Source: Vitis vinifera (lineage: Eukaryota > Streptophyta > Magnoliopsida > Vitales > Vitaceae). Taken from it: a stretch of 64,000 nt of DNA. The stretch spans positions 4,046,001 through 4,110,000 of the forward strand of contig NC_081813.1 of the NCBI RefSeq assembly GCF_030704535.1. The letters are read 5' to 3'. The position numbers and the translations under genes are program-made. The notes under the pieces are model-generated. The model was not told the origin of the DNA. It made no database searches and worked only from the letters and a program-made list of their open reading frames with translations. Shown one piece after another: positions 1-64,000 of the stretch. Every line of letters begins with the position of its first letter. Within the stretch, counting starts at the first letter, position 1.

Positions 1-110
1 GGAAGTTGTGTATTAGGCCCAGCCCATATGTTTCTGGCGGGAAGATGCTTTTTCTTCTTCATCTTCGTCAGCTGTCACCGCAGGGAAAGCGGCAGAGAAG
101 CTCGGGAGAA

Positions 111-3100
111 ATGGAAGAAAGTGAACCCCCCAAATTTCCGGCGTTTCCATATGAGCCCTATTCGATTCAGATTGATTTCATGAAAGCCCTTTATCGCTCT
201 CTCAATAAGGGTGGTGTTTCTATGCTCGAAAGCCCCACTGGTGAGGCTCACTCACACTCTCTGTTTGGTTTCTGAGAAAAAGGAGGGTAAGAAGTGGGAA
301 AATGATTTTTGTATGAGATTTTTGGGTGTGTGAAATTGTAAGTAGTTAAATATTTTGAGATTTAGGATTTTGTTTTACTGCGTCTTCGATGATTCTGGGT
401 TGCTTAATTTGAATCATTTTAGCATCTCTCACATAAAGTTAATATGGTGTTCGAGAGATATCGTGTATAGTCTGCTTGATTGGTGAGAAAACAGAGGAAT
501 TCAAATGAGAAATTCGGATTCAACTAAGATAAGTAACTGTTTTAGGCTTAAATTAAGGGGAAAATTTTCTTTTTCCAGAACCTAAAATTGGAAATTCAAG
601 AAGTGGGATTTTGCTATATTTTCTTTTTTACATGTTCTTAGGCTTAATGGTTTTTGTTGGCTTAATTTGGAATCCCTTGTCGCTACAGGGACTGGCAAAA
701 CTCTGAGTATAATTTGCAGTGCTCTGCAATGGCTTGTTGACAGGAAGCAACAACTCAAATCTGAAGCCAATCAGACTCAAACACCTGGAGGTGGAACTGG
801 TTCAGACGATGAACCCGACTGGATGAAAAACTTTGTCGCAAACAAAGATCCTGCAGTGGAGGACAAGATGAAGAAGAAGCTAAGGTTTGGAAAGGAGAAA
901 CCAGATAAGGGAAGGAATCAAGGAAGTTGCAGAAACCTGTTATCACCTAATCTTGTAGAGGAAGGTATTCATGAGAAGAAAGATAGTGAGAATCTGGGGG
1001 AAATTAATGGGGTGGAATTGAATGATGAAGAGTTCTTGGTGGAAGAATATGAAAGCGAAGAGGAAGAGGGTGTTGGTGTAGGGAAATCAAAGAGGAAGGC
1101 TGGTGGGGTTTCTATAAATTCATCAAGTGATGAGGAAGAGGAAGATGACAACGAGGAGGATGGAGAGGGATTAAAGATTTATTTCTGTAGTCGGACCCAC
1201 TCACAACTGTCGCAGTTTGTGAAGGAGTTAAGAAAGACTATTTTTGGTAATGAGATGAAGGTTGTATGTTTGGGCTCAAGGAAAATTTCCTGCATCAATG
1301 AAGGTAAACTAATATTTAGAACGTGTTGAAATGTCATGTAGAAAGTAAACTGCTTGATTGGTTTCTGGATAATTTTTTATACAGTTCAACAGCATGAATA
1401 CAGACATAACAGAAAAGTGGCAGCTGTCATGAAAAGTGATGATAAAAATTTCAATCTTGGCATTTCATGAAATTTCAAAACTGATCTCATGCCTTCAGTT
1501 GTGTTATCTCCATTTTTTTTCATGGTCTATTCTTGATCATGGATTACAATCTTCAAGCCCCATATAAGGAAAATATCTTAATTTTCAGGGGATGCCCAAA
1601 CATGGCTTACTGAACTAATAAAATTGAACTTAATGCAAATTTGACATTGTTTGGGGGGTTCTGTTTCAGAGGTTTTGAAGCTGGGAAACTCTACTCGTAT
1701 CAACGAACGGTGTTTGGAGCTTCAACAGAACAAGAAAAAAGAAGTTTCCAAACTTAAGGTATCATACATTGCTGTTCATGTCAGTTTGGTGGTTAATTTA
1801 ATCCATGAATCTTTTTTGTTTTTCTGATAACTTGAACTTTGAGCATCTTTTTGAACTGAAAATTATAGATGCTTTATTTTACTGTGGGATTTTTATGATT
1901 ATGCTATGAATTTGTACTCTTTCATTTGAAATAAATGGGCAGATTTGTGAATGAACTGACTTGGAGCATGCCCTCATTGTTCCATTCAAGCTTGTAAAAG
2001 GATTTTCTTTTTATCATGATTGAAATAACTGTGTTGATTTTGATAGAACTTGGGTTCAGAAGGAAGAATACGTAGGACCAAGGCTTCTTCTGGATGCCCA
2101 ATGCTTAGAAATCATAAATTACAAAAGCAATTTAGGAGTGAGATTTCACAAGAAGGAGCTTTGGATATTGAAGACCTTGTGCACCTTGGAAGAAGGATGG
2201 GAACTTGTCCATATTATGGCTCCCGAAGCATCATCCCAGCAGCTGATCTTGTGGTTCTTCCATATCAGTCTCTTCTATCAAAATCATCCCGCGAATCACT
2301 TGGTCTGAATTTGAAGAATAACATTGTTATAATAGACGAAGCTCACAATCTAGCCGATTCTCTCATTAGCATGTATGATGCAAAAATCACTTCCTCACAG
2401 GTAAGAGAAAAAGAATTATCCATCTCCATTTTTATGTAAGCATCATTGTTGCTTCTGAAAGGCAGGTTGCCAGCCTGGTATTGGGTGTTAATTTGACAAT
2501 TCTTTTAAGCCTCCTCTTAGCTAACATTCAGATTTCAATCTTTAATACCCTAATCAGTTTGAATTGTTGGCTTTTGATTATTATCTTAGAATTGAATATT
2601 CAAAAATTGGTAATATTTGGTGTTTTTTCTACTCAGTTGGAGCATGTGCATTCTCATATAAAGCAGTATCTGCAAAGATTTCGCAATTTTTTAGGACCTG
2701 GCAATCGAAGATATATCCAAACATTATTAGTCGTCACCAGGGCTTTTCTTCAAATTCTTCTTAATGGTAAGGATACAAGTTTGGTTGATCCTGGCCATGA
2801 TGCTGAAAAAGCTTTTGGAGCGAAAAGTGCCTCTGATTCTTCTATGGCCATTAATGATTTTTTGTTCTCTCTCAATATTGACAACATCAACTTGGTCAAA
2901 TTGCTACATTATATAAAGGAAAGCAATATCATCCACAAGGTAATTGCTTACTACCACCATTTATCTATTCGTTGCTACCCAGTTCTGTTAATTCTTTCTT
3001 TCCTGCACTTTCCCATTTAAGAAGATATCTCTATTTTGTTTGCCAGGTAAGTGGTTATGGAGATAAAGTGGCCTACTTGCGAAAAGGTTCAGCCCTTAAT

Positions 3101-5030
3101 GATGGTGGAGAAAGTAATGAGGAGGGAAGTACTTTGTCTGGATTTCGGGCATTTGTTGATATGTTGCAGTCACTAACAAATAATGATGGTGACGGAAAGA
3201 TAATAATCTCAAGGGCAAAACAAGCATGTTCTGGACAACAAGGAGGATATCTAAAATATGTTATGCTCACAGGGGAGAAGATTTTTTCTGAGGTTTGTTT
3301 GAAATTCAGTACTTTCGCATGCCTGGATTTTTCATAGATTAGGTTTTTATTTGACAATAATGAAAGTTTGATATCTGAATATAGATTGTGGATCAAGCAC
3401 ATGCTGTCATACTGGCAGGAGGAACCCTGCAACCAATTGAGGAGACAAGGGAGCGACTATTCCCATGGTTAACATCTGATCAGTTCCATTTCTTTTCATG
3501 CAGTCACATTATCCCTCCTGAGAGTATTTTGCCTGTTGCTCTTTCTCATGGCCCCTCTGGCCAGTCATTTGATTTTAGTTACAGCTCCAGAAGCTCATCA
3601 ATCATGGTGAGTGCATTACAGATTTACTCTTCTTTTGATGGGGATTACTCTGATAATCTTCATTCTCTGATAGCACCATTTATTCAAGTTTATTGTTTGA
3701 GTGATCGACTGTGTATTTTACTTCTGCCTAGAACAGCTATTTCAGTGTCATTCGTTCCATTCCATGTATAATTTTATAGTATTCTGAAGCAAGATCCATG
3801 TCTCAACTTTATTGGAAACAGAAGTTTCTGTTGTTACTTCTGAAAAGTTTTCACATAGATCATGATTGGTCGCCAACTAAACTATGTTGTTGGGCTTGAA
3901 ATTGCAGATAGAGGAGCTAGGACTCTTGCTTTGCAATTTGGTGACAGTGGTTCCTGAAGGAATTGTTGTGTTCTTCTCTTCATTTGATTATGAAGGACAG
4001 GTCCATGATGCATGGAAGGCTTCAGGCATTCTTGAGAGGATTATGAAGAAGAAGTGTGTATTTAGAGAGCCTAGAAAAAACACAGATGTGGAATTTGTTC
4101 TTAAGGAATACAAGGAAGCAATTGATAAATCATCTGACAGGAATCAGAAAGAAGATCCAGTGCCTCAGAATGGTGCTATACTCCTAGCTGTAGTCGGTGG
4201 GAAGATATCAGAAGGTATCAACTTCAGCGATGGGATGGGTCGATGCATTGTCATGGTTGGACTGCCCTACCCTAGTCCATCTGACATTGAGTTGTTGGAG
4301 AGGGTGAAGTATATTGAAGGCCTGGGAGTCTCAATCTCCAGCCGATCAACAAAGTTTTCAGTTGGTAATGAATATTTCAGTGGAGATGTCCAAGTTGGGT
4401 TCGACATCCTACGAAGTTGCAAGCATAGAGGAAAAGAATATTATGAAAATCTTTGCATGAAAGCTGTAAATCAATCAATTGGTGCGTCTAAACTACTCTA
4501 CTTATCTGCTGAAAATCATATGCAAGTTGATAGACCACAAGGATGGTTTACCAGGACTATTCATAATGCCTTGGGTGCAGAAGCTGTTCCTAAGTTGGAA
4601 CCTGGCCTAACCAGTTCTCCAAAACATCACATTTTTTATACAATCAGAAATGAATTTGGTCTAGTCCTTAGGGAAATGCTAGTGATTAAATCTCTAGAGT
4701 CATCTAATAAGCCCAGTTTGTGTGTGTGTTGTTTACATGTAATAATACATACCCAGTGGCGTTTACTATTAATTTTTACTGATATCTGTACCTTATCTTT
4801 GATTGTCTGTTTTAGGTAGAGCAATTCGGCACATCAATGACTACGCTGCAATTTTGTTGGTTGACGCACGATATGCATCCGATCCTTTAAAAAGAAGCTT
4901 CTCTCACCCAACTAACAAGCTCCCACAGTGGATAAAAGATTGTCTTGTACCTGTAACTGGCAAATATGGAGAAGCACACAGGCTGCTGCACCAGTTCTTC
5001 AAATTCAACAAGAAGAGAGGCTGTCAGTAA
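111..5030 (+). CDS. CHL1: ATP-dependent DNA helicase, CHL1/DDX11 type (XPD-like Fe-S helicase)
   Basis: Nine exons join in frame to 915 aa: 111-240, 689-1303, 1670-1758, 2047-2400, 2637-2939, 3047-3292, 3385-3606, 3908-4481, 4816-5030. Seen: the Walker A motif PTGTGKT (about residues 42-48) spans the first intron. An acidic insert rich in Glu/Asp follows. Four spaced Cys (in CINEE, ERCLEL, SGCPML, GTCPYYG) form the Fe-S cluster signature of the XPD/FANCJ/DDX11 group. Walker B is IIDEAHN (DEAH about 375-378), followed by LAGGTLQP, GGKISEGINFSDGMGR and GRAIRHINDYA. Family knowledge: a 5'-3' DNA helicase acting in sister-chromatid cohesion and at forks, in the nucleus. The start at 111 was chosen because the protein then begins just ahead of the conserved FPYEPYSIQIDFM helicase N-terminus. 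An in-frame ATG at 45 would add 22 residues. Length matches the family and no lesion is seen. Confidence 0.93.
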
Positions 5031-6951
5031 GAAGCCTTACTAGAGCAGTTGCTGGATTACATAAGAATACACAGTACCAAACCTTACAAAGCTATGTATA
5101 TATTGGCCGTATTTGAAGCTAAAACATGTTCAAATGAAGCATTGTAGCGTGATGGAGACTGGACATGGATTCAAAATTAAATTGTATACTTACAGAGGAT
5201 AAATAGAATTCTTATAGCTGACCCCCAAATGTTGGGGCCTAAGGCTTGGTTGAGTTTTATGTATACTTCCATAAGATCTATATTTCTATATGTAACCTTT
5301 AATTTTCAAGTTCTTTTACTGGTTGAAATGACAGTCAGATATTTGAGTTCACAGTACTTTCATTGCCACTCAGATGAAGCAAATATTCACTACAATTCAG
5401 AATTATAATTCGAATCTCTTGGGGATGAACCGCAGATTTGTGCATCAGCCACATCTTGCTGGGTACAATTTGCTAGATCATAGCTTCTTCCAATGGTGAA
5501 GGAGGACTAGTGTTTGTGAAAACCCAGACCTGCAGAAATAAAGGACTTTCAGCTGTAGTCATCAATACGAGGTCCTGGAGTTATACTATTATCCGATGGA
5601 TCAATTTTCCCTGGGTTTTCCCAGGGATTTGTCACTGGAATGAGTGTTAAATTGGACATGGGTAAATGTGTTCTAGCATTTAAGTATGGGTGGGATCTAG
5701 GCAGCAGATTAGCCGAGCTTTCTTAACACATGGAAGGCACAAATTGGAGTATTAATTCTGAAACAAGATAAGTTTCTTGAGACAGATCTCATTAAACTGC
5801 AGCAGATTCTGATTTAAAAAGGGTATTTGTATGAGGTTGGTGGTTGATTTCAACAAGGCAACTATGAGAAAATGACTGGGCTGTGCAAGGATGGCAACTG
5901 TGTGAAAATGACTTCACTATGCAGGAAATGAAATGCCCCATGTCCTGATTGCAACCGATTTTGGTGCCAACCAATACAGTTTGGGACCTGTACAACTCTT
6001 TCTTATAAATGCAGTAATGATATTTTCCCTACACTCCCTACAAGATGAGGTCAGGCTCACCAGCTTTTTCCTTCTAAACTAGGGTGATGATCTTGGGTTA
6101 AATTTTGTTGCCTCCTTTGATTATGTAACTCCGGTGTAGATATTGTACACTTTGAGCCAATGGACCTCACGGTTTTAAAATACGTCTACATAGTTGAAAC
6201 AATCTCATTACATATATAGTGTTAGGGACTTCTTCCTTACCAATGTGGGATACACAGTTCATGAATCAAGAAGATTCATTTCATGGGTCCTCTGGTTGAA
6301 ACAATGACTAAAAAATGATGATTAAGATGTTGAAGTCATGGATTACAACAATAACCTTTTCACCAACCCAGCACTTCTAGTTTTTGCACCTTAATAATTG
6401 TACTTCACTTTCACCAACAGGCAGTCAAAATGAAACATTCTTATGATGATTAGATTCCTCAGCTCTTAAATCTCTTCTGCACTTACAGACAGGTGCAAAT
6501 CAATGCGCCAACCGTCTGATCAGTGGACAAACTATTTGATGCCTCAAAGCCTTGAATGCTCTGACCTTGTGCCCATGTGATTGTGTATGAAAAAAGGGTC
6601 ACTACCTTTAACCCTATATACCTTTTTGTGGAGAACAGAAAATTCAGGAGAGTGAACAAAATAGAAAGAAAATTTCCCCCCTGTGACTCGATTTGGCCTT
6701 TTTCTCAAGTCACCTTTAGGAGACCTCAGCTGTCCCCATCTCTCTTATCTGTCTATTGGAAGCAAGGTCAAGAGAAGAAGAAGAAAGGTCTAGACAAATT
6801 GGAGAAGCTTGTTGAATTGTCTCAATCTCCTTTACCTGTTTACTGGAAACAACATTTGGAGAAGAGAAGAAGCCAAATGAGGAGCTGTTTCTTTTGTTGT
6901 AGATAGAATAAGATAAACCATCCTCCTTACCATACAACATCAGAGCCACAA
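5031..6951. other. Intergenic, 3' flank of the helicase and 5' flank of the OVATE-like gene
   Basis: No coding exon recognised. It should hold the helicase 3' UTR and the promoter and 5' leader of the next gene. The only recognisable element is a diverged solo LTR at 6124-6256. The segment 6700-6900 contains two similar 40-50 bp stretches (around 6751 and 6831, each with tgtctattggaagcaa-like sequence), a small local duplication in the leader. Confidence 0.6.
6124..6256 (-). mobile_element. Diverged solo LTR of a TRIM retrotransposon
   Basis: The 133 bp align end to end with the 149-bp LTRs of the complete TRIM at 24162-24573. Shared landmarks in the same order are TGTAAC at the start, gtagatattgt, cactttg, cctcacgg, ttttaaaa, cgtctac, catatatag and gatgtgggac-like sequence, ending in ACA. 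There is no second LTR or primer-binding site beside it, so it looks like a solo LTR left by recombination. No clear 5-bp target duplication remains, consistent with age. Orientation is judged from the primer-binding-site side of the full copy. Confidence 0.75.
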
Positions 6952-7608
6952 ATGCAGCTAAGGGAGTCCATCCAAAAGACCAAGCGCTTTTTTCACATAA
7001 CCCTCCAAAATCTCAAGGCCTTCCTCTTTAGAGGGTACCAAAAACTACCCGAAACCCCACCCTGCAACCCCTTCTCTTGCAGCAGTTGCAAAAACCAGAA
7101 AAAACATCAGCTAGATCATATCTATGCAGATTTTTCTGATCAATGGGAGTCAGACCAAGATAGGGACAAAAGAAGAAAGATGAAGGGTATAATGTCATCA
7201 AAAGAGCTGGTGAAGGAAGAAGACAATTGTAGTGGAAACTTTGTGAAGTTGGCAAAGCAGAGTCCTGAGAATAACAAGCATGAAAAGGGAGGAAATGAGG
7301 AGATCAAGAACATGGGAAGTTCCCATCAAGGAAGGAGAGTACAGCCATCTTCTTATCTGGTTGCCAATGGAGGGGGCTTTGCCTTATTACAGAAGATGAA
7401 AGAACTGGAGATGATGGATGCAGGTGATGTGGATCATGTGTTGGACATAGAAGAGGTGCTCCACCACTATTCTCGCCTTACATGCCCAATTTATCTAGAC
7501 ATTGTCGACAGCTTTTTCATGGAGATGTATCGCGAATTCTTCCTTCCACAAGCACCCTCTCTTCGCACTAACAGTTCAAGTAGGAGGCTTGGCCCACTGA
7601 AGTTGTAG
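6952..7608 (+). CDS. OVATE-family-like protein, single exon
   Basis: An uninterrupted 218-codon frame starts at the first ATG. The N-terminus is basic and Phe/Leu-rich (MQLRESIQKTKRFF), then comes a Cys-containing stretch (FSCSSCKNQK), a low-complexity charged middle, and a well-ordered C-terminus: FALLQKMKELEMM, then HVLDIEEVLHHYSRL, then YLDIVDSFFMEMYREFF. That last block has the spacing of the OVATE domain core (Glu-Glu-Leu-type helix followed by a hydrophobic helix), but the usual opening of the domain is weak. OVATE proteins are plant transcriptional co-repressors affecting organ shape; applying that role here is inference. It ends in the neat tail RRLGPLKL. Possible alternative: a plant-specific protein only distantly related to OFPs. 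Confidence 0.68.
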   Translation: MQLRESIQKTKRFFHITLQNLKAFLFRGYQKLPETPPCNPFSCSSCKNQKKHQLDHIYADFSDQWESDQDRDKRRKMKGIMSSKELVKEEDNCSGNFVKLAKQSPENNKHEKGGNEEIKNMGSSHQGRRVQPSSYLVANGGGFALLQKMKELEMMDAGDVDHVLDIEEVLHHYSRLTCPIYLDIVDSFFMEMYREFFLPQAPSLRTNSSSRRLGPLKL

Positions 7609-8235
7609 GTGACCTACTTTCAAGTTCTTTCTTAGCAAGTTCATCTGTGTGTGTTTGTGCTTTTGATTTTCAGCTTCCTAGTCCTCTCTACTATTGTTGT
7701 TCCTTGCTTAAGTGTGTTCCTCCTTACAGTATAGAAGTCTGCAAATTTGTCCACTGCTACCTCTTCACCTCATCCTTAGACTAATTATTCTTGATTTCAA
7801 ATTTCTCTTCTACAATGGTGCTTAGATGCTGTGAAGATTTGCCTTTGATTATAAGTCATAATAAGTCTTCTTTTAGCCTTTCTTGTAGGCATTCCCTTTG
7901 CATACACCTTTGGTTTATACTTGAATTTAAATGAAGTCATTACATGAAAACCCCCATGTCAAAATATACACTAGGATGAGAAGAATGTTTCATTGTAGTC
8001 TAACTGATGAAGTGCAATAAAGGGACTCATAAATCTGTTCATCCACACCATTTATTTCATCCAATGGAAAAGTATCAACAGCCATTGATGTAATCTAGTA
8101 GCTAAAAGAAAATTTTAACAACAGAAACAATTCAAGTATTGGTACATTTCAGATCAGTACAAGAGGCTTTCTGGGTAGCTACAAGTGGGTGCAGGAGATA
8201 GGCTGAACAAGTGGGTGCAGCACCCTCTCTTCGTG
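7609..8235. other. Intergenic between convergent genes
   Basis: About 630 bp between the ends of the OVATE-like gene (+) and the peroxidase (-). It holds both 3' UTRs. AATAAA-like and T-rich stretches are present but no site can be singled out. Nothing else is seen. Confidence 0.5.
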
Positions 8236-10540
<2,305 letters not shown>

Positions 10541-12045
10541 CTTCTTCTTCTTCTCTTTCTTGCTTCTTTTCTGTGAATTATTCGAAGATTGAACTACTGA
10601 GTTGCAGAAAGATCAGAGACTCAAAGTTTGGGGCTGAAGATCAAGAATGGCGGGAGAGTGGGATTTCAGAATGACGGAAACGCCCCTCCTAACTGAAAGT
10701 TAGTTTAGGCCATAGGAGGTAATTGAATTGTAATTTTACATGGATGCCCTCGTATTTTTGTGATCATCGGCCGTTGTATTAGGGAAATGGGTCACTATTT
10801 TGGAGAACCAGTGTAACGAGCTGGATGAGGTGAACAAAGCCCATATAACTGCCAACAAAAATGGGCCGAAGCCTGTTTCATTTTCAAGAAAAGCCCAAAC
10901 AACTAGGTAGAGCCAATCCCATCTTAAGGGTTATGTTTGCTTGGGAAAGTTCTAAGGAAAGAAAAAATGTTAGAGAAAAATTATATTTTCATATTTGTTT
11001 GTATTATAAAAAATATTCAAAAAAATTCAATATAAATTAAAATTAATTAGAAACTTATATATTTTAAAATTATTTAATTTTTATATTGAAGAGTTAGAAT
11101 AAGTGCATAGTGTTTGAAATAATATAAAAAATATTTATTAATTTTAAATTTATTTTTTATTTTCCTTCACTTTTTCTTTTCCTCAAATTTCCCGAGACTC
11201 AAACATAGGCTTTGGGTGTACAAGGTGTAAAATGCTTTAGAAATATTGTCTACTCTGGGCTTCATTGTGTCCTCGTGGCCGTAAAACTCATTTCTCCCAT
11301 TAGGAGGAACTCATTATACAGTGTCAAGAACCTTTATATGATGATATTAGATATCAAATGTACAATAATCTCCTGATGAATGAAGAATGGGGCATTGGTA
11401 TGCCTCATGATGAATGATGTGAAGCCCCTAAATGGGGTTTTGGTACACTTCAAGAGACCCTATTGATGCGTGTATATGATATGCCTCCAAACCCCTTACT
11501 AACAACGAATTGATATGCCTTGAGACAAACATAGTCGCCAATTGGTTTTCAGTCCCTAATGGCAGGGCCTGAACGTCCACAAACTAATGGACCACAGATT
11601 TGACGAGTATGTTGGAAACTTACTGCCTGATACTAAGAGAATAGCAATCTAATTTTAATTCCTTGCATTATCAATCAGAGTACAGTGCTGCAGTCTGCAG
11701 AGCTTTACAAAAGCATGCCAAATAGCATGTTAATCCCAGAGTTTCCAGTGACACGATAAAGGGGATAAATCAATAACAAATTTAACAGTAATGATAAAAA
11801 TGTGAAAGAGAAATAGGGCCTTAATTCGACAACAAAAAACTGCAACTCCAGAAACCTAATGGAGATAGCCAAAGATGTAGGATGATGCCGAACGAAACAA
11901 TCCCATGCCATTTTTACTAGGCCACAATGTTCTGAGCAGAATCATATAAGCCATGGAACCAAGCCACCATTGGATCGATGATATTGAGATAATAAGCTTC
12001 AGAGTAAAACCAAGCTTTATTTCTCATCTGACAGCAACTATGAAA
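10541..12045. other. Intergenic: peroxidase promoter side and kinesin 3' flank
   Basis: The first 150 bp should be the peroxidase leader and core promoter (CT/TC-rich on the coding strand). From 10920 to 11210 it is strongly AT-rich. The end next to 12046 should hold the kinesin 3' UTR. No coding exon, RNA gene or terminal-repeat element is recognised. Confidence 0.5.
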
Positions 12046-18860
<6,815 letters not shown>

Positions 18861-19190
18861 CTTCTTTCTCTCTCTTTCTCTCTCTTTTCTCTCTCCACAA
18901 CCTCTACCAGAGAAGCTTTGAGGAAGAAGCAATTGAAAAATAATAAAATAATACAAGAAGAGGAAGCAACCAACTTTGAATTTTTGGGGCACGTGCGAGG
19001 GAGGTGAGGCACGTGCGAGCAGGAGTGTTAAGTAAAAACAACGGTTGTGTGGGGCCCACTTGTTTTTGAATCGCACCGCCGTCCCACATGGTGGGGCCGC
19101 CGTGGCCGTTTTATCTGTTCGTTTGTCATTTTTTACTTTTTTTCAAATTCGTAGTTTGGAGGGCTGTCTTCATAATGTGCCACGTGGCAT
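18861..19190 (-). promoter_or_regulatory. KIN13B upstream region with CT-rich leader and three G-box cores
   Basis: Immediately upstream of the start codon lies a pyrimidine/purine-biased stretch (18862-18897), a likely 5' UTR. Further out are CACGTG cores at 18990-18995, 19010-19015 and 19181-19186. The first two sit in a direct repeat (ggcacgtgcgag) with a 20-bp period; the third is in the perfect palindrome gccacgtggc. G-boxes are bound by plant bZIP and bHLH factors; function here is inference. Confidence 0.45.
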
Positions 19191-19979
19191 GATCTCAATA
19201 TCTGGATAGGATTAGAAGTGTGGTGCAAGTTTTGGGACGTTGATATGGTGTGGCCCCACACTGGAGCGCCTGTATGTCCATCAAGTGGTGTTTTACGCGC
19301 ACTTGAGATTAATTTATTTGATTCTTAGGAGTCAATGGTCAACTATTATAAATATATTTTATAATTATTTATAAAATAAAGAAGTTATTTTCAATGAATT
19401 TTGATCAGATTTTTTTTATCTCATTAAATTTTTAAAAATATCAAAATTAATTTTCTTTAATATTATTAATTTTTAAAATAGGATATTTATATATCACATA
19501 TCATATCCATTGAAAATCAAATAAGATATGCAATATTATAATATTCTTGAATATTAAATCTAATAGAAATTATATTTAAGATTACATATCATATGTAATG
19601 TATGATTATATTTGTTTGTAAAATAAATAAATAAAATAAAATAAAATATATATATTATTTTTAAATATTTAATTTTATAAAAAAAAAGTTATTTACAAAA
19701 TAAACAATATAAAAAAATTGATAAAAATAAATAAATTTATAATGAACTAATTAATATAAAAAATTTTACAAATAAAATTTAGTCTCAAATGACTGATTTC
19801 TTTTTCACTTGGAATCGTAGTTTTTTTTTATAGATTTTTTATTAGATAAAAAATTTCAAATCAAACAATATTTAATACATTAGATTTCTTAACCAATATG
19901 TTCATTTTAAAAAATAATTTAGAACTCAAAAAAAATTTAATTATTAAAAAAATTTACAAATTAAAATTAGTCTCTTTAA
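19191..19979. other. AT-rich intergenic DNA
   Basis: Mostly A/T with short A and T runs. No coding exon or terminal repeat recognised. Confidence 0.5.
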
Positions 19980-20346
19980 TGAATCTTCTAATTTCTAAGA
20001 AAATAGACACATATACTCTAGTCTTCCTAAAAGCAATTATTGTTAAGAAAGACACATAAACCCTAGTCTTATAGTGCATTTATCCAAACATCACGACAAA
20101 CACACATAAAGGGAGTTGATGGACGTAAGTCAACCTTCTGGTTTGCCAACAATCTCCCCAGCAACACTTCTGAGATTTGAACTTGTGACATCGACTCAAA
20201 TACCATTTGAAAGATCTTAAGCATTATCAACTCTCTTAAAAGCAATTACTGTTAGAAAAGATGTATACTCTAATTGCATTCACTTAAGCACCCACGATGA
20301 ACACTAGGAAAGTTGATGGACGTTGTAAACCCTCCGATCTACCAAA
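19980..20346 (-). mobile_element. Degenerate TRIM-like retrotransposon (second family)
   Basis: Two similar segments, about 19980-20147 and 20208-20346, share the order tgaa, aaaagcaattaNtgtta, gcattNa, cttaagca/ttatcca, gttgatggacgt, ctNccaa. Between them, read on the minus strand, the 3' neighbour of the right segment is aatggtatttgagtcg, close to the initiator-tRNA-Met primer-binding site (TGGTATCAGAGC) common in plant TRIMs. A purine stretch (gctggggag on the minus strand) lies before the other LTR. The layout is LTR, PBS, about 60 bp interior, purine tract, LTR. The boundaries are approximate and no target duplication is clear. Confidence 0.6.
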
Positions 20347-20606
20347 AAAAATTAGTCCAAAATACGTTGTTAAAAAACCGACACTAAATATATGTAATAA
20401 AAAATTCATCTTATTTATATTTAAAAACATTAAACTTTATTTGTTTGTAGATTCATTTTAAATAGAATATTATTAACCAATTACTATTTTTAACACACAA
20501 AAAAAAAAATCAATTATGCTTTCACAAGGATTCTACCATCCATATTTTTATAATATATGCTATTTTATTAAAAAAAATTATTATTTTATAATATTAGTAT
20601 TTGTAT

Positions 20607-20637
<31 letters not shown>

Positions 20638-21842
20638 CTATTCATTTTTAAATCTGTCGACTAGGACCATCAATGCCTTAATTGCTAGGTAGATACTTGA
20701 AAAATATGGTACGGATTACCCTTGTCTTCACTCCACACATATGCCCAAAGGACCCACCTTTTGTTGAGGAGTCAAACTCACAAATCCCCAATCTTAAATT
20801 CATAATATGACTTATCATATTATATGCTAATTTTTCTTTTTCCTTTCTTTTTTTTCCTTTCCATTTCATTATAATTTCCTTGATATTTGAATGTAATTTC
20901 TATCAATTCATTAAATTTATGATATCCTAAAATTATCATCTCTCTATACTTTCATTTAAAAAACATGTTTACTAAAGTAATGCAATTTTATAAATATAAA
21001 GTATTAAGGTCTATTTGATAAATGTTTTCAATGACAATTTCTAATTTTTTTAGAATAGAAAATAGGAAAACATGTTTGATAATAAGAAAATTGTTTTCTA
21101 TTTTTTATCTTCAAAAATAAAAAAATAAAGTATTTTTAGAAAACATTTTTGAATTATTTTCACTTATTTGTGAAGGGTTGTTTTTAAAATATAATTATAT
21201 AAATATGTAGATGTATTAAAACTAAAGTACTAGACATAAAAAGAATATTTTTAAAATATATTTAAAAATATTTTAAGTTTCCAAATAGAATTTTGTTTTA
21301 TAAATTTGTATAATCCCCTACTAAATATGATATTTATAAATATTATAATATTAGTCCATTAGATGCTAAGGTTTTTTTTTTAATCAATTTAATTTCATTG
21401 ATATTTATAATAATTATTAAATATCACCAAAAGAATTTCCTTTTTTATTAATAAACATATCAATAGTCAATTTCTCTATTGTTAAAGAATTTATTCAAGA
21501 TTTGAAGTTGATTGTTGGATTATGGATAATGTTGGTAAGGGGAAAAATTTAACCACCTATTAATTGTCATCTGTACTAAATTGACATATGTCTTCAATTT
21601 GAAAATAAAAATTTGTCATATGTTACTGTCACAAAACTTATGGTACAAGAAATTTATGGTGAATAAAAAGATGTGAGGTGACATTAATGTTTTAAATGAT
21701 ATAATGACATATGTCCACCATGTGACACTTATTAAATTTTTTTAAATGTCATCCATAACTTTAAATAACATCATGACTTGTGTCACATGGGGCACGTGAC
21801 CGAGGAATTGTCTTCCCATAAAATAGATAATAAATAAATTAA
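20347..21842. other. AT-rich intergenic DNA
   Basis: No gene recognised. It includes a run of 26 or so A residues at about 20612-20637 and an open frame of fewer than 70 codons near 20678-20869 (minus) that lacks any family features. Confidence 0.5.
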
Positions 21843-23190
21843 GGGTTTATTACACTTTACCCTCCAACTTATATCATGTTTTACACATTGTTCCATCGAG
21901 TTTAATATTGAGCAATGTACTTGTCATACTTTATAATTACATGCAGTATACATTTTTTGAATGACTATGTTACATTTTTTTAATAGAAGGTGTATATCCT
22001 TTCCACGTTACCGAGGGCAAAAGAGTCATTTTTCTTTTTAAATGAGGGCAAAATGGTCATTGTCATTTTAGAACCCTAAACGTTAGCCCTTTTCTCCTCT
22101 GTCAATCATTTCTCCTAGTTGCTGCTATTGAATCCCCAACCCAAAGCCCTAGAATCCCATGGAAGCTAATGTAGGGTTTTTCACTCTCTACTCTATTCAC
22201 CCCTCTCATCTCTATGCTTCATCTCTCTTAAAACCCTAATTCAGAGTTGTCATTGGATTTTTCAATTTCAATTTGTGGAATTTTCTTGAATCAAGGTCAT
22301 GACGATGTGGATTGATGTTATTTTTTATTGAATTGCTTGTTTTGGATGTGAGTGCATTGATTGATTGGGGAATTCACCGACTTTTAAAAGAGGCGGGGTT
22401 GGATTCTCCACATGTTGTTGGTTTGGATTGTTTTTTGTTTTGGATTGGGTTTTGGTAATGTTATGTTTGGTTGCGGAGAAAAAAAGTGAGGCTATGAGAG
22501 GGAAAGACGATTTTGTGAATTCAAGTTAAGTTTCGAATTTATCGTACTCAACTCAACTGAATGATTGTACGAGTTTTTGTTTGAGTTTGTTTTTATGTTT
22601 TTCTTTGGAAAATTGTAGAAGGAGATCTTATTGGATTTTAAATTTGATTTTTTTTTCATTTCTTTCAATAAATTCCAATTCTGATTTGAAAATTGGACGA
22701 ATTAATGTTGGATTTAGATGTGTAGGATTAGAATTTGGGTGGGTTTTCAAATTATTTTTATTGAATTCAAATTTTACTGAATTGAAGAAACAGAGTTCTG
22801 ATGGGGGATGCCACTTCGCATCCATCTACAATTGCTATGACTTCAAATGAATTTGATGCCCGACTAAAGAAGCTATTGAGCTATCATTTGAAAACCCTAG
22901 TTTAACACCTGAGGAGATTGTGGAAGCATCGAGATCAATTGTCAAAGTTGCAGCTACGGCGATTAGGGTTGCTACTGAAGAGAAGACTGCAATTATAAAA
23001 AGAAAATGACATTTTTATCATCATTCACGTGGAAAGCATATATGTCTTCCATTTAAAAATGTAACACCATCACTCAAAAAATGTACATTGCATGTAATTA
23101 TAAAACATGAAAGGTACATTGATTGATTTTAAACTCGATGGGGTAATGTGCAAAACACAGTATAGGTTAAGGGGTAAAGTGTAGCTAAAT
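21843..23190. mobile_element. Pack-MULE-like non-autonomous Mutator element
   Basis: The left end (21851-22040, beginning tacactttacc) and the right end (23183 back to about 22995, minus strand beginning tacactttacc) are long inverted repeats of about 190 bp. They share blocks such as cacatt, ccatcgagttta, caatgtac, ttataattacatgca, acattttttga and tttccacgt. Long TIRs are typical of MULEs. The flanks give a possible imperfect 10-11 bp duplication (AAATAAAT followed by T/A). The 950-bp interior carries no transposase but does carry gene-like sequence: AAACCCTA-type promoter/leader sequence at the left and a coding-like fragment at 22801-23009. Confidence 0.72.
22801..23009 (+). pseudogene. 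Gene fragment inside the MULE, frameshifted
   Basis: An ATG-led frame starts MGDATSHPSTIAMTSNEFDA and hits a stop after about 34 codons. The next frame then reads AIELSFENPSLTPEEIVEAS and continues to a TGA at 23007, with codon use and composition unlike the AT-rich surroundings. A single-base shift between the two frames would explain the pattern. I do not recognise the parent gene. It lies between the MULE ends, so capture of a host gene piece is the likely origin. Confidence 0.5.
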
Positions 23191-23646
23191 AAATAAATAA
23201 TTAGCAATTTTAATATTAAAATAATTATTGAAATAAAATAATAATTAGTCTCCTTAATAGCAAGATGGTTTCTCAACTTTTATAAATAGGACCTTCGTAG
23301 CTTTAAGGAAACGCATTACACTTTAAAAGTTTGAGGAGTGCTCATGTAAGTCAAATTTGAACATGTGAAGATTTTCAAGGTTTTTTTTTTAAGGTGCCTT
23401 TGATTCAAAATTATGCCCAAGATGCTTAGATGGGGTTTTTATCTTTTACAAATAAGAGAATAGTGTGGAAAGTATCGATAATTTTACAATTCAATCAAAA
23501 TTACAATTTTTATTCACATTTTTCTATCTAAGGGAAATTTGTGTGTATAGGCTTATGACACTACAAAAGACAAGAAATTTATTATGACACCTACAAAAAG
23601 ATAAGAAATTTATTATCCACAATAAGAAATCTAAAAAAAAAAAAAA

Positions 23647-24628
23647 GGGAGAATTATGTTTTGGGGGTAGATGGGCCCCCAAATTAACAAAAGGTTTATG
23701 TAACTTTTCAAATTGAGCCCAAGATCTAATAAAAGTATGAAAATTGAGTTGAAGGATATCATCCTTCAGTATTTCCAAAAATGTCCTTTATTGATTTTGA
23801 AAAAAAAATTAATATTTTTGAAAAATACTTTTATTTAATTTAATATTTTTAAAAAATACTTTTATGTAATTTAATATTTTTTAAAAATAAATTTATTTAA
23901 TTTAATATTTTAAAAAATATTTAATTTAATTTTTTTTAAATACTTTAATTTAATTTAATATTTTTGAAAAAAAATTTAATTTAATATTTTTGAAAAAAAA
24001 TTATTTAATTTAATATTTTTGAAAACTACTTCTATTTAATTTAGTATTTTTGAAAAAAAAAATATTTAATTTAATTTTATAAAATATTTTATATATATTC
24101 TTAAAGGGTATATTTGTCCGTTACTATTTCATATCCTTCAACTCAATTTCAAGAGTTATATTGTAACGACCTGCTCCCAACCATGTAGATATTGTCCACT
24201 TTGGGCCCAAAGGGGCCCTCACGGCTTTAAAACGCGTCTACTTGGTTAAGAGGAGCCTCTACATATATAGCGCCAGGAACTTCCTCCCCTATCCGATGTG
24301 GGACATCACAAATACCCCCCATGCAGACACAACGTCCTCGTTGTGTCCCATGGGATTGCGGGGCCAAACAGACAAAGCCAAACAAACCCCCACACCGGGG
24401 TCGGGGATCGGTTCTGATACCATTTGTAACGACCCGCTCCCAACCATGTAGATATTGTCCGCTTTGGGCCCAAAGGGGCCCTCACGGCTTTAAAACGCGT
24501 CTACTTGGTTAAGAGGAGCCTCTACATATATAGCGCCAGGAACTTCCTCCCCTATCCGATGTGGGACATCACATATATAGACCTTTTGTTAATTTGAGGG
24601 TTCATCTACCCCCAAAAGATAATTCTCC
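23647..24628. mobile_element. MITE (family A, copy 1), interrupted by a TRIM
   Basis: The terminal inverted repeats begin (g)ggagaattat and continue through a gggggta/gatgggccccc-type stretch and aaattaacaaaaggt. The left end is at 23647, and the right end reads back from 24628. The interior is A/T-only, tandem-like sequence (attaaattaaata units). A TRIM (24162-24573) splits the right half; without it the element is about 565 bp. Both flanks are poly-A, so the expected 9-bp target duplication cannot be told from the background. Confidence 0.8.
24162..24573 (-). mobile_element. Complete TRIM retrotransposon (149-bp LTRs)
   Basis: Left LTR 24162-24310 and right LTR 24425-24573, 149 bp each, TG...CA, differ at two positions. 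The target duplication TATAT is exact (24157-24161 and 24574-24578). Read on the minus strand, the 114-bp interior starts AATGGTATCAGAACC, matching the initiator-tRNA-Met primer-binding site, and ends in a G-rich tract (gcatggggggta) before the second LTR. There is no coding capacity: open frames across it are chance. It must move with enzymes from other elements. The near identity of the LTRs marks a recent insertion. Confidence 0.95.
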
Positions 24629-25227
24629 AAAAAAAAAAAAAAACAGATATGGTAAGCAAGGAATTAAATCTACCCCTTTTGATCCTATCAAAGCCATTGG
24701 AATTGGAACAAGATTCAATTTTTTTTTTCTCAAGATGATTAGAGTTCTTTAGGTGATTTTCCTTACAAATCCAGGAATATCCTTAACTCTTATAAAAGCG
24801 AAAAAGAATGTAAAAACACCTAAAAAATGGTAGGAGAGGAATTGAGTGATTAAAAATTTTCATAAAATCATTAAATTAAAACCCCAAATCCATAAATCAT
24901 AAGTGAAATAAATTAAAGAGTAGATGAAAGAGAAATACAAACACTTTTATAGTGGTTTAAGAACCTGCCTACTACACTTCTCAATCTCCTATTCGAGTGA
25001 GGGTTATACCATCCAAGGCTTCAACCCAAGTCTTCAATCTTTCAAACTTGATTCATGACTTCAATGGTCACTACAATACCTTGTGGTTCTCAACCAACTT
25101 GAATCTCAATCACTCAAAGAACATAAAAAATTGATATTCTCAATCCTAGTACAAGTGTAGCTCAATACAAAGAAAAGAAATATAAATTTCAAAGAGTGTA
25201 TTAAAGGATTTGCAAGTGAAGAATTCT
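24629..25227. other. Intergenic spacer between the two MITEs
   Basis: No coding exon or terminal repeat recognised in these 600 bp. Confidence 0.5.
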
Positions 25228-25766
25228 GGGAGAATTATCTTTTAGGGGTAAATGGGCCCCCAAATTAATAAAAGGCTCATATAACTCTTCAAATTGAGTT
25301 GAAGGATATGAAATAGTAACGGATAAATATACCTTTTAAGAATACATATAAAATATTTTTTTTTCAAAAATATTAAATTAAATTAAAGTATTTAAAAATA
25401 TATTAAATTAAATATTTTTTAAAATATTAAATTAAATAAATTTATTTTTAAAAAATATTAAATTAAATAAAAGTATTTTTAAAAATATTAAATTACATAA
25501 AATTATTTTTAAAAATATTAAATTACATAAAATTATTTTTAAAAAATATTAAATTAAATAAAAAATATTAAATTAAATAAAAGTATTTTTCAAAAATATT
25601 AATTTTTTTCTCAAAATCAACAAAGGACATTTTTGAAAATACTGAAGGATGATATCCTTCAACTCAATTTTCATACTTTCATTGGGTCTTGGACTCAATT
25701 TGAAGAATTACATGGACCTTTTGTTAATTTGGGGGCGCCCATCTACCCCCAAAACATAATTCTCCC
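25228..25766. mobile_element. MITE (family A, copy 2), complete, with 9-bp target duplication
   Basis: The 539-bp element has the same inverted ends as the 23647-24628 element, in the opposite orientation. The target duplication AAGAATTCT is exact at 25219-25227 and 25767-25775; 9 bp suggests Mutator-type transposition. The interior 25360-25600 is an A/T-only array of about 30-bp units (tattaaattaaataaaagta-like). No coding capacity. Confidence 0.9.
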
Positions 25767-25775
25767 AAGAATTCT

Positions 25776-28700
25776 ATACATTTAAATTAAAAGCTTTAAA
25801 TGAGAGAAAGTAGGTGAAAAACAATTCAATGCAAGTGTTCTTTTCTCAATAAATGTAATGAAACTCTTTAATTTATAGAAAATTAGCTCAAACACTCAAA
25901 ATAAAACAAAAGTCCTTAACCAATCGAGCTCTAATTCGATTGGTGGGCTAGTTGTTGGTACAATTAATGCTTTGCATGTGATAGTTGGTGTTTTTAATGC
26001 TTGACAAGACTTCTACTTGCTAAATACGGGCTAATGGAAGAAAGAGAAAATTTTGTGCAAGCTTGACTGGTTCTTAATTGGGAAAGCCTGACTAGTTAGA
26101 CTAGTTCAAAGCCCCTTAATTAGCTACAAAAAAAAAATGTAAAAAATGTTGCCGTTTTCAAGTTTTAACCTTCTAGTAACTTAAGTATCTCATCTAAAAA
26201 CTTTTATAAGATATTTTTGAAAGTTTTGAATTTAAGGTTTTGAACTAAAATGCATATTCATCCAATTTAATGATAATAGGTCACTTTTGATTTAAAGCAA
26301 GGATGAATGAAAAACATTTAGAAATGTATAAAAATATTTTATCTTAAGTGGACCCATGAGATTCATCTTACATAGGTTCTCTGTTTAAAGATCTATTTTT
26401 TCATGACTTTTGAATCTCTTTAAACCATCTTTGAATTAAATGATAAAACTTGAAAACTTTAGTATACTTAACCTTATATTATAATCATCAAAACATAATT
26501 AGAAGAACCCTTGGACTGACAAGAATGACATGGCTTACTAAGTGAAATCACACCCAACCATATCTCAAAAGGCAACTCTAAAATCTTTTTTGCTAAAAAG
26601 GACAAGTATAGATACATGAAACCTTAAAAGTAACAAAACCAACGACAATTGATCTTGCTAGTATTTCTAATGCCATTATGTTGGTCAGTACAACGAATTT
26701 AGTTCAATTAGAAAAGCAAATTGCTTACATAAATAAACAAATTGAAGTCCTTACCTAAACCATGAATGAAAAAGATACCTAAAACTTTGCTTATAGATAA
26801 GATCAAAAGGATGGAAGATTTGAGCCAAATTATTGTCGTTCTATCTACAATAATTTTACCAAAAGGAGTTATTCTCAAGGTGTTAAGGGTTTAGACTTTA
26901 TGGTATGACAATTTGAGTGATTGTGAAATGAGACATAAATCATAGATAGTTATAAACATTATCAATCCTTCCATTATTTAGATTTCAAACTTTAGAATCA
27001 TTAATTGTTCTTGGAATTTAAGTGAAATTATGATTTCAAAATTTAGGGTGTGATAGTTTATGACAAATAAAGTATCAAAGCCGACATATATTCTAAGTTG
27101 TCATCAAGAACCTATCTTAATATGTTGTGTATGTATAATCAATAAGTGTATAGAACAATTGAAAGTTTGAAAATGAGAGATATTTGTTTGTTACCTAAGT
27201 ACAAGTTGTAAAGGAGATTACTCATGGTAAGTTGTAAGTTAATGCTAATTAAAGCCTCCACCTACGTAATACAACATCTTCAAGCAGATACAAGTAATTT
27301 GTTTTTCAATAGTAAATGTTAACAATTAATTAAGGTGTTTGATACAGGATTTTACTAAGGCTTGTTGGTAATAAGTGTATGCAACAAGATATTCAACATT
27401 ACCCCTAATGAACTTATGACAATGGGCAAATATTTTCAACATTTAGAAATTAAACCCTAAATGACTCTTTTTGAAAGAAAAAACAAATTTGTGAAAAACT
27501 GAGTCTAAGTTTAGGGTTAGCTTACTTATTGGGAAGATATCACGGGATAGCACTCAAGTTCTAAAAAAGCCTTTACTAAACAAGTGGAGGTCACTAATAC
27601 AATTAATTAATAAATCATTAATACCATAAAAGAAAAATACAAGTGTACATGCATAATGCAATAGTAAAAACATATTATAAAAATATACAAAATTGATACA
27701 TGAGAAATGTACGAAGAAATGCTTATTGTTTCAAATATCACAACACAATTTCAAGAAATTTTCAAATAATTTATTTACATTAACAACAATTTTAAATTAG
27801 TGATTTCAATTTATTTATTCACAAGGTTTTAATTTATTCACAAAATATTTGATTTTTATTCACATTGAATTTTATTTCCAAATGAAAAGACTTTCTCTTG
27901 TTTCTATTGAAAGTAAATTCACTTATTTTTTTTTTTATAAGAAATGATTTTTATTTACCTTGTTAAGAAGAGAGATTAATTTTTACAAATTTATTTGAAA
28001 AAGTATTTCATTTTGATTTTTTTTTAAATAATTTTGAAATTAAAAATAATTTTTACAAATTTATTTACAAAATAAGATTTGAACCCAATTTTATTAATAT
28101 GATAATTTTTTTACAACTTTTTTTTCCAAAATTATTTCCAACCAAAGTGATTTTTATAAATTATTTCCAAGCCAATTTTTATTAAAAAAATATATATTTT
28201 TGAAAAGAAGAATTTTGCCATTTTATTTAAGAGAATTTTGTTTTGTTTTGTTTTTTTTTTAAACAAAACAATTTTACAATTTTTATTTAAAAATAAGATT
28301 GTTGCAATTTTTATTCAAAATACTCTATAGATTTTCATTTTTTTTAAATCACAGTTTTTGTTATTAAAAAGGCATTTTGGACAATTTATTAAAAACAACT
28401 ATTTTCTGGACCATTTCATAAAAAATAAAAATAAAAATATTTTCTAGATCTTTTTTTATTTAAAAATGATTTTTTGGACTATTATTATTATTTTTTAAAA
28501 TCTGCATCGATTTTATTCAAAAAATAAAAGATTTCTGGACTTTTTATTAAAAAAAATTTCTGAAATTTTATTAAAAAATGATTTAAAAAAAATTCTGGAC
28601 CCTTTTTTATTTAATAAAAACATTTTTTTTGGACTTTTTAACTGAAAAATATTTTCCAGACTGTTTTTTTTATTTAATAAAAACATTTTCTGGACTGTTT

Positions 28701-29468
28701 TATTTAAATGAACAAAGGAAATAAGGTACGACAAGTATAAACAACCCAAAATCAGAAGGCCATGCCCAAGTCCAAAGCCCAAATGAATGCATTAACCAAG
28801 CTCCAAATAATAGATCCAAATGTTGAACACTCAAATAAGAAATATCAATCTGCACAACACAAACCCAATTTGACATTTAAAATTTAAACCCAAAGACTAA
28901 AACACATCAACCTAAATTCAAGCCCAAAGTGATAATTCAAGTCTGAAGGCCATGATCAAGCCTAAGATGAGGGTTAGGGCTTTGGAGGAAGAACGAAGAG
29001 GAAGGATGAGGGAGAGCTTTGTTTAGGGCTTTTAGGTGATTGAATTTACAAATCTACCTTTATTTATTTAATCACGTGTATGACACATGACATTTCCATC
29101 TATTGAAACTAACACTGTCTAACAAAAAGATTCAGTGCTAGTATTTAAGAAACTTGGAGGGCAATATATTTAGTTTTAGACCTGATGAGGTAATGTGCAT
29201 AACATGTAATAAGTTGGGGGGTAAAACGTATTAAATCTAAAAATTAAGCTATATATGTGAGTTTCTAACGGGTTGGGCTCGAAGGAAAATGGGTTAAAAA
29301 TGAAAAAGAATGGGCTTGGGGTAAAAATTGGTGGTCTAGAGCATTGTTGTTTGGTTACTTCCTCATCCCCTATTTTAATTTAAGACGTGAATGACTTGAA
29401 GTGTCAATGTTGTAAATGGAGCATCCAACATGCTATAGATAGCTGGATGAAGGTTCTCAAATTGTCAT
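25776..29468. other. AT-rich intergenic DNA with old repeat debris
   Basis: No intact gene. Three things stand out. A short frame near 26660-26760 reads NLVQLEKQIAYINKQIEVLT, reminiscent of a retrotransposon gag coiled coil (weak). A degenerate array lies at 28370-28710. A sequence at about 29090-29220 (gatgaggtaatgtgca, then ggggggtaaaacgta) resembles the right inverted end of the Pack-MULE at 21843-23190, but no matching left end was found, so it is a lone MULE end. The stretch 28980-29040 (gggttagggctttggagg) looks like a gene fragment beside that end. Confidence 0.4.
28370..28710. repeat. Degenerate short-period array
   Basis: The core tttctggac or its variants recurs at irregular 30-50 bp spacing, separated by ttttttatttaataaaaaca-like A/T sequence. 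At least seven repeats can be picked out by eye. The open frame across it on the minus strand is a by-product of the repeat. Confidence 0.55.
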
Positions 29469-29478
29469 ATTGAACCTA

Positions 29479-29861
29479 AGGAGGAAAATGTCACGATATT
29501 TCGGCGATATATCGCCGAAATATTGTGTGTCGAAGGGTATCCGGATAAATCTCGAGAAATCGGAGATTTTTCCTCGATATACGCGGGTCAACGGAGTCAA
29601 CGCGCTACAGTGCACCTCCCCAAACAAATTGCTTCCGAGGGGGGGCTAACTCGCCCTTATGATATAAAGTGCATTAAACATATATATACTTCAAGTCCTT
29701 ATATAAAGAAAATGTTAAAAGAATATTTTAAAGAGCAAATTAATTATAGTTATTTTATAATTAAAAGCAAAATTTTATTTTAATTAATTACAAAAAATAT
29801 AAAAATTATATAATTTTCTTCATAATGTTTTTAATATCATTAATAATTAATTAAATATTAA

Positions 29862-29903
<42 letters not shown>

Positions 29904-30319
29904 TTATTTTATATTGTTTAATACAATTGAATTAAATGGATCATATTTTAATATTAATATATATTTTAAAATTAGACATATTGTAATCAAATATCATTAT
30001 ATTATATGTAATTTAATAATAAATGTACACTTATAAAATTCATATTTTTATCGATGCATACAATATTATTATCAAATATGATAAATCATGTTATTCATAT
30101 ATCAAAATTTTCAATAAAATAACTTTAAAATGTCTATTATACTTCTAATTATATTATTATGAGGTTTTCTTTATATTTTCATGAGTTTTTAACAATTTTA
30201 AGTACCAATATTTTTTTCCAAAATATCCGCCGATATATCCAATATATCTCCGATATATCCGATATATCCGTAAAATCGAAGTACCGATATATCCGTGATT
30301 ACCGATATTTTCATCCTTG
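29479..30319. mobile_element. MULE-like non-autonomous element with gatatatcc-rich ends
   Basis: The exact 10-bp repeat ATTGAACCTA at 29469-29478 and 30320-30329 flanks the element, and short inverted ends resemble each other (aggaggaaaat versus aaggatgaaaat). Both subterminal regions are packed with gatatatc/ccgatatatcc motifs. A perfect 28-bp palindrome lies at 29496-29523. The middle is AT-rich, with a (TA)n run at about 29868-29896, and there is no coding capacity. Confidence 0.75.
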
Positions 30320-30329
30320 ATTGAACCTA

Positions 30330-31356
30330 TATTTACATGATTGTATTTTTAACTATATAAATTAGAATTAATTGGATAAAAGGGATAAAATAATTTTCAA
30401 AATTGTGAATTTAACTTTTTGAAAAATAATTCATTTTGACATAAATGTTTTTTACTATTTGGAGTATTTACATGTAAGTTTTTTTTTCTTTTTTTTATAA
30501 AAAGAGTTGTGTTTTTTTTATAAAAAAAAATAGTGGGGACATTTTTGTCAAAATGAGGTAAAAAATAATGAAGGGTTAAATTTCCAAAATTGAATTTTGG
30601 ATATCCTTTTAATCAAATAATCCTATAAATTATGTAATTTTGGTTGTTTGGTTTATTCTATTGAATTTCTAATGTTAGGAATTAAATTCAAATGCCAAGA
30701 AAAAGCATAGTGAAAATTGGTCATATCACATCAGCCAAAGCCATCTAAGGTGCCAACAAAGTGTGAAGGAAAAAAAAAAGTGTTTTCATGACTTATTTAA
30801 AAATATATGTAAAATAAGAATTCATCTCTTCATATTTTAAATCATATCCCATGATTCCAAAATACTAAAATCTATTTAAAAACTATTTTTAAAAATAAAT
30901 TTTTGTTTTTAAAAAATAAAAAACTAATTTTCAATCCTCAAAAGAACTTTTGAGAATTTTTTGACAAAATAATAAGAATCTGTGTGGTTTAAAAACAGTA
31001 ACTGTTTTTAAAAGATTTTAATACTATTTGCTTGTTTTTTGAAAATAATTTTTAAAAATAAAGTGAAATAAAAAACAATTTTTAGATAATAAGTAGGAGT
31101 TATTTTTATTAATTTTTAAAAATAAAATAAATAATAGGTTTGTTTAACCATGAAACTTGTTTTTAAGTTAAAAAATAAAAATTAATTTTTGAAAATAAGT
31201 TTCCAAAAATATAATCAAAATGACCCTAATTTTCTCACAACATGTTATAAAATCATGTTTAGGAACTTTTTTTTTTTAAAAAAAAAAAAAAATTGTTCTA
31301 AAAAAATCTTTTTTGAGAATGGTGTTTGGGAACTGTTTTTAAAGGCTCAATTTTTT
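30330..31356. other. AT-rich intergenic DNA
   Basis: A/T-rich with many short homopolymer runs. No gene or terminal repeat recognised. Confidence 0.5.
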
Positions 31357-31357
31357 T

Positions 31358-31654
31358 TTGTCAAACTCTTCCGATGGAGGGGACACGCACGCCCTTATAT
31401 CTGAGGGATTGTACGTAGACCCAATTTTGAGACGCATGGATAGAAGTGTCCGGCACCTCATGCGTGGTGTGAAGTTATCAGATGAGGGCACTCCGTACGA
31501 AGAGAAGGTGTTCTGGTGTACTATTTCTTTAAGCACCATGACCCTCGCCATCAGGGGACCTACCCTGGGTAATAAGACACGGGCACCCAGCACCCTCAAG
31601 AAGGTATTGCCGTATAGGACGCTCGCACCCATCTACCCTTTCTTTTCTATTTAA
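31358..31654. other. GC-richer island of unknown origin, open on both strands
   Basis: About 270 bp (31370-31640) stand out from the surrounding AT-rich DNA by higher GC and near-normal codon-like composition. A + strand frame of 98 codons and a - strand frame of 97 codons both span it. Neither shows a recognisable domain. It may be a captured or inserted gene or transposon fragment; no repeats were found at its edges. Confidence 0.35.
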
Positions 31655-31742
31655 ATTAAATTATTCATTGAATATATGATTAAATATATATTTTTATTTT
31701 TATTATTTTTTAAAAATGAAAAATATTGGTAAAATAAGAAAA

Positions 31743-31977
31743 CTCTCTAGAATTTTCCAGGTATTAATTAATTACTTCTTTAATTATTATTGAGAATTAA
31801 TTGCTTTTTAAAGTGTGTAGAATCCTCCATGACAGGATGCCAGTCTGAAGAATGAAAACCTAATTCAGAGAGAAGAAAAGAAGCTTCTACACTTCCATTC
31901 TCCACCGACTTTCCTCGCCTCGTAACCTCACTGAATTTTCTGGAATTCTCATAACCCAGATTCTCTTTTTATATATT
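31743..31977 (+). promoter_or_regulatory. PDX1.2 promoter: heat-shock-element-like sites and TATA box
   Basis: The best site is GAAttTTCtgGAAttCTC at 31933-31950: four alternating units with only the last off by one base. Two further GAAnnTTC pairs lie at 31750-31757 and 31880-31887. A TATA box (tatatatt) begins at 31970, about 20 bp after the four-unit site and about 110 bp before the start codon. A CTT microsatellite follows (31978-31994) in the probable 5' UTR. Heat-shock factors bind inverted nGAAn arrays, and Arabidopsis PDX1.2 is known to be heat-induced; binding here is inference. Confidence 0.6.
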
Positions 31978-32080
31978 CTTCTTCTTCTTCTTCTCTCCCG
32001 CGTTATCAAACTTGAGACCTGGTTTTTCGTTCGCGTTTCTCATTTCTTCGTTGTCACAAATTCACAAGCGCTTAGCGGCC

Positions 32081-32962
32081 ATGGCTGAAGAAGGCGTGGT
32101 TACGGTCTACGGAAGCGGCGCCATCACCGACCCTGCCAAGACCTCCTTCTCCATCAAGGCTGGAATGGCCCAGATGCTCCGCGGCGGTGCCATTTTCGAA
32201 GTCATGAATCTGGATCAAGCCAAGATCGCTGAGGAAGCCGGAGCTTGTGCCGTCATCGTATCGGAATCGGTTTCCAAGGGCATATCGAGGCTGATTGATC
32301 CCGCTGTGATCAAGGAAATCAAGCGGAGAGTCGCAATTCCGGTGATTGCGAGAGCGCGGGTTGGGCATTTCGTGGAAGCGCAGATCTTGGAGGCCATTGG
32401 CGTGGACTATATTGATGAGAGTGAACTGTCCGTTGCTGATGAAGATAACTTCATTAATAAGCATAATTTTCGAACTCCGTTTGTCTGCGGCTGTCGGGAT
32501 CTTGGTGAAGCGCTTAGGAGGGTGAGGGAAGGGGCTGTGATGATCCGGATTCAGGGGGATTTGTCTGGGTCCGGGAACGTTGCTGAGACGGTTCGGAATG
32601 TGAGGAAAGTGATGGGGGATATAAGAGTGCTAACGAACATGGATGATGACGAAGTCTTCGCATTTTCGAAGAAGATAGGTGCAGCTTATGATGTTGTGGC
32701 CCAGACCAAGGAAATGGCCAGGCTTCCGGTTCTGCATTTTGCAGCCGGAGGCATCGTCACCCCTGCTGATGCCGCTCTGATGATGCAGTTGGGGTGCGAT
32801 GGAGTGCTTGTGGGTTCCAAAATTTTTGGCTCTGCGGATCCTTATAAGCGAGTTCGGGCAATTGTTCAGGCTGTTAGGCACTACAACGATGCGCAGGTGT
32901 TGGCAGAGAGTTGCTCTGAATTGGATGTGGCAGTGGCGGACCTCAGAATCGTTGAGGAGTAG
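32081..32962 (+). CDS. PDX1.2: PDX1.2-type pyridoxal 5'-phosphate synthase subunit (pseudoenzyme)
   Basis: A single exon of 293 aa from ATG in gccATGG context. The PDX1/PdxS (beta/alpha)8 barrel is complete: [77 protein letters not shown] and [18 protein letters not shown]. Two catalytic lysines of active PDX1 are replaced: the AKARIGHF Lys is Arg91 (IARARVGHF) and the RTKGEAG Lys is Gln158 ([13 protein letters not shown]). Arabidopsis PDX1.2, a non-catalytic partner that assembles with active PDX1 subunits and supports vitamin B6 synthesis under heat, carries the same changes. The C-terminus is shorter than in catalytic PDX1, ending at VEE. Heat-shock-element-like sites lie upstream. A decayed duplicate lies 4 kb downstream. 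Confidence 0.95.
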
Positions 32963-33703
32963 GGATAGAACACTCTGCAATTGGAGGTCAGTGTTCCGCC
33001 CTAACCTCGCCCTTTTGGATCTAATATGGAGGCTATACTTAGACTTTCGTCCAATTGTTGTGTTGATTTTGCAATAAGAACTGAAATTCTGTGTTATATC
33101 AACTTGTGTCGTAATACAGAAATCAATCAGAATAAATCTGTAGTTGAGTTCACTGAAAGCATATAAGCTGATTAATTCACTTTAGAGAATCCATGTAGAA
33201 TGACATTTCTGATTTGTGAATACAATCTGTTGTTGAAAAAACCCAAAAAAAAAAAAAAAAGAAAAAGAAAAAGGGAAAAAGAAGGATGATTGATCCTTCA
33301 AACAGAGGGAAGATAAAGGTGTGATCCATTCATTTGATGGTGAATATGGTTATTACAAGAAGCCCAGATGCATGGTGGGCCAAGATGCTTATTCATTCAA
33401 TTGCTTCCATGGCTACTATTTTAATGAACATATGACCCACCACAATCAGTGCCAAAATGTCCTTTGCTGGTGATTGATTTGTTCCTTCTTAGATTGTTTG
33501 TTCTGTCCGGTTTAAATGCTATTATCTCTGGAGAGATACATGCATCCAGTAGAATTGTAACAATTGTTATGTACAAACCTTTTCTTCTTAACATTCCAAT
33601 GTTTTTTTTGTGATGAAATAATCATGATGGAGCAATTTTATCAGTCTACCTGATCCCATTTTACTGAGAAAATACTTTTTCTTCTAAACTGCGGTCTGTT
33701 GGA
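32963..33703. other. PDX1.2 3' flank, part of a segmental duplication
   Basis: The stretch from 32995 to about 33200 aligns with 36780-36990 downstream of the PDX1.2 pseudogene (shared ggatctaNtatggaggctatacttaga and acagaaatcaat/aagaataaatc blocks). The duplication therefore extends past the coding region into the DNA leading to the BAC2 copy. No other gene. Confidence 0.7.
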
Positions 33704-34457
33704 ATGCTTCCATTACCTAAGAGCAATTTCTTAGGCTACGGAAACAGCTCCATTGACCACAAATGCTCTACTAACACCTGTTCTTAATCCTCACTTTTAC
33801 ACCATGTCCTTCCCCTTTTACACTCTTTTATCAAACAGTCAATGCCGATATATCTTTGTGGGGAAGATTGTGATTGAACGCTGCCACAGAAATCCCTAAA
33901 TGAAAGAAGTTTCTGGAGTTGCAACTATGAAAGAATGATTGCAGAGTGGTCTCTTAGATACAGTTTTAGTAGTCAAGATCTAGCACTAACAACTCAGCGG
34001 TTTCTTGTTCTGTTTTCGGTAACTTAATAACAAACAGATAACAAGCCCATAATATGGTTTTGTGAGGGTTAGCAACAAACCCACCTTTCAACTCCTGCTA
34101 CTCCTGCTCTAGCATTGTTCCCAACCTTTCTTGTTCGGTCCTTTGGCAGCCTGGGAGAAGCTGTTCTCGCATGTATTTCTAGGTTTGGAAATACATTCCA
34201 TGAGAGGGAGCATCTCTGTTGGTTAAACTTCAGTTCATTCCCCATAAACCCTTTGGGCCCTAATGACAGTCTGCAGGGTGGGTTTTTGCATAGCTTTTGA
34301 TCTTTAGTTGGGGCCATATTTTACCTTGTTCAATATGGCTCCGCTTCAAACACCTCCTAGACCCAACACCTTGTGTAGGAAGGAGGATCTTTGGCAGGGA
34401 ACAACGAGTCAGCTGTTGAGAGGGCAGCATAGATCTGGAAACCATGGCATTCTGCAA
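33704..34457 (-). pseudogene. Pseudogene of BAC2 (last exon only), left duplicate
   Basis: Aligns with the intact BAC2 exon 2 at 37332-38033. Recognisable matches include the end of the exon (ggcattctgcaat at the acceptor side), a cctgggagaagctgttctcgcatgta stretch, and gaccacaaatgctctact. Many substitutions, short indels and an unrelated insertion of about 190 bp (about 33860-34050) destroy the frame. Conserved carrier motifs are interrupted. No first exon is present. The homology continues into the intron beyond the acceptor (34458-34690 against 38040-38275), so this is a DNA-level duplicate, not a retrocopy. Confidence 0.85.
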
Positions 34458-35776
34458 TTTGAAGTAGATTAGCCAGCAAGGTGAACCCCACTAGAAATTT
34501 TTACAGTTAATTTCAATTTAAGACAGTACAGGTTTTGGGGGTTCGGATTTTTCTTTTCCAAAGTCGATGGTGAAACCTACACAACGTGTTGCAATTATCT
34601 AAACCAGTTCTCTATTGAGTCCCGAGCCTGGTACGTGTGTTTTCAGGGGCACATAAATTACTGCACAACTCTGTACGTGAAGGTAAAGCTGTTTCTTGAT
34701 TTCATTCAGTCAATTTAATTGTTGAAATTGATTATGACTTGGTTCATGGGTATGTGTGTACGATTCTTAACATCTTATCCACTGTGAAAATCTGCAAGGA
34801 GCCAAGGACTAAGGCCTTCTTTCCAAACTGTAACCGTTCTAAAAAATAATTTTTAAAAATAACTATCTAATATTTATATCATTTTTTTATTTATTAAAAA
34901 GTAATATATTTAAACTTTCTATATACAGTTTTATAAAATAATTTGAACTTCAAAATGATTTAATTAATTATATATTGAATTAAATTTCTCCAAAATATTT
35001 TATATTTGATTGGTTTATATATTAAAAAATTAAATACTATTTGTTTTAAATAAAATATCATTAGCTATTTTATTTAAATTATTATAATTTACTTTTAATA
35101 AAAATCAATTATGCTTTTACAAAATCTATACTAGGATGAATCCTATGTATTCAACACTTGTAAGGAAGAGGGGTGAATAGTCGATAGTCTATCCTTCATG
35201 GATTTTTTCTATGTATTCTTCTCCTCGCCTCACCGTCGAAACTCCACTAGTTAATTCACCTTCACAAACACTTGGACTAGATTTAATTTGTAAAATAAAA
35301 TAAAAAAATGAAATGAAGTATATATTACTTTTTAATATCCAATATTTGTTTTAAAAAAAATGATATTGCATTCAAATATTTATTATTTAAAAAAAATATG
35401 AAATTTCTCTTTAAAATTTTAAAATTTATCATATATCAAATAATATATATTAGTATTATTTTATAAATACTTTTTTTTTTAGTTTTTTATTCATAAATTT
35501 AACTTTTAATAATTCTTTTTTGTTTTATAAAATAAATAATGTAGAAAATAAAAATTGATAAAAAAAAGATAAATTTATGATACATGGGATGGGTACATCA
35601 TATATAAAAAAAAGAGTGAATAATATATTTGATTACTAATTCATTGAATATAAGATAAGATAAGATAAATTACAATATATAATGGTTAGCAACAAACATG
35701 AAAAATATGGTATCTGCACTTTCAACTTAACTCATGCAATGTCTAGTCATGAGTCAGATGGTTGAAGGCTTAGTCA
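34458..35776. other. Intergenic: duplicated BAC2 intron piece, then AT-rich DNA
   Basis: 34458-34690 is homologous to the BAC2 intron at 38040-38275 (shared agacagtac and ttgcaattatct blocks). After about 34830 the DNA is AT-rich with no recognised gene; the junction between the two duplicated segments lies somewhere in this interval. Confidence 0.6.
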
Positions 35777-36749
35777 TCGCCAAACCCAAAAGAGCTTCTT
35801 CTCCATTCGGAACAACTATGATGCTTTGAGGCAGTGCTAGTTTCCAAGTCACCTATCTTAATAATTAAAGATTGCTGAAGAAGTCGGAACTTGTGTTATA
35901 TTTGTGACATCTCATATAAGATAGGAGAGAAAATTTTTAGTGTTGTATAAATATGAACTCCTTTTAATATTGCAGACGCGTTTTAAAGTTATGAAGGTTC
36001 TTTGGACGTAGATCAAATAATATCTACATAGTTGGGTACAAGTCATTACAAATGGTATCAGAGCTGAACCCTAACCTCGGGGGTTTGCTCATGAGATATA
36101 ACGAAGATATTGTGTCTGCATGGGAGTGTTTGTGACACAAACAACTCACATCGGATAAGAGGAAAAGTTTCTAGCATTATATAAGTATGAACAACATTTC
36201 ACGATTGAGAATTTTGATATTGGAATCAATTTCCAAGTGCACCTCAAGGCTAATTGATCCGGTTGTGATCAAGGAAATTAGGGGAGTGCCTCAATTCCGG
36301 TCATTGCGAGTGCTGGTGCTGTGCATTTCGTGGAAGCAAAGGTCTTGGGAGTATATTGATGAAGTGAATTCTCTGTCGTCGACCAAACATGACTTGATTA
36401 ATAAGCATAATTTTTCGACTCCATTCATCTGTGGCTGTCGAGATATTGGGAAAGCGTTAGGGAAGGGGCTGTAATGATCTGGATTCAAGGGAATTTATCT
36501 GGGTTGGGGAATGTAGTTGAGACGGTTCGGAATGTGAGGAAAGTCATAAGAAATGGCTAGGGTTCCGGTTCTGCATTTCGCAACCGGAGCATTGTCACGC
36601 CTGATGGAGTGCTTGTATTCGAAAATTTTTGGTTGTGCGGTCATTATAAGCGAGATCAGGCAATTGTTCAAGGCTCAGATGTTGGCAGAGGGTTGCTGCG
36701 AATTGGATGTTGCAATGGCGGATCTTAGAATCATGGAGGAACAGGGTTA
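35777..36749 (+). pseudogene. Pseudogene of PDX1.2, right duplicate, split by a TRIM
   Basis: Aligns piecewise with the intact PDX1.2. The 5' part (about 35777-35902) ends in aagattgctgaagaagtcggaa. A TRIM relic follows, and homology resumes near 36209 (ggaatcaatttccaagtgc) through aataagcataatttttcgactcc to gcggatcttagaatcatggagg. Frameshifts, stop codons and two deletions of about 95 and 35 bp (near 36545 and 36598) disrupt it, and no long frame survives. It keeps the Gln-type IQG sequence in the GDLSG block, so it descends from an already non-catalytic PDX1.2. Confidence 0.88.
35903..36208 (+). mobile_element. Truncated TRIM inserted in the PDX1.2 pseudogene
   Basis: The left LTR 35903-36050 (148 bp, TGTGACATC to ATTACA) is followed at once by aatggtatcagagct, the initiator-tRNA-Met primer-binding site. 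The interior ends gtgtctgcatgggagtgt, and a second LTR start at 36131 (tgtgacac, then acatcggataagagg) breaks off after about 70 bp. Layout and interior match the 24162-24573 family, in the opposite orientation. It is older than that copy, given the divergence. Confidence 0.85.
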
Positions 36750-37331
36750 GGACAGTTTGCAAATGGAGGTCAGATTTTTACCCTAACCTCCCTTTTTGGA
36801 TCTAGTATGGAGGCTATACTTAGAATTTTGTTGAACATTTCTGTCTATCTTGCAGTTCGATCTTACACTCTTATTTCATTACATCAACTTTTGTTTCAAT
36901 ACAGAAATCAATAAGAATAAATCAGTAGTTGAGTTCACTAAAATCATATAGGCAATTCAATTCACAGAAACCACACGGATTGACGTTATTCATTTGTAGA
37001 AAGAATCTGCTATAAACAACAATTTTATTGAAAAACGAATAGAAGGATGACCCACAGCCCCTATAATGAACTGGGTTGAAAAATCATTGGTCCACTCGTT
37101 TGATCATTGATGTGGTTATTACAAGAAACTGAGTACCAAATACCTGATTTTTGACACCTCCAAGTTGCTTATTCATTCAATTTCTTGCATGAATAAAACT
37201 TTAATGAGTATGTGAACCATTTCTTCATGACTATGTATAAACCATCTCTTCATAATATTCCTATGTCTTCTGCTATGAAATGATCATCATGTAGCTATGA
37301 TACCCGTTGGTGAGAAAAGACCCTTTGTCTT
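36750..37331. other. Duplicated spacer between the PDX1.2 pseudogene and BAC2
   Basis: Homologous to 32963-33703 as described for that segment. It also holds the BAC2 3' UTR (minus strand). Confidence 0.6.
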
Positions 37332-39704
37332 CTAGCCTGTGTTCTCTGTTTGAATGGTTCCATGACCATTGTTGTTACATAAGTACCTAAGAGCAAATTC
37401 ATAGGCAGCAAAAATGGCCCCATTGACCACAAATGCTCTACTTACAGCTGTTCCTAATCCTCTCCAGAGTACACCCTGTCCTTCCTCTTTTACACTCTTC
37501 ACAAAACAGTCAACAATGCCACTGTATTTTTGTGGGGAAGATGATGATTGAGCCTGTAATCGGGTTTTTACAACATCTAAAGGGTAGCAACAAACCCAGC
37601 TCGCGACTCCTGCTAGCCCTCCTGCTACTAGCATTGTCCTCAAGCTTTCTTGTCCAGTCTTTCGGCAGCCTGGGTGAAGCTGCTCTCTCATGTACTCATA
37701 GGTCGAGAAATAGACTCCATGAGAGGGCGCGTCTCTGAGTACTGTGATGGTTAAACCTCGGTACAGTCCCCGGATACCCTCTGTTCTACATATGCTTTTG
37801 ACGACACTCACTGGACCCTTATAACAGTTTGTTGGTTGGGTCTCTCCATAGCTTTTTCTCTGTAGTTGGAGTCTTATTTTAACTAGCTCAACAGGAGCGA
37901 GCATTAGGCTCTGTATGGCCCCAGTTCCAACTCCTCCTAGAGCAACACCTTTGTAGGAAGGAGGGTCTTTGGCAGCAACCAATGGGTCACATGCTCTTGA
38001 GAGATCGGCATAGATTTGGAAAACCATAGCATTCTGCAATGTGAAGTAGATTAGTCAGCAAGGCTAAGGTCACTGGAAACTTCTGCACCAGATTTCGATT
38101 TAAGACAGTACTGGTTTGGAGGGTTAGATTGTTTTTTCAAAGCCCATAATGTAAGCTACATAGTGTGTTGCAATTATCTGATCCAGCATTTTTTTTTTTG
38201 AGTCCCAACTCTGATATCTTTGTTTCCAGAGGCACATATATATCACTGCAGAACTTTATACTTGGAAGGCAAAAGATTTTCTATATTAGTCTCTTTCAAT
38301 AATCTAATTCATAAGGCAGGGTATAACAAGTACATTTGTTGGGAGCAAAGATTAAAACATCAGAAATTATAGAAATATTAGTCGTCAGAATTTATGAAAA
38401 TAAAAAAAATATATGGAATGGGTCATATCTTATCTTGGGTGAGAATCCACAAGGACTAATAAGTTGATGATATGTTAGGCAATTAAGGCCAAATTTCATC
38501 CACAGACTTAATTCCATCAAGTGGTTTAGCATCAATTTGTGGTGCCCATATCCTTAGTTCCAAACTGGCTTCACCACAAGTTGGTGAAAGAGACCAATCA
38601 TAAGTGAAGCTCTATTATACATCACCCACAAATTCCCATAGGGGTCTCAAATCATAATTGAAAAGCGTGACGGCTTCTTTTAAGTTGGAAAGTCATTTTT
38701 CCTATCAACCGTATGATGTCATGTCCACACCTTCTTGTTTGCATCATTTTATGTCTTGATTTCATTCGTTTGTATCCTTATTCAACAACTTAAATATTAA
38801 CATTCGTAATTGTATTTTCAACTATTGAGATGAACAGTTTGATAGATATCGAGAGGGTTCAATCAACCTAATCATACAATTTTTCCGAAACTTATGTTAA
38901 CTATTTTGTCTTATAAGCTTTTTCTTAGAATTCTTCAACCATTTAAAAAAAAATTGATTTAAACCGGTGCAAATTAAATGAGAAATAAAAATGTGACCCT
39001 TCCTTCCTAGAAATACCAAACTCTATTATTGAGGAATTTGTCTATTACGAAACGAAAAGGTTAATGCACAATGTCCATCCTATCAGTTAGAAAATGACAT
39101 TTCCCAAAAGACAAAAAAGGGGAAAGGCATGGCAAATTTTATGATCATAACCAGTGCTGCAGACACCATATCATTTTTCAGAATTCACTTCTCACAGAGG
39201 CGGGTCAATGAAAGATTCCCAAGAAGCAAACAAAACTTAAAATTCAAAAGCTTTAGAAAAAATGGAAAAAGAATTCCCAAATCTCAAGTGGTTAGAAACA
39301 GTTCATTGTTTACATCTTGATAAGGCCCTGATCTTCACCCATAACAATTTCCACAAGTTTTGCTTCTCTCAGAAGAGTCATAACCAATCTCAAAAGCATC
39401 AACATCGATCTTGAAGGAGGAATCAGAATTCAGAAGAAAAACCATGAAAAGTGAAGAAATCAAAACAAACCTGAAAGGTGACAGAAGCGAGAGGTGCGCC
39501 CATGCCTCTGTAGAGAGCACCAGGGCCCTCGGTGGCTATCACTCTCCGGAGAATGGTCATGGCGGAGCCACTCCTCGAGTGCTGCTGCATGATCCTCAAG
39601 CTATCAAGTGGGTATCCAGACACCACGCCCGCCATGCCACCCAACCCTCCTGCCACAAACTCCCTCCCCCAACTGCTTGCAAGAAACTCTGGCCAGAAAT
39701 CCAT
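37332..39704 (-). CDS. BAC2: Mitochondrial basic amino acid (arginine) carrier, BAC2 type
   Basis: Two exons, 39704-39471 and 38033-37332, joined in phase 0 give 311 aa. The start MDFWPEFLASSWGREF matches the known plant start. The three mitochondrial carrier repeats are visible, each with its Px[DE]xx[KR] signature: GYPLDSLRIM, APVELVKIRLQ and CYPLDVVKTRLQ; GLYRGLTITVLRDAP and LWRGLGTAVSRAF close repeats two and three. The family sits in the inner mitochondrial membrane; Arabidopsis BAC2 transports arginine and other basic amino acids and responds to stress. The 1.4-kb intron 38034-39470 shares homology with the flank of the left BAC2 pseudogene. The gene is intact, unlike the duplicate copy. 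Confidence 0.93.
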
Positions 39705-40060
39705 TCTTCTCCCACTCCCATTCCCCAACCCCACTTCCCAATTCTTCCTTTTCTTTCCTACTCCACCACCTGATAGCTTACACAGAAAGAGAGAAACTTT
39801 TAGACAACCCTGGAGGGTTTCTGCCTCGCTTTATTTTCTGGTTTTTCTCCTGAAATGAAAGGAAATGAAAACAAAAGGCTAAATCCACCAGTGCTATTTT
39901 GTTGGATGTGGGTGGTGAGGGGAAATGGGCAACGTCCTACTTTCAGAGACGCCCAAGGGTGTCTGCCCACGTGGGTCCAATGGGTGGTGTGTGCCTAGTG
40001 TTAACCCACCTTTGATCGGCCCAACCCAGATAGTTTTGAGTGGCGGGTGACGCCACAGAG

Positions 40061-40104
<44 letters not shown>

Positions 40105-40465
40105 GGATGTGAATCATGGGGATTTGAACCATATATTATTAAGAATTCCCGTGGAGATAGTGGTGTCAAGAGATATGTTGGGTTGGATTTTTGTCATAAG
40201 AAGTGAGCGTGAGTGTGAATGTGACCACACCTCCATTATTTGCTCCAAAAGGCTTTTCCTCTTTGGTCTCAGCCACCATGTCTTCCATTTTCTAATTTCT
40301 CAAATTAAAATTTTCCTTTCTTCTTCTTCTTCTTCTTCTTCTTCTTCTTCTTGAAAGAGTTTATTACATGTGGGAAAAGTACACCCCTATATGACCTGGA
40401 AGATGAAAGGGATAAGAAAGAATCCCGCCTCTATCTGGTTTTATACCAAATTTGGCCGGGCGTTT
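39705..40465. other. BAC2 upstream region with two microsatellites
   Basis: It holds the BAC2 leader and promoter (minus strand). A (GA)n run followed by a G run lies at about 40060-40106, and a (TTC)n run at about 40318-40352. Serine-rich frames over the TTC repeat are artefacts. No other gene. Confidence 0.6.
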
Positions 40466-42520
40466 TCAATGTCATTATATTTGCAAAAAGAATTCATAAA
40501 GTATATGGAGGAAAGTGCCTTTTTGCCCCCTCTACTATGATGGTTGAATGAGGGCATTTTAAGAATTGGCCTCAAAATCTTAAATATTTTTTAATTATGA
40601 GTTAAGCCCTGTACTGTAATTTTCTAAATATATAAAATTAAAAATTATTATACAATGCAAATATGTATACTAATGTTTTAAAATCTTATTTGAAAAAATT
40701 TATTAACTTAAATATAATTTTTAAGGTATTTAGATAAAACTCTTGAATATAGGTCTCGTATTTTCTAATATGATTTAAGTCCTGTCTAGGTACTTCTTAA
40801 AAAAGTTGGGTAATCTAATGAAAAAACTAAATCATTGTGGAGATGGGCGGAGCATAACCAAAGGAAAAGGACTTCCACAATGTTGTCAAGAAACACTTTT
40901 TATTTAACTAAATTTCAATATTTTTAAAAGTTATTATTTATTTAAATAAATAATTTTATCCAAAGCATAAATAAAATCAAATAAATCTACTTCTACTTCT
41001 TGGACCATACGAGTCATGACATGGTGACATAGACATGGTATATGTCATGTATCGTAGGATGAATGATGACATATGTCATGTGTCTTGGTATGGATTATGA
41101 TGACATCATGACATGGATTGTAACACGCGTCATGGCACAACATGGCCATGTGTCTTAAAAACAAAAAATTAAATCATGTTCCAAACATATTCTAGAAAAC
41201 ATAAATTTAGAGATGAATTTATATTTTATACTTACATCAAATTAACAATTCTTAATAAAAATAAAATAAAATAAACATGATGGGTCCCATGATGATACGT
41301 AGTGTGAACCCAATCATATGACGTCACATATACATTGTAGGTTTTATTGATTGGTATATAAATCCGTTCTATTATTTTGTAATTTGATTTCATTTATTTA
41401 TATATTCATTTTTTTTTGTATAAGAAGAGAAATTGTAAATAAAAGTAAAACATGGATCCGAAAAATCCAACCCGACCCGATCCATCTGGAAGCCCTAGTC
41501 ATCAATGTCATTATATTTGCAAAAAGAATTCATAAAGTATATGGAGGAAAGTGCCTTTTTGCCCCCTTTACTATCATGGTTGAATAAAGACATTTTAAGA
41601 ATTGGCCTCAAAATCTTAAATATTTTTTAATTATGAGTTAAGCCCCTGTAATGTAATTTTCTAAATATATAAAATTAAAAATTATTATAGAAATCAAATA
41701 TGTATACTAATGTTTTAAAATTTTATTTGAAAAAATTTATTGACATAAATATAGTTTTTAAGGTATTTAGATAAAACTCTTGAATATGGATATCGTATTT
41801 TCTAATATGATTTAACTCTTGTCCAAATACTTCTTAACAAAATGGTGTAATCTAACGAAAGAATCGAATTATTGTGGAGATGGTGCAGAGCATGCTGAGG
41901 GGACAAGAACTTCCTCAATGTTGTCAATAATTATTATAGAAGAAACACTTTTTACTTAACTAAATTTCAATATTTTTAAAAGTTATTATTAATTTCAATA
42001 AATAATTTTATCCAAAGCATAAATAAAAGCAAGTAGATTTACTTATACTTCTTAGACCATACGAGTCATAGCATGGTGACATAGGCATAGTATATGTCAT
42101 GTATCGTACAATGGATGGTGACACATGTCATGTGTCTTGGTATGGGTTATGGTGGCATCATGACACACATCATGGCACAACACGGGCCATGTGTCTTAAA
42201 AACAAAAAATTAAAACCTGTTCCAAACATATTCTAAAAAACATAAATTTAGAGATGAATTCCTATTTTATACTTACATCAAATTAACAATTCTTAATAAA
42301 AAAATAAAATAAACATGATGGGTCCCATAATAATACATAGTGTGAAACCAGATATATGACGTCACATATACATTGTAGGTTTTATTTCCATTATTTTGTA
42401 ATTTGATTCCATTTATTTATGTTTTTTTTTTTTGTGTATAAGAAGAGAAATTGTAAATAAAAGTAAAACATGGATCCGAACAATCCAACCCGACCCGTTC
42501 CATGTGGAAGCCCTAGTCAT
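40466..42520. repeat. Tandem duplication of a ~1.03-kb unit
   Basis: Copy 1 40466-41501 and copy 2 41502-42520 are head to tail, starting tcaatgtcattatatttgc and ending with agccctagtcat-type sequence. They remain alignable along their whole length with scattered substitutions and small indels (for example 15-20 bp near 41341). Each copy carries an A/T part and a catg/gacat-rich part (around 41010-41150 and 42060-42190). No coding capacity. The right edge lies about 80 bp upstream of the next start codon. Confidence 0.92.
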
Positions 42521-42602
42521 CATACGGAGGTGGGTGGATAGGCATAGGAACTTTGACACACAGATTTGGGCGGAGTGAGAGGGCGGAAAGCAGAGGCCCA
42601 CG

Positions 42603-44981
42603 ATGGCGTCCCTCAGCCTCTCACTGTCCTCACCTTTCACGCTTTCCTCATCTACCAGTAATCTGAGGCAACGAAGTCGCCGCAGAATCTCTACAACTCT
42701 CCGGCCGCCGTCGATATCACCTAATTCATGGCGGCACAGGCATATTATCTGTATGGCTCCCGAAGAGGAGAAGATGACTCGCCGTTCCCCTCTCGATTTC
42801 CCCATCGTGAGTCTGTTGCTTCATCTCTTCCTTTTAGGCTCTATTCAAGCTCTTGTTTATGCACTTATTTATTACTGTTTGGCTACCGAGAAAGCTTGAG
42901 AAAGGAAAACCAACTTAGGATGTTAGGGCTTTTCATTATTTTGGTTGACGGGGAAACCTGGGGAAGGAAATTAGATTGGAAATTTAAATTTTAGGTTTCT
43001 TTTCATTCTTAAGACTGTATAAAGAACAAACAGCTTACACGTTAGCTTTCAGAGCATGGAGTGCGAAATGGATAATATTTGTTTAAAGATTTTGTATAGA
43101 TTATGACAACCATCAATTGGAGTTGATTTGTGGTCAGAATGACCTTATCTTTATACTGATTAGTCACATGAGTTAAGGGGTCGTTTGGTAACTGAGAAAA
43201 TATAGGAAAATAAGATGAATTTAATTTTGGGGTGTTGGATTTCTTTCTTCTCTTTCTACAAAATGTTGCTGCTTCCATTTTGCGTACTCTTGTTAGTTCC
43301 TTTTGTACTCTTTGGTTATAGAGAAAGCATGGGAAGAGGAAAGAAATTAGAACTTTTGAATGAATCTTGAATTTTTCCTTGGTTGTGATCCAAGAAGTTA
43401 AAACACTGATCCGATTGTTCCTAATGTTAATATCTGGTTTGATTTAGGTGTCTTCTTAAAATTCTTGGGAATTGAAGTGACCAAAAACAACCATAATGTT
43501 TGAGGGTTTATCTTCTTTACTCAATTCTCCGAGAACCAATCTCAGGTTTATGGTTTATGCTTGATTTGTGGTATCAGTGCTTCCATTAGTTTTTATAATT
43601 TTGCCTTTAGTTGATGACTGTTTTAGCTAAAGTGGAATGCATTAATTTCTAGCTCCATTTTCTTTTGTTTGCCATCCATTTATATATGAATCAGCATATT
43701 CATTTTAGCTTTGATACCATATCATTTTGTTGCAAACCCACACATACAACATGAAATAATATTTCCTCATAGGACGTGTTTATATCATAAGAATAATGAC
43801 CCAAGTCATGGTGAAAATTCTGCAAAGGAATGCTTTACCCATCCCTAATTATGGAAACACATGTAAATCTTAAAGAAGCTTTGATTTTCATGGATATTCT
43901 AATCCAAAATAGCAAAGTTACAAGAGGTGCTGAAAAGTAAAGCTTTATCCCTTTATTTATATAAATGGACCCAAAACTTGAAAACTATTTTTTGAAGCCC
44001 CAATTCACCGCATTGCAGCTTGTTGTGCAGCCTTAACTGCATTGGATCCAATGGCTTGTCACAATCTGGTCATGTAGGAATTGATGTTGTTCTTTTCCCA
44101 CTTGTGAGGCCTTGCATCTCAAATTCATACCACCACAGTCACATTTTATTGATCTCTCATCACCTGATCGCCAAATAGCTTATCATAACAAGGCTTACCA
44201 AATGGCTTTAGTAATATTCCATGTTCCGTGACTGGTGATTCTGGAGCAATAATTCTACAGTTAAACAAATTCTCAAACTTTGTTGCTTGTTAAAACAGAT
44301 TCTACAGTATCTGTGCTTAGCTGAGAAGTGTTTTGTCTAATGTCAATTCTAAAGTTGTACAGCTTTGTTGTATGTTTGTCTGTTGCTGTGCTTTGCTGAG
44401 GAGGTGTTTCTCCTAGGGCTCTCTCTCTAACATGTGGACACATGCACATGGACACGAGTAGGCTTGGGCATGACTAACATCATTGATGAATCACTTGTCT
44501 TGTCTTCCCTATTGATCTGTTTAACTGATCAGAAGACATGGAAAAATAAATGAAAGCCAAGAATCTTATAATGGATAGGGGTTTTGGCTGCTGTTTTAAA
44601 GATTTTAAGTTTGCTTTTCCCTTCAATTTCTGTTCTCTTCCATAGGAACCAAGGTGTACAATAATGTCCCTACCTTGTTCTTTACTGGACGGTTCATAGA
44701 GCTAAATATGTTATTGTAATTGTGACTGGGTTGGATTGGCACCATCTGCTAACTTTTTACCCATCTCATTGGTATGGCAGGAGTGGGAAAGGCCTAAACC
44801 TGGGAGGAGACCAGATATTTTCCCTCAGTTCAGCCCAATGAAAACACCATTACCACTCCCATTGCCTGCTGATCCTCCTGAAGAGGATGAGGAAGAGGAA
44901 GAAAAGAAAGAGGAAGAGGAAGAGGATCCTGAAAAGGAAGAACCAGATAATCCAGAAAAGCCTGCAAGTTTTGGAGTATAG
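42603..44981 (+). CDS. Small putative chloroplast protein with acidic C-terminus
   Basis: Two exons, 42603-42806 and 44781-44981, in phase 0, give 134 aa. The N-terminus (MASLSLSLSSPFTLSSSTSN, then Arg-rich, no acidic residues for 50 positions) has the make-up of a plastid transit peptide. Next comes CMAPEEEKMTRRSPLDFPIEWERPKPGRRPDIFPQFSPMKTPLP, the most gene-like part, then a tail of Glu/Lys/Pro (DPPEEDEEEEEKKEEEEEDP). No known domain or catalytic motif is recognised and the function is unknown. The splice sites are canonical and the intron is 1974 bp. The upstream DNA is the tandem duplication ending at 42520, so its promoter may contain duplicated sequence. Confidence 0.75.
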
Positions 44982-46768
44982 AAAGTCTAGTGGCTTTCTT
45001 GGATTTTGCTTAATATTGTGCTGTTATTTTGATGTTGTAGAATCTTAGTAAGTGATGGAATCAGGCATATTGATGCTTTGCAAACACCTTCACCCTTTCT
45101 TTTTTCCTCTTCTTGTTTTTTTCCCTTAGCAACTTGTAATTTTTAGAGAAAATTCTTCAGATACTATTTGCCATGCCTTTTTTTTTTTCTTCTTTTTTTT
45201 TTTTTTTTCTTTTTTTTTTTTTTTAAATAGCGGAATGATAATATGAGCATTTTCTCGACATTGAGAAAATATGGCCAGAGTGTACTCATGTATTCATTTA
45301 TCTTAAGATTTGTGGTTTTAGGTGCTCGGTTGATGTAAGTGACGTGACCAAAAAGGCTTGAGGCTTGAAGCCTTATGACTTATGAAAGTTCATTTGCCTG
45401 TTCCTTGAAGGGTCTAAATTGGATTCGAGACCATAATACCTAATACATTATACATCAATTTATACTCATTAGATTCAATAATTGATTGCCAAGTATGGCG
45501 TCTTCATTGAGAAGGAAAGTTAAGAAGAGAAGTACAAGCATTGATTTGGACCGACCAGGCTTTAAACTGGTCGCTCCTATTGTCTTTTCCTTCCCACCAA
45601 GGGGAAATGGAAAAAACCTTATAAAAATTTAAGGATGCAAATTTGGTTGCCTTTAGTCCAGCCAGAATCTGGACAAAAAAATTATGGGCCAAACTCTGCT
45701 CGGCCTGCATCCAAGCCTGGCCGGATGCCTCAAGGGCTGGGGGATTATTTTTTAAGCCCGAGCCCCGGTCTCTGAGCCCGACTCAAGCATTAATGTACCC
45801 ATAACAAGTTTGTGACTGAAACTCATCTCCGCATCTAAGTGCTGATTAGCATTAAAAAGCCCCCCCAAAAACATAAAATGCATGGTAAAAAATGTAGATG
45901 TTACATCCTTTACCATTTGACCAATTTTATTACATTTATTAAGAAATCTAATTATATTAATTAAATAGGTGAGCTTAGGACCCGACTTGGGCTAAGAGAT
46001 AGATTCCGTTAGTCTAGTCTGAACCCAAATCCAGGAGGCCCAAACCCGGGCCAGCCCATATACATGGCCAGTAGAAGAGGGAAAGAAAAGATGCCAATGA
46101 CTTAATCAGAACCTCCAGTGATAATGTAAGAATTTTCAAAACCAATCAGCTTCCCTTGTGGGATCGCATGACCTAAACTTCTACTTTCAATCTTACAATG
46201 TGCTAAAAGCCTAAAATTACACAAATCAAGAATAACACTAAAAACAACTCTAAAGGGAAGCACCAAGCATTTCAGGCGACTAGCTGAGTTTCTCGCTCGT
46301 CATTTTTCTCTTCTTCCTTAGAACCCCAAAGAAATAAATTGTTGAACAAGCAGTTGTACATATGTCAAATTGGCTAATTTTTTCCCCCTAGTCCAATAAT
46401 GGGTGCAGTGCATGGAAATAGGAATTAATCTGAAAGTGTGTATAAGCCGCATCAATCTCAAATCAACCAGGAGTGGAGGGTATTGGTTGCAGGGCACAGG
46501 GAATAATTTATGAAAATGAAGTAAAAGTGGTCATCACCACATCAACAACACTCGATATCATAGATCAATCTCAAAGCAACCACAAGCAGATTCAAGCAGC
46601 ATCAATTACTAGTAACATATCTAGAACATGACAATGCAACTCAGTTTTACTGGGGATAAGAAAATGTTCAGAAGTTAATGTAGCATCTCGATAGACCAAT
46701 TGCATCCACCGAAGGATATTCACCACATATGCATATATTAAGTAGATATTGCATTATGACTCAGGTTT
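44982..46768. other. Intergenic between convergent genes
   Basis: Holds both 3' UTRs. A long T-rich run lies at 45179-45226. The segments 45680-45800 and 45960-46070 contain several gcccgag/gggctNag/cccgggcc stretches typical of repeat debris, but no element ends could be defined. Confidence 0.45.
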
Positions 46769-48355
46769 TCATTTCTTCCCACTCTTCTTGAGTCCAGAAC
46801 CTCCAAATGCGCCCTTTTGTGCAGCCTTGGCCTTAAGCTCCTTCAGTGCCTGCTCATCAATGAAATTAGAAATTAAATTAATTTGTCAAATGTACCACAC
46901 ACAGCAGAAAAGAGAATAACCGAATGTGGTGATGCCCCACCTTTTCCTCCTCCTTTTTCTTTTGAAGTTTGGCCAGATCATCCTGCACAGAAGGATAGGT
47001 GTTTGAAATCGTAATGACAATAGAGATATATCACACAACAAGACACAGCATCGTGGAATATATCAACTAATTCAGAATTGTGCACACTTCCCAAGCGTGA
47101 AAACAATCCAACCTTGAAACCATATGGAAGGTAAACAAGATGGTGGGCAATAGAAAAAGATAATCCCCGATGCAGAAGCCAAAAAGGAAAAACATAAATG
47201 AAATTTCAGGTAATAAATAACATGAATTGTCTAACTAGAATGGAATGGGAGCTGAATTCAATGGTTAAATTTTGCTCAGGCATTTAGAAGAGAACAGAAA
47301 AAAGGAAGTTGATGCTATCATTTAACTTCAACATTACAAGGCCAACAATCTATGATACCCTTACATTTTGTACAGAAAACAACAACTTATCTGGCATCTA
47401 AATATCGGAAACCAAAGGGATACAAAAAGGCTATGCCAGATGTTTCCAAGGATATATGAAGATTTCTTTGGGTTCATCATGACAAATAGCTGCACAGCTT
47501 ACAATATACAACTTGCAACTGATACCCTATTGGCTTATCTTAACATTTTCTAAACCCCATTCTGCGAATGCTTCCTATAATTCAGTTCACAAGAATAACA
47601 AATTACAAATTCTCAAATCATATTAACTGAATTCCACACTAACCATACCATCCACTGTTAGCAGTCACCATCCTATACGATGAATTGCAACAGAAAGAAT
47701 AAACCACAGGAATAAAACCAATCAAATTACCTTTTATTGCTTATAATGATCCTACTTTATCCAGTTCTATTCATCATCCCTAAAAATAGATCACAACTAA
47801 AAAAGCTTAAACAAAAAAAGGAGAAAAGAAAAGGGATAGTTAACAACACATGATGCAATTTCTATGGCACTTTTGCACTATTCACCCATTGTTTTTTTTT
47901 TTTTTTTCTAATAAAAAATAGTTTTTTTTCAGAAAATAAAAATAAAAAATTAGGATATGTTTCCCTAATTTGATAACTAAATCGTGTGTAAATGTCATCC
48001 AGTCAAGCTATTCTTTGTTTACATCCAAGAATCCAAAAAATAAATCAGAGATACAAAATAAAAAGCGAAGAAAAGAAACAAAAAAGAAAAACACAAACTT
48101 AGAATATTTGAGATACCTCGTCGTATTCTTTCTTGTCGGCCTTGGGTTGCTTCAAAGGCTTCAGCTTTCCCCCTGCAAAATTCAAGAACAATTATGGCTC
48201 AATTTTTCAATATAGAGGAGCATCAGATCTAAAGGAAAAAAGAACCGGGATATGATGACAACAGAGGAAAAAGTAATAGATTTTCAGAATCGGATATGAG
48301 AAACAGATCGAATCAGAGAGAGATGGAGAAAATTGATACCGGCTTTGGACGACAT
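46769..48355 (-). CDS. TMA7: Translation machinery-associated protein 7 (TMA7)
   Basis: Four small exons on the minus strand, 48355-48340, 48172-48117, 46982-46941 and 46849-46769, give 64 aa. The protein reads MSSKAGGKLKPLKQPKADKK, then EYDEDDLAKLQKKKEEEKAL, KELKAKAAQKGAFGGSG and LKKSGKK, which is the TMA7/CCDC72 family over its full length. The first exon codes for only five residues and a base. TMA7 associates with ribosomes in yeast; its exact role is not settled. The four exons are too short to show as long open frames, but every junction is GT/AG and in frame. Confidence 0.93.
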
Positions 48356-49832
48356 GGCTTGTCTCTAGGGTTAGGGTTTGTGGTGTGATCGCAGAAAGAG
48401 AGAATCGCGGAGTAGAAGCCCTCACCCTATTGCCACGATAAGAAGCGTCGTCTGGGGATTGGTAAATGGGCAAGGCCTCTATATATATAGAGGGATTTTG
48501 TTACTAGTTCCACTCCCCCCTTGCTTTTTTGCTATTTCCAGATATGGAATTTGAAATTATTTGTCTAATAATATTTTTCTAAAAAAGGGTTTAAAATTTG
48601 ATAAAACACTTCTTGCATAATTATGACATGTATAATTATGACATGTATACTCATTACCAAATGAAGTAATAATGAAGTATCGACATTATGTAGTGTTCAA
48701 TTACTAACATAGCCATCTTTCGTAATAAATCTAACTCCATGCTTTTAAATATCCACATAAATAACAACTATGATAGTAGTCTCACATCTCCATGCACTTC
48801 GCCTATCATCTCCCCGATTGGATGTTTGGTAAACCAATTTAATAACTTAATTTAAGTTATTAAATAAATTAAATATGTTTGGTAAAATAACTTAACGGTA
48901 CAACTTAAAGTAAAAAAAAACTTTAAATAATAAGTAAAAATAATTAACTTATTTTTAAGTCTATATCTTCATTTTATCTTTTTATCTTTATTTGTGCTAG
49001 TTACCTTCATAATCTCTTTTGCTACTTTACGACCTCTATTATTATTCAATTTTTTTTGCTCTATTTATGAGGATAAATATGTTAGATTAATGATCTAAAA
49101 TAAATTTTAAGTTAATTTTATTAAATATCTTAAATACTTAAAGTAAGAATTAAGTAATAAGTTTTAAGTCAATAATTTAAGTATAATTTAACTTAAAGTC
49201 AACTTCAATTATTAAGTAATAAGTATTAAATTTTACCAAACACCCTCTAAGTGTCATGATTAACTTAATTATTAGAGGGACAATGGCTTAATTGCCACTT
49301 CTCTCTAGTTGATGCTTATTGGTCCTTTAAAGACTTTATACATATGTCGTGTTGTGTGCGCTTCTACTTGTGTGATTGAAAAAAGGACAAAATAGATTAG
49401 CACTATATATGGGAAACACAAAAAAATATTGAAATAATAATCATTATATAACTTGCATGAGTAGAAGGTAACTACTAAAAGACTTACCACGTACCTTGGT
49501 GCAACTCTATGAACAAATAACGACAATGAAAATGGTAAAGAGTGAGATAATTGGGAGTAGTTAAACCACCCCTTTTACTAGGACTACCCTCCACTATCGT
49601 TTCAACCATCAATGGAGGGTTGTAGATGACTCTAGCTAAAGAGTGGGAGGTTATCAAGGAGTTACATCGGTGGAAAAATGAATAGGGCATCCATAATATT
49701 AGAGGGGTACCCTAGTTGGTTGTTGAAAATACATAGGAGAGCCTTCTTTCCCTTGAAAACAACCAAGACTTCCTTCTCAAGGCGGTATTTGTTGGTGCTT
49801 ATGGTACATATTATTTGCTTACAACCAATTTA
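48356..49832. other. TMA7 upstream region and AT-rich intergenic DNA
   Basis: The first 130 bp should hold the TMA7 leader and promoter, with a tatatatatag run at 48480-48490 that could be a TATA region on the minus strand. Further right, ttaagttattaaataaatt-like repeats occur around 48835-49230. No gene recognised. Confidence 0.45.
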
Positions 49833-51699
49833 TGTCAAAAAATTATTGCTTCATAAATTGAAGCCAAAATTTGTGCTATGATGTCAGATATATGATATAA
49901 TTTTGCTATATAAAAGGTTTTAATTACCCAAGTTAAGTGAAATTGATGTTAAGACCTTAGTTATGGATTTAACATACATTTTGAGTTTAATTTTAGGTTT
50001 AAAGGAGAAAAAGGATGCGAGTTTTAAGAATTAATTTTAACCAAGGAAGAAAAAAAGGTCAAACATGAATAAATAAGAAATTCGGGACTTGTGGAGTATA
50101 AAAAGACTTGATCAAGGGCAAAATGAGTGAGCCATGTGTATGAAAGATAAGCAATGAGTATTATGGAGAGGGTTAGAGAGCAAGTAAGCATGAGAAAGAA
50201 GGTTGAAGGCCATAGCTTGAAATTCAACATTGGAATTAGAATTCGATCAAAATCTAGCAACAATACGAGTCTTCAATTCGAGGTGAATTCTGGAGAAATT
50301 ACAGAGATCATTTTTAGCTAAGCTATTTATCCATTTGAATCTTGGGAAGTTAGGAGTCTAACACTTCATATAGTACACAAATCAAAGTTGAAATAAGGAA
50401 GTTATGACCGTTTAAAGTCAACTGCTTAGAATAGATGCTGATTTTGAATTCAAAATGCAACTTATCAATTCAAAATCATGCCAATTTTGAATTCATCCAT
50501 TGACAAGTGAAGAGATCCAACTTTCCAATTCAACCTGCTATTGCCACTTGGAGATTTTGCCTCATTTACCTTGAAAATTTTTACTTTTGACACTCCACCA
50601 ACCCAAAGTGGGTCCCAAATAATTGAAAATTGTATTTTTATTATTGTTTTAGTTATTTTTAGAAAATTATTTCCAAGTAAGATGCCAATTAGAAGGTGCC
50701 ATATGTCTCTTTTAGGGTTAAATTATATATATGCTTTGTATTAGGGTTTGACAATAAAATTAAAAAACATAAGGGTAGAGATTGTTTCATTTTTCATGAA
50801 TTCTTCAATAAAGATTTAGTTTTCTTTATTTTATGTTTTCAATCTTTCTATTCTATTTTTTGGCAACCAAACATGGGTTACGAGGAGAAATCCTCCATCA
50901 TGTTTGGCTAATTTGATTTATTCAGAAATGCTAACATGAAGGTTAAGAATCCAAAGCAGAAATAGCAAAAACCAAATAAAGTTATTGTTTTTTTTTTTAA
51001 AACTGTTTTCAAGTTTTAATTGATAGAAATAAATCATTTGTGTTAATTAATCCTCGATAAGGTACAAAAGATTCTTACCATGGTACTAGTGGTTCTTGAA
51101 AAGACCTTAATTACTAGTTACCTCAATTTGATCATATTGTTAACAAATCTAAGGATTGAATCTACAAGATGGATATAGGTTTTTGAATGAATAAAGTTAA
51201 AAACCAAAATTAACCGTCTTATTTAATTGGTTTAAAAGATCTATTTTTCAAAAATAAAAATCTAAGTTCAGGATGCAATATTGGTTCTAAGATTTAATAT
51301 AATCTTGGATTAACTTTGATATTATGCTTCAAATTTACAATTCCCTCTTTCTAAGGATTCAACATTGGATTTTGAAATCCCCAAAGATTTTTCTTTTATT
51401 TATTTATTTATTTATTTCATTAAGTAGTTTATGAAATCTTTATCCATATTTTATTATGATTTATTTAAATTATAAATATTTTAGGAAATATTTATCCATA
51501 TTTTAATTTTATTTATTTAAATTAGGTTTTATTACCTTTAGAAAATAATTAATCTTTCTAACCTAAAAACAATTGAACACATTAGGGTTGATTCGAGATG
51601 ACAATAACATGGAATATTAAAAAGTAATGGTAACTCTATCTCTAATTTTTCTTGGTTAGGGTTATCGCATATTTAGGCTTTAATATTTTAATTACAACA
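49833..51699 (+). repeat. 5' LTR (about 1.87 kb)
   Basis: Begins TGTCAAAAAATTATT and ends about TTACAACA, immediately upstream of the degenerate primer-binding site. Aligns along its length with 52711-54731. Confidence 0.7.
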
Positions 51700-52710
51700 A
51701 ATATTTGCAATCAAGAAAATGATATCGTTGTCGGGGATCGACGTTGTTTAATTGTTTTTAATTGAAAAATTAATTATTTGCTATTAGGTTATATTAGGTT
51801 TTAAATTTTGATTTTCTATTTTCTTTCACTTGTTTTGTGTTGCGATGTTCTTTTGAAGTCAAGTTGCTAAAGTCCATAATTGGGATCCTATAATGGAATA
51901 ATAGAACAATGATTAATTACTTAGCAATGTTGGAACACCATTTGAGCCTACACTAGTTTACAAGTCATGAGGGATTACCTTAGTCCTAGGCTAACATCAT
52001 ATTTGTACATTAAGAAGAAATTACCTTAACTTTGGGCCCGATAAAGGGCATAAATGAATGATAGACCATCTTTATCACTTATTTACCTTTTAATGTTCAA
52101 CTTTCTAGTAACTTCATAACTTATTCTAATTTTGGTGTTGAATTTAGATGGCAAAAATTTTCTCCCAATCTTTTTTATTAAGAACACTTGTATATTTTAA
52201 ACAATTTGAGAATGAAAGGATAGACCGATGTTAGGAAAGATACTCAAAGTTATTGAACTTTTTCCCACAACAGATTTGAACCTTGGCAAGTTATCTTCTA
52301 TTTTCCTGATATTTTAAATAAAAAATCTTACCACATGTTGAGTGAGGAAATCTTTGTTGAAATGGAACAAACTATGGCTATGATAATACTAGATAATCTT
52401 ATAGAAGAAAAACTCATGAGCCTAGTTGCATTCTCATTCTTTGATTTTTCAATAATTTCATAAAATCTACAAAGTTTAGAGGATATGTTTAAAGAGTATA
52501 TGAAAAGGCTACTAGATGTGATCAATAACTTAAAAGTAATCATGCTGAGATGGAAAAACTCAATACTAATTTAACCGAATCCACTAACCTAACAACTCAA
52601 GTTTTGGATGAATTTCAACTTGATACATATAAATTATATGATACAGTTGATGATAATGAGGATATTGTTGAATTAGGCATATTTTTAGTAGAAAATAATG
52701 GTGAGCTTGA

Positions 52711-54731
52711 TGTGACAGACTAATTTGAGCCAAAATATGTGCTCTAATGATACATATTCGATATAATTTATGCACCATAAGACACTTAAATCATCTGACT
52801 TGATCAAAATTGTTGCATGTTAAGGCCTTAGCCATGACTTTAACTTGCATTTTAGAGATTTATATCAGGTTTAAGGAAAGAAAAATGTGCAAATTGAATC
52901 ACTTTACATTTTTAAAGATTAAGAAAGGGTTTAAATGAGGAAATGAACGTGTCAAGACTCATGGATTATGAGGAAAGACAAGCAAACATGGATAATGAGG
53001 CATGAAGCAAATTCATCAAGTTGAGTGGAAATTTGGAATGCAAAATCTAGTGGCAATATGTAGTCTAACTTTGAAGTGAAATTTGGAGTAATTCTTGAAG
53101 TCCATTTTAAGCAAATTATATATCGTTTTGAAGCTCTGGAAGTTAAGAATCCAATTATTCAAATGGTGTACAAATCAGAACTAAAACAAAGAAGTTATGA
53201 TTTTTTGAAGATAACTATGTAGAGTTAAAGGACCATTTCGAAATGATTTTGAAATTCAACTTATGAATTTGAAATCCAATTCGAAATGACCCTAATTTCG
53301 AATTCACATACTACCACATTGATATTTCGCTTCATCTACTTCAGGAATTGCAACTTGGGCACTTCATCCGTTCTAAGTGGGCCCCACATGACTAGAAATC
53401 ACGATTTTATTATTATTTTAGTTATTTTTGGTAATTATTTATAAAATAAGTAGCCAATAGGAACATGCCATATGTTAGGTTTTTTGGTGGAAACTATAAA
53501 ACTCGATATTTAGGTTTTTTAGGGAGTTCTTAATTTTTTTTTGAAGAGTAGAGATGGCTTGACGATTCTTAAGAGAAGAGAAGAAGATCTTGAAGGTTTT
53601 TCTTGATTTGTTTTCTTTTTTCTTTTTATTATTGAATAAATTATTGTTTTTAATTTTTTAAAAATCAATAATGGTTCTTTCTTATTCTTTTATGACCTAT
53701 GTATGTGAGGACATGCCCATAAGAGGCTAAAAAGCTATCTTGGGGTGAAACATGAAAACCCAGAGTTAGATCCAAAGGGAAACAATGGGTGAAATCAGAT
53801 TAATAATGGAATGAATGAAAGGTTAGGGCACTAGTATTAAGATCAAAATACCCTTTAAAGTTAGTTTGACTTAGGAGATGATACAATTGCATATTCCTTG
53901 TTATTATAGATTCTTGGTAATTCTTGATCTCTATTTATCAAAGGTTTTGTTATTGTTATCTACCCTAAGACAAATCTACACAGAGTCGTAAAAACCTAAA
54001 AACCTTAGACCTAAACCTAGATTCCATGTCCATTCATCTATAAATCTTCTGTGTTGTTCACCCTAGATAAGGTATAGAGGATGTATACCAAGGCATTAGT
54101 GATTCTTGGAAAGACCTTTATCATTAATTATCTCAATTTGATCCTATTGTTAATGAATCTAAAAGTTGGATCCACAAGATGGATATAGACCCTTGATAAA
54201 ACAAAATTGAAATACAAAATTAATTATAGTATTTAATTGGTTTAAGAGATCTATTTTCAAAAATAAATATCTAAGTTCTGGATGCAATATTGGTCTTAAG
54301 AATACTCAATTAGATCTCAAATTGACATTGATCTTAACCTTAGATTTTACATTGCTTTCTCTTTAAGGATTCAACACTAGATTGTTAAATTCTTCGGAAC
54401 ACTCTATTTTGTTTTATTTATTTCATTAAATATTTTAGAAAATCTTTATCCATAATTGATTCCTATTTATTTAAATTAAGGTTTTATTAACTTTAAAAAT
54501 AGTTAATCTTTCTAACCAAAAAACATTTAAACACATCAGAGTCGGTTTTAGAGGACAACAAGTTGAAATACTACAAAACCATGCAATTCTATCTTTGAAA
54601 AACATTTAAACACATCATAGTTGAGTTTAGAGGACAACAACTCGAAATACTACAAAACCATGGTAATTCTATCTCTAATTTTTCTTAGCCGGGTTATAAT
54701 GTATTTAGGCTTAAGTAGTTTAATTACAGCA
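52711..54731 (+). repeat. 3' LTR (about 2.02 kb)
   Basis: Begins TGTGACAGACTAATTT and ends about TTACAGCA. It is longer than the 5' LTR partly because of an internal 79-bp tandem duplication. Confidence 0.7.
54522..54679. repeat. 79-bp tandem duplication inside the 3' LTR
   Basis: Units start at 54522 and 54601 (aacatttaaacacatca, then gaggacaacaa and aaatactacaaaacca). The single-copy counterpart lies in the 5' LTR at about 51570-51640, so the duplication arose after insertion. Confidence 0.8.
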
Positions 54732-57700
54732 GAGATTGATGGTCATTAACCCTTAAGTTAAGGTTAGGGAAGCCAAAAGCTTTGGCTTAGAAAGAGCAAC
54801 AATGGTGACCTTGAGTGATAATTCCTTATTTGACTCATTTATCGACCAAGCATGAGGGCACTTGGGTGATGATTATGTGACTATAATCTTAGTTTCTTGG
54901 AAAGGCCTTGAGGCATAGTACTTTTGATGGGGCAAAAATTTGTGTTGAATGAGCCCTTGCATGGTATACCTTGTTATTGGGTTAATCTTAAGGAAAGGTA
55001 ATTAATCCTATAACTATGACCCTAGGAAGAGCAGGAAGTTGCAGTCACACTACAATCAGGTCTTTGTCATGTGAGACAAATACATAGGAGTAGCAAAACT
55101 GGGAACATAGCTTGATTGAGTACTCACCTAGGTGGACTTTATCTTGACAACTTTCTTCCTTGTATAAACTGAATCACATAACAAATCTAACTTTAAATTT
55201 TTGGCAAAATCAATTGTTGTTCTCAAACTTATTCTCTTGGGTTTCACAATTTGAGTACCTACTTGGTAATAACAATTTGTAGTCTTTGTTCTTGGGGACT
55301 CAACATTGAAAACCACATTTTTTTTTGGCATGCCTTGAGCACAAACATCTTTGAAGCTTTCCCCTTCATCTACTTGACTCCTCATCTTTCACTCACTTGC
55401 TCTCTTACTACCCTTTCTTTCTATGTAAACCCAAAATTTTCAATCCCTTATTTTCTCTAAACCAAAGTCTCATCACTTTCTTTCTTGTTTGAAAGTGGCT
55501 AACTTGCAATGATGAGTTTCTTGCTTGAGGGAAGGCAAAGCACTCCACTTTCAATGGGAAAGTTTTAAGAATTTGATAAGAAGGTAAATCTTTTCTAAAA
55601 ATTTTTGGTAATATTTAGGGAGTTAACTAGACAAGGATTAAGTTATATTGTATCTTATTTTGAACAATTTTTGTAATATTTAGGGATTTATATGTGTTAA
55701 ACCAATTTTAAAAGTGATTGGACTAGGGTTATACTTGTCTTTGTCTTATTATAAGCGACATTTTACATTTTTTTTTTGGAATATTTAGGAATTCAATATG
55801 TTAATCATGAGTCATGCATGTTATTAACAGTATTTATTTAATTTATTTTTTTAAGGGTGTTTGGCTTTTGGTTTAATTTGATTATGTTTTGCTTAAGAAG
55901 GTTGTCTTCTATTATTGGTTCCTATATGACAAATGCTTCATTTTCTTAAATATGTTTGTTTACATTATTTATCTAATGTTAGAGCTGAACTTGAATATTG
56001 GTTTACTAAAATATCAAAAGGAATTTTACCTTTTTTTTCTTGAATGAATTTCCCTTCAGTTTATGATGGTTGATGAGGTGATTATCAAAGAAGGTTGTAC
56101 TCCATGGAAAGATGTTGATGGAAACTTTTCCATGGAGTATATTAATTAATCTATCTACTTGAATATATGTTACTTTTCTAAGGATGAGGGAGAAAACTAT
56201 AAAGTTATAAAGTTATATTTTTCTTTTAATGTTCTTGGATGGCGACTCTCCCTTTTGGTATAAAGTGTTGTCCCATGTTGGTATAAAGTGTCATCAAGCA
56301 AATTAAAATTGGAAGTCAATTTCAATGAATATATATCCTCATTCATTGTTTTTGTTTATTAATCTATTGTGTATTTACAAAATCATAAATTTTTGAAAAT
56401 ACGCGATTATTATATTAGGGAGGTAATGCTTCATTTGTTTTAGTAACCTATATGTTGAAATCTCAATGTAGAAAATGATGGCCAACTCACGGACTTTTAC
56501 AAATATTGTAGATTCATTTACATTCAATATATCTTAACCTTATTGTCAAATAGCCAAGATGATAGCTTTGATTTGTTTGTGTACTAAATAGTAGGTTGTA
56601 TGTGCTAATAACCCTTAAAATATTGGCAATCCAATTATTACAAGTAAAATAAGAAATAAGATTTGCATGGTAATTTCATTAGTTACTTTAATTTGCTTGT
56701 AAAACCCCTAATCTCTCTCTCTCTCTCTCTTTCCCCTTTTTAATGGACAAATAATTAAAAAGAATTGTAATTTTGTTTCCATTTACGAAGTTTATCATTT
56801 CTATTAAAAATTGCTTAGATTGTTTCTTGTTTTGTATCAATTATATTGCTTATTTCTCGTCTTGGAAACCATTGAAAATGATTTTATATTCTTTAATGGG
56901 GGTCATTCATGTCTTTGACACAAGGCTGTTATATCATATAAATCAAACTAATTTTCATGTTGAAAATGCACTTGTTTACTTCATTCCTTATCCTTGATGC
57001 AATGAACTTACCTTATTTGAATAACACTTCTTAAATACTAAAAATAGGATATAGGTTGGTAGATAGGGGTTGCCATTTTTGTTTCATTCTAAATGTAACT
57101 TTGGGATTTGTTTTAAACTTCCTCATGAAAGAATATTTGAATTGAGTTATTTGAGAGATTGATTAGATTAATTGTGAAAATCATGCTCCATGCATGTTTC
57201 ATGTTTATCAAAGTTATGACTTTTGCATGACCCATTTCTTTGATAATAAAAAGAGGAGACTGCCTAACATTCTTATTCCTTTGAAAGACTAGCTCATCAA
57301 TTTTGTTGTTGTTGTGATATGATTATTGTGTATGCACGTACATTTGCTATTGTTCTTTGATAGTGCCACATGTACTTAACTTCATTCTAGTGTATTGTTA
57401 TAAGTATGACAATAATATGAGTTCTTGGGAAGGGAATCAATTACCCCTAGAAAACATCTACTTTGCTTAAAGATGATAATCTTAAGTGTTGTCCAACATT
57501 AAAGGGAGAATGATGACCTCAAGGGTCACAAAGAATGGGACATCGAGCAGATGGATAATATTATATAATTACAATAAAAGTAAGTACATAATGTTGCTAG
57601 TATGCTCTTGCAACAATGATTGCAACATGGTTTTAGTTAATTTTATTGAATACCTAATGCACAACAATATATTGAACGTGCTAAAAAGTGAGTAGGTGAG

Positions 57701-57987
57701 TTGGTTTCAAGAGAAGGTGATATGGAGTTGTTCCACAAAAAGCTTTCTACATAAGGTCCCAACCCATAGATTTAAACTAGTCAATAAAAATTATAATATG
57801 TTAAATATAAATGGTTAAGTATAAATATAAATATCATACTTAATTTATTATTAATAACTTGTAACGTATGCTTGATATTACAAAAAAAAATAAATCATAC
57901 CCATAATTAAACTTGAAGATAAATTTGATTTAAAATCACCTAGAAGAATTGCTCATGATGGTATAAATTGAAGAAATCTTGGGACCT
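54732..57987. other. AT-rich intergenic DNA
   Basis: No gene recognised. Minor items: an 85-codon minus frame at 55128-55385 without family features, a short local repeat (ggtataaagtgt twice near 56257-56291) and a (TC)n run at about 56713-56731. The right end is the 3' flank of the receptor kinase. Confidence 0.45.
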
Positions 57988-60904
57988 TTATCTAGCTTCC
58001 ATCACAGATATTGATACAATATTAAGAGAACAATTCTCTGAGTTTCTTTTAGGGATCTCTAGCTCTTGTTCAATTCCCCTGATGAAAAATGCAGGTTGCT
58101 TTGGGATGGATAGTTGCATACTTTCGTTCGCAAGCATAAGAACAACATCTGACATAGTGGGTCTATCTTTTGGATTTTCTTGCACACAAAGGAGTCCCAC
58201 ATGGATGCATCTTTTCACTACATTATTAGAACTCGGACCATCACATAATGTTTGATCCATTAATTCTAACTCTTTACCTTCTTTCCACAATTCCCATGCC
58301 TGAACAACATACAAAGTTGTACAATATATATGATAAATTATTTCTATACAAATCAATAAGTCTTATTCCTAAAGCGTAAGATGGAAGTAAATTAGGATTT
58401 AGAAAACTTACATATCCTATGAGGTTGAGAGGACGTTCATAATGATAATTACTGTGGTTCTTTTTGCTGCTCACAATCTCTAGTAGCAATACTCCAAAGC
58501 TAAATACATCAGATTTTGTAGAGAAAATGCCTTGCATGACATACTCTGGTGACATGTAACCACTATAGTAATAATTAAGCAAACTTTGTTAGTATTTAAG
58601 TCATAAGCTAAATTTAGTATGAGCTCGATTATAGAAGTGGTATACACTTACTATGTTCCAACAACTCTATTTGTATTTGCTTCACATTCATCTTGACCAA
58701 ATATTCTAGCCATACCAAAATCTGATATCTTGGGATTCATTTCATTGTCTAATAAAATATTGCTAGCTTTCAAATCTCTATGAATTACTCTTAATCTAGA
58801 AAATTTGTGGAGATAAAGAAGTCCTTGAGTAATCCCTTCAATGATATTATAACGTTTCTTCCAATTCAATAAATTCTTTTTGCTAGGATCTGTCCATAGA
58901 AACATCAAAAAATATATATATAAGAACAATCAAAATTAATTACCCAAATAAATATATAATGTAAAAATAGAGACAAAGTCAAGTTTAAAGATTACCACCA
59001 AAGATGAAGAAATCCAGGCTCTTGTTTGGCAAGTACTCATAAATTAGTATCTTTTCTTCTTCTTTAATGCAACATCCCAAAAGTTTAACAAGATTATCAT
59101 GTTGGAGTTTTGCAATGAGGGCAATCTCATTTTTGAACTCAACCAATCCTTGTCTTGAACTTTTTGAAAGCCTCTTTATTGCTATTTCTTGTCCATCGAG
59201 TAACTTTCCCTGAAATCATTTTTATTTAGAGATGATATCGTGGATCAATTTAGTAGAAGTATATGACGTTAATTTACCTTATATACGGGTCCAAAACCAC
59301 CTTCTCCAAGCTTATTTTCAATTGAGAAGTTGTTTGTAGCAGCAGCTAAGCTTTGAAAGCTAAATAGTTGCAACTCATTCGTTTTCTTTCCAACCTTTTC
59401 ATGTTTCTTTGAATTGTGCTTGGTAAAAGGTTTTGTAATAGCTCCCAATTCAAATAGTAGCTCTTGTTGTCTTTTGTTCTCCTCTATTGAGTGTAAATTA
59501 AAGTTAGGACATCTAATCAATGTATGGTAAAACTATTAGGAGAAATTTTGGTCTATATGTTTGTGAAAACTTACCTTGTAGCTTCAGCTTTTTCCATCCT
59601 AAACAGCACAAAGAGCTTGCAAGAAGTATAATAACTGCTCCGCCTGCAGCAGTAACGAGCCATATCCACCACATCTTTCTTGCAGCTGCATTAGCAAACA
59701 ATTAAGACATTTTTTTTTTTTTTTTGAGTAACATGTTTTTCTCTTGGAAAGAAATGATATTACCTTTATCGGTTTGAAGGACGTAGATCTGTTGGGATTC
59801 TCCTACAAAATATTTTCTGGGTTGTATTCGGCTCCAAATTACACAACGAGTTTCAGCGAGATGAAGGGAAAAGGCAACACAAGAGCAATTGTTCCAGCAC
59901 CTGAAATGGCAATCCACAGAGGTCGCGTTGTCATCGAACATAAATCCTTCGGAAACTACATAACCACCATCAGTATATTGAAACCGCTGTGATGCCGGAT
60001 TTCGACACTTCGGCAAATCCGGCTTCACACATCCTTGCCGTTCAATGTGGGATTCACAGTGAACGTAGGTTCTAAGCAAACTCTTGAGAACTCCCGATGG
60101 TAGCAAAACCAACATTGGGAAAAACACGCTTTCGTTCGGATGAAAGCTGAAGTACATTTCTTTCTTATTTGACATATAGCGAAAGCCGTATCCATCATTC
60201 CAATGATCTTTCTGTGGTAAAGAAGCTCGAAGGTTGTCGAAACTCAAATTCCCATTGTGCCAAAACCCGCTGGTCCAGTAGATCTTCCCTCTCCACCATG
60301 TGATTAATTGGCTGTTATTACGGAAATCTGCGCCAAAAGAAAAATACCCGGTAGCAGGAATCTGATTAGTTAGCCAGGAAGTCAATGACCACTGATGCCC
60401 AGTTCTCAAATTGATACCCAGTTTCATTCCTGGAAGAAGTGTGTCCGTTGGATAATCAAAGCTTTGCCACAAAACCCGTGTTGTTCCATCTGACATATGC
60501 TCTCTCAATATAAAGTTCCCATTATCCTGTAGAATAGCACTTGTATTGCTTGCTATTTGACTGTAATTTGATACAGCAATGAAGCCTCCGTTGTATGTGA
60601 TTTTTAACTTCCAAGCATGGTCAATCATGAGATTTCCGGATGTGTCTGGAACTGGATCATTCCGGTTAGCAACCCAGACTCTCCTCACCTCGAAGCTGGT
60701 GTACCATATTCCTAAATAGCGGTTGTCTGAAGAACCTTGCGTGAAGAAGCCTAATGTGAAAGCGTAGTTAGCAGAAACCAGGCGCTCCCAGTCTCTTAGA
60801 GGTTTGCCTTGTAGCAGCGTGTCTCTTGTTGAATAACAAGTACTTAAGAAGAGGAAGAAGCAGGAGAAAGTGAACGGGATGAGGATTCTTCCTTTGACAG
60901 CCAT
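57988..60904 (-). CDS. G-type lectin S-receptor-like serine/threonine-protein kinase
   Basis: Seven exons (minus): 60904-59764, 59685-59575, 59483-59278, 59209-58996, 58889-58652, 58562-58412, 58299-57988; 790 aa. Order of parts: signal peptide (about 1-25); B-lectin domain with [21 protein letters not shown]-domain block [22 protein letters not shown]/apple-like region ([15 protein letters not shown]); transmembrane segment [20 protein letters not shown]; kinase with [15 protein letters not shown] (ATP Lys), [22 protein letters not shown] and TYGYMSPEY, and the usual tail [12 protein letters not shown]. All catalytic residues are present. The class sits in the plasma membrane and includes self-incompatibility and immune or symbiosis receptors; the ligand here is unknown. 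It resembles the CES101/At1g67520 branch, judged from memory. Start ATG gives the signal peptide. Confidence 0.95.
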
Positions 60905-62149
60905 ATGACTGGACAGTCGTCACACAGCACAGAAATGTGTTACTATGAGCTTCTCTACTTATAGTATTTTGATGTGGGTTCTAATGGAAGGTGTAAGTGT
61001 ATGTGAGCATCCCTGATTTGAGACAAAGGCCTGCTAAGGACGGCAGGAATAATATGTGTATATATTAGCCACTAATTTTGACCTTGAATTGGAAATGCTT
61101 TCATCTGAAAGTGATGCCTTTGTAAAATAAAGAGAGCAGCTTGGAGAAGGAGCGAGAACTACGACCAATTCATGTTTGTCTTTCTAACTTGGCAGAATCG
61201 TAAGGACTAGGACCTCATCAAGGTCCAGTCATTGAAGTGAAAAATCCTATAAACAATGATTATTGCCCTGAGTTGTGAGGGGAGCTCGCACCTTACTTCA
61301 CCGGCCGAGCATTTTGGTTTCCATTTATAGAGCACAAAAGAAGAAAAATTCGCGGCTAGGCATAAATAAAATTGACTAAAAGAAGGAACGGTTAACTAGG
61401 CTTGAATTCCTGCAGTTGTAGTACAATTAGCCTGACAGATGGAGATCCTGCAGCAGCTCAGTTGTAGCTTTCTAATGTAGTTTATTGCCTTGAATTCCTA
61501 GTGTCGCCATATGTTCTGATATTTTGGTTTTTGGGCAGCGCGTTTGGTTTCTTCTCTTAAAGAATGAGACCATAGACCAGGTTTGTCTTGGTTCTTCAAG
61601 CTTGAATTTAAATAAAATATAATAAATTGGGCATGCATGGCCTATTTTGGTGAAGCATTAGGAAATCTTTGATTTTGGTGTCTTCAATTGTGCCCAAATC
61701 TTATTCAAACATATTTACTTCCTTTTCCCTTCTTTGACTTTTTCTTAATTTGTATTTCTTCTGTTTTTTTTTGTACAATAGCTTTCTTTTCTACATATAC
61801 AGAGACAGAACAATAGAATAACATACACAAGTTATGCCATTGCAAATCCAAAGTTTTCAAACCAACCCTATAAATATTTCAAAAGTTTAAATAGATCAAA
61901 CATTTGCCTCTGTGAATTGGTTTATATATATGCCATTGTCTAAGCCACCATGTTCCCACATCATCTTTATTAAATTGATTATTTCGAAATATGAGCCAGT
62001 TGAATAAGTATCAAATTGGAAAAATGATCCTTAAACATTTTTTTCCTTTATTTCTCGTGTTATTTGGTTAAAAATAACATCAACCCATCATTTCTTTGAA
62101 ATAAAATAAAATAAAATAACCCCGTAAGACAAAAGTATCATTTTCTTTT
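60905..62149. other. Receptor kinase upstream region
   Basis: Should hold the kinase promoter (minus strand). No coding exon or repeat ends recognised. Confidence 0.5.
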
Positions 62150-62960
62150 TTACTTCCCTTAAATGTTGATTCTGATCCAACTGGAGTCAGGTCTGTCCAA
62201 CTTTACGGAAGTCAGACAACCTTCCTCCCTTCTTTATGCCTCTTAGAGAGCCCGCCTAGCAATAATGAAACTGGATGGACTCCTTTCCTGCATAAAAGGA
62301 TGTTAGGACAGGTGGTTCGGGCATGCCCCTCCGAAGCTCAAGTCAGGCGAAAATAACTCAAGTTGCTTAGTGGAAGAGAATGAATAGGCGTATGTGCGTG
62401 TGTACCTTATTTGTGCTTTTTAGAGGATTTATATAGTGCTGATGAGAATGTCACTTTAGTGCTGACTAGGCACTTTGACTTTCTTTTGTAATGATGATTG
62501 TCCCGCTTGTGGTTGGACAATCATCACAGTTTTGGGTAGCTATCAGGTGTCATCAACTGACATACCACGAGTTTGGATTGTGCAGTCGCCTGTCCCCTCA
62601 GCCTGTTGATGGCCTGGAGCTATGTGCATCAATTAATTGACATAGACTTGAGGGGTAAAAGAGGTCTCATTGGCCGTTCACATGTTAAGCGTGAATGATC
62701 ACGCATGCTAGTGGGTCTTGAAGACTTGATTGAATAGTCTTACCTGTATGGGGAGTCTGACCTCCCCTGGCTATCTGGCCCTATAAGGGAAAATGACCTT
62801 CTCATACCTGGTGCCAGACGGAATTGGTCATTAACCGGATGTAATGATTTGGACGAGTTGCACACTTGTTGAAAAAGTGACATGTGGAGGGGAGCCCCCC
62901 CCCCCCCCCCCCCCCCCCCCCCCCACCACACACACACATCTAATACACAATTTTTCTTCT
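62150..62960 (+). mobile_element. Possible LTR fragment of a retrotransposon
   Basis: Higher GC than its surroundings. It contains an LTR-like stretch: ccgaagctcaagtcaggcg, then gtgtaccttatttgtgctttttagagg and atttatatagtg, the usual look of a plant Gypsy LTR promoter and polyadenylation region. Only one copy is in the window, so the ends cannot be fixed by comparison. A C homopolymer of 30 (62895-62924) followed by a CA run interrupts the right part. Confidence 0.4.
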
Positions 62961-63082
62961 TCTACTTCATTCTCTTCTAGATCTAGTGAACGCAAACTTA
63001 GAAAACATTTTACCTCTCATCTCTCTTCCTAGGAAATCATCCACTTCTCATTCTCTCTCTTTATATATATATATATATATAT

Positions 63083-63600
63083 AAAATGAGCTTGTTGAAA
63101 AGTGATAAGCTAAAAAGATTTAAAATGGTGACAAAAAGCAAAAGTTTGAATTGCTAAGGAAAAATGAAAGCAAATCAATTGAGCCTTTGAGTATAGTCTT
63201 TATGTTTTATAAAATTTTGGAATTTTTAGGAATGTTATACAATAGTGTTTAAGTAGAGTTAGAATTATTACTTAATGTCTTAAAATTTTGGAAACTATTA
63301 AAATATGTTCAAAATAATAATATATGTACTGTGAGGTTATCTTATCTCATGCTCTATCTCCAAGCAGAGAGTAAAAAATGAGTTCATTAGGGATGATAAA
63401 CAAAAAAGATTTAAAATGATGGTAGAAAGCAGGAGTCTCAATTACCAATTAAAGAGAAAAGCAAAGCAATTAAGCCTTCTGAGTATACAATAAATTTTTG
63501 GAATTTTTAGGGATATTATACAATAGGATTTAAGTAGCGTTATAATTACTATTTAATGTCTTAAATTTTTGGGTACAATCTAAATGTGTTCAAAATAATT
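63083..63600. repeat. Two diverged tandem copies of a ~290-bp unit
   Basis: Copy 1 63083-63330 and copy 2 63375-63600 share aaaatgag, aagatttaaaatg, ggaatttttagg, atNttatacaata and atgtcttaaa in order. The following stretch (63640-63760, ctttgcaaccaaacatggataa) resembles 50840-50930 in the 5' LTR of the large element, so this may be the edge of a related element running off the window. Confidence 0.6.
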
Positions 63601-64000
63601 TGTATATTTATAATTTTTTTAGTTCTCTATCATTGTTAGTAATGTATTTAGAGTTTTGTTTTTATTTTCTATTCTGTTTTGCTTTCTATTTTATTTTCTT
63701 TGCAACCAAACATGGATAAAAAGGAGAGATCCACTGCCATATTTGACTAATTTTGTGTGATGAAGGTAGATAAGCTGGACAAGGAGTATTAATATCACGA
63801 GAAATTTTGATTGGCTTAGATCTATATTTTTGTGGTTGAATCAGTAGGTAAGGATACTTTATTTAGTTCAACTTAGATAGGATTTACAAAAAAACATGTA
63901 AAGCCCTCTTGTTGTCGTCCTGGTGGCGGAGTAGCATCGATGGTGTCGACATGACAGTGGTGGCGGTGGTGGTTCTAGAAGAATTCATCTGTTGAATAAA

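Follow-up and report, generated by a model that had tools for sequence, protein, structure and literature searches.

INTRODUCTION

Partial tandem duplication can give rise to duplicated pseudogenes that are dead on arrival, lying as direct, colinear copies that include noncoding sequence, with frameshifts and stop codons in the inner copies. The available text of a survey covering five plants, one of them Vitis, reports an excess of tandem and proximal pseudogenes over functional loci, no excess of the tandem class in V. vinifera, and no clear tie between tandem or proximal pseudogenes and fragmented types (PMC7935947). Because of the last two results, the survey, as far as that text goes, does not itself show partial copies to be common. 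A second described pattern is the reciprocal (divergent) loss of duplicates, in which each copy retains the gene lost by the other. The term usually refers to separate losses of one and the same gene, at loci that differ from lineage to lineage.

The locus described here, which lies in a 64,000-nucleotide stretch of DNA (the window, meaning the whole stretch that was analyzed), resembles both. As in the first case, its two copies are direct and colinear and its inner copies are damaged; as in the second, each copy keeps the gene that the other has lost. It differs from the usual partial tandem duplicates in that the two ends of a single segment appear to cut two convergent genes, so that the broken copies would have arisen together, and from reciprocal loss in that the pattern can come from one event within one locus.

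RESULTS AND DISCUSSION

A local tandem duplication spans PDX1.2, the spacer, and part of BAC2

The locus consists of two segments that run colinear and in direct orientation through PDX1.2, the spacer, and the second exon of BAC2 into ~270 bp of the adjacent intron (Table 1). Global alignment of 32135-34718 with 35787-38307 gave 2,066 aligned columns, of which 79.3% were identical, and identity was fairly even along the segments (73 to 87% across 14 consecutive blocks). A blastn comparison of 31000-35200 with 35200-40500 returned four strong blocks along the segments (E values, 2e-108 to 3e-45), with weaker blocks also in the A+T-rich flanks. Among the best 20 of 43 direct-repeat families, those with spacings of 3.5 to 4.0 kb span both segments, and several others are A+T rich. 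For the spacer, the alignment score was 177, whereas shuffles averaged 23 and none of 100 came as high; for the BAC2 intron it was 122, a value reached in none of 266 background comparisons. The earlier note had proposed that the segments align through coding, spacer, and BAC2 intron sequence, and had staked its case on homology in the spacer and intron; both are borne out by these alignments. The segments are thus the product of a local tandem duplication at the DNA level.

A long-gap local alignment extended into A+T-rich sequence on both sides (31650-32121 and past 34718). Because these extensions did not rise above the A+T-matched background, they were left out of all counts; the weak intron match to 34812, an exception in this respect, likewise went uncounted.

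Table 1. Features of the duplicated locus (positions in the window)
Feature	Position	Strand	Remarks
Perfect three-unit heat-shock element, GAAnnTTCnnGAA	31933-31945	+	148 bases before the PDX1.2 ATG (-148 to -136)
Intact single-exon PDX1.2-like gene	32081-32962	+	Uninterrupted 293-aa frame
Left copy of duplicated segment	32122-34718		Detectable homology; weak extension to ~34812
Ruined BAC2 exon 2, without exon 1	~33684-34451	-	Frameshifts; 7 stops in 185 aligned codons
~167-bp insertion in ruined BAC2	near 33877-34043		From long-gap alignment
A+T-rich center between copies	34836-35757		82% A+T, ~0.9 kb
Right copy of duplicated segment	35775-38307		Detectable homology
Ruined PDX1.2	~35775-36749	+	Frameshifts, missing stretches, insertion
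Insertion in ruined PDX1.2, ~313-322 bp	35896-36217	+	Two 59-nt direct repeats with TGGTATCAGAGC between them
Intact BAC2-like exon 2	37332-38033	-	Open, joined to exon 1
Intact BAC2-like exon 1	39471-39704	-	ATG at 39704-39702; sole copy found in the window

Each copy carries one intact gene

The best solved relative of the left PDX1.2 is Arabidopsis PDX1.2 (6hx3; E = 2.5e-128), to which it is nearer (430 bits) than to PDX1.3 (403 bits) or PDX1.1 (393 bits) among the solved Arabidopsis proteins; it shares 194 of 287 aligned residues with PDX1.2. In catalytic PDX1 proteins, lysines occur where the window protein and Arabidopsis PDX1.2, a pseudoenzyme of vitamin B6 synthesis, both carry the stretches ARARVGH and RIQGD. 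The window protein is about three residues shorter than its Arabidopsis counterpart, internally and at the C terminus, and is otherwise unremarkable. Like the gene for the pseudoenzyme, the window gene has a single exon and a heat-shock element upstream. When the 200 bp ahead of the left PDX1.2 were base-shuffled 20,000 times, such an element arose, in either orientation, in 33 shuffles. The actual element lies near the position of the validated one of AtPDX1.2, given as -165 to -153 in the available text of PMC6829848. No heat-shock element of the perfect three-unit form was found at 34836-35786. The A+T-rich area upstream of the intact gene also holds an isolated open stretch of 103 codons (31343-31654, + strand) with no Pfam match.

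On the right, the BAC2 frame of 311 aa is interrupted by a GT-AG intron of 1,437 bp. It encodes a mitochondrial carrier, with a PF00153 (mitochondrial carrier) match in both exons and matches to solved carriers. Its identity as BAC2 (basic amino acid carrier 2) is putative: the name is suggested by the MDFWPEF-type start, and the earlier note named the gene likewise. The available text of a paper on AtBAC2 (PMC7408384) was of no help in naming the carrier.

The inner copies are ruined

In the left BAC2 exon 2, the alignment shows 19 gaps, 5 with a length divisible by 3 (the aligner split one insertion into several). The right PDX1.2 lacks stretches of 95, 33, 20, 14, and 10 bp and has 16 alignment gaps, only 1 a multiple of 3 (one insertion being split in three by the aligner), along with 2 stops in 196 aligned codons. 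The two PDX1.2 copies specify the same residue in 139 of these 196 codons; at the 57 that differ, Arabidopsis PDX1.2 agrees with the left copy in 34, with the right copy in 6, and with neither in 17, which points to the left copy as the constrained one. The direct repeats of the insertion in the ruined PDX1.2 are 234 bp apart and 73% alike, and their alignment score of 29.9 lies above the highest of 500 shuffles, 21.1. The string between them resembles a plant tRNA-Met primer site, so that the insertion looks like a small long terminal repeat (LTR) element, presumably of the TRIM type.

The layout of the locus described in the earlier note is thereby upheld: its intact genes, PDX1.2 on the left and BAC2 on the right, are open frames, and the spans that it gave for the ruined genes (33704-34457 for BAC2 and 35777-36749 for PDX1.2) are right within some tens of bases. 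From this layout it had argued for complementary decay, that is, a full duplication followed by the independent loss of the left BAC2 and the right PDX1.2. The abundance of frameshifts, stops, and insertions in both inner copies is in keeping with that course, and by our own reasoning independent random loss would give a complementary pattern in half of cases. What complementary decay alone does not account for is that both losses should have taken the inner 5' ends, which meet at the junction of the copies.

Detectable homology breaks off near the start of PDX1.2 and within BAC2 intron 1

At the PDX1.2 end, homology is first detectable at base 42 of the coding region (32122/35775). Comparison of 32060-32140 with 35700-35800 stayed within the range of shuffles, of which 31 of 100 reached its score, and so did that of the upstream region 31800-32080 with 35400-35757 (76 of 100); the ten bases at the ATG of the right copy (35758-35767) resemble the left start closely, yet not above shuffles. 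The longer upstream region 31000-32080 scored above 100 of 100 shuffles and 247 of 258 background comparisons when set against the A+T-rich center. Because 7 of 18 A+T-matched comparisons, a small control, reached the same score, we read this match as an effect of composition. A candidate PDX1.2 promoter remnant at 35120-35300, proposed from a shared ten-letter string, was rejected, as 159 of 1,410 background comparisons were as high.

At the BAC2 end, the weak intron match that continues to 34812 was equaled by 0 of 100 shuffles, 5 of 266 background comparisons, and 3 of 134 A+T-matched comparisons. BAC2 exon 1 with its upstream sequence (39474-39830), compared with 34720-35787, was equaled by 22 of 100 shuffles on one strand and 94 of 100 on the other, and the score of 39472-40200 with the center was attained in 168 of 258 background comparisons. 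A tblastn search of the whole window with BAC2 exon 1 (E values up to 0.01) returned only its own locus and the third repeat of the carrier in exon 2, and the earlier note's placement of this exon in the right copy alone therefore stands. The center shows no clear trace of BAC2 exon 1 or of the PDX1.2 promoter, and a search there for a recognizable transposon found only A+T-rich repeats among the 25 best of 86 inverted pairs. We infer that the center is an insertion. The old breakpoints are not exactly placeable, and the present limits of homology are taken here as the original ones.

PDX1.2 reads to the right and BAC2 to the left, so their 5' ends face outwards, and a tandem segment that ends inside both genes would leave the outer 5' ends single and the inner copies without 5' ends. 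We therefore think it probable that the locus arose by a single partial tandem duplication in an ancestral convergent pair of PDX1.2 (+ strand) and BAC2 (- strand). A segment of ~2.6 to 2.7 kb would have been copied once in tandem, with one end close to the start of the PDX1.2 coding sequence and the other inside BAC2 intron 1. It would have comprised the 3' parts of both genes along with the spacer, leaving both promoters uncopied. The resulting locus would have held a whole PDX1.2 on the left copy and a whole BAC2 on the right copy, with a BAC2 without exon 1 and a PDX1.2 without a promoter back to back in the middle. By the geometry of the segment alone, then, whole genes would fall on opposite copies and the inner pair would be broken. 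The two inner copies would have been dead on arrival and free to decay, and later insertions (the A+T-rich center and the small LTR-like element) would have increased the damage.

The same remains would be left today if the full pair had been duplicated with both promoters and a single subsequent deletion or replacement where the copies meet had removed the left BAC2 exon 1 and the right PDX1.2 promoter. The two lost pieces would have adjoined at the junction, so that one such event would be enough, and a ~0.9-kb A+T-rich block sits exactly there. This course takes one event more than a partial duplication, however, and the lack of a clear remnant of either piece also speaks against it; we regard it as a possible but rather unlikely history. 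Absence of the inner 5' ends from birth is indistinguishable from their old loss, and the dead-on-arrival reading is to that extent a possible one.

Divergence is compatible with a single old event

Divergence was counted without the columns before 32135/35787, and the intron class counts 265 columns, the last two coding bases among them (263 without these). Jukes-Cantor (JC) distances were 0.298 for the spacer (136/553), 0.275 for the intron (61/265), 0.268 for BAC2 four-fold sites (23/102), and 0.463 for PDX1.2 four-fold sites (38/110). The last class was nominally above the spacer (Fisher, 0.033) and the intron (0.028), and less so above BAC2 four-fold sites (0.068), in two sets of nine uncorrected comparisons each. 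With CpG sites dropped, the distances became 0.278, 0.247, 0.179, and 0.318, respectively; PDX1.2 four-fold sites (now 21/81) gave Fisher values of 0.58 against the spacer and 0.36 against the intron, and no comparison among the four classes fell below 0.13. PDX1.2 has a G+C content of ~0.5 in a window of 34% G+C, which makes CpG decay a plausible cause of its high four-fold divergence.

The earlier note held that clearly different ages of the two gene pairs would tell against one event. On this test the spacer, intron, and BAC2 agree within error (0.27 to 0.30), whereas the PDX1.2 four-fold value is nominally higher, an excess that is gone without CpG sites. These distances lend moderate support to the origin of both gene pairs in one old event. 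That excess is also what could be said for two unrelated duplications that placed the broken copies by chance, or for an artifact of assembly; colinear homology of spacer and intron at the same level argues against the former, and an assembly duplicate is very unlikely at 21% divergence, so that we give this pair of explanations hardly any credence. At assumed rates of 2.5e-9 to 6.5e-9 substitutions per site and year, a distance of 0.25 to 0.30 corresponds to ~19 to 60 million years.

The two pairs do not differ in zero-fold divergence (58/411 and 54/382; JC, 0.156 and 0.157), which is about half that of the spacer (ratio, 0.52 to 0.53 in both), as it should be if each pair had one copy that was free from the start. 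Measured against the spacer, zero-fold divergence thus fits inner copies that were never constrained and shows no clear period of constraint such as complementary decay might have left. The PDX1.2 four-fold yardstick (zero-fold/four-fold ratio, 0.34) would allow an early period of constraint and so leaves complementary decay some room. The BAC2 yardstick is weak, since zero-fold and four-fold sites are alike once CpG sites are dropped (50/364 versus 15/94; Fisher, 0.62). What endures of the earlier note's complementary decay is one local duplication with opposite survivors. Independent loss of each gene is possible but unneeded, given inner copies without a detectable BAC2 exon 1 or PDX1.2 promoter, and we judge it improbable as the history of this locus.

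Implications and genomic setting

The locus can be understood as an ordinary partial tandem duplication with two pseudogenes, in which the complementary pattern is explicable by geometry. As such it is a teaching case: opposite survivors after the duplication of a convergent pair need not imply two separate losses. The stop-to-stop distance of PDX1.2 and BAC2 would have grown from ~0.7 kb before the duplication to ~4.4 kb now, with inert remnants between the genes. It is conceivable, though we would put very little weight on the idea, that the duplication was kept as a spacer, the genes having moved apart in a way that freed a heat-induced gene and its neighbor from read-through or antisense interference with one another.

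The available text of PMC12279613 lists three grapevine gene models on chromosome 9 as PDX1.2 and cites heat induction for just one of them. The locus is also a caution to annotators here: if the window is grapevine, the remaining two models may be fragments of a pseudogene of this kind, and would then not be candidates for heat tolerance. The models Vitvi09g04108 and Vitvi09g04109 come into question as such fragments. A literature search found no paper joining PDX1.2, Vitis vinifera, and pseudogene, and a scan of viral contigs with PDX1.2 returned a single locus, whose best segment was 54% identical and which was uninformative here.

The genes of the window suggest plant nuclear DNA. A kinesin-13-like exon lies at 14065-14544 (- strand; best matches, Klp10A and KIF2). 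Arabidopsis PDX1.2, we presume, is also neighbored by a kinesin-13 gene, in which case the locus in the window would be the ancestral PDX1.2 locus. Elsewhere in the window there are a peroxidase-domain exon (8239-8754, - strand), exons with DEAD_2 and Helicase_C_2 domains (586-4816, + strand) from what we take to be an XPD/RTEL1-type helicase, and pieces with B_lectin, PAN, kinase, and DUF3403 domains (57991-60919, - strand), presumably of a G-type lectin receptor kinase.
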